A stretch of 64,000 nucleotides of DNA. Origin: an uncultured Lachnospiraceae bacterium. Its GTDB lineage: Bacteria > Bacillota > Clostridia > Lachnospirales > Lachnospiraceae. Where the stretch lies: assembly GCA_947629385.1 (NCBI GenBank), contig CANRDO010000010.1, positions 1 to 64,000 of the forward strand, given 5' to 3'. Made by a program: the position numbers and the translations under genes. This document shows positions 1 to 64,000 of this stretch, piece by piece. The number at the start of each line of letters is the position of its first letter. Positions within the stretch are counted from its first letter, which is position 1. Under the pieces are notes generated by a model. That model saw only the letters and a program-made list of their open reading frames with translations. It had not been told where the DNA came from and did no database searches.

Positions 1-37
1 TCTCTTACGGGAATACTCATTAACCTATGTTGTTTAA

Positions 38-63
38 CCGAGATGCTGGGTATGGAATCTCGG
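38..63. promoter_or_regulatory. Inverted repeat before the toxin-antitoxin genes, candidate operator
   Basis: A perfect 7-base inverted repeat (CCGAGAT at 38-44, ATCTCGG at 57-63) with a 12-base spacer lies 26 bases before the antitoxin start. A weak promoter (TTGTTT at 30-35, TGGAAT at 53-58, 17 bases apart) would overlap it. RelB-type antitoxins usually repress their own promoter through such palindromes, so an operator role is inferred. It could also be the hairpin of an upstream terminator. Confidence 0.4.
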
Positions 64-88
64 ATTACAATTGACGGAGGCGAGACTG

Positions 89-382
89 ATGGCAAAGACG
101 GCGAATATTAATATTCGGATTGATCCGGAGATAAAGACGGGAGCCGAAAAGGTATTTGCCAGTTTCGGTATGACAATTACAGATGCAATCAATATTTTTT
201 TGCACAAGGCAATTATGGAGGGCGGGCTTCCATTTGAGGTCAGACCGCCGCGCTACAATGCGCAGACAGAGGCGGCGCTTCGGGAAGCGCGCGAGATAAT
301 CGCGGGACAGATTGATGCACGTAAGTATTCCTCGGCGCAGGAATTGTTTCATGAGTTAGATACGGAAATGGACGGTGAATGA
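89..382 (+). CDS. RelB/DinJ family antitoxin
   Basis: This 97-residue protein is a RelB/DinJ-type antitoxin. The N-terminal segment (MAKTANINIRIDPEIK) is the ribbon-helix-helix strand and first helix that bind DNA, followed by the family-typical phrase on being a helix with FGMTITDAINIFLHKA. The C-terminal half is acidic and would wrap the toxin. The start at 89 is preferred over an in-frame TTG at 71 because GGAGG at 76-80 sits 8 bases before it. The stop overlaps the toxin start (ATGA at 379-382), which couples translation of the two genes. It would neutralise the downstream nuclease and repress the operon. Confidence 0.9.
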   Translation: MAKTANINIRIDPEIKTGAEKVFASFGMTITDAINIFLHKAIMEGGLPFEVRPPRYNAQTEAALREAREIIAGQIDARKYSSAQELFHELDTEMDGE

Positions 383-657
383 TGCTGGAGCTGGTCACGA
401 CCGGTCAGTTTCGCAAGGACTACAAGCAAGCAAAGAAACGTGGTTACGATATGTCCTTGTTGGAAACGGTCATTGATATGTTACTGGCAGAGAAAACCCT
501 TGAAGAACGCTACCGCGATCATAAACTAACGGGGAAATACAAAGGATTTAGAGAATGCCACATTCTCCCGGATTGGCTGCTGATTTATGCAGTTGACAGA
601 GAAAAACTGATTTTGACAGCTTCCCGAACAGGAAGTCACTCTGATTTATTAGAATAG
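379..657 (+). CDS. YafQ family type II toxin, mRNA interferase
   Basis: This 92-residue protein belongs to the RelE/YafQ superfamily, which cleaves mRNA on the ribosome. The YafQ active-site pattern is present: His48 (in DHKLTGKYKG), His61 and Asp65-Trp66 (in ECHILPDWLLIY) and His87 (in RTGSHSDLL). Two start codons lie side by side (379 and 382); either fits. The gene overlaps the antitoxin by 4 bases. With all catalytic residues kept it should be an active toxin. It ends 58 bases before the end of pyrG, which points towards it, and a shared terminator lies between. Confidence 0.92.
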   Translation: MMLELVTTGQFRKDYKQAKKRGYDMSLLETVIDMLLAEKTLEERYRDHKLTGKYKGFRECHILPDWLLIYAVDREKLILTASRTGSHSDLLE

Positions 658-671
658 TACAAACAAAATGA

Positions 672-709
672 AAGGGATTCTGCTCATCGGAAAATGAGAG
701 GAATCCCTT
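672..709. terminator. Bidirectional intrinsic terminator between yafQ and pyrG
   Basis: AAGGGATTC (672-680) pairs with GAATCCCTT (701-709), and an inner CTCAT/ATGAG stem extends it. GTTGTTTT follows on the plus strand and a T-rich run follows on the minus strand. It can therefore end both the toxin operon and the converging pyrG transcript. Confidence 0.85.
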
Positions 710-715
710 GTTGTT

Positions 716-2499
<1,784 letters not shown>

Positions 2500-2572
2500 C
2501 AATAAAAAATCATGCACAACGCGCGACGAACCAAACGGATCAGGCCGTCGTTGGCATGACTGAACCGTAGCT

Positions 2573-2601
2573 ATTATACAACGATATCAATGGAAAATCC
2601 A
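2573..2601 (-). promoter_or_regulatory. Candidate pyrG promoter
   Basis: On the minus strand a perfect -10 box TATAAT (2578-2573) lies 17 bases from TGGATT (2601-2596). The -35 match is only partial. It would give a pyrG leader of roughly 230 nt. Between this promoter and the palindromic element (about 2500-2570) a shorter stem followed by a T run around 2502-2508 could be an attenuator. Confidence 0.5.
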
Positions 2602-2645
2602 TGCTTTTTTTCTAGAAATTTTGCAAATATTTTAGATTTCCGCTA

Positions 2646-2674
2646 TTGATTTATGCTCTTCTTATATTTATAAT
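2646..2674 (+). promoter_or_regulatory. ftsH promoter
   Basis: TTGATT (2646-2651) and TATAAT (2669-2674) are spaced by 17 bases, a near-consensus sigma-A promoter 115 bases before the ftsH start. It is back to back with the candidate pyrG promoter. Confidence 0.8.
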
Positions 2675-2789
2675 GTAACCTGTCGGGTGAATGCGCGCGA
2701 GCGCTCCTTCATTGCGGCAGGTTAGCGACAGAAACGAAACGGGACACAGCGAAACGTGGTTTCTGGAGTCGGCAGAAGAGGAGGAATAT

Positions 2790-4925
2790 ATGGACAATAA
2801 CCAACAGAGAAACAATCGCCCGTCAGGCGGGGGCCAGGGACCTCAGGGGGACCCGAACAAGAACCGCTCCACATTTACGATCTTTCTGATCGTGACGCTG
2901 GTAGCTGTTCTGGCGGTGGCGATGTTGAACAATATGAGAAACAGCACGGCGGCGGTCGAGATCACATACGACGAGTTCCTGGATCGGCTCGACGCTGGTA
3001 CAGTAGAGCGGGTGACGATCACTTCCACGAGGATTGAGATCGAGATGAAGACGATCGAGGCGATCGCGGATATTCTCGGCACGGGAACGACCACCTATTA
3101 TACCGGAAATCCGGGCGATCCGAATCTGATCGAGCGGCTGCGCCGCGCGGATGTGAAGTTTTCGGAGGAGATCCCGGATACCACGTCGATGATGATCGTG
3201 GAAATGCTTGTGACCTTTGTGCTTCCTGTGTTGATGATCTGGCTCATTTTCGGTTTTGTGATGCGCAGGATGGGCGGCGGAAGCGGCGGTATCATGGGCG
3301 TCGGCAAGAGCCGTGCAAAGGTTTATGTACAGAAGGAGACCGGCGTGACGTTCCAGGACGTCGCGGGGCAGGACGAGGCGAAGGAGTCGCTGCAGGAGGT
3401 CGTCGATTTTCTGGAGAATCCGGGCAAGTACACGACGATCGGCGCGAAGCTCCCGAAGGGCGCGCTGCTGGTGGGACCTCCGGGTACCGGCAAGACGCTG
3501 CTCGCGAAGGCGGTTGCCGGCGAGGCGAAATGTCCGTTCTTCTCGCTCTCCGGTTCTGATTTTGTAGAGATGTTTGTCGGCGTCGGCGCTTCCCGTGTCA
3601 GGGATCTGTTCGAGGAGGCGAAGAAGAACGCGCCGTGTATCATTTTTATCGATGAGATCGACGCGATCGGCAAGAGCCGTGACAGCCGCTACGGCGGCGG
3701 CAACGATGAGCGTGAGCAGACGCTGAACCAGCTGCTGGCGGAGATGGACGGCTTTGACACGTCCAAGGGACTGCTGGTGCTGGCGGCGACGAACCGCCCT
3801 GAGGTACTGGATCAGGCGCTGCTGCGTCCGGGACGTTTCGACCGGCGCGTCATCGTTGACAAGCCGGATCTCAAGGGGCGTATTGATGTCCTGAAGGTGC
3901 ATTCCAAGGACGTCAACATGGACGAGACCGTGGATCTGGAGGCGATTGCGCTCGCGACTTCCGGCGCGGTGGGTTCTGATCTCGCGAACATGATCAACGA
4001 GGCCGCGATCCTCGCGGTCAAGCAGGGACGCAAGGCAGTTTCCCAGAAGGATCTGTTCGAGTCGGTGGAGATCGTGCTTGTCGGCAAGGAGAAGAAGGAC
4101 CGTATCCTGAGCAAAGAGGAGCGCAGAATCGTTTCGTATCATGAGGTCGGTCACGCGCTGGTGAGCGCTTTGCAGAAGGATTCCGAGCCGGTGCAGAAGA
4201 TCACGATCGTACCGCGCACGATGGGCGCGCTCGGCTACGTGATGAATGTGCCGGAGGAAGAGAAGTACCTGAATACCGAGAAAGAGATCCGGGCGATGCT
4301 CGTCGAGTGTGTGGCGGGGCGCGCGGCGGAGGAGCTTGTGTTCGACACGGTGACGACAGGGGCCGCGAACGACATTGAGAAGGCGACGCGCATCGCGCGC
4401 GCGATGGTGACGCAGTACGGCATGTCGAAGCGTTTCGGGCTGATAGGGCTTGAAGTGCAGGCAAATCAGTATCTTGACAATCGTCCGATCATGAACTGCA
4501 GCGACGCGACTGCGGCGGATGTGGATCAGGAGGTTATGGCAGTCCTCAAGGACTCCTATGAGGAGGCGAAGCGGCTGCTGACCGAGCACCGCAAGGCGCT
4601 CGACAAGATTGCGGAGTTCCTGATCGCGAAAGAGACGATCACAGGTAAGGAATTCATGCAGATCTTCCATGAGGTGGAGGGAATCTCCGAGGAGGACGAG
4701 AAGAAGGAGCCGGCGTCCCGCATCAGCGAGAAGACGGTCGAGGAGTTGCCGGCAGCAAATGGCGCTGAGGCGATCGCCCATCCGGATCGAAACGATGAAA
4801 ATACGTCGAAGGAGGCTGGTCCTGAAATTACAACCGACCCGGCAGCCGGGGAGGCGGCGCCTACGAGTGACGCCGAGACGATCATCCGGCCGGAGCAGAC
4901 CGGAGAGGATGCGCCGAAGGAATAA
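2790..4925 (+). CDS. ftsH: ATP-dependent zinc metalloprotease FtsH
   Basis: FtsH is a membrane-bound AAA+ protease that extracts and degrades membrane and soluble regulatory proteins. The 711-residue protein has two membrane segments flanking a small extracytoplasmic domain (about 25-50 and 135-160), a glycine-rich linker, the AAA module with Walker A GPPGTGKT (from 229) and Walker B IIFIDEID, and the zinc protease motif HEVGH (from 451). The start MDNNQQ is chosen because GAGGAGG lies at 2778-2784. An in-frame ATG at 2691 lacks such a site. The last 75 or so residues form an acidic, Pro/Glu/Ala-rich tail beyond the protease domain. It is transcribed alone rather than next to tilS and hpt as in many Firmicutes. 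Confidence 0.98.
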
Positions 4926-4956
4926 ATACAGATAGGGTAAAGTGTAAGCTTTCCTT

Positions 4957-5841
4957 TCACCGCTCCCAGCGCCCGGACGCCCCGCAGGGAAGGATCAGGC
5001 CGCTTCCGGTGACGGGCAGGCCGATCTCCTGAGAGTCGACGCGGCCGCCGAAGCGCTTGAGCTCGGTCGAGATCATGTAGGTCAGGACGGCCGGAGCGAG
5101 GCCGGTCGTGTAGGAGTTTACAAGGAAGAAGAGAGGAGCATCGCTCAGAAGCTTCGAGCACAGTTGAATAAACGTGTGGATCGAGTCCTCAATTTTCCAG
5201 ATTTCGCCCTTTGGACCGCGGCCGTAGGAGGGCGGATCCATGATGATCCCGTCGTAGTGGTTGCCGCGGCGGAGCTCACGCTCCACGAATTTCACGCAGT
5301 CGTCGACGAGCCAGCGGATCGGAGCGTCCGCAAGGCCGGAGGCGGCCGCGTTTTCTTTTGCCCAGCTGACCATACCCTTCGAGGCGTCTACATGTGTCAC
5401 GGAGGCTCCTGCCGCCGCGGCGGCAAGCGTCGCGCCTCCCGTGTAGGCGAACAGGTTCAGCACTTTGACGGGACGACCCGCCAAGACAGCGTTCCGGATT
5501 TTTTCGGAGAACCAGTCCCAGTTTACCGCCTGCTCCGGGAAGAGCCCGGTATGCTTGAAGCTGAAGGGCTTCAGCTGAAAGCGCAATTCCCGCTTGAGGG
5601 ACGGGCTCTGATAGGGTATGCTCCACTGTTCGGGCAGGTCAAAAAATTCCCACTCGCCGCCGCCCTTTTTGCTGCGGTGGTAGTGGGCGTTGCATTTCTT
5701 CCAGCCGGGATGGGTTTTCGGCGTGTTCCAGATCACCTGCGGATCCGGGCGCACGAGCAGATACCTGCCCCAGCGCTCCAGCTTTTCGCCCTCCGAGGTG
5801 TCCAGCACTTCGTAATCCTTCCATTTATCTGCGATCCACAT
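4957..5841 (-). CDS. Class I SAM-dependent methyltransferase, COG1092-like
   Basis: This 294-residue protein has a Rossmann methyltransferase core. SAM motif I is VLNLFAYTGGATLAAAAAGA, the acidic loop follows in VTHVDASKGMVSWAKENA, and motif IV is MDPPSYGRGPKGEIWKIED. The DPPSY form and overall layout match the RlmI/RlmK type of 23S rRNA methyltransferases and their relatives, but the N-terminal PUA domain of RlmI is missing, so the substrate is uncertain. GAGGAGAT directly before the ATG supports the start. The gene converges with ftsH with a 31-base gap in which no clear terminator is seen. Its upstream side abuts the palindromic repeat at 5858. Confidence 0.85.
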   Translation of the reverse strand: MWIADKWKDYEVLDTSEGEKLERWGRYLLVRPDPQVIWNTPKTHPGWKKCNAHYHRSKKGGGEWEFFDLPEQWSIPYQSPSLKRELRFQLKPFSFKHTGLFPEQAVNWDWFSEKIRNAVLAGRPVKVLNLFAYTGGATLAAAAAGASVTHVDASKGMVSWAKENAAASGLADAPIRWLVDDCVKFVERELRRGNHYDGIIMDPPSYGRGPKGEIWKIEDSIHTFIQLCSKLLSDAPLFFLVNSYTTGLAPAVLTYMISTELKRFGGRVDSQEIGLPVTGSGLILPCGASGRWER

Positions 5842-5857
5842 GAGATGATCTCCTCTG

Positions 5858-6048
5858 TTCGTGTTTAATTCACATATTGGCTACCCGGACGCCCTGCAAG
5901 GGCTTGCAATGTCAGGGCAGACCCGCTCGCGCTTAATCGGGCACGCAGCGGTGCATAAGCTCGCTTGCGCTCACCAAGCACCGGCGGCCCTCAATGATCT
6001 GCCCTGACACAGCAAGTCCCTTTTGCAGGGCTGTGCATTAAGCACGAA
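5858..6048. repeat. 190-bp palindromic repeat element
   Basis: The element fills the gap between two minus-strand genes. Its ends are inverted repeats: 5858-5874 against 6032-6048 (15 of 17 bases), then 5891-5921 against 5998-6031 (about 29 bases matching, with three single-base gaps). The left arm carries 16 extra bases (5875-5890). The centre has further stems (CCCG/CGGG and CGGTGC/GCACCG). The outer 34 bases (5858-5891) recur in inverted orientation at 41254-41287 with two mismatches. No coding capacity is seen. The layout suggests a non-autonomous mobile or REP-like repeat, although a regulatory RNA hairpin is also possible. Confidence 0.75.
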
Positions 6049-6049
6049 T

Positions 6050-7963
6050 TCATTGCGCAGCCACCAGCTCGATGAACTCCTGCTCAGGCACCGCCCTGGA
6101 ATAATACCAGCCCTGCAGATAGTGACAGCCCACCTTTGCGAGGTGCTCCCGCATTTCCTCTGTCTCGACGCCTTCCGCCACGATGCAGAGCTCGAGTGCG
6201 TTCAGCATACCAATCGTGTAGGAAAGCGTGATCCCGGCCTTCCGGCTCTTGAAGGAGTCCCAGATGATGTACTTGTCGATCTTGATCAGCTTGAACGGCA
6301 TACGGTTGATGTAGTCGATGTTGGCGTTCCCCGAGCCGTAATCGTCGAGGGAGAATGTGATGCCGAGCTCGACCAGCTCCTGGATGTTTTTCTGTACGAT
6401 CACGGAGGAATTGAAAGTGGTCATCTCCGTGATCTCGATGTTGATCTGCTGCGGTTTGACATTGTAGTCCTCAAGGATCCGCTTGAAGCGGTCCGCAAAT
6501 CCCGGCTGCCGCAGCTGGACGGGACTGATGTTTACCTCTATGTACTGTATGGTCGTATCCGCAAGGTGAAAATCCCGGATGAATTTGCAGACCTTTATGA
6601 GTATCATTTCGCCCATCTCGACGATCATGCCGTTTTTCTCCGCGATCGGGATGAAATCCTCCGGAGAGATCCAGCCAAGCACATCGTCGTTCAGGCGCAC
6701 GAGCGCTTCTGCGGAATTGTAGATATTATCCTTCACGGAAAAGATCGGCTGGTAGTACACCATCAGCTCATCGCGGTCCATCGCGTGCCTGATGGCGGCT
6801 TCGATCGCTTTTTCCTGTCTGAGCTTGGAGAGATCCAGATCACCGACATAGGTGACGCCGCCCTTTTTGGATTTCTTCGCAAGGCTGACCGAGTAGTCCA
6901 TGGTATCGATCATGGAGTCGTAGGAGTCTGCATCCTTCGGACACTCAATGTAGCAGAGAGACGCGGACATCATGATCTCCGTCCCTGCTTCCGTGCGCCA
7001 CGGATGATGGAAACGCTCCCGGATCTCCTCCGCGACGAAAGGAAGCTGGCCAAGCCGCTTGTCGATGACGAGATAGAACTGATCGGAGCCGAGCCGGAAC
7101 ACGACGCCGGACGAGCGGACTGTATTCAGATATTCGCCCACCTGGAACAGCAGAGAATCGCCAGCCTCTGCTCCGTAGGTTCTGTTGATGAATTTAAAAT
7201 CGTCCATTGCTACCGCGATGACGCCGAAAGGCTTGTCCTCCGAGAATTTTCCATATAAATATTCTCGCAGGAAGCGGCGGTTGAATTGCTTTGTGACCAT
7301 GTCGGTGACCGTTCCGGCGTTCTGCTGGTAGTGGAATAGCGTCAGGCAGACCGCGGTGATCATGAGATGCAGCATCGGGACATAGGCCGTCAGCTGAAGC
7401 GCCGCCATAATGACGCAGAATACAAGGGTAAAGAGAAGAGGACCGATCCGGAGAAATTGAAAATTCTTCCGAAAACGAATGATCGTGATGAGGCATATCA
7501 GGAACATGACAGCGTCGATCGCATACAGAATCAACGACGCATAGGAGATTCGGTATACGCCGTCCTCAAGCGTGAACGCCCAGTGTGTGAAATAGTTGAC
7601 GGCAAGAACAATAACTTCGATCGCAATCGCAGTGATGAAGAGAGAATGCTGGATCTTACTTTTCAGGATATTGATATGGGCCAGCTGCAAGATGTAGAAC
7701 GTGAAAGTGATACAGGTGATGTTGACCGCGAGATTTGACAGCGTGAGCGCGAAAAAAACGCTATTGTAGCCGACAACGTCTATATTGCGCATCATCCACG
7801 TGGCGACGATCTCAAGAGTCGCCGATAAGAGGTCGTTGATGAGCAGCACAAGGAAAGCCCTGTGACTGCGCAGGGGGACCATCTTCTCGCTGAAAAACCA
7901 GACGAGGATCAATAACAGGAGAAATACTGATGCGTAATCGAACGACAGGTTCCAGCCCGCCAT
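6050..7963 (-). CDS. Membrane protein with degenerate GGDEF and EAL domains (probable c-di-GMP phosphodiesterase)
   Basis: The 637-residue protein would break down the second messenger cyclic di-GMP at the membrane. Residues 1-210 hold about seven hydrophobic segments, a sensor-like membrane domain. A GGDEF domain (about 225-375) has GSDQF (292-296) in place of GGDEF, so it is unlikely to make c-di-GMP and may bind GTP. The EAL domain (about 385-630) keeps AEALVRL (EAL 419-421), EVNISP, IEITEM, the DDYGSG loop (540-545), KIDK and AEGVE, the residues that bind metal and substrate. The activity is inferred from these residues. It is the first gene of a possible two-gene unit with the methyltransferase downstream. 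Confidence 0.88.
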   Translation of the reverse strand: MAGWNLSFDYASVFLLLLILVWFFSEKMVPLRSHRAFLVLLINDLLSATLEIVATWMMRNIDVVGYNSVFFALTLSNLAVNITCITFTFYILQLAHINILKSKIQHSLFITAIAIEVIVLAVNYFTHWAFTLEDGVYRISYASLILYAIDAVMFLICLITIIRFRKNFQFLRIGPLLFTLVFCVIMAALQLTAYVPMLHLMITAVCLTLFHYQQNAGTVTDMVTKQFNRRFLREYLYGKFSEDKPFGVIAVAMDDFKFINRTYGAEAGDSLLFQVGEYLNTVRSSGVVFRLGSDQFYLVIDKRLGQLPFVAEEIRERFHHPWRTEAGTEIMMSASLCYIECPKDADSYDSMIDTMDYSVSLAKKSKKGGVTYVGDLDLSKLRQEKAIEAAIRHAMDRDELMVYYQPIFSVKDNIYNSAEALVRLNDDVLGWISPEDFIPIAEKNGMIVEMGEMILIKVCKFIRDFHLADTTIQYIEVNISPVQLRQPGFADRFKRILEDYNVKPQQINIEITEMTTFNSSVIVQKNIQELVELGITFSLDDYGSGNANIDYINRMPFKLIKIDKYIIWDSFKSRKAGITLSYTIGMLNALELCIVAEGVETEEMREHLAKVGCHYLQGWYYSRAVPEQEFIELVAAQ

Positions 7964-8033
7964 ATTGATCTCATTCCTTTCGTGAAGAATAAATCATGTC
8001 CATTTTCCGAGCCGTGCTCATTGCTTTGTGAAG

Positions 8034-8062
8034 ATTATACCATACTTTTTGATTTCTGCCAG
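8034..8062 (-). promoter_or_regulatory. Candidate promoter of the EAL gene
   Basis: On the minus strand TATAAT (8039-8034) lies 17 bases from CTGGCA (8062-8057), four of six matches to the -35 consensus, about 70 bases before the start codon. Confidence 0.55.
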
Positions 8063-8145
8063 TAGGCGACATACAAAAATATTACGAAAATTGTCACGAA
8101 AATAAAAGAATACCGACGGTAGACCCGGCGGAATAAAAAAAGGTG

Positions 8146-8174
8146 TGTACAAAACGGCGGCAGGGGAGTAAAAT
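8146..8174 (+). promoter_or_regulatory. Candidate promoter of the EamA transporter gene
   Basis: TGTACA (8146-8151) and TAAAAT (8169-8174) are 17 bases apart, 82 bases before the start codon. Both boxes deviate from consensus. The rest of the 7964-8255 gap is AT-rich promoter DNA between divergent genes, with nothing else recognised. Confidence 0.45.
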
Positions 8175-8255
8175 ACTGTCTGTCCGTCGGAAGAGACGCA
8201 GGAGCAAGGCGCCATACGAAGACGTATTTGAAACGGGCGGAGGGAATCGTTCGCT

Positions 8256-9176
8256 ATGCAGAAGCAGACAGAGGAAAAGAGAAGCGGGCAGAGCCGCGCC
8301 GCAGGTCTGGCCGTGATCGCGGCCGGGTGCATGTGGGGGAGCATGGGGCTTTGGGTGAGGCGTTTTTCCGCGGAAGGACTGGGCTCGATGCAGATCCTGG
8401 CGCTGAGGGCGGTTGTGGCCGTGGCTGTGCTCGGGGCTTTTCTTGCCATCTATAACAGAAAGCTGCTGCGCGTCCGGGTGGGGGATCTGTGGTGCTTTTT
8501 CGGGACCGGCGTCTGCAGCCTGCTGTTTTTCGGATACTGTTACAACCGGACGATCCTGCTGACTTCACTGTCAGTCGCGGCAATCCTGCTCTACACGGCG
8601 CCCGTGATCGTGACACTGTTGTCTTTCTTCCTATTTAAAGAAGCGATGACACGCCGGAAACTGCTGGCTCTGCTGCTGGCGTTCGGAGGCTGCGTGTTTG
8701 TGACAGCCGCGCCGGAGGGAGGACATACGATGAGCACGCTCGGCATCCTGACGGGGCTTGGCAGCGGTTTCGGTTATGCGCTGTATTCGATCTTCAGCCG
8801 CTTTGCGCTGGAGCGGGGTTATCATCCGCTGACCGTGACATTTTATACCTTCGTGTTCACCTTCGCCGGCGCGCTGCCGATCACAGACTGGGCGCCGATT
8901 CTCGGATTTGCGGCGAAGCAGCCTGGAAATCTGGCATACAGTATCGCTTATGGAATTGTGACGACAGCGCTTCCCTATATTTTCTATACGCTGGGATTGC
9001 GCTATGTGGAAACCAGCCGCGCTTCGATCATGGCGACGGTCGAACCCGTGGTCGCCACGCTGATCGGGGTGCTTGTGCTCCGGGAACGCATGACGGTGAT
9101 GAACGCGGCGGGCGTGCTGCTGGTACTGGTCGCGCTTGTGGTGCTCGCGCGGGACGGGATGTCCGCGCGGGAGTAG
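8256..9176 (+). CDS. DMT superfamily (EamA) transporter
   Basis: This 306-residue inner-membrane protein has about ten hydrophobic segments arranged as two EamA repeats (about 17-150 and 165-300), the layout of drug/metabolite transporters such as RhaT/YdcZ relatives. Typical phrases are AAGCMWGSMGLWVRRF in the first repeat and RYVETSRASIMATVEPVVAT in the second. The substrate cannot be predicted. GGAGGG around 8240 supports the start. It is a single gene placed where many Firmicutes carry the str operon before the S10 operon, and a hairpin follows it. Confidence 0.85.
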   Translation: MQKQTEEKRSGQSRAAGLAVIAAGCMWGSMGLWVRRFSAEGLGSMQILALRAVVAVAVLGAFLAIYNRKLLRVRVGDLWCFFGTGVCSLLFFGYCYNRTILLTSLSVAAILLYTAPVIVTLLSFFLFKEAMTRRKLLALLLAFGGCVFVTAAPEGGHTMSTLGILTGLGSGFGYALYSIFSRFALERGYHPLTVTFYTFVFTFAGALPITDWAPILGFAAKQPGNLAYSIAYGIVTTALPYIFYTLGLRYVETSRASIMATVEPVVATLIGVLVLRERMTVMNAAGVLLVLVALVVLARDGMSARE

Positions 9177-9181
9177 CATCA

Positions 9182-9229
9182 CGCAGCAAGCTCGAAAATG
9201 CGTTTCGCATTTCTTCGCTTTGTGACTTT
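9182..9229 (+). terminator. Hairpin after the EamA gene, possible terminator
   Basis: AAATGCG/CGCATTT with a three-base loop, extended outward by imperfect pairing (CAC..AGC..AAG against CTTCGCTTTGTG), forms a hairpin just after the stop codon. The T tract is weak, so termination efficiency is uncertain. Confidence 0.4.
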
Positions 9230-9277
9230 GTATTAAAAAAAGTACAATTTATTTTTCAGGAAACCTGACAAAGACAC

Positions 9278-9306
9278 TTGCATTTGCCGGGTTTTTCCTG
9301 TATAAT
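9278..9306 (+). promoter_or_regulatory. Promoter of the S10 ribosomal operon
   Basis: TTGCAT (9278-9283) and TATAAT (9301-9306) with exactly 17 bases between them form a strong sigma-A promoter, 234 bases before rpsJ. The same two hexamers with the same spacing occur before rpmJ. Confidence 0.88.
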
Positions 9307-9347
9307 GGCAAAGCTGTGACATGATAGCTGTGAAGCGTGAGGTTGCT

Positions 9348-9502
9348 GCAGTGCCCACCACTGCGGGTTTTCCGTGGAGCGAATGTCAAGTTATCGAAAC
9401 TGGCGACAAGTCACTGTACAAAATTTTAATGGTTCGAAAGCTTTCGAACACCGTGTGAGAGATGAGGATACACACGGGTGAGTGTACAGTCACCGCTTGT
9501 CG
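9348..9502 (+). promoter_or_regulatory. Structured leader RNA of the S10 operon
   Basis: The leader folds into defined stems. A first hairpin is GCAGTG/CACTGC (9348-9353, 9359-9364) followed by GTTTTCC. Then a three-way junction is closed by CGACAAG/CTTGTCG (9404-9410, 9496-9502) and ACTGTAC/GTACAGT (9413-9419, 9484-9490). It contains a hairpin on the perfect 18-base palindrome 9432-9449 and a hairpin CCGTGTG/CACACGG (9451-9457, 9471-9477). S10 operon leaders are classically the target of feedback by a ribosomal protein (L4 in E. coli). That role is inferred here from position and structure. Confidence 0.7.
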
Positions 9503-9539
9503 TACTGAAACAAAGTGCGAAAAGGAGGCGACTTTTTTT

Positions 9540-9857
9540 ATGGCAAGTCAGGTAATGAGAATCACATTGAAGGCGTACGATCATCAGCTGGTGGACGCGT
9601 CCGCGAAGAAGATCATCGAAACTGTCAAGAAGAACGGATCCCAGGTGAGCGGCCCGGTACCGCTTCCGACGAAGAGAGAGGTTGTTACTATTCTCCGCGC
9701 CGTACACAAGTACAAGGATTCCAGAGAGCAGTTCGAGCAGAGGACCCACAAGAGACTGATCGACATCATTACACCGACCCAGAAGACGGTAGATGCGCTG
9801 TCCAGACTGGAAATGCCGGCTGGTGTCTACATCGACATCAAGATGAAGCAGAAGTAA
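9540..9857 (+). CDS. rpsJ: Ribosomal protein S10
   Basis: This 105-residue protein is the 30S head protein S10, also the transcription antitermination partner NusE. The family segments [24 protein letters not shown] and [13 protein letters not shown] are present. The start MASQVM is set by AGGAGG at 9523-9528. The frame stays open upstream to an ATG at 9462, but that would run through the leader stems and has no ribosome-binding site. It heads the 31-gene ribosomal block. Confidence 0.97.
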
Positions 9858-9990
9858 GCATCACTTATTTACGAAGCAGATCCTACTCAGGTTGATATAG
9901 AAGCAACGATACGTTCCACTTATATCAGGCTCTGTTGACTAGGATGATCGCCGGACGGCGATCCGCTGTAGAAAAACAGGAGGTAAAGGA

Positions 9991-10626
9991 ATGAAGAAAG
10001 GGATTTTAGCAACAAAAGTCGGAATGACTCAAATCTTCAGTGACGACGGAGTGCTCACTCCGGTAACGGTTCTTCAGGCCGGCCCGTGTGTGGTCACACA
10101 GGTCAAGACGGTGGAGAACGACGGTTACAGTGCAGTGCAGGTCGGTTTTGTAGACAAGAGAGAAAAGCTTGTAGCGAAGCCGCAGAAGGGTGCGTTCGAC
10201 AAGGCGGGCGTCTCCTACAAGAGATATGTCAGAGAGTTCAAGTTTGAGGATGCCGAGAGCTACAGCGTAGCGCAGGAGATCAAGGCGGACATCTTTGCTG
10301 TGGGCGACAAGATCGACGCCACGGCCGTCTCCAAGGGCAAGGGCTTCCAAGGCGCGATCAAGAGACACGGCCAGCACAGAGGACCGATGACGCATGGTTC
10401 CAAGTATCATCGCCATGCAGGTTCCAACGGCGCCGCATCCGATCCGAGCAGAGTCTTCAAGGGAAAGAAGATGCCGGGACGCATGGGCGGCAAGCAGGTT
10501 ACGGTTCAGAATCTTGAGGTGGTCCGCGTGGACGCAGAGAACAACCTGATCTTGGTCAAGGGCGCAGTTCCGGGGCCGAAGAAGTCACTGGTTACGATCA
10601 AAGAGACTGTGAAGTCCGGTAATTAA
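9991..10626 (+). CDS. rplC: Ribosomal protein L3
   Basis: This 211-residue protein is L3, an early assembly protein of the 50S subunit near the peptidyl-transferase centre. It begins with [16 protein letters not shown] and has the conserved internal extension [22 protein letters not shown], residues that reach into the 23S core. AGGAGGT precedes the start. The 133-base gap after rpsJ contains nothing further that I recognise. Confidence 0.97.
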
Positions 10627-10656
10627 GCCTGAATTCGGGAAAGGAGGAAGACACAG

Positions 10657-11274
10657 ATGGCTAATGTATCTGTTTACAATATGGAAGGCAAAGAAGTTGG
10701 CACGATGGAGCTGAATGATGCCGTGTTCGGTGTGGAAGTCAACGAGCACCTTGTGCATCTGGCAGTTGTGAACCAGCTTGCGAATAAGCGTCAGGGGACA
10801 CAGAAGGCGAAGACCCGCTCTGAGGTTTCCGGTGGCGGCAAGAAGCCGTGGAGACAGAAGGGAACCGGTCACGCGAGACAGGGTTCGACGAGAGCTCCGC
10901 AGTGGACGGGCGGCGGCATCGTATTTGCCCCGACTCCGAGAGACTACTCCTTCAAGATGAATAAGAAGGAGAAGCAGCTTGCGATCAAGTCTGCTCTGAC
11001 CAGCAGAGTGCAGGAGAACAAACTGATCGTTCTCGATGAGCTGAAGTTCGACGCGATTAAGACGAAGAATATGAAGGCGGTTCTGGACGCGCTGAACGTG
11101 CAGAAGGCGCTGGTGGTACTGAACGACGATCAGAATGTGGTGCTTTCCGCGAGGAATATCGCTGATGTGAAGACAGCGTTCACGAACGCGATCAACGTGT
11201 TCGACATTCTGAAGTACAACACGGTAGTCCTCACGAAGGCTGCGGTGGAAGCGATTGAGGAGGTGTATGCATAA
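10657..11274 (+). CDS. rplD: Ribosomal protein L4
   Basis: This 205-residue protein is L4, which lines the polypeptide exit tunnel and in many bacteria represses its own operon by binding the S10 leader. The tunnel loop is visible as [20 protein letters not shown] followed by a Gly/Arg-rich stretch. GGAGG lies 8 bases before the ATG. Its stop overlaps the first base of rplW. Confidence 0.97.
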
Positions 11275-11573
11275 TGGCAGATATCAAGTATTATGACGTC
11301 ATTCTCAAACCGGTAGTCACCGAGAAGAGTATGAACGCGATGGCTGAGAAGAAGTACACGTTCCTCGTTCATCCGGATGTCACGAAGACCCAGGTAAAGG
11401 AAGCGGTCGAGAAGATGTTCGAGGGGACCAAGGTCAAGAAGGTCAACACGATGAACCTCGACGGCAAGACCAGAAGGCGCGGCATGACCTTCGGCAAGAC
11501 GGCGAAGACGAAGAAAGCAATCGTTACGCTCACGGAAGACAGTAAAGATATTGAGATTTTCGAGGGGCTGTAG
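11274..11573 (+). CDS. rplW: Ribosomal protein L23
   Basis: L23 (99 residues) sits at the tunnel exit and is the docking site for trigger factor and the signal recognition particle. The N-terminus [18 protein letters not shown] and the C-terminal [12 protein letters not shown] segment are typical. It starts on the last base of the rplD stop (ATAATG), which suggests translational coupling. Confidence 0.97.
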
Positions 11574-11655
11574 GCACCCCTCACAACACACACGGGTGTG
11601 TTGAACGACTTATATGCGGCGACGCATGATAATTAATATCGAAAGGAGAAACATC

Positions 11656-12498
11656 ATGGGAATCAAGACATACAACCCATATACACCTTCCAGAAGACAC
11701 ATGACCGGTTCGGATTTTTCTGAGATCACGAAGAAGGAGCCGGAGAAGTCTCTTCTGGTATCACTGCAGAAGCAGTCGGGCCGTAACAACCAGGGCAAGA
11801 TCACGGTGAGACATCGCGGCGGCGGCTCCAGAAGAAAATACAGGATCATTGATTTTAAGAGAAACAAGGATGGTATCCCGGCAAAGGTACTCGGCATCGA
11901 GTACGATCCGAACAGGACGGCCAACATCGCTCTGATCTGCTACGCGGACGGCGAGAAGGCATACATCCTGGCGCCGCAGGGACTCAAGGACGGCATGACG
12001 ATCATGAACGGACCGCAGGCTGAGGTACATGTAGGCAACTGCCTGCCGCTCTCCGAGATCCCGGTTGGTACCATGGTCCACAATATCGAGCTCTACCCGG
12101 GACACGGCGGACAGATGGTTCGTTCCGCGGGCAACGGGGCACAGTTGATGGCGAAGGAAGGCAAGTACGCGACGCTGAGACTTCCGTCGGGCGAGATGAG
12201 AATGGTTCCGCTGAACTGCCGCGCGACCGTAGGCGTAGTCGGCAACGCAGAGCACAACCTGATCAACATCGGTAAGGCCGGAAGAAAGCGTCACATGGGC
12301 ATTCGCCCGACCGTCCGCGGTTCTGTCATGAACCCGAACGATCACCCGCACGGCGGCGGCGAGGGCAAGGCCGGTATCGGTCGTCCGGGTCCGAGCACTC
12401 CGTGGGGCAAGCCGGCACTCGGCCTGAAGACCAGGAAGCGCAAGAAAGCATCGAACAAGCTGATCATTAGAAGAAGAGATGGCAAGGCTATCAACTAG
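11656..12498 (+). CDS. rplB: Ribosomal protein L2
   Basis: L2 (280 residues) is a core 50S protein needed for subunit joining and peptidyl transfer. It starts [14 protein letters not shown] after GAAAGGAG, and the in-frame ATG 42 bases upstream is not used because it lacks a site. The C-terminal part carries [20 protein letters not shown], which holds the conserved histidine near the peptidyl-transferase centre, and a basic tail. Confidence 0.97.
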
Positions 12499-12525
12499 TA
12501 TTTGAATATTAAAGGAGGTAAACCA

Positions 12526-12807
12526 ATGGCTCGTTCATTGAAAAAAGGACCGTTTGCTGACGAAAGTTTACTGAAAAAAGTAGATGCCATGAATGCGGCA
12601 GGCAACAAGCAGGTGATCAAGACCTGGTCGCGCCGCTCCACAATTTTCCCGCAGATGGTTGGACATACGATCGCGGTTCATGACGGAAGAAAGCATGTGC
12701 CGGTATATATCACAGAGGATATGGTCGGTCACAAGCTCGGTGAGTTCGTCGTCACGAGAACCTACAGAGGACACGGCAAAGACGAGAAGAAATCCGGCGT
12801 CCGCTAA
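12526..12807 (+). CDS. rpsS: Ribosomal protein S19
   Basis: S19 (93 residues) lies in the 30S head and contacts S13 and the A-site tRNA. It starts [19 protein letters not shown] and contains [29 protein letters not shown] stands 8 bases before the ATG at 12526, so the in-frame ATG at 12502 is not taken. Confidence 0.97.
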
Positions 12808-12841
12808 CCGGCGCGGAAATTGAAAGGAGGCAATATCCAAA

Positions 12842-13228
12842 ATGGCGAAAGGACATAGATCCCAGATTAAGAGAGAGAGAAATGCTCAGAAGGATACGAG
12901 GCCGTCGGCTAAGCTGTCTTACGCGAGAGTTTCCGTTCAGAAGGCATGCTTCGTTCTGGATGCGATCAGAGGCAAGGATGTGCAGACTGCGCTCGCAATT
13001 GTGACTTACAATCCGAGATACGCTTCTGAGCTGATCGCGAAGCTGCTGAAGTCGGCGATCGCGAACGCTGAGAACAACAACGGTATGAATAGGGAGAACC
13101 TGTACGTAGAAGAGTGCTACGCGAACAAGGGCCCGACAATGAAGAGAATCAGACCGAGGGCGCAGGGCAGAGCTTACCGGATCGAGAAGCGCATGAGCCA
13201 CATCACTATCGTTCTGAATGAGAAATAA
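12842..13228 (+). CDS. rplV: Ribosomal protein L22
   Basis: L22 (128 residues) has a globular part on the 50S surface and a long beta hairpin reaching the exit tunnel. The hairpin region reads [20 protein letters not shown], the place where macrolide resistance mutations occur in other species. GAAAGGAGG precedes the start. It ends 11 bases before rpsC. Confidence 0.97.
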
Positions 13229-13239
13229 GGAGGACAATC

Positions 13240-13890
13240 ATGGGACAGAAAGTTAATCCACACGGTCTTAGAGTCGGCGTTATCAAAGACTGGGATTCCA
13301 AATGGTACGCGGAAGCTGATTTCGCGGATTGCCTGGTCGAGGACCACGAGATCAGAAAATACCTGAAGAAGAGATTATACAGCGCAGGTGTCTCCAAGAT
13401 TGAAATCGAGAGAGCATCTGACCGCGTGAAAGTCGTCATCCATACCGCGAAGCCGGGCGTAGTCATCGGCAAGGGTGGCGCTGAGATCGAGAAGCTGAAG
13501 GCGGACCTTCAGAAGAAGATCGACAAGAAGCTGATCGTAGATATCAAGGAGATCAAGAGACCGGACAAGGACGCGCAGCTCGTTGCAGAGAACATCGCGC
13601 AGCAGCTTGAGAACCGTGTTTCCTTCCGCCGTGCGATGAAGTCCACGATGGGCAGGAGCATGAAGGCCGGCGCGCTCGGCATCAAGACGGCTGTATCCGG
13701 ACGTCTCGGCGGCGCGGACATCGCCCGTTCCGAGTTTTACAGCGAGGGTACGATTCCGCTTCAGACACTCAGAGCAGATATCGACTATGGATTTGCCGAG
13801 GCAGATACCACATACGGCAAGCTTGGCGTAAAGGTTTGGATCTACAAAGGCGAGGTACTTCCATCTAAAAAAGAAGGGAGCGATAAATAA
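13240..13890 (+). CDS. rpsC: Ribosomal protein S3
   Basis: S3 (216 residues) forms part of the mRNA entry channel. It starts [20 protein letters not shown] and carries a type-II KH domain with the GxxG loop in [16 protein letters not shown]. The C-terminal domain includes [19 protein letters not shown]. Its TAA shares its last base with the rplP start. Confidence 0.97.
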
Positions 13891-14327
13891 TGTTAATGCC
13901 GAAAAGAGTTAAACGTCGTAAGCAGTTTCGCGGCTCCATGAAGGGCAAGGCGCTTCGTGGAAACACGATCACATACGGTGATTTCGGTCTCGTGGCGACA
14001 GAGCCGTGCTGGATCAAATCCAACCAGATCGAGGCAGCCCGTATTGCTATGACTCGTTATATCAAGCGTGGCGGTAAAGTCTGGATCAAGATCTTTCCGG
14101 ACAAACCGGTGACGGCAAAGCCGGCTGAGACGCGTATGGGTTCCGGTAAAGGAACACTGGAATACTGGGTAGCGGTCGTGAAACCGGGCCGCGTCATGTT
14201 CGAGCTGGCAGGCGTTCCTGATGATGTCGCCCGCGAGGCGCTGCGTCTTGCCATGCACAAGTTGCCCTGTAAATGTAAGATCGTTTCTCGTGCAGACTTA
14301 GAAGGCGGTGATAACAGTGAAAATTAA
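13890..14327 (+). CDS. rplP: Ribosomal protein L16
   Basis: L16 (145 residues) lies near the A-site and is a late assembly protein of the 50S subunit. It begins [20 protein letters not shown], and the conserved loop [19 protein letters not shown] is present. The start overlaps the rpsC stop by one base and the gene itself overlaps rpmC by 11 bases, so all three are translationally linked. Confidence 0.97.
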
Positions 14328-14520
14328 TAAATATGTGGAAGAGTTGAAGAACAAGACAGCTGCGGAGCTGAACGAAGAATTAGTAGCTGCGAAGAAAGAG
14401 CTTTTCAATCTGAGATTCCAGAACGCGACGAATCAGCTCGATAACACAAGCAGGATCAAGGAGGTTCGCAAGAACATTGCCAGAATTCAGACTGTTATCA
14501 CTGAGAAGGCGAACGCATAA
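14317..14520 (+). CDS. rpmC: Ribosomal protein L29
   Basis: L29 (67 residues) is the small helical hairpin protein at the tunnel exit next to L23. The sequence [20 protein letters not shown] is the family signature. The GTG at 14317 is preferred over the GTG at 14308 because AAGGCGG at 14302-14308 is then properly spaced and the product starts [10 protein letters not shown] as in relatives. It overlaps the end of rplP. Confidence 0.93.
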
Positions 14521-14594
14521 AATGAGTCCCGGCAACTGTTCGGCCCGCGAAGGGCGCGAAACGGCTGCATGACGGAGAGAAAGGAGAATATTCC

Positions 14595-14849
14595 GTGGAA
14601 AGAAATCTTAGAAAGACCCGTACCGGTAAGGTCGTCAGCGATAGAATGGACAAAACGATCGTTGTCGCGGTAGAGGATCACGTAAGACATCCGCTTTACA
14701 ACAAGATCGTGAAGAAAACCTACAAGCTCAAGGCTCACGACGAGAACAACGAGTGCAATATCGGAGACACTGTGAAGGTAATGGAGACAAGGCCGCTGTC
14801 CAAGGATAAGAGATGGAGACTTGTCGAGATCGTGGAGAAAGTGAAATAA
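14595..14849 (+). CDS. rpsQ: Ribosomal protein S17
   Basis: S17 (84 residues) is a primary 16S rRNA-binding protein with an OB fold. [20 protein letters not shown] and [20 protein letters not shown] are the family hallmarks. It uses a GTG start with GAGAAAGGAG upstream. The 74 bases before it contain a G/C-rich hairpin-prone stretch of unknown role. Confidence 0.97.
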
Positions 14850-14867
14850 TATAGGAGGTATGTCGGC

Positions 14868-15236
14868 ATGGTACAGCAGGAAACCAGACTGAGAGTTGCC
14901 GATAACACCGGCGCAAAAGAGCTTCTGTGCATTCGTGTTATGGGTGGTTCTACAAGAAGATATGCAGGTATTGGCGATATCATCGTTGCTTCCGTTAAAG
15001 ATGCAACGCCAGGCGGTGTTGTCAAAAAGGGCGACGTTGTGAAGGCGGTCGTAGTCCGCACGGTGAAGGGCGTCCGCCGCAAAGATGGTTCTTACATCAG
15101 ATTTGATGAGAACGCGGCTGTCATCATCAAGGATGACATGACCCCGAGAGGAACCCGTATTTTTGGACCGGTGGCAAGGGAGCTTCGTGACAAGAAATTC
15201 ATGAAGATCGTTTCTCTGGCTCCGGAAGTATTATAA
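14868..15236 (+). CDS. rplN: Ribosomal protein L14
   Basis: L14 (122 residues) lies at the subunit interface. It starts [19 protein letters not shown], contains [20 protein letters not shown] and [20 protein letters not shown], and has the exact usual length. TAGGAGGT precedes the start. Confidence 0.98.
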
Positions 15237-15249
15237 GGAGGGCCGAAGC

Positions 15250-15549
15250 ATGAATAAGATCAAGACAGGCGATACGGTCGTTGTGATCGCAGGTAAGGAT
15301 AAGGGCAAGGACGGCAAGGTCCTGGCTGTCAAGGACGGCAAGGTCCTCGTTGAGGGCATCGGCATGGTGACGAAGCATACGAAGCCGTCGGCTGCGAACC
15401 AGCAGGGAGGCATCGTGCAGAAGGAGTCCTACATCGACGCGTCCAACGTAATGTATCTGCATAACGGCAAGGCGACACGCATCGGTTTCAAAGTAGAAGA
15501 CGGTAAGAAGGTCCGCGTGGCGAAGTCTACCGGCGAAGTGATCAAATAA
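15250..15549 (+). CDS. rplX: Ribosomal protein L24
   Basis: L24 (99 residues) starts assembly of the 50S subunit and ends up near the tunnel exit. Its KOW motif is [18 protein letters not shown], and the segment [19 protein letters not shown] follows. AAGGAGG lies 8 bases before the ATG. Confidence 0.97.
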
Positions 15550-15578
15550 GAGACTATGGAGAGAGGAGGTCGCACAAG

Positions 15579-16121
15579 TTGAGCAGACTGAAAGAGATTT
15601 ATCAGAATGAGATCGTAGACGCTATGATCAAAAAATTTGGATATAAAAACGTGATGGAAGTGCCGAAGCTTGACAAGGTCGTCGTCAACATGGGCGTCGG
15701 CGAGGCCAAGGAAAACGCGAAGGTGCTCGAGTCCGCGGTCAAGGACATGGAAACCATCACCGGCCAGAAGGCGGTTCTGACGAAGGCGAAGAATTCTGTC
15801 GCGAACTTCAAGATCAGAGAAGGCATGGCGATCGGATGCAAGACGACGCTGCGCGGTGAGAAGATGTATGATTTCGTAGATCGTCTCATCAACCTCGCGC
15901 TTCCGCGCGTGCGTGACTTCAGAGGCGTGAATCCGAACGCATTCGACGGCAGAGGAAATTATGCTCTGGGTATCAAGGAGCAGCTGATCTTCCCGGAGAT
16001 CGAGTACGACAAGATTGACAAGGTAAGAGGTATGGACGTGATCTTTGTCACGACAGCGAAGACGGACGAGGAAGCCCGCGAGCTGCTGAGACTGTTCAAC
16101 ATGCCGTTCACGAGACAGTAA
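15579..16121 (+). CDS. rplE: Ribosomal protein L5
   Basis: L5 (180 residues) binds 5S rRNA and the P-site t[22 protein letters not shown] and [20 protein letters not shown] are typical. It uses a TTG start, supported by GAGAGGAGG at 15560-15568 and by the conserved beginning [12 protein letters not shown]. Confidence 0.97.
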
Positions 16122-16138
16122 TTTAGGAGGAAAATCTC

Positions 16139-16324
16139 ATGGCAAAAACAGCAATGAAAATCAAACAGCAGCGCAAACAGAAATTCTCCACGAGAGAGTA
16201 CACACGCTGCAGAATCTGCGGTCGTCCGCATGCATACCTGAGAAAGTACGGCATCTGCCGTATCTGCTTCCGCGAGCTGGCATACAAGGGCCAGATCCCG
16301 GGCGTGAGAAAAGCATCTTGGTGA
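16139..16324 (+). CDS. rpsN: Ribosomal protein S14, zinc type
   Basis: S14 (61 residues) is the short zinc-ribbon form. Cys24, Cys27, Cys40 and Cys43 form the CxxC-x12-CxxC zinc site in [20 protein letters not shown]. It sits in the 30S head. It ends 184 bases before rpsH, an unusually long gap inside this operon that holds a hairpin-rich element. Confidence 0.97.
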
Positions 16325-16500
16325 GACCGAAAGCAAGTGGCATTGAGCATTTGACGAAAACGAGCGAAGCGAAGTTTGAGTTTAGTGCGAAAGCCCACCT
16401 GGGCACTTGACGAGTGCCAAGCGAAGCGCGGCGGCGAGTATAGTGACCATGGTGTTGCCGCTTGAAAACGTTATGTATAAGTCTGATTTTAATTAGGAGG
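16325..16500. repeat. Hairpin-rich non-coding insert between rpsN and rpsH
   Basis: The 184-base gap breaks otherwise tight spacing in the operon. It contains the stems GCCC/GGGC (16393-16396, 16401-16404) and GGCACT/AGTGCC (16402-16407, 16413-16418), which compete with each other, and several copies of the motif GCGAAGCG. No ORF or promoter is convincing. It resembles other structured intergenic stretches here but shares no long identity with them. Confidence 0.45.
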
Positions 16501-16508
16501 AAACTATC

Positions 16509-16910
16509 ATGACAATGAGTGATCCGATTGCAGATATGCTTACAAGAATCCGTAATGCAAACACTGCAAAACATGATACTGTAGATGTTCCGGCATCTAA
16601 GATGAAAATCGCAATCGCAAACATCCTTCTCGACGAGGGATACATTCAGAAGTATGATCTGCTTGAAGATGGCGTGATCAAGACCATCCACATCACGCTG
16701 AAATACGGCGCTGATAAGAACGAGAAGATCATCACGGGCCTGAAGAGAATCTCGAAGCCGGGTCTGCGTGTGTACGCCGGCAAAGACAATCTTCCGAGGG
16801 TACTTGGCGGACTGGGGATCGCGATCCTCTCCACGAACCAGGGCGTAATCACCGACAAGCAGGCGAGAAAGCTGCAGGTCGGCGGCGAAGTATTGGCGTT
16901 TGTTTGGTGA
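16509..16910 (+). CDS. rpsH: Ribosomal protein S8
   Basis: S8 (133 residues) is a primary binder of the 16S central domain and in E. coli the repressor of the spc operon. It starts [18 protein letters not shown], and the C-terminal RNA-binding part reads [28 protein letters not shown] precedes the ATG. Confidence 0.97.
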
Positions 16911-16992
16911 CCGGCGCCAATTAATTAAAACTGAAAACAGAGGAAGCGTAACGAGGTGCTTCCTCCGAAAATCTAAGTAAGGAGGAACAGGC

Positions 16993-17532
16993 ATGTCACG
17001 TATAGGAAGAATGCCAATTGCGATTCCGGCCGGCGTTACGGTTGATATCGCGGAAGGTAACAAGGTTACCGTAAAGGGCCCGAAGGGGACTCTGGAGAGA
17101 GTGCTCCCGAAGGAGATGGAAATTAAAATGGAAGACGGTCATGTGACAGTCGCAAGGCCGAATGATCTGAAGAAGATGAAATCTCTCCACGGACTTACCA
17201 GAACGCTGATCCACAACATGGTAGTGGGCGTCAGCGAGGGTTACACGAAGACTCTGGAGGTAAACGGCGTCGGTTACAGAGCAGCGAAGGCTGGCAAGAG
17301 ATTGACTCTGACGCTCGGTTACTCCCATCCGGTAGATATGGACGATCCGGAAGGTATCACGACCACGGTAGACGGCAACAAGATTATCGTCTCCGGCATC
17401 AACAAGGAGCAGGTCGGACAGTATGCAGCCGAGATCAGAGAGAAGAGAAAGCCGGAGCCGTACAAGGGCAAGGGTATCAAGTATGCGGATGAAGTGATCA
17501 GACGCAAGGTTGGTAAGACCGGTAAAAAATAA
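16993..17532 (+). CDS. rplF: Ribosomal protein L6
   Basis: L6 (179 residues) has two similar domains and lies near the GTPase-associated region of the 50S subunit. [20 protein letters not shown] opens it and [20 protein letters not shown] closes it, as is usual. AAGGAGG lies before the start. Confidence 0.97.
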
Positions 17533-17584
17533 GTGACCGGTAAGAGATCAGACAGTCACAAAAATAAATAAGGAGAGTGTGAGA

Positions 17585-17953
17585 ATGGTTAGCAAAGAAT
17601 CAAGAACTAAAGTTCGTTTGAATAAGCATAGAAAGATCCGCAACCGTTTCAGCGGCACATCGGAGAGACCGCGTCTTGCCGTGTTCAGAAGCAACAACCA
17701 TATGTATGCTCAGATCATTGACGACACAGTGGGCAACACGCTGGTTTCCGCAAGCACGCTTCAGAAGGATGTCAAGGCTGAGCTCGAGAAGACGAACAAC
17801 GTTGACGCAGCCGCGCATCTTGGAACGGTGATTGCAAAGAAGGCTCTGGAGAAGGGGATCAAGACGGTGGTCTTCGACAGAGGTGGTTTCATTTACCAGG
17901 GCAAGGTCAAGGCGCTGGCTGAGGCAGCCAGAGAAGCCGGACTGGAATTCTAA
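17585..17953 (+). CDS. rplR: Ribosomal protein L18
   Basis: L18 (122 residues) binds 5S rRNA in the central protuberance. Typical segments are [20 protein letters not shown] and [20 protein letters not shown]. The ATG at 17585 after AAGGAGAG is chosen over a GTG two codons upstream. Confidence 0.96.
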
Positions 17954-17970
17954 GAAGGAGGAAATAGCAC

Positions 17971-18477
17971 ATGAGACATGAGATTATTGATCCGAATCAG
18001 TTCGAGCTGACTGATAAGGTCGTGTCGATCAAACGTGTATCCAAAACCGTTAAGGGTGGACGTAACATGCGTTTCACGGCCCTGGTTGTGGTAGGAGACG
18101 GCAATGGTCACATCGGAGCGGGCCTCGGGAAGGCTACGGAGATCCCGGAGGCGATCCGTAAGGGCAAGGAGGACGCGATGAAGAAGCTGATCTGCGTGGC
18201 GAGAAACGACGACGCGAGCGTTCCGCATGATTTCATCGGCAAGTTTGGAGGAGCTTCTGTGCTGCTCAAGCGTGCTCCGGAAGGTACCGGTATCATCGCG
18301 GGTGGTCCGGCGCGTAACGTGCTGGAGCTTGCGGGTATCCGCAACATCCGTACAAAGTCGCTTGGCTCCAACAATAAGCAGAACGTAGTCCTTGCGACAC
18401 TGGAAGCGCTCAAGCAGATGAAGTCCCCGGAGGAAGTCGCAAGACTTCGCGGCAAGTCCATAGAAGAGATCCTGTAA
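17971..18477 (+). CDS. rpsE: Ribosomal protein S5
   Basis: S5 (168 residues) helps form the mRNA entry channel and affects decoding accuracy. The double-stranded RNA-binding part contains [20 protein letters not shown], and the C-terminal domain contains [26 protein letters not shown] precedes the start. Confidence 0.97.
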
Positions 18478-18530
18478 CCGTTTGGCTGCAGCCGGACAGT
18501 TATGAGATTTTGAGATAGGAGGGTGAAATC

Positions 18531-18713
18531 ATGGCAGATAAATTGAAGATCACATTGGTAAAGTCACCGATCGGAGCCGTTCCGAAGCATCGCGCGACCG
18601 TCAAGGCGCTTGGCCTTACCAAGATGCACAAGACAGTAGAGATGCCGGACAACGCGGCGGTCAGAGGCATGATCGCGCAGGTGTCCTATATGGTGAAAGT
18701 GGAAGAAGCATAA
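18531..18713 (+). CDS. rpmD: Ribosomal protein L30
   Basis: L30 (60 residues) is the short bacterial form, recognised by [20 protein letters not shown] and by [28 protein letters not shown] lies 8 bases before the ATG. It has its usual place between rpsE and rplO. Confidence 0.97.
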
Positions 18714-18743
18714 TTAAGTAATTTCAGATAAGGAGGTGTCATC

Positions 18744-19184
18744 ATGGATTTATCAAACTTGAGACCGGCGGAAGGTTCCGTTCAGAGCGATAATTTCAGG
18801 AGAGGACGCGGACATGGTTCGGGAAACGGCAAGACGGCCGGCAAGGGACATAAAGGACAGAAGGCTCGTTCCGGAGCTCCGAGAGTCGGCTTTGAAGGCG
18901 GTCAGATGCCTTTGTACAGACGTCTTCCGAAGAGAGGCTTCACCAACCCGAACGCGAAGGAGATCGAGACGATCAGCCTTGGCGCACTGGAGGTATTTGA
19001 TAACGATACAGAGGTAACGGTCGAGAAGCTGATCGAGGCAGGCATCATCAAGAAGGCGAAGGATGGTGTCAAGGTGCTGAGCAAGGGTACCCTGACGAAG
19101 AAGCTTACCGTGAAAGTAAATGCCTACAGCGAGAGTGCGAAAGCAAAGATCGAAGAGTTAGGTGGAAAAGCAGAGGTGATCTGA
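18744..19184 (+). CDS. rplO: Ribosomal protein L15
   Basis: L15 (146 residues) is a late-assembly 50S protein. The Gly/Lys-rich N-terminal tail [20 protein letters not shown] and the segment [20 protein letters not shown] are diagnostic. It ends one base before the secY start region, so the two are probably co-translated. Confidence 0.97.
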
Positions 19185-19185
19185 T

Positions 19186-20502
19186 ATGTTAGAAACGCTG
19201 AGAAATGCATTCCGAATCAAAGACATCCGCAAGAAGCTGTTCTTTACATTCTGCATGATTGTCGTGATTCGGATGGGGTCACAGCTTCCGATCCCGGGAG
19301 TGGACAGAAACTATTTCGCACAGTGGTTTGCTCAGCAGTCGAGCGATGCTTTTAACTTTTTCTCTGCATTTACCGGTGGTTCCTTTGAGAGAATGTCGAT
19401 TTTTGCATTGAGCATTACCCCGTATATCACATCATCTATTATTATGCAGCTCATGACCATCGCGATTCCAGCGTTGGAGGAGATGCACAGAGATGGTGAA
19501 GAGGGACGCAAGAAGATTGCATCTATCACCCGTTATGTGACAGTGGCACTCGCCTTGATTGAGAGTATCGCGATGACGATCGGTTTCGGCAATTCCGGGC
19601 TGATCCCGAACATGAATATCCTGAGCGGATTTACGGTAGTCGCGGCGCTCACGGCAGGAAGTGCTTTCCTGATGTGGATCGGTGAGCGGATTACGGAGAA
19701 CGGAGTAGGAAATGGTATCTCCATCGTCCTGCTGGTGAATATCCTCTCCAGCATCCCGGGCGATATCACAGGCCTGTTCGAGCTGTTTGTCCGCGGCAAG
19801 AGTCTTGCGAAGGGCGGATTTGCGGCGCTGATTATTATCGCAGTGATTCTGGTTACGATTGTGCTTGTCATTCTTCTTGACGACGCGCAGAGGAGAATTC
19901 CCGTGCAGTACGCCAAGAAGATGCAGGGACGTAAGATGCTGGGCGGCCAGTCGACCTACATTCCGCTGAAGGTCAACACGGCCGGCGTTATTCCGGTTAT
20001 CTTCGCTTCCTCGCTGATGTCGATCCCGCAGATCATCATGTCCTTTACAGGTAAAAACGCGGGCACGGGCGTCGGTGGAACAATCCTTGGGATGCTGAGC
20101 CAGAACAATTGGTTCAACCTGAGCCATCCGGTGTATTCAGTCGGATTGCTTCTGTATATTGCTCTGATTGTATTCTTCGCATATTTCTATACTTCGATCA
20201 CCTTCAACCCGATTGAGGTTGCGGATAATATGAAGAAGCAGGGCGGATTTATTCCGGGTATTCGACCGGGCAAGCCGACCACGGATTATCTGAATAAGGT
20301 TCTCGGGTACATCATTATCCTGGGCGCGATCGGACTGATCATCGTGGTGCTGATCCCGATCTTCTTCAATGGGATGTTTGGGGCGCAGGTTTCCTTCGGC
20401 GGAACCTCCATCATCATCATTGTCGGTGTTATCCTGGAGACGTTAAAACAGATCGAATCCCAGATGCTGGTACGCAACTATAAGGGATTCCTGACTGATT
20501 AA
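19186..20502 (+). CDS. secY: Preprotein translocase subunit SecY
   Basis: SecY (438 residues) is the channel of the Sec translocon in the cytoplasmic membrane. About ten hydrophobic helices are visible. The plug and pore region around RMGSQLPIPGVD, the cytoplasmic loop RRIPVQYAKKMQGRKM and the C-terminal loop DNMKKQGGFIPGIRPGKPT are all conserved. GGTGATCTGAT spacing after rplO suggests coupling. It is required for insertion of the many membrane proteins encoded nearby. Confidence 0.98.
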   Translation: MLETLRNAFRIKDIRKKLFFTFCMIVVIRMGSQLPIPGVDRNYFAQWFAQQSSDAFNFFSAFTGGSFERMSIFALSITPYITSSIIMQLMTIAIPALEEMHRDGEEGRKKIASITRYVTVALALIESIAMTIGFGNSGLIPNMNILSGFTVVAALTAGSAFLMWIGERITENGVGNGISIVLLVNILSSIPGDITGLFELFVRGKSLAKGGFAALIIIAVILVTIVLVILLDDAQRRIPVQYAKKMQGRKMLGGQSTYIPLKVNTAGVIPVIFASSLMSIPQIIMSFTGKNAGTGVGGTILGMLSQNNWFNLSHPVYSVGLLLYIALIVFFAYFYTSITFNPIEVADNMKKQGGFIPGIRPGKPTTDYLNKVLGYIIILGAIGLIIVVLIPIFFNGMFGAQVSFGGTSIIIIVGVILETLKQIESQMLVRNYKGFLTD

Positions 20503-20598
20503 ATTTGAAGTGTACTTTTCCCGACTGTGCAAAAGAGGTTTTCGGACAGCTTTTGGTGCGTCCGGGGAGAGTGCACTCAAATGCATTTTATGAAAAAG

Positions 20599-20643
20599 GA
20601 TTGCGGAAGCGCCGTCAGGTGTGAAGCAATCTGTGGTTTTTTG
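20599..20643 (+). terminator. Weak terminator-like hairpin between secY and adk
   Basis: GATTGC (20599-20604) pairs with GCAATC (20626-20631) and a T run follows from about 20637, still 20 bases before adk. The loop is long (21 bases), so at most it would lower readthrough into adk-map. The rest of the secY-adk gap shows nothing clear. Confidence 0.3.
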
Positions 20644-20662
20644 TGGGAGAGGTGGTAAGACT

Positions 20663-21307
20663 ATGAAGATAATCATGCTTGGTGCGCCGGGAGCCGGCAA
20701 GGGCACTCAGGCGAAGATGATCGCGGCAAAGTATCAGATCCCGCACATCTCCACGGGCGATATCTTCCGTTCCAATATCAAGAATGGCACGGAGCTCGGC
20801 AGGAAGGCGAAGGAGTACATGGACCAGGGTCTGCTTGTCCCGGATGAGCTGACGGTGGATCTCGTGATGGATCGACTTTCGCAGGACGACTGTCAGAGAG
20901 GCTATATTCTGGATGGCTTTCCGCGGACAATTCCGCAGGCGGAGGCTCTGACGGCGGCGCTTGCGAAGCGTGGCGAGAAGATGGACTTTGCGATTGACGT
21001 AGACGTTCCGGATGCCAACATTGTGTCCCGGATGTCCGGGCGGAGGGCGTGCACCGGATGTGGGGCGACCTACCATGTAGTTCACAACCCCTCGAAGAAG
21101 GGGGATCTGTGCGAGGTGTGCGGCGAGCCGCTGGTGCTCCGCGACGACGATAAGCCGGAGACGGTACAAAAGAGACTGAGCGTGTATCACGAGCAGACAC
21201 AGCCGCTGATCGAGTATTACAGCGGGCAGAAAATCCTGAGGACCGTGGACGGCACACAGCCGATGGACGACGTGTTTGCGGCGATCATAAAAATCCTGGA
21301 GGCGTAA
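20663..21307 (+). CDS. adk: Adenylate kinase
   Basis: Adenylate kinase (214 residues) interconverts ATP, ADP and AMP. The P-loop is GAPGAGKGTQ at 8-17, the AMP site includes STGDIFR and GFPRTIPQAE, and the LID domain carries a zinc site of four cysteines (130, 133, 150, 153). The start MKIIML follows GAGAGGTGG, and an in-frame ATG at 20621 has no site. Its position between secY and map is the classic one. Confidence 0.97.
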   Translation: MKIIMLGAPGAGKGTQAKMIAAKYQIPHISTGDIFRSNIKNGTELGRKAKEYMDQGLLVPDELTVDLVMDRLSQDDCQRGYILDGFPRTIPQAEALTAALAKRGEKMDFAIDVDVPDANIVSRMSGRRACTGCGATYHVVHNPSKKGDLCEVCGEPLVLRDDDKPETVQKRLSVYHEQTQPLIEYYSGQKILRTVDGTQPMDDVFAAIIKILEA

Positions 21308-21310
21308 CAC

Positions 21311-22066
21311 ATGTCAGTGACTATCAAAACGAGGCATGAGATCGAGCTGATGCGGGAGGCCGGGAGGCTTCTGGAGATCGTGCACAAGGAGCTTGCGGAT
21401 GCGATACGGCCCGGCATCTCCACATACGAGCTGGATAAGCTCGGCGAGAAAGTGATAAGAGGTTTCGGCTGCGTGCCCAATACTCTGAATTACAACGGGT
21501 TTCCGGCCTCCTTCTGTATTTCCGTGAACGATGAGGTCGCGCACGGGATCCCGAACAAGGGAAGGATCCTGCAGGAGGGCGATATCGTGAGCATCGACAC
21601 TGGCCTGATCTATCAGGGCATGCATTCCGACGCCGCGAGAACCTACGGCGTGGGCCGGATCTCGCCGGAGGCGCAGAAGCTGATCGACGTGACGCGTGAA
21701 TGCTTCTTCCGGGGGATACAGTTCGCGAGGGCGGGACATCGTCTTCATGAGATTTCCAACGCGATCAGCGATTACGCGGAATCGTTCGGCTACGGGGTGG
21801 TTCGCGATCTGGTGGGCCACGGGATCGGTCATGAGCTGCATGAGGATCCGCAGATCCCGAATTTCCGGCAGAGGAGCCGGGGAATCCGGCTGGTGTCGGG
21901 AATGACGCTGGCGATCGAGCCGATGATCAACGCGGGCCGCGCCGATGTGGAGTGGCTGGACGACGACTGGACGGTTGTGACGGAGGACGGAAGTCTCTCC
22001 GCGCACTACGAGAACACGGTGCTGATCACAGACGGAGAGCCGGAGATTTTGACGCTGAGCGAGTGA
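21311..22066 (+). CDS. map: Methionine aminopeptidase, type I
   Basis: MAP (251 residues) removes the initiator methionine from new proteins. The metal ligands are found in DTGLIYQGMHSDAART (two Asp), VGHGIGHELHEDPQIPN (His), TLAIEPM (Glu) and SAHYENTVLITD (Glu). There is no N-terminal zinc-finger extension. It follows adk after 3 bases and is probably co-translated with it. Confidence 0.97.
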   Translation: MSVTIKTRHEIELMREAGRLLEIVHKELADAIRPGISTYELDKLGEKVIRGFGCVPNTLNYNGFPASFCISVNDEVAHGIPNKGRILQEGDIVSIDTGLIYQGMHSDAARTYGVGRISPEAQKLIDVTRECFFRGIQFARAGHRLHEISNAISDYAESFGYGVVRDLVGHGIGHELHEDPQIPNFRQRSRGIRLVSGMTLAIEPMINAGRADVEWLDDDWTVVTEDGSLSAHYENTVLITDGEPEILTLSE

Positions 22067-22187
22067 CGAGGGCATCGTCTGCCGCCTTTGCGGCGGGAGA
22101 GCAGTTCCGCATTATAATATGAAGAAACAAAGCAGCTGCGCTCCACGGCCGCGGCGGGCGGCGAGCAGCTGTGACAGGGAGGGCGCC

Positions 22188-22475
22188 ATGAAGCAGTGGA
22201 CATCCGGGATGCTGGCCATATCGAGGGCAGGACACGACAAGGATACATTGTATATCGTATTGTCATGTGACGACACGTACGTCTGGCTGGCGGACGGCAG
22301 GAGAAGACTTCTGGAGTCGCCCAAGAAAAAGAAATGGAAGCATGTGCAGGTGATCCGGCATCTGCCGGAGGAGATTTTGGCGCAGATGAGTTCTTTTGAG
22401 CTTGACGCACATGTGAGAAAGATTTTGAAGGATTATCAGAGCCTGCAGGAGGAGCGCAGGGAAGGCAGAGCATGA
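22188..22475 (+). CDS. KOW-domain RNA-binding protein (L14e/L27e-like)
   Basis: This 95-residue protein belongs to the small KOW family regularly found between map and infA in Clostridia. It begins MKQWTSGMLAISRAGHDKD, where GxxAISRAGHDKxxxY is the KOW core, followed by a basic patch with four lysines (around 45-50) and a helical C-terminus. The start follows AGGGAGGGC at 22177; the frame is open 69 bases further upstream without a site. A role on the ribosome or in translation is inferred from family and place only. Confidence 0.85.
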   Translation: MKQWTSGMLAISRAGHDKDTLYIVLSCDDTYVWLADGRRRLLESPKKKKWKHVQVIRHLPEEILAQMSSFELDAHVRKILKDYQSLQEERREGRA

Positions 22476-22540
22476 GCTTGCCTGAGACGGTACAGAAGCC
22501 GGGAAGTTCAGTATAACAGTATATGACACAGGAGGTATTT

Positions 22541-22759
22541 ATGTCGAAAGCAGATGTCATTGATGTAGAAGGTACGGTACTCGAGAAGCTTCCGAACGCG
22601 ATGTTCCGCGTGGAGCTTGAGAACAAGCATGTGGTGCTCGCGCATATCAGCGGCAAGCTTCGCATGAATTTCATCCGTATTCTTCCGGGTGACAAGGTGA
22701 AGATCGAGATGTCCCCGTATGACCTGACAAAAGGCAGGATCATCTGGAGAGATAAGTGA
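22541..22759 (+). CDS. infA: Translation initiation factor IF-1
   Basis: IF-1 (72 residues) blocks the A-site during initiation. It is an OB-fold protein with [20 protein letters not shown] and [19 protein letters not shown]. The start at 22541 follows CAGGAGGT; the ATG 18 bases upstream is part of that leader. Length and sequence are standard. Confidence 0.97.
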
Positions 22760-22797
22760 TCTGACAGAAAAACTGGCAGAAAAAGTAAAAATAGTGC

Positions 22798-22826
22798 TTG
22801 CATAAAAAATCGCAAAATGCTATAAT
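22798..22826 (+). promoter_or_regulatory. Internal promoter before rpmJ-rpsM
   Basis: TTGCAT (22798-22803) and TATAAT (22821-22826), 17 bases apart, repeat the S10 promoter exactly in both boxes and spacing. It would supply extra transcription to rpmJ and the alpha operon genes. Confidence 0.85.
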
Positions 22827-22856
22827 AAACAACGTTCCTCTTGCGGAGGGGGTACT

Positions 22857-22883
22857 ATGCCCAAACGCAGGAGAGAAGGGTGA
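22857..22883 (+). CDS. Putative octapeptide leader ORF upstream of rpmJ
   Basis: An ORF of eight codons (Met-Pro-Lys-Arg-Arg-Arg-Glu-Gly) starts six bases after a strong ribosome-binding site (GGAGGGGG at about 22844-22851). It stops right at the rpmJ ribosome-binding site (AAAGGAGG from 22884). Such a layout could couple or attenuate rpmJ translation. It may also be chance; conservation in relatives would decide. Confidence 0.4.
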
Positions 22884-22897
22884 AAGGAGGATTTGCC

Positions 22898-23011
22898 ATG
22901 AAGGTAAGATCATCTGTGAAACCGATCTGCGAGAAGTGCAAGGTAATCAAGAGAAAAGGAAGCATCCGGATTATCTGTGAGAATCCGAAGCACAAGCAGA
23001 GACAAGGTTAA
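22898..23011 (+). CDS. rpmJ: Ribosomal protein L36
   Basis: L36 (37 residues) is the smallest 50S protein. It has the zinc ligands Cys11, Cys14, Cys27 and His32, in [16 protein letters not shown] and [19 protein letters not shown] lies 7 bases before the ATG. It has its own upstream promoter here and opens the alpha operon part. Confidence 0.96.
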
Positions 23012-23386
23012 CGACCAACGGCGGAGCGCCGCGCGGTTTGCGGTGTGAAAACGGGACGGATATCCGTACCCGGACATTCAATATAACGATGGAATAGATC
23101 CGCCTGTGTCATCCGTTCAGATGGATGCGGGGCAGGCGTTGACTTATAGAGACAGTTGTAACTGTTTAGCCGGTCCGGATTTTATTTCGTTGCGATATTG
23201 ATTTTAATACTGTTCCAGGATCAGGCAGTTCAAGGCCTGTGCCGACCGCTGTGCACAGGACCAGATGCCGCGCAGGGGCGAATGACGAGGCCCGCAGCTT
23301 AATGGAGCAGAAAGGCCGTCTTTTGACGGCTGGACAGCTATGCCTGTCCCAATTAGAACCAATAAAGAAGATGGAGGAGAAATTAC
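23012..23386 (+). promoter_or_regulatory. Long structured leader before rpsM
   Basis: This 375-base gap has no ORF but several stems: CGGG/CCCG around the palindrome ACGGATATCCGT (23056-23067); CGCCTG/CAGGCG around CATCC/GGATG (23101-23138); ACAGTT/AACTGT (23152-23165); and, just before rpsM, GCCGTC-TTTT-GACGGC (23315-23330) and GGACAG/CTGTCC (23332-23349). A TTGACT at 23139 has no good -10 partner. In E. coli S4 represses the alpha operon at the rpsM leader; rpsD lies in this operon too, so a similar role is a reasonable inference. Confidence 0.55.
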
Positions 23387-23755
23387 ATGGCTCGTATTGC
23401 TGGTGTAGACTTACCAAGAGAAAAGCGTGTAGAGATCGGTTTGACCTATATCTACGGTATCGGTAGAACAAGCTCAAACAAGATCCTGGCCGCAGCGAAT
23501 GTGAATCCTGACACGCGTGTCAGAGACCTGACCGACGATGAGGTTTCGAGAATCCGCGACATCATCGACGAACACTACATGGTGGAAGGCGATCTTCGCA
23601 GAGATACCGCTCTCAACATCAAGCGTCTTCAGGAAATCGGATGCTACAGAGGCATCCGCCACAGAAGAAGCCTGCCGGTTCGCGGTCAGAACACGAAGAA
23701 CAATGCCAGAACGCGCAAGGGTCCGAAGAGAACCGTTGCGAACAAGAAGAAATAA
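23387..23755 (+). CDS. rpsM: Ribosomal protein S13
   Basis: S13 (122 residues) forms bridges between the 30S head and the 50S subunit. [20 protein letters not shown] and [20 protein letters not shown] are diagnostic, with the usual basic C-terminal tail. GGAGGAGA precedes the start. Confidence 0.98.
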
Positions 23756-23808
23756 TGAAACTCGGACACTCGTGAACAAAATTTGAGGAAAGTAGGTTAG
23801 TTTAGATT

Positions 23809-24204
23809 ATGGCTAAAAAAGTTACGAAGAAAGTGACAAAAAAGCGTATTAAGAAAAACGTTGAACGGGGACAGGCACATATCCAGGCATCCTTCAACAA
23901 CACGATCGTCACCCTGACGGATACGCAGGGGAACGCTCTGTCGTGGGCAAGTGCCGGTGGTCTTGGATTCAGAGGTTCAAGGAAATCTACTCCGTACGCA
24001 GCGCAGATGGCTGCGGAGACTGCTACAAAGGCAGCATTGGTGCATGGTCTGAAGACTGTTGATGTGTTCGTAAAAGGCCCGGGCTCGGGAAGAGAGGCGG
24101 CGATCCGCGCGCTCTCCGCAAACGGTCTTGAGGTCACCAGTATCCGCGACGTGACGGCCGTGCCGCACAACGGCTGCCGTCCGCCAAAACGCAGAAGAGT
24201 ATAA
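23809..24204 (+). CDS. rpsK: Ribosomal protein S11
   Basis: S11 (131 residues) lies on the 30S platform near the mRNA exit. [20 protein letters not shown] and [20 protein letters not shown] identify it, and the N-terminus is an unusually lysine-rich run. The upstream site is weak (GAGGAAAG), 53 bases after rpsM. Confidence 0.97.
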
Positions 24205-24222
24205 TCAGGGAGGTCATAGAAG

Positions 24223-24816
24223 ATGGCAGTAAACAGAGTTCCTGTTCTTAAGAGATGCAGATCACTCGGTCTTGATCCGACATATTTGGGAATTGATAAA
24301 AAATCAACGAGAGAGCTGAAGCGCGCGAATCGCAAGGTCAGTGAGTACGGCCTGCAGCTGCGCGAGAAGCAGAAGGCGAAATTCATCTACGGCGTTCTGG
24401 AGAAGCCGTTCCGCAATTACTATAAGAAGGCTGACAGAATGCAGGGCCAGACCGGTACGAACCTCATGATTCTTCTGGAGACCCGCCTTGACAACGTAAT
24501 ATTCCGCATGGGCTTTGCGAGAACCAGAATGGAAGCGCGCCAGATCGTCGACCACAAGCATGTCCTTGTGAACGGCAAGTGCGTGAACATCCCGTCTTAC
24601 ACGGTAAAGCCGGGCGATACGATCGAGATCAAGGAGAAGTGCAAGGGGTCCCAGAGATACAAGGACATTCTTGAGGCTACGAATGGACGTCTGGTGCCAG
24701 AGTGGCTGGAGGCGGATGCAGAGTCTCTGAAGGGTTCCGTTAAGGAACTCCCGAGCAGGGAAGTGATCGACGTTCCGGTCAACGAAGTGCTTATCGTCGA
24801 GCTGTATTCCAAGTAA
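24223..24816 (+). CDS. rpsD: Ribosomal protein S4
   Basis: S4 (197 residues) nucleates 30S assembly and in many bacteria feeds back on its own mRNA. The S4 RNA-binding domain contains [20 protein letters not shown] and [20 protein letters not shown]. It lacks the N-terminal zinc site of some bacterial S4 proteins. GGGAGG lies before the start. Being in the alpha operon, it is the natural candidate regulator for the rpsM leader. Confidence 0.97.
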
Positions 24817-24880
24817 ACCCCTGTGCCGGATAGGATCCGGTGTTACGCACACTTTTTTTCCAGTAAGGAGGGGCGAAATA

Positions 24881-25840
24881 GTGTTCGATTTCAACAAACC
24901 TAAAATAGAAATTGCAGAAATGTCTGAGGACAAGAAGTTTGGACGGTTTGTAGTGGAGCCGCTTGAGCGGGGCTACGGAACGACCCTCGGAAATTCCCTG
25001 AGAAGGATCATGCTTTCTTCTCTGCCGGGCGCGGCAGTAAGTCAGGTCAAGATCGAGGGCGTACTGCACGAGTTCAGCTCGATCCCGGGCGTGAAGGAAG
25101 ACGTAACGGAGATCATCATGAATATCAAGTCGCTGGCGATCAAGAACACCAGCGAGACGAATGAGGCGAAGACCGCGTATATCGAATACGAAGGCGAAGG
25201 CGTGGTCACGGCGGCTGACATTCGGGTGGATCAGGACATTGAGATCATGAATCCGGATCAGGTGATCGCCACGTTGAACGGCGGCGCGGACAGCAAGCTC
25301 TATATGGAGCTTACGATTACACGTGGGCGCGGCTATGTGAGTGCCGAGAAGGGCAAGACGGAAGATACCCCGATCGGCGTGATCGCGGTAGACGCGATCT
25401 ATACGCCGGTGGAGCGTGTCAACCTCATGGTTGAGAATACGCGTGTCGGACAGATTACCGATTATGATAAGCTTACACTGGATGTATTTACGAACGCGAC
25501 GATGTCTCCGGACGACGCGGTCAGTCTCGCGGCGAAGGTACTCAGCGCGCACCTTGCGCTCTTTGTCGATCTGTCTGAGAATGCGAAGTCGGCAGAGGTC
25601 ATGATCGAGAAGGAAGACAATGAGAAGGAGAAGGTTCTGGAGATGAACATCGACGAGCTCGAGCTCTCCGTCCGCTCGTTCAATTGTCTGAAGCGCGCCG
25701 GCATCAATACGGTGGAGGAGCTTTGCAACAGGACGTCCGAGGACATGATGAAGGTCCGCAACCTCGGCCGGAAATCTCTTGAGGAAGTGCTTGGCAAGCT
25801 GAAAGAGCTTGGGCTGTCGCTGAATCCGAGCGAGGAGTAG
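24881..25840 (+). CDS. rpoA: RNA polymerase subunit alpha
   Basis: Alpha (319 residues) dimerises to start RNA polymerase assembly and touches upstream promoter DNA and activators. The N-terminal domain contains [20 protein letters not shown], and the C-terminal domain (about 245-310) contains the helix-hairpin-helix [24 protein letters not shown] start is used after AAGGAGGGG. Confidence 0.98.
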
Positions 25841-25933
25841 GAAAGAGAGATCAGACTTTATACAACAAACTATGGGCGCACGCAGTAAGCCCGAAGAGCA
25901 TGCGCGCGTGTTCCGAAATGGAGGAGAAGAAGA

Positions 25934-26470
25934 ATGGCAGGTTATAGAAAACTCAGCAGAACCTCTGATCAGAGAAAGGCTCTGCTCAGAAACCAGGTGA
26001 CAGCGCTGATCTACAGAGGAAGAATTGTCACCACGGAGGCGAAGGCGAAAGAGGTGCGCAAGATTGCCGAGGGCCTGATCGCGAAGGCTGTCAAAGAAGC
26101 AGACAACTACGAGACCGTCACCGTCACCGCGAAGGTAGCCCGCAAGGATAAGGACGGCAAGCGCGTCAAGGAAGTGGTGGACGGCAAGAAGGTTACCGTT
26201 TACGACGAAGTCCAGAAGGAGATCAAGAAGGATAAGCCGAGCAGACTGCACGCACGCCGTGAGATGATGAAGGTTCTTTATCCGGTGAAGGAGGTTCCCT
26301 CTGAGGCGGCCGGCAAGAAGAAAAATACCAAGGAGATCGACCTGGTGGCGAAGCTGTTCGATGAGATCGCGCCGAAGTACGCGAGCCGCAACGGCGGTTA
26401 TACCCGGATCGTCAAGCTGGGACAGCGCAAGGGCGACGGCGCTCTGGAAGTAGTTCTCGAGCTGGTATAA
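25934..26470 (+). CDS. rplQ: Ribosomal protein L17 with internal extension
   Basis: L17 lies at the tunnel exit of the 50S subunit. The ends are canonical: [20 protein letters not shown] at the start and [20 protein letters not shown] at the end. At 178 residues it is about 60 longer than the usual 112-125. Most of the surplus is a charged insert at about 56-102 (Lys/Glu/Val-rich, placed before RLHARREMM), and a smaller one follows at about 120-133. Long L17 forms are seen in Lachnospiraceae. GGAGGAG precedes the start, and the operon ends after it. Confidence 0.95.
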
Positions 26471-26507
26471 CATTAAAGTCAGACATAGATCGAAAAGTAT
26501 GAGTAAG

Positions 26508-26565
26508 AAAGACCGCTGCAGGCGTGTTTCCGGAAAATGTGGACAGTCTGGCAAGCGGTCTTTTT
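26508..26565 (+). terminator. Terminator of the ribosomal block
   Basis: AAAGACCGCT (26508-26517) pairs with AGCGGTCTTT (26554-26563) across a 36-base loop, and five T residues overlap the end. It closes the 17-kb ribosomal transcription unit. Confidence 0.8.
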
Positions 26566-26588
26566 ATGCGTGAAATCCATAAATAGAA

Positions 26589-26618
26589 TTGACTCACTAC
26601 AAAGGGAAATGATATAAT
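26589..26618 (+). promoter_or_regulatory. Promoter of the ferredoxin-isomerase genes
   Basis: TTGACT (26589-26594) and TATAAT (26613-26618) with an 18-base spacer lie 47 bases before the ferredoxin start, immediately after the ribosomal terminator. Confidence 0.85.
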
Positions 26619-26665
26619 CTCGACAGCGATACATCGTTATGATACAAAAAAGGAGGACAATACAT

Positions 26666-27052
26666 ATGAAGAAACTGGTTGTGAAGGATAAGACTGCCTG
26701 TATGGCGTGCTTAAGCTGTGTGCGCGCATGCTCCGAGGCGTTCTACAAGGAGTTTGATCCTGCGAAATCCTGCATTCAGATCGTATCCAAGACCGGACAC
26801 GACGTGGTTGTAAAGACTTGTATCCAGTGCGGGAAGTGCGCACGGAACTGTGAGGCCGGCGCGATCAAGCAGAATGCAAAGGGCGTCTACATGATCGACA
26901 AGAAGCTCTGTACAGGCTGCGGCAAGTGCGTGGAGGTCTGTCCGATGGGCGTGATGGTGAAGGCGGAGACTTCCCCGACATCCTCGAAGTGCATCGCCTG
27001 CGGAATCTGCGCGAAGGCTTGTCCGATGGATATTTTGGAGGTGCAGGAGTGA
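26666..27052 (+). CDS. Polyferredoxin with four 4Fe-4S motifs
   Basis: This 128-residue protein has four full CxxCxxCxxxC motifs (Cys 12-22, 52-62, 82-92 and 109-119), so it can hold up to four [4Fe-4S] clusters and act as an electron carrier or as the electron-transfer subunit of a larger oxidoreductase. It resembles the iron-sulfur subunits of the HycB/DmsB group in motif arrangement but is shorter. AAAGGAGG lies before the ATG at 26666. The next gene starts one base after its stop, so the two are translationally coupled although no redox enzyme is encoded beside it. Partner unknown. Confidence 0.88.
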   Translation: MKKLVVKDKTACMACLSCVRACSEAFYKEFDPAKSCIQIVSKTGHDVVVKTCIQCGKCARNCEAGAIKQNAKGVYMIDKKLCTGCGKCVEVCPMGVMVKAETSPTSSKCIACGICAKACPMDILEVQE

Positions 27053-27053
27053 G

Positions 27054-27737
27054 ATGAAACGTTCAGAAATTAATGCGTGTATCAGGTACATGGAGAACCT
27101 GATCAACGAGCACAGATTTGAGATTCCGCCGTTCTGCAGATGGACGCCGGAGGAGTGGGAGTCGAAGGGGCACGAGTATGACGAGATCCGGGACAACATG
27201 CTCGGCTGGGATATCACGGACTATGGTCTGGAAGACTGGGAGAAGGTCGGCTTCGCGCTGATCACGATCCGCAATGGGAATCAGCATGATCCGAAGTACA
27301 AGAAGGTGTACGCAGAGAAGCTTCTCATGCTCAAGGAAGGTCAGCATTCCCCGATGCATTTTCACTGGACCAAGAGCGAGGATATCATCAACCGCGGCGG
27401 CGGCACGCTCGTCATCCACGTCTACAATGACGACGGGAACGGCGGTTTTGCGGACACGGATGTGCTCGTGAATTCGGATGGGCGCTCGTACTATGTTCCG
27501 GCGGGGACGGGAGTCGAGCTGCATCCGGGCGAGAGCATCACGCTCTGGCCGCACCAGTACCATGATTTTGATGTCAAGCCGGGCACGGGAGATGTGCTGA
27601 TCGGCGAGGTGTCGATGTGCAACGACGACAATACGGACAACCGCTTCTACGAGGAGATGGGACGCTTTCCGAAGATCGTGGAGGATGAGCCGCCTTATCG
27701 TCTGCTCTGCAATGAATATCCGCCGGCGAAGGACTGA
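27054..27737 (+). CDS. D-lyxose/D-mannose isomerase family protein
   Basis: This 227-residue cupin belongs to the D-lyxose isomerase family, which interconverts aldoses such as D-lyxose or D-mannose with the ketose. Metal ligands are visible as His102, His104 and Glu109 in SPMHFHWTKSEDIINRGGG and His167 (or His170) in LWPHQYHDFDV. It is coupled to the ferredoxin upstream and followed after 39 bases by an aldose epimerase, which suggests a small sugar-handling unit. The exact sugar is not fixed by sequence. Confidence 0.85.
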   Translation: MKRSEINACIRYMENLINEHRFEIPPFCRWTPEEWESKGHEYDEIRDNMLGWDITDYGLEDWEKVGFALITIRNGNQHDPKYKKVYAEKLLMLKEGQHSPMHFHWTKSEDIINRGGGTLVIHVYNDDGNGGFADTDVLVNSDGRSYYVPAGTGVELHPGESITLWPHQYHDFDVKPGTGDVLIGEVSMCNDDNTDNRFYEEMGRFPKIVEDEPPYRLLCNEYPPAKD

Positions 27738-27776
27738 AAAAGTAATCATGAATTTTGAACAGAGAGTGACAGGGCC

Positions 27777-28652
27777 ATGGAATATACGATAGAAAATCAG
27801 GAATTGACGGTGCGGATCAGCGACGCCGGAGCGGAGCTGCAGTCGATCCGAAGCGCGGACGGCACGGAGTACCTGTGGCAGGGGGATCCTGCGATCTGGC
27901 ACGACCGCGCGCCGAATATCTTTCCGTATGTGGCGCGGCTCACAGAGGGCAGATACACGGCGGACGGAAAGGAATACGCGATGAAGATCCATGGCTTCCT
28001 CAAATACCGGACGCTACGGATGGAAGAGCAGACAAAGAGCCGCGTTGTGTTTCGGCTGGACAGCGACGAGGAGACGCGTGCGCAGTACCCGTACGAATTC
28101 ACATACCGTATTGCTTATGAGCTGCAGGGAAACGCCCTTGTGACGACAAGCTCTGTGACAAACAACGGTGAAGCGAGGATGTATTTCGGACTCGGCGGGC
28201 ACCCGGGATTCAATGTTCCGATGGAGCAGGGGCTTGCGTTCGAGGATTATTATCTGGAATTTTCGCAGGCGGCGCAGCCGTACCGTGTGGGGTTTACCGA
28301 CACCTGCTTCCTGACGGGAAAGGATGCGCTTTATCCGCTTGAAGACGGACGACGGCTGCCGCTTCGCCATGACCTGTTTGACCGCGACGCGGTGGTTTTG
28401 AAGCATGCGGCGCGCAAGGTGCGCATCGCGAGCGACAGGGGCGGACGCAGCGTCACGGTGTCCTATCCTGATTTCCCGTATGTCGGCTTCTGGCACATGC
28501 CCCGCAGGGAGGCTCCGTATGTGTGCGTCGAGCCGTGGAGTTCGCTGCCGTCGCGCGACGGGATCGTGGAGGAATTTTCGCAGCAGGCCGACCTGATCGC
28601 GGTGGACGCGGGAAAGACATATACGAACCGCTGGACGATCGAGATCGCGTGA
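27777..28652 (+). CDS. Aldose 1-epimerase family protein (LacX-like)
   Basis: This 291-residue protein is a galactose mutarotase-like beta-sandwich enzyme, expected to interconvert alpha and beta anomers of an aldose. Recognisable parts are SIRSADGTEYLWQGDPAIWH near the N-terminus, the histidine in FGLGGHPGFNVP and the C-terminal phrase YVCVEPWSSLPSRDG. The pattern is that of the LacX/YeaD-related branch rather than GalM. The upstream site (GTGACAGGG) is weak, so it may rely on translation of the isomerase gene. Confidence 0.85.
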   Translation: MEYTIENQELTVRISDAGAELQSIRSADGTEYLWQGDPAIWHDRAPNIFPYVARLTEGRYTADGKEYAMKIHGFLKYRTLRMEEQTKSRVVFRLDSDEETRAQYPYEFTYRIAYELQGNALVTTSSVTNNGEARMYFGLGGHPGFNVPMEQGLAFEDYYLEFSQAAQPYRVGFTDTCFLTGKDALYPLEDGRRLPLRHDLFDRDAVVLKHAARKVRIASDRGGRSVTVSYPDFPYVGFWHMPRREAPYVCVEPWSSLPSRDGIVEEFSQQADLIAVDAGKTYTNRWTIEIA

Positions 28653-28702
28653 GTAAAGACAGCGGCGCTCAGATGAGAAAAGAGCTGTAGTACAGAAAAA
28701 GA

Positions 28703-28726
28703 AACGGCGGGAAGATCCCCGCCGTT
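28703..28726. terminator. Terminator after the epimerase gene
   Basis: AACGGCGGG (28703-28711) and CCCGCCGTT (28718-28726) form a 9-bp stem with a 6-base loop and are followed by a T run, with A residues on the other side. It serves the plus-strand genes and can act for the converging cyclophilin gene. Confidence 0.88.
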
Positions 28727-28820
28727 TTTCCTGTAATGCGCTGTTTTTTGTCTTTGCCTGATTCCGGGTATCCTGAGAAAACGCAGCTGCCGCAGGACTT
28801 TCGCGGCTTGTGCAGAGATG

Positions 28821-29342
28821 TCAGGCCTTCTTCGGCTCCGGATAGTCCACGCCGAAGGTCTCGACCGTCATCGAAGCGATTTTCTGCTTAGTGATCGGGC
28901 GATCCTGGAAATCTGTGTCCGTCTCGGCGATCTGATTTACGACGTCCATACCCTCGGTCACCTTGCCGAAAGCGGCGTAAGCGCCGTCGAGGTGCGGGGC
29001 GGCTTTATGCATGATGAAGAACTGGCTGCCGGCGGAGTCCGGATGCATGGCACGTGCCATAGACAGGACGCCGGGAGTGTGCGCAAGGTCATTTTTGAAG
29101 CCGTTCTGGGCAAATTCTCCGGGAATTGAGTAACCGGGGCCGCCCATGCCTGTGCCTTGCGGGCATCCGCCCTGGATCATGAAGCCGTTGATGACCCGAT
29201 GGAAGATCAGGCCGTCGTAAAAGCCCTTTTTGACGAGGCTGATGAAATTGTTGACGGAGTTTGGAGCGATCTCCGGATAGAGCTCCGCTTTGATAACGCC
29301 GCCATTTTCCATTGTGATGGTAACGATTGGATTCTGTGCCAT
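28821..29342 (-). CDS. Peptidyl-prolyl cis-trans isomerase, cyclophilin type
   Basis: This 173-residue cytosolic cyclophilin speeds prolyl bond isomerisation in protein folding. The active-site segments are FHRVINGFMIQGG (catalytic Arg) and SMARAMHPDSAGSQFFIMH. No signal peptide is present. The start MAQNPIV at 29342 follows AAAAAGGA, and an in-frame ATG 78 bases upstream is rejected because it overlaps the promoter. Confidence 0.95.
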   Translation of the reverse strand: MAQNPIVTITMENGGVIKAELYPEIAPNSVNNFISLVKKGFYDGLIFHRVINGFMIQGGCPQGTGMGGPGYSIPGEFAQNGFKNDLAHTPGVLSMARAMHPDSAGSQFFIMHKAAPHLDGAYAAFGKVTEGMDVVNQIAETDTDFQDRPITKQKIASMTVETFGVDYPEPKKA

Positions 29343-29379
29343 TCCTTTTTCCTCTCTCTTCCTTATTATGGTAGTTTGT

Positions 29380-29408
29380 ATTATAATCGTTTCAGGTTTG
29401 GAAAGCAA
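29380..29408 (-). promoter_or_regulatory. Cyclophilin gene promoter
   Basis: On the minus strand TTGCTT (29408-29403) and TATAAT (29385-29380) are 17 bases apart, 38 bases before the cyclophilin start. Confidence 0.8.
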
Positions 29409-29494
29409 GGAAATTCTCATGCGGGACCGCTCTGCGAAGCGGGCAGGGCAGTGTTTTTGCAGGAGGACAGACGACGGAGACGGAGGATGAAAGG

Positions 29495-30448
29495 ATGGGA
29501 TTGCGGCAAGTGCTCATGGCGTTGGGAAAGGAGTGGAGCGCGCAGGAAGAAAAGCTGAAAGAGCGGCTTGCCCTGGAAAGCGTCCGTTGTGTCGGCTTTG
29601 GCGGCGGGCAGAATTGCAGGGAACAGCCGCGCAGCGGAGTTTTACCGCTATCTGAAAAGTGTTCGGAGACATTTCGGACGGACGGGCTCAGCGCGGCGGA
29701 TACGGTCGTGATCACGGACGATCGGGATCTGGCGGCAGAAATGGCCGGGCGCGGCTTTGTCTGCATCGGCTGCGAGGCCGGGGAAGGGAGTTTTTTTGAA
29801 GGGGCCGCTCTTGTCACGGACGCGCCGGAAACGCTGGACGTCCGATCCCTTGAGGAGTGCCTGCTGCGAGCGACCGGCCGCCCGGTGACGATTGCCGTGA
29901 CAGACCGCCTGGTTCTCAGAGAGATCACGGAGCAGGATATTCCCGGGCTGTACCGGATCAGTACGCAGGAAGGGATGCGTGAGGCACTTGAGGGCGTCGG
30001 GGAGAACTGCTTTGAGCCGGACAGGATGAAGGCATACATTCATCATGTGTACCGCCTCTGCGGATATGGATTGTGGAGCGTGCTGTTGCGCGACGGTACG
30101 CTTGCGGGCTGCTGCGGATTTACGGATCACACAGAGCGGCATACGGGACGGGAAGAGTCGAAGAAAGTGGAAAAGAACGGACGAAAAGGGACGGAGGAAC
30201 AGAAAAGAGCGTGTCTGGAGCTGCAGTATGTCATTGCAGAGGAATACCGTAGGCAGGGCTATGGCGAAGAGATGTGCCGTGCAGCCATCGAATACGCTTA
30301 TGATCGTCTTCGTGCGGACGAGCTGTGGGTGCGGGCGAAGACAAAAAACCGGGCTTCGCTGGCGCTTGCAGGGAAACTCGGGTTTGCACGGGTCTGTACC
30401 GACAGCGCGGGGATCGCGTATTTCAGGAAGCTGCGGGAGGCATTGTGA
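29495..30448 (+). CDS. GNAT acetyltransferase with N-terminal HAD-like half
   Basis: This 317-residue protein has an acetyltransferase domain in its C-terminal half: TDRLVLREITEQDIPGLYRI, LQYVIAEEYRRQGYGEEMCR (acetyl-CoA-binding Q/RxxGxG/A form) and NRASLALAGKLGF. A charged Lys/Glu-rich loop (about 216-243) interrupts this domain. The N-terminal half has TVVITDDRDLAAEMAGRGFV and reads like the end of a HAD-type Rossmann domain, but the catalytic aspartates of HAD enzymes are not recognisable. The substrate is unknown. GGAGG at 29482-29486 supports the start, and the gene is divergent from the cyclophilin. Confidence 0.75.
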   Translation: MGLRQVLMALGKEWSAQEEKLKERLALESVRCVGFGGGQNCREQPRSGVLPLSEKCSETFRTDGLSAADTVVITDDRDLAAEMAGRGFVCIGCEAGEGSFFEGAALVTDAPETLDVRSLEECLLRATGRPVTIAVTDRLVLREITEQDIPGLYRISTQEGMREALEGVGENCFEPDRMKAYIHHVYRLCGYGLWSVLLRDGTLAGCCGFTDHTERHTGREESKKVEKNGRKGTEEQKRACLELQYVIAEEYRRQGYGEEMCRAAIEYAYDRLRADELWVRAKTKNRASLALAGKLGFARVCTDSAGIAYFRKLREAL

Positions 30449-30478
30449 GGCGTGGCGGCTTTCCTGCGCCGATTATCC

Positions 30479-30507
30479 TTGCTTTTTACTGTGGCAGTTG
30501 ATATAAT
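30479..30507 (+). promoter_or_regulatory. Promoter of the ECF transporter genes
   Basis: TTGCTT (30479-30484) and TATAAT (30502-30507) are 17 bases apart. The leader of about 100 nt contains the hairpin GTCCCG/CGGGAC (30540-30545, 30576-30581) around GGCTT/AAGCC (30552-30556, 30562-30566). Confidence 0.82.
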
Positions 30508-30617
30508 TTGACAAGTGCATGAGAGAAGCGGCAAAGATAGTCCCGGAGGCAGGCTTCAGAAAAGCCGGGCAGTGACGGGACAGATTTCAAAGAGAAGCGT
30601 CAGAGGAGTTTCGGAGC

Positions 30618-31487
30618 ATGGGAATCATAAAGGCAAGCAAGCTTGCGTTTGATTATCTGAAAATGGACGAAGAAGGAAAGGTGGAGTCAAAGTCGCGCGC
30701 GATCGACGATGTCGACCTGGACGTCGAGGAGGGTGATTTCATCGCGATCCTGGGGCACAACGGTTCCGGGAAATCCACACTTGCTAAGCATATCAACGCG
30801 ATCCTGCTTCCGACGGAGGGGACGCTCTATGTGGACGGGAAGGACACGCGGGATGAGTCGAAGCTGTGGGAGATCCGGCAGACGGCCGGTATGGTTTTCC
30901 AGAATCCGGACAATCAGATCATAGGGACGATCGTGGATGAGGACGTCGGATTCGGCCCGGAGAACATGGGCGTGCCGCAGCAGGAGATCTGGGAGAGAGT
31001 GGAGCACAGTCTGCGGGCAGTCGGTATGTGGGAGTACCGGGATCATTCTCCCAACAAGCTCTCCGGCGGGCAGAAGCAGCGGGTGGCGATCGCCGGCGTA
31101 GTGGCGATGCGCCCGAAGTGCATTGTTCTCGATGAGCCGACCGCGATGCTCGACCCGAACGGCAGAAAAGAAGTGATCCGCACGGTGCAGGAGCTGAACC
31201 GGCAGGAGCATGTGACGGTTCTGCTGATCACCCATTACATGGAAGAGGTGATCGAGGCGGACAAGGTCATCGTCATGGATCAGGGGAAGGTCGTCATGCA
31301 GGGAACGCCGCGGGAGGTGTTTTCTCATGTGGACGAGCTGAAGGGATACCGGCTGGATGTTCCGCAGGCGACGCTGGTCGCGTATGAGCTGCAGAAGGCG
31401 GGACTGCCGCTGCCGGATGGGATCCTCTCGAACGAGGAGCTCGTGCGTGAGCTGGAGAAGCTGCAAAGACAGACGCCGACACCGTGA
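30618..31487 (+). CDS. ecfA1: Energy-coupling factor transporter ATPase EcfA1
   Basis: EcfA1 (289 residues) is one of two ATPases that drive vitamin and metal uptake by group II ECF transporters together with EcfT and exchangeable S components encoded elsewhere. Walker A is GHNGSGKST, the Q-loop follows in [13 protein letters not shown], the signature is LSGGQKQR, and Walker B is [12 protein letters not shown]. The ecfA-ecfA-ecfT order is the common one downstream of the ribosomal block in Firmicutes, although here it is about 4 kb away from rplQ. Confidence 0.96.
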
Positions 31488-31534
31488 GAGAAAGGATACG
31501 GTATGCGCCGGGAGAACGAAAGGAATCTGTTCCT

Positions 31535-32389
31535 ATGTCAATTCAATTAGAACATCTGAATTATATATACAGCGCCGGCACGGCGTTTGAGCGGAAGGCG
31601 CTCGACGATATCTGTCTGGAATTTCCGGATGGGCAGTTCGTCGGGATGATCGGACACACCGGCTCCGGGAAATCCACGCTGATCCAGCATCTGAACGGGC
31701 TTCTGAAGCCGACGTCCGGGCGCGTGCTCTACAATGGCGAGGATATCTTTGCCGAGGGTTTTGATCTGCGGAGGCTTCGCAGCAAGGTAGGGCTGGTATT
31801 CCAGTATCCGGAGCATCAGCTTTTTGAGACCGACGTGTTCACGGACGTCTGCTTCGGGCCGAAGAATCTGGGACTTTCGAAGGAGGAGACGGAGGCCCGG
31901 GCGCTTGCGGCGCTGCAGCAGGTCGGCCTGAAGGAAAAGTATTACAAGGTGTCTCCGTTTGAGCTTTCCGGCGGGCAGAAGCGCCGCGCCGCGATCGCGG
32001 GGATTCTCGCGATGGAGCCGGAGGTGCTGGTGCTCGACGAGCCTACGGCGGGGCTTGATCCGAAGGGGCGCGACGACATCCTCGACCAGGTGGCGAAGCT
32101 GCACCAGGAACGGAAGATTACAGTGGTGCTTGTCTCGCACAGCATGGAGGATATTGCGCGCTATGTGGAGCGCATCATCGTCATGAACCATGGAAGCGTC
32201 ATGTTCGACGACGTGCCGCGCGAGGTGTTCCGGCATTATCTTGAGCTCGAGCAGGTCGGGCTTGCGGCCCCGCAGGTGACGTACCTGGTGAACGAGCTGC
32301 GGGAAAAGGGCTGGGACATTTCGACAGACGCGACGACTGTAGAAGAGGCTGTACAGGCGATTCTCGGGGCTCTCGGATCGATGGCTTAG
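31535..32389 (+). CDS. ecfA2: Energy-coupling factor transporter ATPase EcfA2
   Basis: EcfA2 (284 residues) is the second ECF ATPase. Walker A is GHTGSGKST, the Q-loop region is GLVFQYPEHQLFETD, the signature is LSGGQKRR and Walker B is VLVLDEPTAGLD. The start MSIQLEHLNY follows AAAGGA at 31519, and the open frame reaching back to 31484 overlaps ecfA1 and is less likely. It ends 174 bases before ecfT. Confidence 0.95.
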   Translation: MSIQLEHLNYIYSAGTAFERKALDDICLEFPDGQFVGMIGHTGSGKSTLIQHLNGLLKPTSGRVLYNGEDIFAEGFDLRRLRSKVGLVFQYPEHQLFETDVFTDVCFGPKNLGLSKEETEARALAALQQVGLKEKYYKVSPFELSGGQKRRAAIAGILAMEPEVLVLDEPTAGLDPKGRDDILDQVAKLHQERKITVVLVSHSMEDIARYVERIIVMNHGSVMFDDVPREVFRHYLELEQVGLAAPQVTYLVNELREKGWDISTDATTVEEAVQAILGALGSMA

Positions 32390-32413
32390 ATACAGGGAAA
32401 TGTCGGAAGGGCG

Positions 32414-32458
32414 AGGCTTTCATACCCTGGGGCACCCCGTAACGCGGAAGCAAAGCCT
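32414..32458. repeat. Hairpin element between ecfA2 and ecfT
   Basis: AGGCTTT (32414-32420) pairs with AAAGCCT (32452-32458), with GGGG-CA-CCCC (32429-32438) inside. There is no T tract, so a simple terminator is unlikely. It may be an RNA processing or stability element that sets ATPase versus EcfT amounts, or another intergenic repeat. Confidence 0.4.
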
Positions 32459-32563
32459 GTACGGGAGCATCAGGGCATGAGACAGTAGGGTCTGTGCGTG
32501 TTCAGAAGAGGGAAGCTGCCATATCGGACCAGTGAGATCTTGAGGAGAAGGACAGAGAATACC

Positions 32564-33388
32564 ATGTTGAGAGAGATTACGATCGGACAATATTATCCGG
32601 CGGATTCCGTTATTCATAAGCTGGATCCGCGCGTCAAGCTGGCAGGGACGCTGGTTTTCATCGTGTCCCTGTTCGCTTTCGCCTCGGTGGAGGCGTATCT
32701 GCTGGCGACGCTTGTGCTGGCGGCGGTGATCCGCGCCTCGAAGGTACCGATTAAGTTTATGCTAAAGGGACTGAAGGCAATCTTCATCCTGCTTCTGTTT
32801 ACGGTAGCGTTTAATCTTTTTCTCACAAGAGGAACGCCGATCTTTCATTTCTGGATCTTTACGGTGACGCGTGAGGGCGTGAAGACAGCGGTGTTCATGG
32901 CGATCCGTCTGGTCTATCTGATCATCGGCTCGTCCGTGATGACCCTGACGACTACGCCGAACAACCTGACGGACGGACTGGAAAAAGCGCTTGCTCCGTT
33001 GCGCCGCATCCGTGTGCCGGTGCATGAGATCGCGATGATCATGTCGATCGCGCTGAGGTTTATCCCGATCCTGCTCGAGGAGACGGACAAGATCATGAAA
33101 GCGCAGACCGCGCGGGGAGCGGACTTTGAATCCGGCAATCTGATCCAGAGGGTGCGGAACATGATCCCGCTTCTGGTACCTCTCTTCGTGTCAGCGTTTC
33201 GCCGCGCGAACGACCTGGCGATGGCGATGGAGGCAAGAGGCTATCACGGCGGAGAGGGAAGGACAAAGATGCGGCCGCTCGTCTATACGCGCCGGGACAG
33301 GCTGGCGTATCTGGCGATGCTGCTGTATCTCGTCGCGATGTTTTTCGTAAACCGGATCGGGTTTTTTGAGAAGCTGATCCGCTGGTGA
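32564..33388 (+). CDS. ecfT: Energy-coupling factor transporter transmembrane protein EcfT
   Basis: EcfT (274 residues) is the membrane scaffold that links the ATPases to the S component. It has about five to six hydrophobic helices and the two coupling motifs with Ala-Arg-Gly, in QTARGADFESGN and MEARGYHGGEGR, which dock into EcfA1/A2. The start MLREITIGQYYPADSVIHKL follows GAGGAGAAGGA. An upstream in-frame GTG at 32498 is not favoured. Confidence 0.95.
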   Translation: MLREITIGQYYPADSVIHKLDPRVKLAGTLVFIVSLFAFASVEAYLLATLVLAAVIRASKVPIKFMLKGLKAIFILLLFTVAFNLFLTRGTPIFHFWIFTVTREGVKTAVFMAIRLVYLIIGSSVMTLTTTPNNLTDGLEKALAPLRRIRVPVHEIAMIMSIALRFIPILLEETDKIMKAQTARGADFESGNLIQRVRNMIPLLVPLFVSAFRRANDLAMAMEARGYHGGEGRTKMRPLVYTRRDRLAYLAMLLYLVAMFFVNRIGFFEKLIRW

Positions 33389-33434
33389 AGGACATGGACG
33401 GCAGAAAAGCCGCGTGCTGAAAAAATCATCATAT

Positions 33435-33476
33435 CTCCGGGTGAATGTCTCTGAGGGATTTCCCGGAGTTTTGTTT
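33435..33476 (+). terminator. Terminator after ecfT
   Basis: CTCCGGG (33435-33441) and CCCGGAG (33462-33468) with a 20-base loop are followed by TTTTGTTT. It lies only 23 bases before truA, so truA must be reached by readthrough or another promoter. Confidence 0.65.
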
Positions 33477-33498
33477 GCGAGAGGAAAGAGGGAAAAGA

Positions 33499-34245
33499 AT
33501 GGGCGAAAAAAAGCGTGTGAAACTGATCGTCGCCTACGACGGAACCAACTATAACGGCTGGCAGGTGCAGCCGAACGGCGTCACGATCGAGAGCGAGCTG
33601 AACCGCCATCTGAGCGAGCTGCTGGGCGAGGAGATCCGTGTGATCGGCGCGAGCCGCACGGATGCCGGCGTTCACGCACGCGGCAATGTAGCGGTCTTCG
33701 ACACGACGGCGCGCATGCCCGCGGACAAGATTTCCTACGCGATGAACACGCGGCTGCCTGCGGACATCCGGATCCAGGAGTCGTGCGAGGTGGCGCCGGA
33801 TTTCCACCCAAGATTCTGTAAGACGGTAAAGACGTATGAATATAAGATCTGCAATCGCCGTTTTCCGGATCCGTGCAGTAGGCTGTATTCTCTTTTTTAT
33901 TACTGGGATCTGGATGAGAAGCGGATGCAGCGGGCGGCTGATCAGCTGGTCGGGACGCACGATTTCACGAGCTTTTGCACGAACAAGCCGGAGATTACGG
34001 ATCATGTACGCACGATCTGCAGCCTGGACGTGACGCGCGAGGGCGAGATGGTCACGGTTCGCGTGCGCGGCAACGGTTTTCTCTACAATATGGTGCGCAT
34101 TATCGTCGGTACGCTGCTGCGCGTCGGCAGCGGAATGATGGAGCCGGATGAGATCCCGGAGATTCTTGCGGCGCACGACCGTGGGCGTGCCGGAGAGACC
34201 GCGCCGGCACATGGGCTGACCTTAGTAGATATACAATATGAATAA
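33499..34245 (+). CDS. truA: tRNA pseudouridine(38-40) synthase TruA
   Basis: TruA (248 residues) converts uridines 38-40 of the tRNA anticodon arm to pseudouridine. The catalytic aspartate is Asp55 in GASRTDAGVHARGNVAVF, and AYDGTNYNGWQVQPN opens the fold. The start MGEKKRV follows AGAGGAAAGAGGG. truA after ecfT is the usual Firmicutes order, but rplM and rpsI, which commonly follow, are absent here. Confidence 0.96.
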   Translation: MGEKKRVKLIVAYDGTNYNGWQVQPNGVTIESELNRHLSELLGEEIRVIGASRTDAGVHARGNVAVFDTTARMPADKISYAMNTRLPADIRIQESCEVAPDFHPRFCKTVKTYEYKICNRRFPDPCSRLYSLFYYWDLDEKRMQRAADQLVGTHDFTSFCTNKPEITDHVRTICSLDVTREGEMVTVRVRGNGFLYNMVRIIVGTLLRVGSGMMEPDEIPEILAAHDRGRAGETAPAHGLTLVDIQYE

Positions 34246-34275
34246 AACCTCCAGAGCGGCCACTCTGGAGGTTTT
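34244..34275. terminator. Bidirectional terminator between truA and the DUF402 gene
   Basis: AAAACCTCCAGAG (34244-34256) and CTCTGGAGGTTTT (34263-34275) form a 13-bp stem with a 6-base loop. The A and T runs at both ends allow termination in both directions. Confidence 0.9.
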
Positions 34276-34285
34276 CGTTTCGCTT

Positions 34286-34765
34286 TTACTGCTCCTGATC
34301 CTCTATGTATTTCTGCAGCTTCGCGAACGCCCCTTTGTAGATTACAGACAGGAGCTTGTCCGTCCGGCGAAGCGCGAGCTGCATCTGCTCGTCTGAGAGC
34401 AGGCCGTCCCGGGCCGCGTCCGCGAGCTCGTCCAGATCGACGACGCGCACGAAGCCGTCCGGATAGACGATCACATCGACCAGCAGATCTGTGAACGTCC
34501 AGGCATTCTCCGCCTCGTCATAAGCGCTGTCGATGATGTCGCAATACCAGCTGATCAGATTTCCGTCGTGATCGTAGAACTTGCTGACTTTGTACCCGCG
34601 CTCTATGAAATAGCAGGAGTAGCCGTGGTGCAGCGTTTTCTTGGGCCGGATCGTATTCCAGCGTGTGACGATCACCTCACGGTCCTGATATAGGATCTCA
34701 TCGTCCTCTAAAAGAATGCATTCCGCCGGAATAATGCGCTTCCGGTACAGCTTTAATTCACTCAT
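34286..34765 (-). CDS. DUF402 family protein, possible nucleotide phosphatase
   Basis: This 159-residue protein belongs to the DUF402 (FomD-like) family, some members of which hydrolyse nucleoside di- and triphosphates. YCDIIDSAYDEAENAWTFTD and the acidic LLVDVIVYPDGFVRVVDLDE are the family core, rich in metal-binding Asp/Glu. The start MSELKLYRKR at 34765 follows AGAAAGGA, and an in-frame start 105 bases upstream is rejected. The cellular role of this copy is not known. Confidence 0.8.
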   Translation of the reverse strand: MSELKLYRKRIIPAECILLEDDEILYQDREVIVTRWNTIRPKKTLHHGYSCYFIERGYKVSKFYDHDGNLISWYCDIIDSAYDEAENAWTFTDLLVDVIVYPDGFVRVVDLDELADAARDGLLSDEQMQLALRRTDKLLSVIYKGAFAKLQKYIEDQEQ

Positions 34766-34876
34766 AAAGGCATTCCTTTCTGGAAGTTTCATGATATAAA
34801 TTTTACCATAGACTGTCTGAAACCACAAGCAAAAACTCGAAGGACGCAGATCTTGATCCGACTTTCTCAAAGGGGA

Positions 34877-34905
34877 TTTTCAGGATTGTATTTTTGCTCT
34901 ATAAT
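34877..34905 (+). promoter_or_regulatory. Promoter of the secreted-protein gene
   Basis: TTTTCA (34877-34882) and TATAAT (34900-34905) are spaced by 17 bases, 45 bases before the start codon at 34951. Confidence 0.65.
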
Positions 34906-34950
34906 TGATAAAATAAATCAAAAAAAGAAATCCAAAAGGAGCAAAAAACG

Positions 34951-35739
34951 ATGAGGAAACATGTGAAGTTATTTACAGGAATGCTGACAATCGCGCTGGC
35001 GCTGCAGGGAGGCGCGGCTGCGATCATAGTTGAAGCGGCGGAGGTGGAGACCGAGTTTGGGACAGAGGCGGAGAGCGAGACCGAAAAAGTGCTTCCAGAG
35101 TCGAAGGCAGTCCTGAACGGCGAGCTGATCGATGTGCTGGACGAGGCGTATGAGGTCAGCGACGTGTCAGGGGAGCATGGATGGATAAGCTATGTCTGGG
35201 CCGAAGGGAAGGGTTATGGAAGCCCGTGGCTTGTCGTGAGCCTTGACGGAAAGCATGAGATCAAGGCGGAGGAAGGCGCGGAGGCTTATATTGGCACAGA
35301 CGGTATTCTGCGGTTCTTCTGGAAAGACGCTGATACCGGCGAAGAGGTGAAGCCGAACGATCTGGCGTTCAAATATTCGGCGGACGATCCTATAACGGCG
35401 ATTTTCTGCGTGACTCTGTATGATTGGGACGGCGAGCCGATGGAGGAGAAGGAGCTCACCACGTACACGCAGACAGAGGGCGGAGATTTCTTTTCTGTGA
35501 CATGGCCGCTGATGGAGCAGGAGACGGCAGCCCATGGCGCGACTTTGTACGGTCACGGGACGAAATACCTCACGGTTGAGGATGACGGAGGAGACGCGGT
35601 CTGCCGTGACGACGCGGGAAATGAGATCGCGCGCTATCCTGACACATCGGCAGACTTTATGAGAGCGCATCTGAGCGGGGATGGGACGATCCTCACCGTG
35701 GTAGCCGACGGGAAGACGGAAGTATTCCAGATGAATTGA
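34951..35739 (+). CDS. Secreted protein of unknown function
   Basis: This 262-residue protein is not recognised. It begins with a typical signal peptide (basic MRKHVK, then a hydrophobic stretch to about 29, possible cleavage near EAAE), followed by a short Glu/Thr-rich linker. The rest is acidic and beta-rich in appearance, with repeated Asp/Glu-Gly-Asp turns such as VSLDGKHEIKAEEGAE and ATLYGHGTKYLTVEDDGGD. It has only two Cys residues and no LPxTG motif or membrane anchor. AAAAGGAG lies before the ATG. It is monocistronic or reads into galK 58 bases downstream. Confidence 0.7.
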   Translation: MRKHVKLFTGMLTIALALQGGAAAIIVEAAEVETEFGTEAESETEKVLPESKAVLNGELIDVLDEAYEVSDVSGEHGWISYVWAEGKGYGSPWLVVSLDGKHEIKAEEGAEAYIGTDGILRFFWKDADTGEEVKPNDLAFKYSADDPITAIFCVTLYDWDGEPMEEKELTTYTQTEGGDFFSVTWPLMEQETAAHGATLYGHGTKYLTVEDDGGDAVCRDDAGNEIARYPDTSADFMRAHLSGDGTILTVVADGKTEVFQMN

Positions 35740-35797
35740 TCGAATGATACGCATGAGTTATTCGAAGTTCTGACTATTTTTATACGAGGGGGAAACG

Positions 35798-36964
35798 ATG
35801 ATGAAGCAGCAGATGTTGGAGCATTTTGCGAAGATATTCGGAAATTCGGAGGGGGCGGAGGTTTTTTTCGCTCCCGGGCGTGTGAACCTGATCGGAGAAC
35901 ACACGGATTACAATGGCGGGCACGTCTTTCCATGCGCGCTGACGATCGGAACCTATGGAGCGGCGAGAAAGCGGAGCGACCGGAAGCTGCGGTTTTATTC
36001 CGTAAATTTCGGGCAGCTCGGCGTGATCGAATCAAGCCTGGATGAGCTGGAGCCGGGCAGGACGACCGGCTGGACCAATTATCCGAAGGGCGTCATGTGG
36101 ACTTTTGCGGGACGCGGCATGAAAATGGACTGCGGACTGGATCTCGTGATCTTCGGGAACATCCCGAACGGCTCGGGCCTGTCGTCGTCCGCGTCGGTGG
36201 AGGTGCTCACGGGGGCGATCCTGCGCGCGCTGTACGGGTTTGACGTAAGTGATCAGGATCTTGCTTTGATCGGACAGTACGCGGAGAACCATTACAACGG
36301 CGTGAACTGCGGGATCATGGATCAGTTTGCGGTCGCGATGGGGAAGAAGGACAACGCGATCTTTCTCGACACGAATACGCTGCAGTTTACCTACGCGCCG
36401 ATCACGCTGGCAGGCGCCAAGATCGTGATCGCCTGCAGCAATAAGAAACGCGGACTGGCGGATTCCAAGTACAACGAGCGCAGGAGCGAGTGCGAGGAGG
36501 CGCTCGCCGAGCTGCAGAAGGTGTGCGATATCAGGACGCTCGGCGATCTGACGGAGGAGCAGTTCGAGCAGTATAAGGACGCGATCAAGAGCCCGGTGCG
36601 GCTTCGAAGAGCGCGCCATGCAGTGTACGAGAATCAGCGGACGCTTCGCGCCGTGGAGGCGTTGAAAAGAAATGAGGTCGGACTGTTCGGAAAGCTTATG
36701 AACGACTCGCATGTCTCGCTGCGCGACGATTATGAAGTGACGGGGATCGAGCTCGACACATTGGCAGAAGAGGCGTGGAAGATCGATGGGGTGATCGGTT
36801 CCCGCATGACCGGAGCGGGCTTCGGCGGCTGCACGGTCAGCATCGTGAAGGACGAGGCGATTGATTCTTTCATCGCGCAAGTCGGAAAGGCGTACAAGGA
36901 CAAGATCGGGTACGCGGCAGATTTCTATGTGGTGGAGATCGGGGACGGTCCGCAGAAGCTGTAA
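35798..36964 (+). CDS. galK: Galactokinase
   Basis: Galactokinase (388 residues) phosphorylates galactose at C1, the first step of the Leloir pathway. The galactose-binding signature is GRVNLIGEHTDYNGGHVFPC, the ATP loop of GHMP kinases is NIPNGSGLSSSASVEV, and the C-terminal motif is GSRMTGAGFGGCTVSIVK. Two ATG codons (35798, 35801) follow GAGGGGGAAAC. It is followed by galT, with no galE or repressor gene in the window. Confidence 0.97.
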   Translation: MMKQQMLEHFAKIFGNSEGAEVFFAPGRVNLIGEHTDYNGGHVFPCALTIGTYGAARKRSDRKLRFYSVNFGQLGVIESSLDELEPGRTTGWTNYPKGVMWTFAGRGMKMDCGLDLVIFGNIPNGSGLSSSASVEVLTGAILRALYGFDVSDQDLALIGQYAENHYNGVNCGIMDQFAVAMGKKDNAIFLDTNTLQFTYAPITLAGAKIVIACSNKKRGLADSKYNERRSECEEALAELQKVCDIRTLGDLTEEQFEQYKDAIKSPVRLRRARHAVYENQRTLRAVEALKRNEVGLFGKLMNDSHVSLRDDYEVTGIELDTLAEEAWKIDGVIGSRMTGAGFGGCTVSIVKDEAIDSFIAQVGKAYKDKIGYAADFYVVEIGDGPQKL

Positions 36965-37138
36965 AAATGATATATACGGCGTCCGCCGTGGTGGGATGTC
37001 CTCCATACCGGACGATGAAAGGAAGATAGAAGGAAGACCGAAGCAGCAGGATGTGCTGTATGCGGATGTCTGAGCGGAGGTCTGAAGCATGGGGCAAAAT
37101 CTTACCGATAGACGCGAAAACGGGAGGAAATAACAGCT

Positions 37139-38737
37139 ATGATACAGGAATACATTGCGAAGCTGATTCGATATGGGCTGGATACCGGCCTGATCGGGAA
37201 AGCGGACGCTATCTGGGCGACGAACAGTCTGCTGGCGCTTCTGAAGATCGACGCGCTGGATGAGGCGGCGGAGAAACTGATCCTTGCGTGGCAGTCGCGT
37301 TCGGATGATCTGAACGGACAGTCCGAGACAGGCGATTTGTCAGGACAGTCTGACCAGGAAGAAATGTGTAACCCCGGGGCGCAGTTGGAGGAGATCCTCG
37401 GCGCGATCTGCGATTATGCCTTTGAGCATGGACTTATCGAAGAGAATACGGTGGGTTACCGCGATCTGTTTGACACGAGGGTGATGGGACTGCTCGTGGA
37501 TCGTCCGTCGAATGTGATCCGCAGATTCCGGGAGCTGTATCTGGAGTCGCCGAAGAAGGCGACGGATGCGTATTACAAGTTCAGTCAGGACACAGACTAT
37601 ATCCGCAGATACCGCATTGCGCGGGATCTCAAATGGGTCGCGCCGACCGAGTACGGGAATCTGGACATCACGATCAACCTCTCGAAGCCGGAGAAGGATC
37701 CGAAGGCGATCGCGGCGGCGCGAAATGCGAAGCAGAGCGCCTACCCGAAATGCCAGCTCTGCATGGAGAACGAGGGATATGCGGGACGATTGGATCATCC
37801 GGCGAGAGAGAACCACCGCATCATCCCGGTGACGATCAACGGGAGTCCGTGGTTTTTTCAGTATTCCCCTTATGTCTATTACAATGAGCACTGCATCGTG
37901 TTCAATTCGCAGCACGTTCCGATGAAGATCGAGCGCGCGACCTTTGCGAAGCTGCTGGATTTTGTGGCGCAGTTTCCGCATTATTTTGTCGGATCGAACG
38001 CGGATCTGCCGATCGTGGGCGGGTCGATTTTGAGCCACGACCATTTTCAGGGCGGCTGTTATGAGTTCGCGATGGCGAAAGCCCCGGTTGAGAAAAAGCT
38101 TACATTCAGGGGTTTTGAGGACGTTGAGGCCGGTATTGTGAAATGGCCAATGTCCGTGATCCGTCTGGACAGCGCCGATCGGGAGCGTCTGATTGCGCTT
38201 GCCGACAGGATTTTTCTTTCATGGCGCGGCTACACGGATGAAGCGGCGTTTATCTTCGCGGAGACGGACGGCGAGCCGCATAACACGATCACGCCGATCG
38301 CGCGCATGCGCGGTGAGAAGTTTGAGCTTGACCTTGTGCTGCGCAACAATATCACGACAAAAGAGCATCCGCTGGGCGTCTACCATCCGCACGCGGAGCT
38401 GCATCATATCAAGAAAGAGAATATCGGGCTGATCGAGGTGATGGGGCTTGCCGTGCTCCCGGCCCGGCTGAAGACCGAACTGGAGCAGCTGAAGGCTGCG
38501 ATGCTGGAAGAGCGGGATATCTCAAAAGACGAGCTGCTGTCCAAGCACGCTCCCTGGGTGGAGGAGCTGAAGCAGAAATACGGCTCGTTCCACGCGGACA
38601 CGATCGACAAGGTCGTGCAGGATGAGGTCGGGCTGGTGTTCAGTAAGGTGCTGGAGCACGCCGGCGTCTTCAAACGCACGCCGGAAGGGCAGGAGGCGTT
38701 CGCGAGGTTCGTGAGGTATGTGAATGAAAAAGAATAG
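37139..38737 (+). CDS. galT: UDP-glucose-hexose-1-phosphate uridylyltransferase, GalT2 type
   Basis: GalT (532 residues) exchanges UMP between UDP-glucose and galactose-1-phosphate. The long Firmicutes type-2 form is recognised by length and by WVAPTEYGNLDITINLSKPE, SILSHDHFQGGCYEFAM and GVYHPHAELHHIKKENIGL. GGGAGGAAA precedes the ATG. The 174-base gap after galK has no convincing promoter, and greA follows after 20 bases, so galK-galT-greA is probably one transcript. Confidence 0.95.
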   Translation: MIQEYIAKLIRYGLDTGLIGKADAIWATNSLLALLKIDALDEAAEKLILAWQSRSDDLNGQSETGDLSGQSDQEEMCNPGAQLEEILGAICDYAFEHGLIEENTVGYRDLFDTRVMGLLVDRPSNVIRRFRELYLESPKKATDAYYKFSQDTDYIRRYRIARDLKWVAPTEYGNLDITINLSKPEKDPKAIAAARNAKQSAYPKCQLCMENEGYAGRLDHPARENHRIIPVTINGSPWFFQYSPYVYYNEHCIVFNSQHVPMKIERATFAKLLDFVAQFPHYFVGSNADLPIVGGSILSHDHFQGGCYEFAMAKAPVEKKLTFRGFEDVEAGIVKWPMSVIRLDSADRERLIALADRIFLSWRGYTDEAAFIFAETDGEPHNTITPIARMRGEKFELDLVLRNNITTKEHPLGVYHPHAELHHIKKENIGLIEVMGLAVLPARLKTELEQLKAAMLEERDISKDELLSKHAPWVEELKQKYGSFHADTIDKVVQDEVGLVFSKVLEHAGVFKRTPEGQEAFARFVRYVNEKE

Positions 38738-38757
38738 AAAAAGGAAGGAAAACACAT

Positions 38758-39261
38758 ATGCGAGAGCAGCTGACAGAAAGCGACATTAAGAAGATCGAGG
38801 AAGAGATCGAGTACCGCAAGCTCGTGGTGCGCAAGGAGGCGATCGAGGCGGTCAAGGAGGCGCGGGCGCATGGGGATCTGAGCGAGAACTTTGAGTATCA
38901 TGCGGCGAAGCGGGACAAGAATAAGAACGAAAGTCGCATCCATTATCTGGAGCGTATGATTCGTACTGCGGAGGTGATCTCCGACGATTCGAAAGACGAC
39001 GAGGTCGGGATCAACAACACGGTGGAGGTTTATTTTGAGGAGGACGATGAGACGGAGACATATCGGCTTGTGACGTCGGTGCGAGGTAATTCCATCGATG
39101 GGTTGATCAGCATCGAGTCCCCTCTCGGCAAGGCGATTCTCGGGCATAAGGTCGGCGACCGCGTGTACATTCAGGTCAATGAGCAGTACGGTTATTACGT
39201 GCAGATCAAATCGATCGAGAATACGAACGATGACAGCAACGATAAACTGAGGGGTTTCTGA
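38758..39261 (+). CDS. greA: Transcription elongation factor GreA
   Basis: GreA (167 residues) stimulates cleavage of backtracked RNA by RNA polymerase. The coiled-coil tip with the acidic pair is in GDLSENFEYHAAKRDKNKNE, and the C-terminal FKBP-like domain has ISIESPLGKAILGHKVGDRV. It lies 20 bases after galT, an unusual partner. An AAGGAAGG site precedes it, and the rightmost residues (NTNDDSNDKLRGF) extend past the usual end. Confidence 0.93.
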   Translation: MREQLTESDIKKIEEEIEYRKLVVRKEAIEAVKEARAHGDLSENFEYHAAKRDKNKNESRIHYLERMIRTAEVISDDSKDDEVGINNTVEVYFEEDDETETYRLVTSVRGNSIDGLISIESPLGKAILGHKVGDRVYIQVNEQYGYYVQIKSIENTNDDSNDKLRGF

Positions 39262-39280
39262 TACAATATAAAATTTTATC

Positions 39281-39309
39281 TTTACAATTATGAATATCCA
39301 TTTTATAAT
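39281..39309 (+). promoter_or_regulatory. Promoter of the HicB islet
   Basis: TTTACA (39281-39286) and TATAAT (39304-39309), 17 bases apart, lie in a markedly AT-rich stretch (39262-39360) unlike the surrounding genome. Confidence 0.78.
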
Positions 39310-39367
39310 AGTATCATAAAGTATATAAAAAGCAACTCAAATACAGAAAGGCTCTCATGCTCATTTT

Positions 39368-39466
39368 ATGAATGAAAAAGGCGAATTAATCACGATTAAA
39401 GTTGAGAATCCGTTGAAAAAAGCATATATTATGGACATACTGAGAAGAATCTCGGAAAAGGGGTGA
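39368..39466 (+). CDS. Small ORF of 32 residues before the HicB gene
   Basis: The product reads MNEKGELITIKVENPLKKAY and ends IMDILRRISEKG. It is too short for HicA (normally 55-85 residues) and lacks the HicA double-stranded RNA-binding-fold motif with its catalytic His. It starts inside an ATGA overlap with a four-codon ORF at 39357-39371, which itself follows AGAAAGG, and it ends 4 bases before the HicB start. The codon pattern and close coupling suggest that it is translated. Function unknown. Confidence 0.5.
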   Translation: MNEKGELITIKVENPLKKAYIMDILRRISEKG

Positions 39467-39470
39467 TGTG

Positions 39471-39821
39471 ATGTCTCAGAGTAAAGAATATTATATGGGG
39501 CTGCCTTATAATCGCCTGATTCAGGAAATGCACGACGAGAGCGGGCATTATTTTTATGGACGGATATTAGAGTTGGACGGATGTCAGAGTACCGCGGATA
39601 CGCTTGAAGAGCTGAATGAGAGCCTTAATGAGGCAATGGAAGGCTATGTTGAGATAAAACTGGAAAAGGGTCTGCCGATTCCGGAGCCATTTGTGGAGGA
39701 AAAGACGAGCGGAAAATTTCTTGTTCGGATTCCAAAATCTTTGCACAGACGTCTGGCAATCGAGGCTGAGCGGGAAGGTGTGTCGCTGAATCAATACGCA
39801 CTTTATAAATTATCCCGATGA
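39471..39821 (+). CDS. HicB family antitoxin-like protein
   Basis: This protein of about 116 residues has the HicB layout: an N-terminal RNase H-like half (YFYGRILELDGCQSTADTLE, then EELNESLNEAMEGYVEIKLE) that normally caps the HicA toxin, and a C-terminal ribbon-helix-helix (SGKFLVRIPKSLHRRLAIEA) for DNA binding. Start at ATG 39471 or the adjacent GTG 39468; the GGGG site at 39459-39463 serves both. No HicA gene lies on either side, so it is an orphan or has a non-standard partner in the 32-residue ORF. Its AT-rich composition suggests acquisition. Confidence 0.85.
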   Translation: MSQSKEYYMGLPYNRLIQEMHDESGHYFYGRILELDGCQSTADTLEELNESLNEAMEGYVEIKLEKGLPIPEPFVEEKTSGKFLVRIPKSLHRRLAIEAEREGVSLNQYALYKLSR

Positions 39822-39869
39822 TTTACATTTTGGCAATCTAGGGTAAAGGGTAGAAAGAAGGCAGGACAG

Positions 39870-41264
39870 ATGGAACAGCCTGACAGAAATGCACAGGCGC
39901 AGGCGCGGACACAGACGGATCAGCTCGGCACGGAGCCGGTCGGGCGTCTGCTGTTTCGGCTTGCCGCGCCGGCAATCGCGGCGCAGCTCATTAATCTTTT
40001 ATACAATCTGGTGGATCGAATCTACATCGGCCACATCGCGGGGGTCGGGCAGATGGCGCTGACGGGCGTCGGCGTCTGCGTGCCGCTGATCACGCTGATC
40101 TCCGCGTTTGCGAGCCTGGTCGGCATGGGCAGCGCGCCGCGGGCTTCGATCTTTCTGGGAAAGGGAGACAAGGATAGGGCGGAGCAGACGCTCGGTAATT
40201 CCGTCACGCTGCTGACGCTGATCGCAGTGGTGCTGACGGCTGTCTTCCTGCTGTTTTCGCGGAATATGCTGCTGATGTTCGGCGCGAGCGAGAACACGAT
40301 CGGCTATGCGGTGGACTACATGCGGATCTACAGCCTCGGCACGCTCTTCGTACAGTTTACACTGGGGCTGAATATGTTCATCACAGCGCAAGGCTTTGCG
40401 AAGACCAGCATGTTGACGGTGATGATCGGAGCGATCTGCAACATCATTCTGGATCCAATTTTTATTTTCGTGCTGAAGCTTGGCGTGTCGGGCGCGGCGC
40501 TCGCCACGATCCTCTCGCAAGGTGTGTCGATGGTCTGGATCCTGCGTTTTCTGACCGGGTCGAAGACGGTGCTGCGCATCCGAAAGGCAAACCTGAAGCT
40601 CTCCGCAGAGATCATCCTGCCGGCGGTGGCGCTCGGGCTCTCGCCGTTCATCATGATGTCAACGGAGAGCCTGCTGTCGATCTGCTTCAATTCATCCCTG
40701 TTGAAGTATGGCGGCGATATCGCGGTGACGACGATGACGATCGCCTCGAGCGTGATGCAGTTCTCGCTGATGCCATTGCAGGGTCTGACGCAGGGTTCCC
40801 AGCCGATCGTCAGCTATAATTTCGGCGCGCGCAATATGCTTCGGGTGAAGCAGGCGTTTCGCATTCTGCTTACGGCCAGTCTGTGCTATTCGATGACGTT
40901 GTGGGCGCTCGCGATGTTTGCGCCGCAGATGTTTATTCACATGTTCAACAGTGATCCGGAGCTCATCGAATTCGCGGTTCCGTGCCTGCGGATCTATATG
41001 CTGATGACAGGAATTTTCGGAATTCAGATTGCGTGTCAGCAGACCTTCATCGCGCTCGGCAACGCGAAGAATTCGCTGTTTCTGGCGCTGCTGCGCAAGA
41101 TCATCCTGCTGATTCCGCTGATCTACCTCATGCCGGCGATCTTCCCGGCGGATAAGACGCGCGCGGTCTTCACGGCGGAGCCGGTCGCGGATTTCCTTGC
41201 GGTGATGACGACAGCGTGCATGTTTGCGTCGTATTTCCGGAAGATTATGCGGACGTCCGGGTAG
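39870..41264 (+). CDS. MATE family efflux transporter
   Basis: This 464-residue membrane protein has about 12 hydrophobic helices in two MatE repeats (about 20-225 and 245-455) and would export drugs or metabolites against a Na+ or H+ gradient. LFRLAAPAIAAQLINLLYNL and VDRIYIGHIAGVGQMALTGV are the N-terminal signature, and GLTQGSQPIVSYNFGARNM is the second-repeat counterpart. Its last three codons and the TAG stop are part of the 34-base repeat at 41254-41287, so the natural C-terminus may have been replaced. Substrate unknown. Confidence 0.93.
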   Translation: MEQPDRNAQAQARTQTDQLGTEPVGRLLFRLAAPAIAAQLINLLYNLVDRIYIGHIAGVGQMALTGVGVCVPLITLISAFASLVGMGSAPRASIFLGKGDKDRAEQTLGNSVTLLTLIAVVLTAVFLLFSRNMLLMFGASENTIGYAVDYMRIYSLGTLFVQFTLGLNMFITAQGFAKTSMLTVMIGAICNIILDPIFIFVLKLGVSGAALATILSQGVSMVWILRFLTGSKTVLRIRKANLKLSAEIILPAVALGLSPFIMMSTESLLSICFNSSLLKYGGDIAVTTMTIASSVMQFSLMPLQGLTQGSQPIVSYNFGARNMLRVKQAFRILLTASLCYSMTLWALAMFAPQMFIHMFNSDPELIEFAVPCLRIYMLMTGIFGIQIACQQTFIALGNAKNSLFLALLRKIILLIPLIYLMPAIFPADKTRAVFTAEPVADFLAVMTTACMFASYFRKIMRTSG

Positions 41265-41287
41265 CCAATATGTGAATTGAGCACGAA
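41254..41287. repeat. Solo end of the palindromic repeat element
   Basis: These 34 bases match the reverse complement of 5858-5891 at 32 positions (it starts CGTCCGGGTAGCCAATATGT). The copy contains the stop codon of the MATE gene and ends 22 bases before the uvrC start. The copy at 5858 likewise ends 16 bases before a gene start in the same relative orientation. See findings. Confidence 0.8.
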
Positions 41288-41309
41288 TTGAGGAAGGGAG
41301 GCGATCACT

Positions 41310-43235
41310 TTGCAGGAGCAGACAGAGCAGCAGAAGTCTGTCTTCAATATCGAGGAAGAGCTGAAGAAGCTCCCCGGGCGGCCAGGCGTGTACATCATGC
41401 ACGACGAGCGGGACGACATCATCTACGTCGGCAAGGCGATCAGCCTCAAAAACCGGGTTCGCCAGTATTTTCAGAGCAGCCGGAACAAGGGTGTCAAGAT
41501 CGAGCAGATGGTGGAGCGGATCCGCCGCTTTGAATATATCGTGACGGACTCGGAGCTTGAGGCGCTCGTGCTCGAATGCAATCTGATCAAGGAACATCGC
41601 CCGAAGTACAACACAATGCTCAAGGACGACAAGAGCTATCCATTCATCAAGGTGACGCTCGGAGAGGAGTATCCGCGTGTGCTGTTCTCGCGCACGATGA
41701 AGAAGGACAAGTCACGGTATTTCGGACCGTTTACGAGCGCGGGCGCGGTCAAGGACACGATCGAACTCATCCGCAGACTGTACAAGCTGCGCAGCTGCAA
41801 CCGCAGCCTTCCGCGCGACATTGGAAAGGAGCGGCCCTGCCTGTACCATCACATCGGACAATGTGACGCGCCCTGCCAGGGGAAGATCTCGCAGGAGGAG
41901 TATCGCCGATCGATTGACGGAGCTCTGGACTTCCTGAACGGGAACTACGCGCCGATCCTGAAGATGCTCACGGAGAAGATGAACGAGGCGGCGGAGGGCA
42001 TGGAATTCGAGAGCGCGGCGGAGTACCGGGATCTGATAAACAGCGTCCGTCAGGTCGCGCAGCGGCAGAAGATCACGCAGGGCGACGGGGAGGACAAAGA
42101 TGTGCTCGCGATGGCCGTAGACGGCGGAGACGCCGTGATGCAGGTTTTTTTCATCCGTGGCGGCAAGATGATCGGCAGAGAGCATTTCTACCTGCGCGTG
42201 GCTCCGCACGACACGCGCCCGACGATCCTGAGCAGTTTTATCAAACAATATTATGCCGGGACGCCGTTTGTGCCGCGCGAGCTTATGATCGAGACAGAGA
42301 TCGAGGATCACGAGGTTGTGGAGGCCTGGCTTTCCGGGAAGCGCGGACAGCGCGTGTACTTGCGCGTGCCGAAGAAGGGAACGAAGGAGAAGCTCGTCGA
42401 GATGGCGCAGGAGAACGCCGCGATCGTGCTGCGGCAGGACAGAGAGCGGATCAAGCGCGAGGAGGGCCGGACGATCGGCGCGGTGCACGAGATCGAGCAG
42501 CTGCTCGGGATCGAGCGCGCGATGCGCATGGAGGCGTATGATATCTCCAACACCAACGGCTTTGAGTCGGTCGGCTCGATGATCGTCTACGAGCGTGGCA
42601 AGCCGAAGCGCAGCGATTATCGAAAGTTCAAGATCCGGTCGGTGCAGGGGCCGGACGACTACGCGAGCATGGAGGAGGTGCTGACGAGGCGTTTCCGGCA
42701 TGGCTTGGACGAGCAGAAGGAGCTTGCCCAAAAAGGCATGGGAAACGAGATGGGGAGCTTCAGCCGCTTCCCGGATCTGATCCTGATGGACGGCGGCAGG
42801 GGGCAGGTGAACGTTGCGCTTCGGGTGCTGGATGCGCTCGGGATCCGCATTCCGGTCTGTGGCATGGTGAAGGACGATTTTCACCGGACGCGGGGAATCT
42901 ATTTTGAGAACGTGGAGCTCCCGATCGACACGCACTCGGAGGCGTTCCGTCTCGTGACGCGCATCCAGGACGAGGCGCACCGCTTTGCAATCGAGTACCA
43001 CAGGAGCCTGCGCAGCAAGGGGCAGGTGCGCTCGATCCTCGACGATATCGAGGGGATCGGTCCGGCGCGCAGGAAGGCGCTGATGCGCACCTTTAAGTCG
43101 GTTGAGGCGGTGCGCGACGCGACGCTGGAGGAGCTTGCGAACGCGCCCTCCATGAACGCACGCAGCGCGCAGCAGGTGTATGATTTCTTCCATTTTCAGG
43201 GAGATCAGGCGCAGCCGCTTGTGACGGAGGAGTGA
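41310..43235 (+). CDS. uvrC: Excinuclease ABC subunit C
   Basis: UvrC (641 residues) makes both incisions in nucleotide excision repair. The GIY-YIG nuclease domain is at the N-terminus ([20 protein letters not shown]), the UVR motif for UvrB binding is near 200-240 ([20 protein letters not shown]), the RNase H-like second nuclease is in the C-terminal half ([34 protein letters not shown]), and a helix-hairpin-helix domain ends it. It uses a TTG start with AGGGAGG at 41295-41301. uvrC-hprK is a common Firmicutes order. Confidence 0.97.
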
Positions 43236-43292
43236 AAAACAGGAATTGTCAGAAAAATATGCAAAAAATTGCCCAATACCGAATACATCTAC

Positions 43293-43321
43293 TTGACGGG
43301 AAAACAGTGCAGGATTAAAAT
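43293..43321 (+). promoter_or_regulatory. hprK promoter
   Basis: TTGACG (43293-43298) and TAAAAT (43316-43321) are 17 bases apart, 27 bases before the hprK start. The upstream part of the gap (43236-43290) is AT-rich without other features. Confidence 0.72.
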
Positions 43322-43348
43322 AGGGAAGGAAAAAGGGAGGATGAGAGG

Positions 43349-44290
43349 ATGGCAGGCAGCGTAACGATTGAGAAGCTGGCCGAGCAGATGAAGCTGGTCA
43401 ACGCGATCCCCGAGATCGATATGAAGGGAAAGCGGGTCGTGACATCAGAGATCAATCGTCCGGCTTTGCAGCTTACCGGATTTTTCGAGCACTTTTATTC
43501 AGAGCGCGTGCAGATCATCGGATATGTGGAGTACACCTATCTGGCGCATCTGTCGAAGGAGGAGAAGGTTCCGATCTACGAGAAATTTCTGTCCTACCAT
43601 GTGCCGTGCATCATCTATACGACGATGATCGAGCCGGATGAGGATATGCTCCGTCTGGCGAAGCTGTACGAGGTGCCGATCTTCACGACAAAAAAGACGA
43701 CCTCGGATTTCATGGCGGAGATCATCCGCTGGCTGAATGTCGAGCTTGCCCCGTGCATTTCTATCCACGGCGTGCTCGTGGACGTGTACGGCGAGGGCGT
43801 GCTGATCATGGGCGAGAGCGGCATCGGCAAGAGCGAGGCGGCTCTGGAGCTGATCAAGCGCGGGCACCGTCTGGTCTCGGACGATGTGGTGGAGATCCGC
43901 CGGGTCAGCGATGTGACGCTGGTCGGGAGCGCTCCGGACATCACGCGCCATTTCATCGAGCTGCGCGGCATCGGTATCATCGACGTCAAGACGCTGTTCG
44001 GCGTGGAGAGTGTCAAGAACACACAGTCCATCGACCTGGTGATCAAGCTCGAGGAGTGGGACAGGGACAAGCAGTACGACCGCATGGGGCTGGAGGAGGA
44101 GTACACGGAGTTCCTCGGCAACCGCGTCGTCTGTCACTCGATCCCGATCCGTCCGGGCCGGAATCTGGCGGTCATCGTCGAGACGGCTGCGGTCAACCAC
44201 AGGCAGAAGAAGATGGGCTACAATGCGGCGAGAGAATTTTACAACCGGGTACAGAGCAGATGGATGCTCAAAAAAGAGGGTCAGGAGTAA
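43349..44290 (+). CDS. hprK: HPr kinase/phosphorylase
   Basis: HprK (313 residues) phosphorylates and dephosphorylates HPr at Ser46, the sensor step of carbon catabolite repression in Firmicutes. The Walker A loop is GESGIGKS at 155-162, His140 and the Asp pair 178-179 are the catalytic positions, and the family signature is LRGIGIIDVKTLFG. GGGAGG precedes the ATG. It is followed after 6 bases by a glucokinase, so the regulator and a sugar kinase are made together. Confidence 0.97.
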   Translation: MAGSVTIEKLAEQMKLVNAIPEIDMKGKRVVTSEINRPALQLTGFFEHFYSERVQIIGYVEYTYLAHLSKEEKVPIYEKFLSYHVPCIIYTTMIEPDEDMLRLAKLYEVPIFTTKKTTSDFMAEIIRWLNVELAPCISIHGVLVDVYGEGVLIMGESGIGKSEAALELIKRGHRLVSDDVVEIRRVSDVTLVGSAPDITRHFIELRGIGIIDVKTLFGVESVKNTQSIDLVIKLEEWDRDKQYDRMGLEEEYTEFLGNRVVCHSIPIRPGRNLAVIVETAAVNHRQKKMGYNAAREFYNRVQSRWMLKKEGQE

Positions 44291-44296
44291 AAAAAG

Positions 44297-45229
44297 ATGA
44301 AAAAGTACAGTTTTGGAATCGACGTGGGAGGAACCACGGTAAAATGCGGGCTGTTCACCGTAGAGGGCGAGCTGCTTGAAAAGTGGGAGATCAAGACGAG
44401 GCTCGAAGACAACGGCGGCAACATTCTCTCGGATATCGCGGCGGCGATCAATCAAAAGATTCTGGAGAAACAGCTGGACAAGGACGATATCGCCGGCGTC
44501 GGGATCGGTATCCCGGGACCGGTTGATGAGAACGGAGAGGTTCCGTTCGCGGTGAATCTTCACTGGGGACATGTATACATAGAGAAGGATCTCTCAGAGC
44601 TGACCGGGCTTCCCGTGAAGGCGGCGAACGACGCGAACGTGGCGGCGCTCGGAGAGCTCTGGCAGGGCGGAGGCTCCGGGTATCACAGCATGATCCTGGT
44701 GACGCTCGGCACCGGGGTCGGAGGCGGCATCATCATCAATGACAAGATCGTCGCCGGCTCGCACGGGGCAGGAGGAGAGATCGGACACGCGCACGTGGAT
44801 GACACGATCGAGGAAAGCTGCAACTGCGGCAATCACGGCTGTCTGGAGCAGGTCGCCTCGGCGACCGGGATCGTGCGGCTGGCGCGAGAGGCGCTTGCAG
44901 GCACGGACGCTCCCTCGAAGATGCGGATAGACGATCTTACTGCGAAGGATGTCTGGGATGCCGTGAAGGAGGGCGACGCGCTCGCGATCCAGGTGGCGGA
45001 GCGTTTCGGGAATTATCTCGGGAAGACGCTGGCGGTGCTCTCGACGGTGACGGATCCTCAGATCATCGTCATCGGAGGCGGGGTCTCAAAGGCAGGTCAG
45101 GTGTTGCTTGACTACGTGACCGAACCGTTTCAGAAATATGCGTTTCCGGCCATCAGGGGCACGGAGTTTTCGCTGGCGACGCTGGGGAATGACGCAGGTA
45201 TTTACGGGGCAGCAAGGATGGTACTATAG
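44297..45229 (+). CDS. glcK: ROK family glucokinase
   Basis: This 310-residue ROK kinase phosphorylates glucose to glucose-6-phosphate. It has the ATP site GIDVGGTTVKCGLF, the sugar site around GIPGPVD and NDANVAALGELWQGGGSGY, the ROK zinc site in GEIGHAHVDD and CNCGNHGCLEQ, and TLGTGVGGGIIIN. The zinc-binding Cys/His pattern is complete. It is coupled to hprK and closed by a terminator. Confidence 0.93.
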   Translation: MKKYSFGIDVGGTTVKCGLFTVEGELLEKWEIKTRLEDNGGNILSDIAAAINQKILEKQLDKDDIAGVGIGIPGPVDENGEVPFAVNLHWGHVYIEKDLSELTGLPVKAANDANVAALGELWQGGGSGYHSMILVTLGTGVGGGIIINDKIVAGSHGAGGEIGHAHVDDTIEESCNCGNHGCLEQVASATGIVRLAREALAGTDAPSKMRIDDLTAKDVWDAVKEGDALAIQVAERFGNYLGKTLAVLSTVTDPQIIVIGGGVSKAGQVLLDYVTEPFQKYAFPAIRGTEFSLATLGNDAGIYGAARMVL

Positions 45230-45239
45230 AAGCATACTT

Positions 45240-45288
45240 ACGGGGTTCTGCAGCGGCCGGACAGGCAGGTGCCAGAATCCCGTTTGTT
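45240..45288 (+). terminator. Terminator after the glucokinase gene
   Basis: ACGGGGTTCTG (45240-45250) pairs with CAGAATCCCGT (45273-45283) with one G-U pair, and TTGTTA follows. The rest of the 45230-45408 gap shows no strong promoter. Confidence 0.7.
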
Positions 45289-45408
45289 ACATGGCAAGGT
45301 TATGACAGATTTAGGACCACACGGTGCCGCAAGGACGCCGCGACAGCGATTCTGCCATTGACAGCACAGGGAAGGAACAGGAAAGGAGTTCCGGGACAGG
45401 AGGAGAAT

Positions 45409-46122
45409 ATGCAGAACAGTTATGTAGCGCTTGATCTTGAGACGACAGGCCTTCGCCCGAAGTATGACCGGATCCTCGAGATCGGAGCGGTGCGGGTAGT
45501 GGATGGAGTCGAGACGGAGACATACGAGACCTTTGTCGACAGCGGCATTCCGATCCCCGAATCCATCACGGAGCTGACAGGGATCACACAGGAGATGGTG
45601 ACGGGCGGTCCGGGGCTCAGGGAAGCAATTGACGGATTTTTGGAGTTCGCTGGCTCGGATGTGCTTCTCGGGCACAATCTTTTGTTTGACTACAGTTTTA
45701 TGAAGCGGAATGTCATAAATCAGGGAGGAGAATTTGAGCGGAGAGGACTGGACACGCTGGCGATCGCGCGGGTCTGCCTTCCGAAGGAGCAGGGGCGGGC
45801 GCTGGACAAGCTTGCCGTATATTTCGGGATTGAGCAGCGTCATCACCACAGGGCGCTCGACGACGCTCTGACGGCTTCCAGGATCTACGGAAAACTGAAG
45901 GAGAGGTACGCGCAGGAGAGACCGTCTCTGTTTGAGCCTGTTCCGCTGCAGTTCAGGATAAAAAAAGAAGGGCCGATCACAAATTCACAAAAAGTATACT
46001 TGCGGGATTTGTTAAAATATCATAGAATAGAAAATAACGTCAAAATAGATGAGCTCACCAAGAGCGAGGCGTCCAGGATGATAGACGCGATATTACTACG
46101 ATACGGAAGAATTACGAGGTGA
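45409..46122 (+). CDS. DnaQ-like 3'-5' exonuclease
   Basis: This 237-residue protein is a DEDDh exonuclease like the epsilon subunit of DNA polymerase III. ExoI is ALDLETTGLRP (Asp9, Glu11), ExoII is GHNLLFDYSFM, and ExoIII is HHHRALDDALTA (His and Asp). A C-terminal tail (about 180-237, QKVYLRDLLKYHRIE and on) lies beyond the nuclease fold. It is free-standing, so it may act in repair or in proofreading with PolC-independent enzymes. The start at 45409 follows ACAGGAGGAG. Confidence 0.9.
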   Translation: MQNSYVALDLETTGLRPKYDRILEIGAVRVVDGVETETYETFVDSGIPIPESITELTGITQEMVTGGPGLREAIDGFLEFAGSDVLLGHNLLFDYSFMKRNVINQGGEFERRGLDTLAIARVCLPKEQGRALDKLAVYFGIEQRHHHRALDDALTASRIYGKLKERYAQERPSLFEPVPLQFRIKKEGPITNSQKVYLRDLLKYHRIENNVKIDELTKSEASRMIDAILLRYGRITR

Positions 46123-46127
46123 TTGTT

Positions 46128-46244
46128 ATGATGAACTGGAATAATTCCAAGATGCAGAAAAAGATTGCGGCTGCGATCGTGATCATTATCGTGCTGGCTA
46201 TGGTGATCGGGACGATCGTGCCGGCCGTGTCTGCTTTGGGTTAA
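46128..46244 (+). CDS. Small single-span membrane peptide
   Basis: A 38-residue ORF (MMNWNNSKMQKK, then a hydrophobic span of about 20 residues, ending VPAVSALG) starts 5 bases after the exonuclease stop with GAGGTGA before it. It has a polar, basic start and one hydrophobic helix, the shape of small membrane proteins conserved in Lachnospiraceae upstream of VanW genes. No function can be stated. Confidence 0.6.
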   Translation: MMNWNNSKMQKKIAAAIVIIIVLAMVIGTIVPAVSALG

Positions 46245-46314
46245 CAAAAAAGCCGGGAGCGCCGCCGGACGAGGAGGGAGCGGCAGCGCGCAAAATTTAA
46301 CTGAGGGGAAGCAT

Positions 46315-47886
46315 ATGCGAAAAAAATTTTTATCAGGGGTATGGGCGGCATTTGTGCTAAGTGCCGGCTGCTTTTTTCTGTCAAGCGCGGCCGAACAGCC
46401 GGATGTGATCAGCAGCGGCGTGTACATCGGAGAACAGGATGTCGGCGGTATGACGGTCGAGGAGGCAGAGAACTATGTGAAGGGAGAGGTCAAAGCGCTT
46501 CAGGATTCCGTTATCACTCTTCAGATGGGTGACGATCAGGTGTCCGCGACATGGAAGGAGCTTGGCCTGAAGTGGAAAAATACGGATCTGGTAGATGAAG
46601 TGAGCCAGATCGGGACCACGGGAAATATCGTGCGCCGTTACAAGGAGCAGAAGGATCTCCAGAACCAGAGCTCCCGCTATGAGATCGAGTACACGCTGGA
46701 TGATGCGGCCGAGCAGGCGTTTGTGGATTCCTGCAGACAGTTCAATTCCGAGCCGGTGGAAGGCACGGCTTACATGGGAGACGACGGCATGCTTCATGTA
46801 GAGGGAGGCACGGACGGGCTCACGCTGGATGCCGACGCGACGCTGGCGACGCTGAAACAGCATCTGGAATCCCGCGAGGCGGGAGACGTCGTGCTTGACG
46901 CGACGGTAGAGCGCGTTTCGCCGGTCGTGACGGCAGAGATGCTGAGTCAGATGACGGATGTGCTCGGCTCGGCGACTACGGACTATTCGGCCTCGGCCGC
47001 TGGACGCGCCCAGAATGTACAGAACGGGACGTCCAAGATCAACGGCACGCTTCTGCTTCCGGGAGAGACCTTTTCCGTGACGGACGCGGTAGCCCCTTTC
47101 ACGGCTGAGAACGGCTATGAGCTTGCCCCGTCCTACGAGAGCGGGCAGGTTGTGGATTCTTACGGCGGCGGCATCTGCCAGGTGTCGACGACGCTGTACA
47201 ACGCGGTGCTGAAGTCAGAGCTTCAGGTGGACGCGCGCTCGAACCATACGATGCTTGTCAATTATGTGGAGCCGTCAAAGGACGCTGCGATCGCGGAGGG
47301 ACTCATGGATTTTGTGTTCACGAATTCTCTCGAATACCCGATCTTTATTGCCGGATCCGCATATTATGGAACATTGAATTTTACGATTTTTGGCGTGGAG
47401 ACACGGCCGTCCAACCGTTCCATCGAATTTATCAGCGAGACGACCTCGCAGACAGACCCGGCCACCAATATCAAGCTGGTGGCGAAGACGGATCAGAAGG
47501 TCGGCTATCTGTTCCAGGCGCAGAGCCCGCATCAGGGGCTGACGGCCGTTCTCTGGAAGAACATTTACGTCGACGGAGTCCTGACAGATACGATACAGGT
47601 GAACAGCAGCAATTACCTGGCGTCTCCGGCGATCTATGAGGTCGGCGTCATGACGGACAATCAGGCGCTGTCGTCGGCGATCTACACGGCGATCGGACAG
47701 AACAATCTGCAGCAGGTGCAGACGCTCATCGCGAACGGGCTTCAGACGGAGACGCAGGCGACGGAGGCTACAGAGGCGCCGGTTCAGGTTGATCAGCCGC
47801 AGACCGACCCGCCGCAGACCGATCCGCCTCAGGAGACAGTACCGGACGCCGGGCTGGCTGCCGTTGACGAAGGCACCGCTGAATGA
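46315..47886 (+). CDS. VanW family protein with peptidoglycan-binding-like domain
   Basis: This 523-residue cell-envelope protein has an N-terminal membrane or signal segment (about 5-25), a PG_binding_4-type region (about 35-205, beginning with SGVYIGEQDVGGMTVEEAEN) and a VanW domain (about 225-370) with SYGGGICQVSTTLYNA (GGGIC at 284-288). A beta domain and a Pro/Thr/Gln-rich tail (QPQTDPPQTDPPQE) follow. VanW proteins are linked to glycopeptide clusters by name only; here there are no van genes, so a general wall role is inferred. Its stop overlaps the next start. Confidence 0.9.
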   Translation: MRKKFLSGVWAAFVLSAGCFFLSSAAEQPDVISSGVYIGEQDVGGMTVEEAENYVKGEVKALQDSVITLQMGDDQVSATWKELGLKWKNTDLVDEVSQIGTTGNIVRRYKEQKDLQNQSSRYEIEYTLDDAAEQAFVDSCRQFNSEPVEGTAYMGDDGMLHVEGGTDGLTLDADATLATLKQHLESREAGDVVLDATVERVSPVVTAEMLSQMTDVLGSATTDYSASAAGRAQNVQNGTSKINGTLLLPGETFSVTDAVAPFTAENGYELAPSYESGQVVDSYGGGICQVSTTLYNAVLKSELQVDARSNHTMLVNYVEPSKDAAIAEGLMDFVFTNSLEYPIFIAGSAYYGTLNFTIFGVETRPSNRSIEFISETTSQTDPATNIKLVAKTDQKVGYLFQAQSPHQGLTAVLWKNIYVDGVLTDTIQVNSSNYLASPAIYEVGVMTDNQALSSAIYTAIGQNNLQQVQTLIANGLQTETQATEATEAPVQVDQPQTDPPQTDPPQETVPDAGLAAVDEGTAE

Positions 47887-48458
47887 TGCGCACGGGGCAG
47901 GCTCTGATCGTGACCGGCTGGATCGCTCTGGGCGGAACGGCGCTGATCGCGGACAGATATGAGGAAGAATTAAAAAAGAGATTTCCGTTTTCGCTGGTCG
48001 ATGCGGCGAAGCGCTTTTCAGACAGCTGCAGTGTGCGCAAAGAGACGCAGATCGCGATCCGATTTGGAGGATGTGCGCTGTATGAGCTCTCAAAGGGCGG
48101 GATCCTGGGAGCGCTCTGGGAGGCGGCGGAGCAGGCGAAGGTCGGCCTGGAGGTTGATCTGAGGCGGATCCCGATCCGGCAGGAGACCGTGGAGATCTGC
48201 GAATATTTTGATGTGAATCCGTACTATCTTTATTCGGCAGGGTCGCTTCTGATCGGAACGGATCACGCTGGCGAGCTGACGGAGACGTTTCTTGGAGTCG
48301 GGATCCCGGCGGCGGTGATCGGGCATGTGACTCCGGACCGGAAGCGGATCATCCGCAATAGGGAGAAGATAAGCTATCTGAATCGCCCGCAGCCTGACGA
48401 GTGGTGCCGGAGGTTTGGCGCCTGGCCGGCTGAAGAAATGAGTTTGAATATAGAATAA
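47883..48458 (+). CDS. Lone AIR synthase-related C-terminal domain (HypE/PurM-like)
   Basis: This 191-residue protein matches only the C-terminal domain of AIR-synthase superfamily proteins such as HypE: GQALIVTGWIALGGTALIAD at the start, then SKGGILGALWEAAEQAKVGL and the final SAGSLLIGTD plus PAAVIGHVTP pattern. The N-terminal ATP-binding domain is missing; upstream sequence in any frame is VanW. It begins inside the VanW stop (ATGATG at 47883). A full-length protein would be about 320-340 residues, so this is either a truncated gene or a genuine single-domain form. No hydrogenase genes are nearby. Confidence 0.72.
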   Translation: MMRTGQALIVTGWIALGGTALIADRYEEELKKRFPFSLVDAAKRFSDSCSVRKETQIAIRFGGCALYELSKGGILGALWEAAEQAKVGLEVDLRRIPIRQETVEICEYFDVNPYYLYSAGSLLIGTDHAGELTETFLGVGIPAAVIGHVTPDRKRIIRNREKISYLNRPQPDEWCRRFGAWPAEEMSLNIE

Positions 48459-48490
48459 AAGTGTGCGCCTGGGGCGCAGGGGAGGACAGA

Positions 48491-48973
48491 ATGAGAGAGC
48501 AGATTCTGACATTTTTGGAGAAGAACAGCAAGATCGATCTGCAGGAGCTGGCGATCATGCTTGGTTCCAGCGAGGCGGTGATCGCCAATGAGGTGGCGAA
48601 GATGGAGGAGGAGAAGGTGATCTGCGGGTATCACACGCTGATCGACTGGGAGAAGACTTCCTCCGAGAAGATCACGGCGCTGATCGAGGTGCGCGTCACG
48701 CCGCAGCGCGGCCAGGGCTTTGATTCGATCGCCGAGCGCATTTACAATTATCCGGAGGTGCAGTCCCTGTACCTGATCTCGGGCGCGTACGATCTGCTCG
48801 TGATTTTGCAGGGCAAGACGTTGCGCGAGGTGTCCAGCTTTGTGAGCGACAAGCTCTCCACGCTCGACTCCGTGCTGAGCACCGCGACGCATTTTATCCT
48901 GAAGAAATACAAGGACTATGGAACGATTCTCGGAAAGCAGGCAAAGGATGAAAGGATGCTGGTGACACCGTGA
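48491..48973 (+). CDS. Lrp/AsnC family transcriptional regulator
   Basis: This 160-residue regulator has an N-terminal winged helix (about 1-55, ILTFLEKNSKIDLQELAIML) and a C-terminal RAM domain (about 65-145) that binds amino acids and makes octamers. The start MREQIL follows GGGGAGGACAG; the frame is open to a GTG 30 bases upstream. Its stop overlaps the GTG start of an aminotransferase, so it probably controls or senses the product of that enzyme. Confidence 0.92.
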   Translation: MREQILTFLEKNSKIDLQELAIMLGSSEAVIANEVAKMEEEKVICGYHTLIDWEKTSSEKITALIEVRVTPQRGQGFDSIAERIYNYPEVQSLYLISGAYDLLVILQGKTLREVSSFVSDKLSTLDSVLSTATHFILKKYKDYGTILGKQAKDERMLVTP

Positions 48974-50139
48974 GAAATCCATTATCAGACAAAGTAGTGA
49001 CGATCAAGCCCTCCGGGATCCGGAAGTTTTTCGATATCGCCAGCGAGATGAAGGATGTGATCTCGCTCGGCGTAGGCGAGCCGGATTTCGACACGCCGTG
49101 GCATGTCCGCGACGAGGGCATTTATTCGCTGGAGAAAGGGCGCACGTTTTACACGTCCAACTCCGGTCTGAAGGAGCTGCGAGAGGAGATCAGCCATTAT
49201 CTGGAGCGCAGATATCAGCTGAGGTACGACCCGCTCCATGAGATCCTGGTGACGGTCGGCGGAAGCGAGGGCATCGACCTTGCGCTGCGCGCGATGCTGA
49301 ATCCGGGCGACGAGGTGCTGATCCCGGAGCCCTGCTATGTGTCCTATCTGCCGTGTGTCGTCCTGGCGGACGGCGTGCCGGTGACGATCGAGCTGAAGGA
49401 AGAGAATCAGTTCCGCCTCACGAAGGAAGCGCTGCTCGAGAAGATCACGGACAAAACGAAGCTGCTGGTCCTTCCGTTCCCGAACAATCCGACGGGCGCC
49501 GTGCTGCGGCGCGAGGATCTCGAGGCGATCGCGGAGGTCGTGATCGAGAAGGATCTGTTCGTGCTCTCGGATGAGATCTATTCGGAGCTGACCTACGGGG
49601 AGGATCATGTCTCGATCGCGAGCCTGCCGGGGATGTGGGAGCGGACGCTGACGATCAACGGCTTTTCCAAGTCCTATGCGATGACTGGCTGGCGGCTCGG
49701 CTATATCTGCGGTCCGCAGGAAATTGTGGCGCAGATGACGAAGATTCATCAGTTCGCGATCATGTGCGCGCCGACCACGGCGCAGTACGCGGCGGTGGAG
49801 GCTCTGAAAAACGGAGACGGGGACGTCGCGATGATGCGCGAGGCCTACAACCAGCGCAGGCGCTTTCTGATGCATGAGTTTGAACGGATGGGTCTGAAGT
49901 GCTTCGAGCCGTTCGGGGCGTTCTATGTGTTCCCGAGCATCAAGGAGTTTGGCCTGTCTTCCGATGAGTTTGCGATGCGGCTTCTTGAGGAGGAGCATGT
50001 CGCGGTCGTGCCGGGCACTGCGTTCGGGGAATGCGGGGAAGGATTCCTGCGCATCTCCTACGCATACTCGATCGAGGCGCTGAAGGCGGCGCTGGAGCGG
50101 ATCGAGCGGTTTATCGGGAGGCTGCGGGCGCAGGGATAG
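48970..50139 (+). CDS. PLP-dependent aminotransferase, class I/II
   Basis: This 389-residue enzyme transfers amino groups between an amino acid and a keto acid. The PLP lysine is in TINGFSKSYAMTGWRLGYIC, and SLGVGEPDFDTPWHVRDEGI and LPFPNNPTGAVLRREDLE are fold signatures of the aspartate aminotransferase subgroup. The specific substrate is not clear. It starts with GTG inside the regulator stop (GTGA), a fixed pair in many Clostridia. Confidence 0.93.
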   Translation: MRNPLSDKVVTIKPSGIRKFFDIASEMKDVISLGVGEPDFDTPWHVRDEGIYSLEKGRTFYTSNSGLKELREEISHYLERRYQLRYDPLHEILVTVGGSEGIDLALRAMLNPGDEVLIPEPCYVSYLPCVVLADGVPVTIELKEENQFRLTKEALLEKITDKTKLLVLPFPNNPTGAVLRREDLEAIAEVVIEKDLFVLSDEIYSELTYGEDHVSIASLPGMWERTLTINGFSKSYAMTGWRLGYICGPQEIVAQMTKIHQFAIMCAPTTAQYAAVEALKNGDGDVAMMREAYNQRRRFLMHEFERMGLKCFEPFGAFYVFPSIKEFGLSSDEFAMRLLEEEHVAVVPGTAFGECGEGFLRISYAYSIEALKAALERIERFIGRLRAQG

Positions 50140-50149
50140 TGGAGTAAAA

Positions 50150-50653
50150 ATGGCAAGACTGAATGTGGTGCTTTACGAGCCGGAGATCCCGGCAAACACG
50201 GGAAACATCGGCCGGACCTGCGTGGCGACCGGCACGCGGCTTCACCTGATCGAGCCGCTCGGCTTTGTGCTGACGGAGAAGGCGCTGAAGCGGGCAGGCC
50301 TAGACTACTGGCCGCAGCTTGATGTGACGCGCTACGCGTGCTATGAGGAATTTCTGGAGCGCAACCCGGGTGCGAAGATCTATATGGCGACGACGAAAGG
50401 CCGCAGGACTTACACCGAGGTGGCCTACGAGCCGGACTGCTATCTGATGTTCGGCAAGGAGAGCGCGGGAATCCCGGAGGAGATCCTGCGGGAGCATCCG
50501 GACGAGGCGGTGCGGATCCCGATGCTTCCCGGGACGCGGTCTTTAAATCTTGGGAATTCCGTCGCGATCGTGCTCTACGAAGCGCTGCGGCAGAACGGCT
50601 TTTCCCAGATGCAGCTGCAGGGCGAGCTGACGCGATTTCGCTGGGACGAATGA
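50150..50653 (+). CDS. trmL: tRNA (cytidine(34)-2'-O)-methyltransferase TrmL
   Basis: TrmL (167 residues) methylates the wobble ribose of some leucine tRNAs. It is a SPOUT enzyme with a trefoil knot: NVVLYEPEIPANTGNIGRTC at the start, LMFGKESAGIPEEILREHP in the middle, and IPMLPGTRSLNLGNSVAIVL at the SAM site. It is 10 bases after the aminotransferase. Confidence 0.95.
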   Translation: MARLNVVLYEPEIPANTGNIGRTCVATGTRLHLIEPLGFVLTEKALKRAGLDYWPQLDVTRYACYEEFLERNPGAKIYMATTKGRRTYTEVAYEPDCYLMFGKESAGIPEEILREHPDEAVRIPMLPGTRSLNLGNSVAIVLYEALRQNGFSQMQLQGELTRFRWDE

Positions 50654-50680
50654 GATTTCGGAGACAGGAGGAACTAGAGT

Positions 50681-52102
50681 ATGGAGCTTCCGCAGGAGTT
50701 TCTCGCGCGCATGAAAAGCATGCTGGGCGGGGAATACGAGGATTTTCTTCGGACATACGAGGAGCCGAGACGGTTTGGCCTGCGCGTTAACACGTTGAAG
50801 ATCAGCGTGGAAGAATTCGTGAAGCTCGCCCCGTTTCATCTGAGAAGGATCCCGTGGACGGACAATGGATTTTATTACGAGAAGGAGGATGACCCGGCGC
50901 GCCATCCTTTTTATTATGCCGGTCTGTATTATCTGCAGGAGCCGAGCGCGATGCTGCCGGCGCAGGTTCTGCCGGTTCTACCGGGGGAGCGCGTGCTCGA
51001 TCTGTGCGCAGCTCCGGGCGGCAAGGCGACTGCGCTCGCGGCGAAGCTGCAGGGAAAAGGGCTTCTCGTGGCGAATGAGATCAGCGCGTCCCGCGCGAAG
51101 GCGCTGTTGAAAAATCTCGAAGTGTCCGGCGTGACAAATTCCTTTGTGACGAACACGACAGCGAACCGCCTGGCGGAACAGTTTCCTGATTTCTTTGACA
51201 AGGTACTGGTCGACGCGCCTTGCTCCGGGGAGGGGATGTTCCGCAAGGATATCGCGAACGCGAGGGCATGGAGCCCGGACAAGGTGCAGTCTTGCGCGAA
51301 GATCCAGCGGGAGATCACGAGGTACGCCGCGGACATGCTGCGCCCGGGCGGGCTGCTGCTGTACTCGACTTGTACGTTCGCGCCCGAGGAGGACGAGGGG
51401 ACGGTCGCGTACCTGCTGAATCAGCGCCCGGAGTTGGAACTGATGGAGATTCCGGGGTGCGAGGCGTTTTCGAAAGGGAATGCGGGGTATCTGAATGACA
51501 AAGCCGCGGATGAAGCCGCGCTTCAGGAGGAGTTGTCAAAATGCGTGCGCCTGTTTCCGCACTGCTGCGACGGTGAGGGGCATTTTCTGGCACTGTTTCG
51601 GAAGAAGGATGCGAGAGAGGATAGCGAAGATATCCATAAGCGCGGCGGAGTTGTTTGTGAGCGCTGTGAGGATGCCGCAGTGCTTCAGGAATTTCTGAAA
51701 GATGTTTCCGCGGAATGGGATCCGCGCCGCTTTGAAGTGCGCTCAGGGCAGGCGTATTATGTGCCGGGGACAGCCGCGGCGGGCGGCCTGGGTGCAGGGC
51801 TGCCGTTTCTGCGCAACGGATTATATCTGGGAGAGATCCGCCGTGGCCGCTTCGAGCCGTCGCAGTCGTTCGCGATGGCGCTAAAAGCGGAAGAGTATGC
51901 GTCTGTGGTCAACTTCACACAGGACGATCCTCGTGCACGCAGATATCTAAGCGGAGAGACCGTGCAGATTGACGATATGGCCTTGAAGCGGCCGGCAGGC
52001 TGGCAGCTGGTCTGCGTCAGCGGATATCCTTTAGGCTGGGGAAAACTGGTGAACGGAATGCTGAAAAATAAATATCATCCCGGATGGAGAATGCAAAATT
52101 AA
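50681..52102 (+). CDS. RsmF-like rRNA m5C methyltransferase (NOL1/NOP2/sun family)
   Basis: This 473-residue enzyme has an N-terminal helical part, a Rossmann core (VLDLCAAPGGKATALAAKLQ) and two catalytic cysteines, in VDAPCSGEGMFRKD and LLYSTCTFAPEEDEGTV, the pair used for 5-methylcytosine formation. A C-terminal domain of about 170 residues (from about 300) ends in KNKYHPGWRMQN, like the RsmF/YebU-type extension that binds rRNA. CAGGAGG lies before the start. It targets 16S rRNA by homology. Confidence 0.9.
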   Translation: MELPQEFLARMKSMLGGEYEDFLRTYEEPRRFGLRVNTLKISVEEFVKLAPFHLRRIPWTDNGFYYEKEDDPARHPFYYAGLYYLQEPSAMLPAQVLPVLPGERVLDLCAAPGGKATALAAKLQGKGLLVANEISASRAKALLKNLEVSGVTNSFVTNTTANRLAEQFPDFFDKVLVDAPCSGEGMFRKDIANARAWSPDKVQSCAKIQREITRYAADMLRPGGLLLYSTCTFAPEEDEGTVAYLLNQRPELELMEIPGCEAFSKGNAGYLNDKAADEAALQEELSKCVRLFPHCCDGEGHFLALFRKKDAREDSEDIHKRGGVVCERCEDAAVLQEFLKDVSAEWDPRRFEVRSGQAYYVPGTAAAGGLGAGLPFLRNGLYLGEIRRGRFEPSQSFAMALKAEEYASVVNFTQDDPRARRYLSGETVQIDDMALKRPAGWQLVCVSGYPLGWGKLVNGMLKNKYHPGWRMQN

Positions 52103-52109
52103 AAAATGC

Positions 52110-52138
52110 TTGCTTTTTTCAAAGGTTGGTGCTATACT
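52110..52138 (+). promoter_or_regulatory. tRNA-Pro promoter
   Basis: TTGCTT (52110-52115) and TATACT (52133-52138) with a 17-base spacer lie 20 bases before the tRNA. Confidence 0.8.
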
Positions 52139-52157
52139 GAACAAGCTGAAACGAAAA

Positions 52158-52231
52158 CGATGCGTGGCTCAGCTTGGTAGAGCGCTGCGTTCGGGACGCA
52201 GAGGTCGCAGGTTCAAATCCTGTCGCATCGA
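52158..52231 (+). tRNA. tRNA-Pro (anticodon CGG)
   Basis: The cloverleaf is complete: acceptor CGATGCG/CGCATCG with discriminator A, D arm GCTC/GAGC with AGCTTGGTA loop, anticodon stem CTGCG/CGCAG with the loop TTCGGGA, and T arm GCAGG-TTCAAAT-CCTGT. The anticodon CGG reads the proline codon CCG. CCA is not encoded, so it depends on the CCA-adding enzyme encoded at 56251. Confidence 0.95.
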
Positions 52232-52241
52232 CTATAGGAAA

Positions 52242-52269
52242 ACGGATACTGAAAGGTATCCGTCTTTTT
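52242..52269 (+). terminator. tRNA-Pro terminator
   Basis: ACGGATAC (52242-52249) and GTATCCGT (52256-52263) with a 6-base loop are followed by CTTTTT. Confidence 0.88.
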
Positions 52270-52344
52270 ATGCCGTTCGTGTAGCACAAATAGCAGCTTA
52301 CATTGATTTTGACAGTTCGTTTTGACAGTTGAAAGAAAAAACTG

Positions 52345-52373
52345 TTGCGATATGCGTCGAAAACGATTATAAT
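52345..52373 (+). promoter_or_regulatory. Promoter of the PrsA-like gene
   Basis: TTGCGA (52345-52350) and TATAAT (52368-52373) are 17 bases apart, 100 bases before the lipoprotein start. The leader in between has no clear stem. Confidence 0.75.
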
Positions 52374-52473
52374 ATCTAAATGAGTTTATCACAGGGAGGC
52401 CCATATATCGGACAAGCCGGAGGGTCTGTCTGTTTGCGCCATGTCTGTGGCGGAGATTGGAGGAAATCATATT

Positions 52474-53868
52474 ATGAAAAGAGTATTGAGAAGAGCGGTT
52501 GCACTCGGACTTTGTACAGGTCTTGCGCTGACATCCCTCGCGGGCTGCTCCGGGAAAAACAAGATTGACACCGACGAGACAGCGATAACTGTGAATGACG
52601 ACACGGTTTCTCTCGGAGTGCTGAACTTTGCAGTGCGTTACGATCAGGCGAGTCTTGAGGACGCATATAAGTCGTTTGGGGTTACAGATCCGTTCAGTCA
52701 GGACCTGTTTGGAACGGGCGAGACGCTTGGACAGATGGCGATTGAGGAGGATGTTGAGACGCTGACTCACGCAGTACTTGCCGAGCAGAAGATGGAAGAG
52801 TACGGTGTGTCAATCACCGATGACGACAAGGCGGCGATCACAGCGGCTGCGACAGCCTTTATAGAGGCGAACGATGAAGAGACGCTGGGCGAGATTGGGG
52901 TGACGCAGGAGAGCGTGGAGCGCTATCTGGAGCTGGAGATGATTCGCTACAGAATGGAGCCGAAAATGTCCGAGGATGTTGATACAGAGGTTTCCGATGA
53001 GGAAGCGGCGCAGAGGAGAGTGGAGTATGTCTTCTTTGCTCAGGTGACTGAGGACGAGGCGGAGACGGAGAGCGAGTCTGAGCTGATTACTCCGGCGGAG
53101 ACGGAGCAGAGTGCGGAGACAGAGGCAGAGACGGTTGCTGAGACCACGGCTGATGAGAGCGAGTCTACACAGGAGGAGGCCTCTCTGACAAGGGAGAATC
53201 CTGCAAGGACGACGGCTGCGGATGAGACTGAGGCAGAGACAACGGCTGCGGAGACCGAGGCAGAGACGACAGCTGCAGAGACGGAGGTTGAGACGGAGAC
53301 CGAGACTGAGACTGAGGATCCGGCTACTGCAGAAGCTATGGCGAAGGCGCTTGCCCAGGCTGAGGAGTTCCTCACAAAGGTGCAGGCAGGAGAAGATTTC
53401 CAGACTGCGGCGGAGGAGCTTGGCAAGACATCCAGCGAGGTCACGTTTGGTTCGGATCATTATGTGCCGGAGATGGTAGAGGCCACAGACGGTCTTGCAG
53501 ACGGCACATTGGTAGAGACGCCGATCAAGACGGACAGTGGCTACTATGTCGTTCGTGTGATCTCACAGCTCGACCGTGACGCGACGGATGCCGAGAAGGA
53601 GAATATCGTTGAGCAGAGAAAGACTGACCGTATTGCAGAGCTCTATGATGAGTGGGCGGAGGCAGGCGAGATCACTCAGAATACCGAGGCGATTGCACAG
53701 ATCGTGTTCGACTATTCGCTGACGCTGCCGGAGACGGAGCCGGAGACAGAGGCCCAGACAGATGTGACGCCGGCTGAGGAGGCGGTTGTCGCACCGCTTG
53801 AGACAGAACTGCAGACGAATATCACCCCGGCAGAGACGGACGTGACGCCGGCAGAGACGGAAGCATAA
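52474..53868 (+). CDS. PrsA-like lipoprotein, parvulin-type isomerase with acidic repeat insert
   Basis: This 464-residue lipoprotein would help fold exported proteins outside the membrane. The signal peptide ends in the lipobox SLAGC. A SurA/PrsA N-terminal helical region (about 40-185) and a PpiC rotamase domain follow, the latter split: the first strand EYVFFAQVTE at about 190, then about 90 residues of Glu/Thr/Ala-rich repeat (196-287), then AEEFLTKVQAGEDFQTAAEE and TDSGYYVVRVISQLDRD. The C-terminus has more of the same acidic sequence. GGAGG before the ATG at 52474 sets the start. The insert is not part of the usual domain. Confidence 0.88.
   Translation: MKRVLRRAVALGLCTGLALTSLAGCSGKNKIDTDETAITVNDDTVSLGVLNFAVRYDQASLEDAYKSFGVTDPFSQDLFGTGETLGQMAIEEDVETLTHAVLAEQKMEEYGVSITDDDKAAITAAATAFIEANDEETLGEIGVTQESVERYLELEMIRYRMEPKMSEDVDTEVSDEEAAQRRVEYVFFAQVTEDEAETESESELITPAETEQSAETEAETVAETTADESESTQEEASLTRENPARTTAADETEAETTAAETEAETTAAETEVETETETETEDPATAEAMAKALAQAEEFLTKVQAGEDFQTAAEELGKTSSEVTFGSDHYVPEMVEATDGLADGTLVETPIKTDSGYYVVRVISQLDRDATDAEKENIVEQRKTDRIAELYDEWAEAGEITQNTEAIAQIVFDYSLTLPETEPETEAQTDVTPAEEAVVAPLETELQTNITPAETDVTPAETEA
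53224..53304 (+). repeat. 27-bp tandem repeats coding for ETEAETTAA
   Basis: Three 27-base units (53224-53250, 53251-53277, 53278-53304) encode nine-residue units close to Glu-Thr-Glu-Ala-Glu-Thr-Thr-Ala-Ala; the third is more diverged. Looser copies extend on both sides. Copy number may vary between strains by slippage. Confidence 0.8.
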
Positions 53869-53897
53869 GGACAGACTAATTATTTTAAAAACTTAGG

Positions 53898-53962
53898 ACA
53901 GGAGGACTTCTCAAGGATATCGCAGGACGATGCTGATATCTGCAGAGAGCCCTCCTGTTTTC
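53898..53962 (+). terminator. Terminator after the PrsA-like gene
   Basis: ACAGGAGG (53898-53905) pairs with CCTCCTGT (53951-53958), with TCTC/GAGA and GATATC/GATATC pairs inside, and TTTTCC follows. The 53963-54068 remainder is AT-rich and may hold the aroK promoter. Confidence 0.7.
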
Positions 53963-54068
53963 CTTTGGTATAGCGTGAATAGGATGCTTTTTCGGTTGCC
54001 CCTTTGTCCCACAGGTGATATACTTAATTTGTATTATTATTTTGCCCTGCGGATCGCGGGGAGGAGAA

Positions 54069-54602
54069 ATGGAGTCTGGAATGCAGAGCAGGAAGAATAT
54101 CTTTTTAATCGGATTTATGGGATCGGGCAAGTCTACGGTTGCGCGCAGGCTGCGGGATATATATGGAATGCGACTGATCGAGATGGATGAAGAGATCGAG
54201 GCCCGGGAGGGGATACCGATTTCGGAGATCTTTGCGACGCGCGGAGAAGAGTATTTCCGGAAGCTTGAGACGGAGCTTCTGAAGGGACTGAAGCAGATGG
54301 AGAATACGGTTGTCTCATGTGGCGGAGGGGTTGCGATGCGGGAGCGCAATGTCGAGGCGATGCGGGAGAGCGGCAGGATTATCTATCTGAGTGCAAGCCC
54401 GGAGACGATCTATGAGCGTGTGCGGGATGCGCATAACCGTCCGCTTCTGGAGAATCATATGAACGTGGAGTATATCGCAGAGCTGTTGGGAGCGCGTCTT
54501 CCGAAATATCTCGCGGCCGCAGATGTGACGGTGAGTACGGACGGTCGCAGTGTGGAAGCGATCTGTGGGGATATTTTGAAGGAGGCCGAGGTCGAGAGAT
54601 AG
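54069..54602 (+). CDS. aroK: Shikimate kinase
   Basis: Shikimate kinase (177 residues) makes shikimate-3-phosphate in aromatic amino acid synthesis. The P-loop is GFMGSGKST (15-23), followed by the substrate residues in LIEMDEEIEAREG, the arginine in RGEEYFRKLETELL, the SCGGGVAMRE loop, and the LID arginine in RPLLENHMN. Start at 54069 after GGGGAGGAG; the frame is open 54 bases further upstream. No other aro gene is in the window. Confidence 0.95.
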   Translation: MESGMQSRKNIFLIGFMGSGKSTVARRLRDIYGMRLIEMDEEIEAREGIPISEIFATRGEEYFRKLETELLKGLKQMENTVVSCGGGVAMRERNVEAMRESGRIIYLSASPETIYERVRDAHNRPLLENHMNVEYIAELLGARLPKYLAAADVTVSTDGRSVEAICGDILKEAEVER

Positions 54603-54660
54603 CGTGGCAGGAAACGATTGAAGGGAAACGATTGAAAGTAACAGGGAAGTAGAGAGGGTT

Positions 54661-56250
54661 ATGGAGAAGTCGAAGGGGACATCGCAAAGGCAAACAGCGA
54701 GCAGAGGTGTTTACACTGGCAAAGGCTATCATGCACCAGATGCGCAGGCGCCGGGACGTACAGACAGGTATGTGCCGGGCAGTAAGCAGGCGGAGTATGA
54801 GACGCGAGGGGAACGATCACCGAGAGAGCCGCATGGTACAGTGCATTCGGGCGAGCTGCAGAGGAGGCTCTCCCTGCGCAGAAAAAAGAAGCACAGAAGA
54901 ATATTGCTGATCGTGGGTTCCTTGCTGGCGGTGGCCTACCTTGCGGTGGCAGTTTACTTTGGCTTTCATTTTTACAGCGGGACAGAATTTTACGGGATCG
55001 ACTGCAGCTACAAGACGTCACAGCAGGTAAAGGACGAGGCCTCGGAAAAGCTCGATGAGTATGTATTACAGATCCGTGAGCGTGATGACCGGACGGAGAC
55101 GGTGTCTGCGCAGCAGATCGGTTTAGTCTTTGAGGACAGTGAGAGCATCGACCGCATGATGAAAGCGCAGCGCTCCTATATTTGGCCTGTGATGCTTTTG
55201 CTTGACAGGGCACAGATCGATTCGGTGGCGTTTTCCTATGACAGAGGGAAGGCGCAGCAGGTTGTAAATGGCTTGACCTGTATGGACAACGTGCGCTGGA
55301 TTGCACCAAGAGACGCGTATGTGGGAATCACCGATTCCGGCTATGAAGTAGTGAAGGAAGTTATGGGGACGACGGTCGAGCCGGAGCGGACGAGCCAGGC
55401 CGTAATTGCCGCGCTGGATGCCGGAAAGAGTGACATATCGCTGGAAGATGAAGGATGCTATATCAACCCGCAGCTTTATTCGGACGATGAGGGCCTGAAC
55501 CACGATGCAGCTGCGATGAGCGAGCTTGCCCGCGCGAAGATTACCTATGATTTCGGAGATCGGCAGGAGGTCGTGGATGCCTCGGTGATCGACGGATGGA
55601 TCGTTAAGCTTGCGGACGGTACATTTACAATCGATGAGTCACGCGTGGCGCAGTATGTGGAGGAACTGGCGGTCAAGTATGATACCTTTGGGCTGACCAG
55701 GCAGTTTTATACGTCGATTGGTACGATAGAGACGCTTACAGGCGGTGATTACGGCTGGTGCATGAATCAGGACGCGACGCTGACGGCTTTGCTGCAGGCT
55801 CTGGACGAGGGCTATCAGGGGATGATGGAGCCGGAATACTTGTATACGGCGATGAGCCGCGATACGAATGACATCGGCTACACCTATGTGGAGGTTTGTA
55901 TCTCTCAGCAGAGAATGTGGTGTTATAAGGATGGAAACCTGATCGTGGACACGCCGGTGGTCACAGGTAATCCGAACAAGGACAACGGAACTCCCTCAGG
56001 CGGCGTCTGGGCGATCGATGCCAAGATGCGCGACTATGTGTTGAAGGGCGAGGGCTATACGGCGCCGGTAGATTACTGGATGCCATTCAACGATGACGTC
56101 GGGATCCATGATATGCAGGCGCGTGCGCAGTTCGGCGGTACGATCTATCTGAGCAACGGATCGCACGGCTGTGTCAACACGCCATACGAGCAGGCGCAGA
56201 CGATCTACAATGCAGTGTCGATCGGGACTCCGGTGATCGTCTACGAATAG
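54661..56250 (+). CDS. L,D-transpeptidase (YkuD family) with membrane anchor
   Basis: This 529-residue enzyme makes 3-3 cross-links in peptidoglycan or attaches proteins to it. A basic, disordered cytoplasmic N-terminus (1-80) is followed by one membrane helix (about 81-103), a PG_binding_4-like region (about 120-390) and the YkuD domain (about 400-529) with GIHDM and the catalytic triad segment SNGSHGCVNTP (His502, Cys504). The long N-terminus before the helix is unusual. It ends directly before cca with no gap. Confidence 0.93.
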   Translation: MEKSKGTSQRQTASRGVYTGKGYHAPDAQAPGRTDRYVPGSKQAEYETRGERSPREPHGTVHSGELQRRLSLRRKKKHRRILLIVGSLLAVAYLAVAVYFGFHFYSGTEFYGIDCSYKTSQQVKDEASEKLDEYVLQIRERDDRTETVSAQQIGLVFEDSESIDRMMKAQRSYIWPVMLLLDRAQIDSVAFSYDRGKAQQVVNGLTCMDNVRWIAPRDAYVGITDSGYEVVKEVMGTTVEPERTSQAVIAALDAGKSDISLEDEGCYINPQLYSDDEGLNHDAAAMSELARAKITYDFGDRQEVVDASVIDGWIVKLADGTFTIDESRVAQYVEELAVKYDTFGLTRQFYTSIGTIETLTGGDYGWCMNQDATLTALLQALDEGYQGMMEPEYLYTAMSRDTNDIGYTYVEVCISQQRMWCYKDGNLIVDTPVVTGNPNKDNGTPSGGVWAIDAKMRDYVLKGEGYTAPVDYWMPFNDDVGIHDMQARAQFGGTIYLSNGSHGCVNTPYEQAQTIYNAVSIGTPVIVYE

Positions 56251-57684
56251 ATGGCAGAGAATTTACTCAGGTGGAATGTAGATCTGAAGCGGCCGAAGAC
56301 AGACGAAAGGGCAGATTGGTGGAAGAAGTTGGCAGAGTATAAGAAGCTTTACATCGAAATTCCGGAACAAGCAGAGCGGATCCTGCAGGTTCTGCACGAA
56401 AATGGATATGAGGCATATGTGGTGGGAGGCTGCGTGCGCGACTCGATCCTCAGGCGGGAGCCGGAGGACTGGGACGTTACGACTTCCGCGTCGCCGCAGC
56501 AGGTGAAGAGCCTGTTTCCACGGACGGTAGACACCGGTATCGAGCATGGAACGGTGACGGTTCTGATGGGGGAGGAAGCATTTGAGGTGACGACATACCG
56601 GATCGATGGGGTCTATGAGGATTGTCGACATCCGAAGGAGGTCTTGTTCACAGCCAATCTTGCTGAAGATTTGGGGAGGCGTGATTTCACGATCAATGCA
56701 ATGGCATACTCGCGGGAGAGCGGCCTGGTGGACGAATTCGGTGGCCTGGAGGATCTGGGAAACAGGGTGATCCGCTGTGTCGGTGATCCTGCGGAGCGTT
56801 TTTCAGAGGATGCGCTGCGCATGATGCGTGCGGTTCGCTTTGCGGCGCAGCTGGGATTTTCCGTGGATTCCGATACGGAGGCAGCGATCCGGAAGATGGC
56901 GCCAAATCTCGCGCTCATCAGCGCGGAGCGGATTCGGACAGAGATTGTAAAGCTGCTGATCTCGCCGAATCCTCACTGGTTCCGTCTGGCCTACGAGTGC
57001 GGGATCACGGCGGTAATTATGCCAGAATTTGACCGGATCATGCTGCAGAGGCAGAACAATCCACATCACGCGTACACGACGGGGGAACACACGTTGCTCG
57101 CGCTGCGCAATATTCCGGCGGAGAGCACCTTGCGTCTGACGATGCTGTTTCACGACATGGGGAAGCCGGAGGTGTTCTCAACGGACGCGGATGGGAAGGA
57201 TCATTTTCACGGGCACGCGGCACACAGCGAAAGGATCGCGCTTTCCATTATGAAGCGCCTGAAATTTGACAACGAAACGATCCGCACGGTGCGGAGCCTG
57301 GTGCGCAACCACTCGCGCTATCCGCAGCTTTCGGCGCAGGAGGTACGTGTCTGCGCGTATGAGATCGGGCCGGAGCTGTTCGACGATTTCCTTCTCGTCA
57401 AGCGTGCGGATATCACAGCGCATCATCCGGATATCATTCCGGATACCCTGCACTATCTGCGGGAGGTGGAGCGCATCTGGAGGGATATCAGACAAAGGGG
57501 CGACTGCCTGTCGCTGCGCGAGCTCAAGCTGTGCGGCCGGGATCTGATCGAGGATGGAATGCAGCCTGGCCCTGCGATTGGGGCACTTTTGCAGAAGCTT
57601 CTGGACGAGGTGCTCGAGAGGCCGGAGCGCAATGAACGGGAATATCTGCTTGAGAGAAGCCGGGCTCTGCGCGCGGAAGCGTGA
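56251..57684 (+). CDS. cca: CCA tRNA nucleotidyltransferase
   Basis: This 477-residue enzyme adds or repairs the CCA end of tRNAs. The class II nucleotidyltransferase head contains YVVGGCVRDSILRREPEDWD, with motifs RRDFTINAMAYS and RMMRAVRFAAQLGF after it. An HD domain follows in the middle (HTLLALRNI, then FHDMGKPEVFSTD), giving phosphatase-like potential. The ATG follows the transpeptidase stop without a base between. The N-terminal 40 residues ahead of the head are extra; a later start is possible but no site supports it. Confidence 0.93.
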   Translation: MAENLLRWNVDLKRPKTDERADWWKKLAEYKKLYIEIPEQAERILQVLHENGYEAYVVGGCVRDSILRREPEDWDVTTSASPQQVKSLFPRTVDTGIEHGTVTVLMGEEAFEVTTYRIDGVYEDCRHPKEVLFTANLAEDLGRRDFTINAMAYSRESGLVDEFGGLEDLGNRVIRCVGDPAERFSEDALRMMRAVRFAAQLGFSVDSDTEAAIRKMAPNLALISAERIRTEIVKLLISPNPHWFRLAYECGITAVIMPEFDRIMLQRQNNPHHAYTTGEHTLLALRNIPAESTLRLTMLFHDMGKPEVFSTDADGKDHFHGHAAHSERIALSIMKRLKFDNETIRTVRSLVRNHSRYPQLSAQEVRVCAYEIGPELFDDFLLVKRADITAHHPDIIPDTLHYLREVERIWRDIRQRGDCLSLRELKLCGRDLIEDGMQPGPAIGALLQKLLDEVLERPERNEREYLLERSRALRAEA

Positions 57685-57707
57685 TGGCGGAAAGAGGAGG
57701 AAGCGTG

Positions 57708-58223
57708 ATGAAATCTCCACTCACGACTTTGTGTTATATAGAGAAGGATGGGTGCTATCTGATGCTGCACCGCGTCAGCAAGAAGAACGATGTCAACAAG
57801 GATAAGTGGATCGGCGTCGGGGGCCATTTTGAGGAGGGCGAGAGCCCGGAGGAGTGTCTGCTGCGTGAAGCCAGGGAGGAGACCGGGCTTACGCTGAAAT
57901 CCTGGCGGTTTCGGGGGATCGTGACTTTTCTCGCGGAGGGTTGGCCGACGGAGTACATGTGTCTGTACACAGCCGATGAGTTTTCGGGCGAGCTGAAGGA
58001 GTGCGACGAGGGGACGCTCGAGTGGGTGCCGAAGGCGGAGCTGCCTCAGTTGAATCTTTGGGAGGGAGACAAGCTGTTCCTGCATCTGCTGGCCGTGGAT
58101 GCGCCGTTCTTTTCGATGAAGCTTACGTATCGCGGCGACGAGCTTTTGTCGGCCTCGCTCGACGGCAGAGAGCTTACACTCCCACCCGAAGGAGAAATGG
58201 GAGATACGAGGGGGACATTATGA
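57708..58223 (+). CDS. Nudix hydrolase, MutT/8-oxo-dGTP diphosphatase type
   Basis: This 171-residue enzyme hydrolyses nucleoside diphosphate-linked compounds, perhaps oxidised dGTP. The Nudix box is complete in GGHFEEGESPEECLLREARE followed by ETGLTL. Start MKSPLTT at 57708 with GAGGAGG at 57694-57700, rather than the GTG/ATG pair that overlaps the cca stop. Its stop overlaps the next gene (ATGA). Confidence 0.9.
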   Translation: MKSPLTTLCYIEKDGCYLMLHRVSKKNDVNKDKWIGVGGHFEEGESPEECLLREAREETGLTLKSWRFRGIVTFLAEGWPTEYMCLYTADEFSGELKECDEGTLEWVPKAELPQLNLWEGDKLFLHLLAVDAPFFSMKLTYRGDELLSASLDGRELTLPPEGEMGDTRGTL

Positions 58224-59161
58224 AGAATACATCGGTGAAGAACCCCATCCTGCTGTTTCTGACAGCGGTGATCTGGGGTGTTGCTTTTGTTGCGCAAAGC
58301 GTCGGTATGGAATATGTCGGGGCTTTTACCTTTAATTTTGTGCGCTGCATCATCGGGGGCCTGGTGTTGATCCCTTGCATTCTGTTCCTGGATTGGTTGA
58401 AGAGCAGGGATCAGGAAAGTCTGAAGCCGCAGGACAAAAGCGGTGGTGTTGAAGCGAGAAATGGTGCTGAAGCCGGCAAAACACAGGACGGGAAGACGCT
58501 TATTACAGGCGGTATCTGCTGCGGCACGGCGCTCTGTGTGGCGAGCAATCTGCAGCAGTTCGGCATCAAGTATACGACAGTCGGGAAGGCTGGGTTTATC
58601 ACGGCAATGTATATCGTTCTGGTTCCGCTGCTTGGGATTTTTCTGAAGAAGAAGGTTGGTCTCAAGGTCTGGATCAGCGTGGTGCTCGCGGTTGCCGGGC
58701 TCTATCTGCTGTGCATCACCGAGGGCTTTACTCTGGGGTGGGGAGATTTCCTTGTGCTTCTGTGTGCGGTCGTATTTTCGATTCATATTCTGGTGATCGA
58801 TTATTTTTCCCCAAGGACAGATGGCGTGAAAATGTCGTGCATTCAGTTTTTTGTGTGCGGACTGCTTTCCGGAGTCGGGATGTTGATCTGGGAGACGCCG
58901 GAGATACATGCGATTCTGCGTGCCTGGATGCCGATTCTGTACGCGGGCGTGATGTCCTGCGGGGTCGCCTACACGCTGCAGATTGTGGGACAGAAGGGCA
59001 TGAATCCGACGGTCGCGTCGCTGATTTTGAGCCTGGAATCCGTGGTGTCGGTTTTGGCCGGCTGGCTTTTGCTGGGACAGAGGCTGAGTATACGTGAATT
59101 GTCAGGCTGTGCACTGATGTTTGCCGCAATTATACTCGCCCAGCTTCCACAGAAGACATGA
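58220..59161 (+). CDS. DMT superfamily (EamA) transporter
   Basis: This 313-residue protein has about ten membrane helices in two EamA repeats. ILLFLTAVIWGVAFVAQSVG opens the first, and NPTVASLILSLESVVSVLAG marks the second. A hydrophilic loop of about 30 residues (60-95, DQESLKPQDKSGG and on) separates helices 2 and 3, longer than usual. Substrate unknown. The start overlaps the Nudix stop by 4 bases, and its own stop overlaps the radical SAM start in the same way. Confidence 0.9.
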   Translation: MKNTSVKNPILLFLTAVIWGVAFVAQSVGMEYVGAFTFNFVRCIIGGLVLIPCILFLDWLKSRDQESLKPQDKSGGVEARNGAEAGKTQDGKTLITGGICCGTALCVASNLQQFGIKYTTVGKAGFITAMYIVLVPLLGIFLKKKVGLKVWISVVLAVAGLYLLCITEGFTLGWGDFLVLLCAVVFSIHILVIDYFSPRTDGVKMSCIQFFVCGLLSGVGMLIWETPEIHAILRAWMPILYAGVMSCGVAYTLQIVGQKGMNPTVASLILSLESVVSVLAGWLLLGQRLSIRELSGCALMFAAIILAQLPQKT

Positions 59162-60066
59162 GCGGCTGTATGCTCTGCCCCAGAGCATGTGGCGCGGACC
59201 GTGAGAGTGGAAGGCGCGGCCGCTGTGGAGCGGATCAGGAACTTCAGGTTGCGCGGGCGGCGCTGCACATGTGGGAGGAGCCTTGCATATCAGGAGCGGA
59301 GGGCTCGGGGGCCGTTTTCTTTTCCGGCTGCCCGCTAGGCTGCATATACTGTCAGAACCGGAAAATTTCGCGCGGAGAATCTGGCATGGTGATCTCGACA
59401 GGGCGGCTTGCAGAGATTTTTCTGGAGCTTCAGCAGCAAAAGGCAAATAACATCAATCTTGTCACGGCCGGGCATTTTCTGCCGCAGGTGATTGAGGCGC
59501 TCTCGCTGGCAAAAGGACAGGGGCTGAAGATTCCCGTGGTCTACAACAGCAGCGCCTATGAGAAGCCGGAGGCGCTGCGGCGATTGGACGGTCTGGTGGA
59601 CATCTACCTGCCGGATTTCAAGTATATCAGCTCAGAGCTGGCTGCGGCGTATTCAAATGCTCCGGACTATCCGCAGGTTGCGGCTGCGGCGATACGGGAG
59701 ATGGTGCGTCAGAGGCCGGAGCCGCAGTTTGACACGAGGGGGATCATGACCTCAGGCGTCATCGTGAGACACCTGCTTCTTCCTGGCCATGTGCGTGAGG
59801 CAAAGCAGATCATAAGATACTTGCATGAAGAGTACGGGAACAGGATCTATATCAGCATGATGAATCAATACACGCCGATGGAGGATGTGGCGGGGGATCT
59901 GTTGCTTGGCCGACGCGTGACAAAGCGCGAATATGAGAGACTGCTTGCATTTGCGGAGCAACTCGGTGTGGAACAGGGATTTTATCAGGAGGGTGAGACT
60001 GCCAAGGAGAGCTTTATTCCTGAGTTTGGCTGTCAAGGCGTGCTCAAAGAAGAGGATAAAAAATAG
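59158..60066 (+). CDS. Radical SAM protein, PflA-related (COG1313)
   Basis: This 302-residue protein has the radical SAM cluster motif CPLGCIYC (Cys58, Cys62, Cys65), so it should cleave SAM to start a radical reaction. An N-terminal cysteine group (4, 7, 11, 23) may bind another metal centre. The layout is that of the PflX/PflA-like family, whose substrates are mostly unknown; no glycyl-radical enzyme is encoded here. It is last in the coupled series cca-Nudix-EamA-radical SAM. Confidence 0.88.
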   Translation: MSGCMLCPRACGADRESGRRGRCGADQELQVARAALHMWEEPCISGAEGSGAVFFSGCPLGCIYCQNRKISRGESGMVISTGRLAEIFLELQQQKANNINLVTAGHFLPQVIEALSLAKGQGLKIPVVYNSSAYEKPEALRRLDGLVDIYLPDFKYISSELAAAYSNAPDYPQVAAAAIREMVRQRPEPQFDTRGIMTSGVIVRHLLLPGHVREAKQIIRYLHEEYGNRIYISMMNQYTPMEDVAGDLLLGRRVTKREYERLLAFAEQLGVEQGFYQEGETAKESFIPEFGCQGVLKEEDKK

Positions 60067-60067
60067 C

Positions 60068-60100
60068 CCGTCCGTCACATGGACGGACAGGCAAATTTTC
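60068..60100. terminator. Possible terminator between converging genes
   Basis: CCGTCC (60068-60073) pairs with GGACGG (60081-60086), with AAATTTTC shortly after. The stem is short, so the call is tentative. Confidence 0.4.
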
Positions 60101-60131
60101 TGTAGCCGATGTTGTCTGAGACAGTGGAAAG

Positions 60132-61274
60132 CTATGGAATAAAGCTGGCGTCGTCTTTGCTTTGCAGAGCGATTGTACCGGTCTCCATATATTCCTGCTT
60201 TAACCGTTCGTAGTCTTCCTTGCGTTTCTGCAAATATTCGTCGACGTTATCCTTTGTGACATAGTATCCGAAGCCTGGATAAGATGCTTTCCCGGAGATG
60301 GTGTCGATCACGAAGTCTGCAAGCGCGTAGGTGCAGTGGTCGGTGTCGATAAAGTTGCTGGGATTCAGATTGATATCGCCGTATCCGTTGAAATCCCAGA
60401 AATTCGTAATCTGAGCCAGCTCACGCAGATAGTCCCAGAAATAGGTGCTCTCAAAGCGCGCCATGCCCGAGATAAATGTCGGAGTGAACCAGAATTCGAG
60501 CTCTACGCCCGCAGCGTCACATTCCGCCTTGATCTGACCTGCAATATCCAGACATTCATCATAATAATCAGCCTTTTGATTCTTCTTGAAAAGCCGGGCC
60601 ATTCGCGCATCAAAATTCTTCAGCAGATTCTTTGCCAGAAAGCCGTCCCAGTCTGCTTCCCTTTGAGGATACAGATATTGTACATCCCGCTCACCTCCGG
60701 TGAAGTTTTTGGTGTAGACTTTTTTTCCGTTTTTCATTTCATCCCATATTTCTTTGAGTCCTTTGGTCACGTCAAGCGTCAGAAAATGGAGGTATTCCAT
60801 CAGCTGCGGCTCATCCTTCCAGACAGCCGGTATCTGCATAATATCGGCATCGGAGTCGAAGGTCAGGCGTGAAACTTCATTTGCGCTCAGGCTGATAATG
60901 ATTTTTTTTACGTCGGTATGCTTCAACAGAAAATCTACGATCAGCTTGTATTCCGTCATAGTGCCGTGATATTCAAAAAGATTGTAGTAGCGGTATCCGT
61001 CCATTTCCTGCATCTTTTCAGGATGAAAGGAGCCAGCTTTGGAGCCGCCCAGAATGTACGCGTCATATTGATCGCCGAAGTTCAGAATATGGTTAGCTTT
61101 GAAGACACGGTAATATACATTCACGCTGCCGATCTTGAAATCAACATCCGCATAGTCTCCGGACTGGAACGTAAAATATCCATATATGTCTGCGTAATAA
61201 TTCACTCCCATAATAAAGAGCAGCACTGCGAGGATAAACCCCAGCATTCCGAAGCACCATCTCTTATATCGCAT
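60132..61274 (-). CDS. SGNH-like membrane-anchored protein, partner of the MBOAT acyltransferase
   Basis: This 380-residue protein has one N-terminal membrane helix (about 8-26) and a large extracellular part. AYILGGSKAGSFHP with Ser78 and the later pair Asp310/His313 in NFIDTDHCTY match the catalytic triad layout of SGNH acyl-transfer proteins such as DltD and AlgX/AlgJ. It is encoded right behind an MBOAT gene, as those proteins are. It should finish transfer of an acyl group to a cell-surface polymer; the polymer is unknown. Confidence 0.8.
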   Translation of the reverse strand: MRYKRWCFGMLGFILAVLLFIMGVNYYADIYGYFTFQSGDYADVDFKIGSVNVYYRVFKANHILNFGDQYDAYILGGSKAGSFHPEKMQEMDGYRYYNLFEYHGTMTEYKLIVDFLLKHTDVKKIIISLSANEVSRLTFDSDADIMQIPAVWKDEPQLMEYLHFLTLDVTKGLKEIWDEMKNGKKVYTKNFTGGERDVQYLYPQREADWDGFLAKNLLKNFDARMARLFKKNQKADYYDECLDIAGQIKAECDAAGVELEFWFTPTFISGMARFESTYFWDYLRELAQITNFWDFNGYGDINLNPSNFIDTDHCTYALADFVIDTISGKASYPGFGYYVTKDNVDEYLQKRKEDYERLKQEYMETGTIALQSKDDASFIP

Positions 61275-61334
61275 TTGTATTCCTCCATATCTCTGCGTAT
61301 CCTGTATTTGCCTTGGCCGGAGCAGAATTCCGAT

Positions 61335-62768
61335 TTAAAATTGAAAATAAAGGAACTGTACAACCTGATTCATTTTTGACAGGCAGATGGCAAGAAGGAT
61401 TCCGGCGTATGCAAAATAAATCAGATTCGGTTTGAATTTCTCCGACAGCGTTTTTGTGGTCGGTGCAAACCAGCAGATTAAAAGTCCGATAAATACGATG
61501 ATACCGTCTTTCTGGTGATGTGTCACAAAAAGGCAGATCCGTTGGAAGGCGTTCAGGATTCCTGACGAGAAAAATGCCGGGAAGCCGAACATGGCTCTGT
61601 ACACGGTCCAGGTGTCCTGAAGATTGGAAGCTACGAAAATTACTCTGGTCAGGACGATAAAGAAGAAGGTCGTCGTGACGCCGACGAAGTAGGGCGGTTC
61701 CTTCTTGTTGTAGCTTAAATAGGCCGCGATACAGACCAGAATACCGTTCATGATCCCCCAGATGATGAAATTCCAGCCGGCTCCGTGCCAGATGCCGGAG
61801 ACGAGGAAGGTCACCATTGTGGCGACATAGTAGTTGCGCCATTTGTTTCCCTTGCGGAACACGTTTTTGAACACATATGTTCCGAGGAAACGGGAGAGCG
61901 TCATGTGCTGACGCTGCCAGTATACCTGAAAGTTTCTCGCGCGGAACGGCGCGTTGAAGTTTTCCGGCAGGTGAATGTTGAACAGCAGTCCCAGACCAAT
62001 CGCCATATCTGTGTATCCGGACAGATCAAAGTAATAGGAAACCGAGTAGGCGATCGTGTAGAACCAGGATTCCAGCAAGGTGATATTCGAATTGATATGC
62101 GAATAAAAATCGGCCGCAGAATTGTTCAGAGGGTCTGCGAGCAGCATCTTCTTCGCACAGCCGATCGAGAACACGAAGATACCCAGCGCGATATTGTTGT
62201 AATTGATCTTCATATTCCGGGTATCTTCAAACTGCGGCGCGATCTCCTTGTGATGGACGATCGGGCCGACGATCAGCTGTGGGAAGAAGGTGATAAAAAG
62301 CAGATAGTCCAGCACATGGTACTCCCTCGTCTCTCCGCGGTAGGAATCCACAAGGAACGCGATCAGCTGGAAAGTGAAGAACGAGATGCCGATCGGAAGC
62401 GCGATATTTTTCAGCACAAAGTCGGTTCCGGTCAGCGCATTCAGATTTTCGACAAAGAAGTCATAGTATTTATAGTATCCGAGCAAGGCTACGTTTCCGA
62501 GAACTCCGGCGGCCAGCAGCAGCCTGCGCTGCAGGCGGTTTTCATCTCCCTGCAGACGGCAGAGCGCCGAGCCGACAACGTAGTTTGCGAATACGCTTCC
62601 CATAAAAAAGGGAAAGAAATCCGGACTTCCCTGTGAATAGAAAAACATGGAAGCCAGAATCAGCCATATTTTCGAGAGATAGTAAAATTTGAATTTATTC
62701 AGGATGCCGTATCCGCCCGCGACGACAGGCAGGAACAGAAACAGGAACTTGTACGATGAAAATATCAT
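61335..62768 (-). CDS. MBOAT family O-acyltransferase (AlgI/DltB-like)
   Basis: This 477-residue membrane protein has about ten hydrophobic helices and passes acyl groups across the membrane. The MBOAT histidine is His328 in VSGIWHGAGWNFIIWG, and the family segment FDLSGYTDMAIGLGLLFNIH is present. It belongs to the AlgI-type branch used for O-acetylation of surface polysaccharides. It starts 6 bases after the permease stop, with GGGAG inside the permease end, so it is translated from the transporter transcript. Confidence 0.92.
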   Translation of the reverse strand: MIFSSYKFLFLFLPVVAGGYGILNKFKFYYLSKIWLILASMFFYSQGSPDFFPFFMGSVFANYVVGSALCRLQGDENRLQRRLLLAAGVLGNVALLGYYKYYDFFVENLNALTGTDFVLKNIALPIGISFFTFQLIAFLVDSYRGETREYHVLDYLLFITFFPQLIVGPIVHHKEIAPQFEDTRNMKINYNNIALGIFVFSIGCAKKMLLADPLNNSAADFYSHINSNITLLESWFYTIAYSVSYYFDLSGYTDMAIGLGLLFNIHLPENFNAPFRARNFQVYWQRQHMTLSRFLGTYVFKNVFRKGNKWRNYYVATMVTFLVSGIWHGAGWNFIIWGIMNGILVCIAAYLSYNKKEPPYFVGVTTTFFFIVLTRVIFVASNLQDTWTVYRAMFGFPAFFSSGILNAFQRICLFVTHHQKDGIIVFIGLLICWFAPTTKTLSEKFKPNLIYFAYAGILLAICLSKMNQVVQFLYFQF

Positions 62769-62774
62769 ATGTGT

Positions 62775-63560
62775 TTACTCCCACGTTTTCCATTTACTTG
62801 TGCGTTTCTCAAGAAAGCGGAACAGAACCTCCTCCATCAGCATCATGATGACGCCGAGGCTGATGATCGTGATCAGGGTGACTGAAGTGTTGGCCGTGCT
62901 GCGGCCCACGCTTAGCACATAGCCGAGGCCCTTCGGAACGCCGACCATCTCGGCGGCGATCACGACACGCCAGGCAAATCCGAGCCCAAGCTTAAATCCG
63001 GAGACAATGTATGGAATGATGCTGGGAACGATACAGTGCACGATTACCTGCCAATGGCTGGCCTCCATCATGTGCATTACGTCGTACAGCTGCTGATTGA
63101 CATTCAGGACGCCCTGCAGGGAATTCACGATGATCGGAGACAGCGATCCCATCACGATGATAAAGATCGCGGCGTTGTTGCCGAGTCCGAACCACAGAAT
63201 GGCGAGCGGCACCCAGGCGACTCCGGGGATCGGTGAGAAAAAGCGGATCACCGGATAGAGACAGTTGCGAAGCGTCGTGCTCATACCCATCAGGATTCCG
63301 AGCGGAAGTCCGACCGCGACTGCGATGCCGAAACCGATCAGAACACGCTGCATACTGACCCAGATATTGCTGAGAAGATAGCCGCTTTTGAGCATCTCGC
63401 TCAGTTCCCCTGCCACGACGTTCGGCATCGGCAGCAGCAGCTGCGCCGATTTTTGGTCAATACGGCCGAATATGCCGGTCTTTGAGGCGATGGTCCATAG
63501 CAGGAGGATGCCGGCGATGCCGGCACACCCCTGTAAAAATTGAATGACATTCTTTTTCAT
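62775..63560 (-). CDS. ABC transporter permease (SsuC/TauC-type)
   Basis: This 261-residue permease has about six membrane helices and the EAA-type coupling loop near VMHMMEASHWQVIVHCIVPS. It resembles permeases for nitrate, sulfonate, taurine or pyrimidine-type substrates (BPD_transp_1). It is second in a minus-strand operon after the binding protein. An ATPase is not in the window. An AAAGGA/TCCTTT palindrome (63565-63577) overlaps its ribosome-binding site. Confidence 0.92.
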   Translation of the reverse strand: MKKNVIQFLQGCAGIAGILLLWTIASKTGIFGRIDQKSAQLLLPMPNVVAGELSEMLKSGYLLSNIWVSMQRVLIGFGIAVAVGLPLGILMGMSTTLRNCLYPVIRFFSPIPGVAWVPLAILWFGLGNNAAIFIIVMGSLSPIIVNSLQGVLNVNQQLYDVMHMMEASHWQVIVHCIVPSIIPYIVSGFKLGLGFAWRVVIAAEMVGVPKGLGYVLSVGRSTANTSVTLITIISLGVIMMLMEEVLFRFLEKRTSKWKTWE

Positions 63561-63604
63561 TTGGAAAGGAGTCCTTTCATTTCTTGCCCGTTGTCCGCCA
63601 GATC

Positions 63605-64000
63605 CTACTCAACCGTGTAGAACAGATCCTCCTCGGCCGGGATCTCGTCAATGTAGCCGAGCTGCAGCGCCCAGTTAAGCGTCTCCACGGTCGCTTCTTT
63701 GTCGATGTCGTAGGTGTAGTCGATGCGCTCGCGCGCGGCGGCGATCGTCTCCTCGTCCATCTCGAGAACCTTGGCGAGCACGGCGTTGGCGCTCTCGTCC
63801 TCATTCAGGAAATCAACGGTAGCCTTGTAGCTGTCCAGGAACGCCTTCAGATCATCCAGGCGGTTGTCGATCATGTCCTGGCTTGCCGCCACCACGTTGA
63901 CCGGATAGAACGCGTCGCTGCCGGTCTCTTCCTTAATCTCCTTCGGAGAATCGTAGAGCACGACAATGTCGTCGCCGTAAGTGGCCTCTGCCTCAGCCGC
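63605..64000 (-). CDS. ABC transporter substrate-binding protein, C-terminal part
   Basis: The frame is open to the right edge of the window (131 residues seen), so the gene is partial. The part seen has the helical C-terminal lobe of SsuA/NMT1-type binding proteins: a linker with ALQLGYIDEI near the end and segments such as FYPVNVVAASQDMIDNRLDD. The signal peptide and ligand-binding N-terminus lie outside. It is followed after 44 bases by the permease. Confidence 0.8.
   Translation of the reverse strand, partial: AAEAEATYGDDIVVLYDSPKEIKEETGSDAFYPVNVVAASQDMIDNRLDDLKAFLDSYKATVDFLNEDESANAVLAKVLEMDEETIAAARERIDYTYDIDKEATVETLNWALQLGYIDEIPAEEDLFYTVE

Follow-up and report, generated by a model that had tools for sequence, protein, structure and literature searches.

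A family of short framed palindromes with differing interiors, probably mobile, in a genus of Lachnospiraceae

The 191-bp element at positions 5858–6048 of the window, as we call the whole 64,000-nucleotide stretch of DNA analyzed here, probably belongs to a genus-level family of mobile palindromes that are short and non-coding and in which a conserved frame encloses exchangeable cores. Dispersal of the copies, presence or absence between close species, mosaicism, replacement of the interior with the ends kept, a lack of target-site duplication and covariation of the stem were all observed directly. The replacement of interiors, whereby the hairpin at a given slot differs from species to species, is invisible from the window alone.

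Small palindromic repeats are common in bacteria; to our knowledge, how they move and keep their shape has for the most part not been explained, above all for the CGTC-tagged kind. Among the closely related species compared here, one slot appears to have been filled, emptied and refilled with other hairpins while its ends were kept, and modules combine freely. Comparison of slots amounts to a natural experiment that can tell exchange of the interior apart from insertion at new sites, and the defined end sequence can serve as a handle in the search for the enzyme. No earlier description of the family in Lachnospiraceae was found in the open-access literature.

The window element and the anatomy of the family

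Direct reading of the sequence gave a near-complete inverted repeat of 191 bp, as originally predicted except for the size, which had been put at 190 bp; positions 5858–5874 match the reverse complement of 6032–6048 at 15 of 17 bases. Two minus-strand genes border the element, which fits exactly between the stop codon of the one and the ribosome-binding site of the other. One base separates it from the stop codon (6050–6052) of the first, a GGDEF-EAL gene, and its other side directly adjoins the ribosome-binding site of the second, a gene for a SAM-dependent methyltransferase (start 5841). Its boundaries are sharp against unrelated flanks. The left frame end, TTCGTGTTTAATTCAC (5858–5873, plus strand), has its outer 10 bp most conserved between species, and the right frame end, read as TTCGTGCTTAATGCAC (6033–6048, minus strand), is the left end inverted. 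A linker (5874–5886, plus strand), of which other copies carry variants, joins frame and tag on one side only; for this reason the 16-base block 5875–5890 is present in the left arm and in the solo copy described below and missing from the right arm, as had been noticed. The GGACG tag at the hairpin foot (5887–5891, plus strand; CGTCC on the minus strand) has the same position in hairpins A, B and C and in hairpins of other species. It is followed by hairpin A (5891–6031, plus strand), a long imperfect stem-loop whose foot pairs 5891–5898 with 6024–6031. A 216-nt stretch around the element was predicted to fold into a single long hairpin (−105.5 kcal/mol, z = −6.9, matched by 0 of 200 shuffles), with z = −6.3 for the plus strand of the element.

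The predicted recurrence of the outer 34 bases was also confirmed, with 32 of 34 positions identical between 5858–5891 and the reverse complement of 41254–41287. The two places share an exact 25-mer found nowhere else in the window, and the chance of such a repeat within 64 kb is estimated at about 4 × 10⁻⁶. The copy at 41254–41287 (minus strand) is a one-ended remnant with a truncated end, which overlaps the 3′ end of a MATE gene and now provides its stop codon (TAG, 41262–41264). In the orthologous slot, the related genome G069 has a longer element running off the start of a contig, and G035 has unrelated sequence.

Copies of the family are non-coding and intergenic and are 26–580 bp long. 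The frame, TTCGTGTWTARTKCAC ... GTGMAYTAWACACGAA, has sharp boundaries (TTCGTG and CACGAA) and encloses, inward of a short linker, one or two hairpins, usually with the GGACG tag at the foot. The shorter forms are an empty 26-bp palindrome (two 10-bp arms around a 6-bp centre), a 57-bp form, a form of about 164–224 bp with hairpin D and the 191-bp form with hairpin A; larger and other forms are A with an 82-bp insert, A+B, A+C, A+E+B and C alone. Hairpins A, B, C and others have GGACG/CGTCC unpaired at the foot, and hairpin D is without it; in two-hairpin forms the tags point outwards. The palindromes are nested, since hairpins B and C have an inner hairpin in common but differ in their outer stems. 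Hairpins of other sequence occur inside the same ends in G004, G016 and G035 (slot L013). G004 (loci L116–L129) has about 36 frame ends with unrelated hairpins, the non-coding elements reaching about 790 bp. At positions 1–1650 of locus L099 (contig C71 of the window's own genome, G000), degenerate family copies flank a single gene that by eye resembles CapK/phenylacetate-CoA ligases.

Reshuffling of modules was followed in two-hairpin elements through five two-state features, namely the linker, the 82-bp insert, B or C, a 25-bp insert and E. All four combinations were present for 8 of 10 feature pairs, a result that requires either repeated gain and loss or recombination among the copies. When A hairpins at orthologous slots of G000 and G069 were compared, their mean distance was slightly below that of random pairs (12 of 720 permutations gave a value as low), so that either exchange of interiors is incomplete or the sample is small.

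Copies, distribution and orthologous slots

G000, a 3.24-Mb draft in 104 contigs, was examined through searches and selected stretches. About 27 separate places in it match 5850–6060, many with 90–99% identity along almost the entire query. The 16-bp end TTCGTGTWTARTKCAC, common to elements with unrelated interiors, occurs there in 38 exact copies and in 60 with at most two mismatches, against 0 and 6 for a reversed-pattern control. With at most one mismatch, this end is abundant in 7 of the 47 genomes of the genus (71 copies in G069, 49 in G000, 36 each in G004 and G029, 20 in G035, 15 in G009 and 11 in G016) and is present in about 10, with 8 copies in G005, 4 in G023 and 3 in G070; the remaining genomes of the genus have 0–2. 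This patchy distribution inside the genus supports a mobile family. Across the 297 other genera of the bacterial family, the frame end did not exceed chance, with a single match in each of three genomes. When 84,980 species genomes were scanned for the end plus the tag, the only matches were in uncultured Lachnospiraceae MAGs labelled 'Lapin', presumably for rabbit gut, and in one Sphingomonadales contig, whose single match is probably due to chance. Collections of phages, plasmids and viral contigs gave zero matches to the element, and a phage or plasmid element was ruled out on this basis.

Orthologous slots were compared by searching the joined flanks of 16 G000 loci against G069, G029 and G035, and those of eight G069 loci against G000. 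Slots L003, L005, L010, L140 and L152 are element-free in a relative, where the element-free state could in part reflect deletion. Where both G000 and G069 have an element in the slot, with flanks mostly 92–98% identical, the architecture is the same at L001, L009 and L075 and differs at L002, L004, L007, L016, L021, L062, L076 and L090, the state of L076 on the G069 side having been deduced from a contig break. Empty 26-bp frames were found in orthologous places (L075 and L143; L076). The original prediction, that the element is a non-autonomous mobile repeat marked by a characteristic end, is thus upheld by about 27 copies, 38 exact ends and element-free sites in close relatives. Further observations concern the surroundings of single slots. 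Around 631–1131 of L140 (contig C7 of G069), the 3′ end of the upstream gene lies beside the element twice, in diverged form, as if gene and element had been added there together, and L052 and L152 have the downstream gene, and not the upstream gene, in common.

At the slot of the window element, eight related species were compared. G000 and G069 both have hairpin A, with 0 differences over 191 bp next to flanks that differ at 12 of 295 positions, and G029 has a variant of hairpin A. In G023 the slot holds hairpin D within unchanged boundaries (CTCCTCTG/TTCGTG ... CGCGAA/TTTA, with slashes at the element edges), G009, G005 and G035 retain remnants, and G016 has 10 bp and no element. What the eight species have in common is the slot and not its content. 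At about 1575–1740 of L216 (G000:C52:12760–12927), a second palindromic element with the ends GTTTTGCCAT...ATGGCAAAAC was seen in a slot that holds a framed element in G069, and several hairpin families may share slots.

All data come from short-read metagenome draft assemblies (the named genomes are MAGs), in which contigs often break at repeats; more than 10 contigs of G000 end within an element, and mosaic interiors could in part be chimeric or short-read assembly artefacts. Such an origin is hard to reconcile with the differences at L002, L090 and L013 or with the replacement, at the window slot, of hairpin A (G000) by D (G023), given that unrelated interiors lie there between syntenic flanks.

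Insertion, fold and competing explanations

Many copies and empty sites in relatives, both anticipated for a mobile repeat, were found; target-site duplications, also anticipated, were not, since none of 1–10 bp was seen in 46 elements and shifted boundaries likewise gave nothing consistent. The flanks have a degenerate, AT-rich preference, with A/C at −1 in 78 of 92, A/T at −2 in 81 of 92 (C once) and T at −4 in 52 of 92, counts whose independence is limited by some orthologous elements among them; the same pattern was obtained from the 53 ends of G000 alone. In the end searches of G000 and in 0.76 Mb of fetched DNA, draft assemblies whose contigs break at repeats, neither a frame pair bearing an ORF nor an IS with frame ends was found. 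Among the ends listed, the only pairs 0.64–4.5 kb apart enclose a non-coding 792-bp stretch in G004 or belong to two adjoining, separate elements in G016. These results bear on the reading as a classical MITE, that is, an internally deleted IS derivative on whose 16-bp terminal inverted repeats a DDE transposase acts. Although the terminal inverted repeats, the size, the want of coding capacity and the dispersed, near-identical copies suit it, we consider this reading unlikely, given the missing duplication, the missing ORF and interiors that are mutually unrelated hairpins and not IS remnants. The label "MITE or REP-like" proposed at the outset has to be narrowed accordingly: the element is no textbook MITE, with no duplication and no matching IS found, and belongs to no known REP family, the tag being present as in REPs but the stems long and a RAYT association absent.

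The tag also enters into a REPIN-like explanation, in which single-stranded hairpins would be spread in trans by a RAYT/Y1 HUH transposase. A CGTC-type tag at the hairpin foot, better folding of one strand, single and double forms with tags outward and the lack of target-site duplication all agree with it, but a Y1 transposase is absent from the element-rich genomes G029, G035, G016 and G004, is present as a fragment in G069 and is common in genomes without elements, while that of G000 is an IS200-type gene in unrelated surroundings with no frame ends around it. A RAYT/Y1 mobiliser was rejected for this lack of co-occurrence with the family, and the REPIN-like reading as a whole appears quite improbable. 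The empty 26-bp frames at orthologous places, their construction from two arms and a centre, and the unrelated interiors inside identical boundaries would also be expected if the 26-bp palindrome were a site-specific chromosomal landing place at which a recombinase inserts, removes and exchanges hairpins, a gene-less cassette system. If this were true, fixed intergenic slots would be repeatedly refilled with different structured elements. Occupied elements have one frame end per side, however, whereas simple integration would leave two complete sites; no hairpins were seen outside frames, and deletion by slippage also predicts empty frames. We therefore regard a landing place as very unlikely.

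For the fold, 18 divergent copies of hairpin A from 7 genomes were aligned. Of the cells, 96.7% were paired, and 14 of 41 pairs had changes on both sides; double-changed cells numbered 57, versus 21 in shuffles and 0–7 with slid partners. Of the two strands, the one in which CGTC lies 3′ of the hairpin is the better folder (−51.5 versus −35.6 kcal/mol by alifold). Such strong covariation, a location between stop codon and ribosome-binding site, and a window copy unchanged between two species whose flanks differ by 4% would fit a conserved cis-regulatory or leader RNA of the adjoining genes, and a family of structured leaders had been the other half of the original prediction. Orientation of the hairpin relative to tandem genes, however, is 10:10 (from gene calls that are crude longest-ORF picks), so that the fold, although maintained, does not act as a strand-specific leader for the adjoining genes. 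The neighbouring genes of the copies are unrelated, copies also follow stop codons, sister species have an unrelated hairpin or a loss at the same slot, and Rfam gave no match to the element at the gathering threshold or at E up to 10. On the unrelated neighbours, the orientation and the Rfam result, a leader or riboswitch RNA was dismissed as highly improbable. Elsewhere in the window, Rfam recognized known S10-Clostridia and S4-Clostridia ribosomal protein leaders at 9322–9409 and 23310–23357. An unusual hairpin-rich stretch at 16310–16475, between two ribosomal protein genes and apparently in the S14–S8 gap, is single-copy in the genome and hence not part of the element family.

For the mobile palindromes with exchangeable cores that we favor, new slots would be occupied through a trans-acting enzyme that recognizes either the frame or the strand in its folded state and whose insertions leave the target DNA unduplicated. 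Later recombination, or template switching during replication, between dispersed copies could be anchored in the common ends and would swap or delete the interior, with 26-bp empty frames and one-ended remnants such as 41254–41287 as the presumed deletion products. Intergenic slots between a stop codon and a ribosome-binding site would be kept because most other insertions damage genes.

Comparison with known systems

In Streptococcus pneumoniae and S. suis, BOX elements measure 67–637 bp and have conserved end modules with variable inner modules (PMC3049150). Like the present family they form hairpins, are intergenic and change length at fixed loci between strains, but they have target-site duplications and vary mainly in boxB copy number (PMC3049150), whereas the family described here lacks duplications, consists of nested palindromes and has had hairpins replaced by unrelated ones. 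The likeness, drawn by description, is one of analogous design and not of homology. CGTC-tagged REPs, for example of Halothiobacillus neapolitanus, form dimers framed by palindromes and have no known dedicated transposase (PMC3733652). They share the CGTC-type foot tag, single and double forms and a conserved outer palindrome, but have stems of 8–9 bp, a consensus of their own and units of 20–40 bp (PMC3733652), compared with about 140 nt for hairpin A. Empty outer palindromes exist in the present family and were not found in CGTC REPs, which are recorded in Proteobacteria, Chlorobi, Bacteroidetes, Spirochaetes and Thermotogae and not in Firmicutes (PMC3733652).

MITEs, of which RUP, ERIC and NEMIS are named examples (PMC3733652), are likewise short, non-coding, bounded by terminal inverted repeats and placed between genes; the present family differs in that neither a target-site duplication nor a partner IS was found for it. 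REPIN/RAYT systems and BIMEs resemble it in their tagged palindromes, mosaic and double forms and intergenic location (PMC3116915, PMC2817692), but the present family has a tag other than GTAG, its distribution does not follow that of RAYTs, and its copies are fewer and much longer. As it fails the target-site test for MITEs and the stem and RAYT tests for REPs, the family is filed under neither, and it is best read as a variant of mosaic palindromic interspersed repeats that works like BOX elements, MITEs or REPINs.
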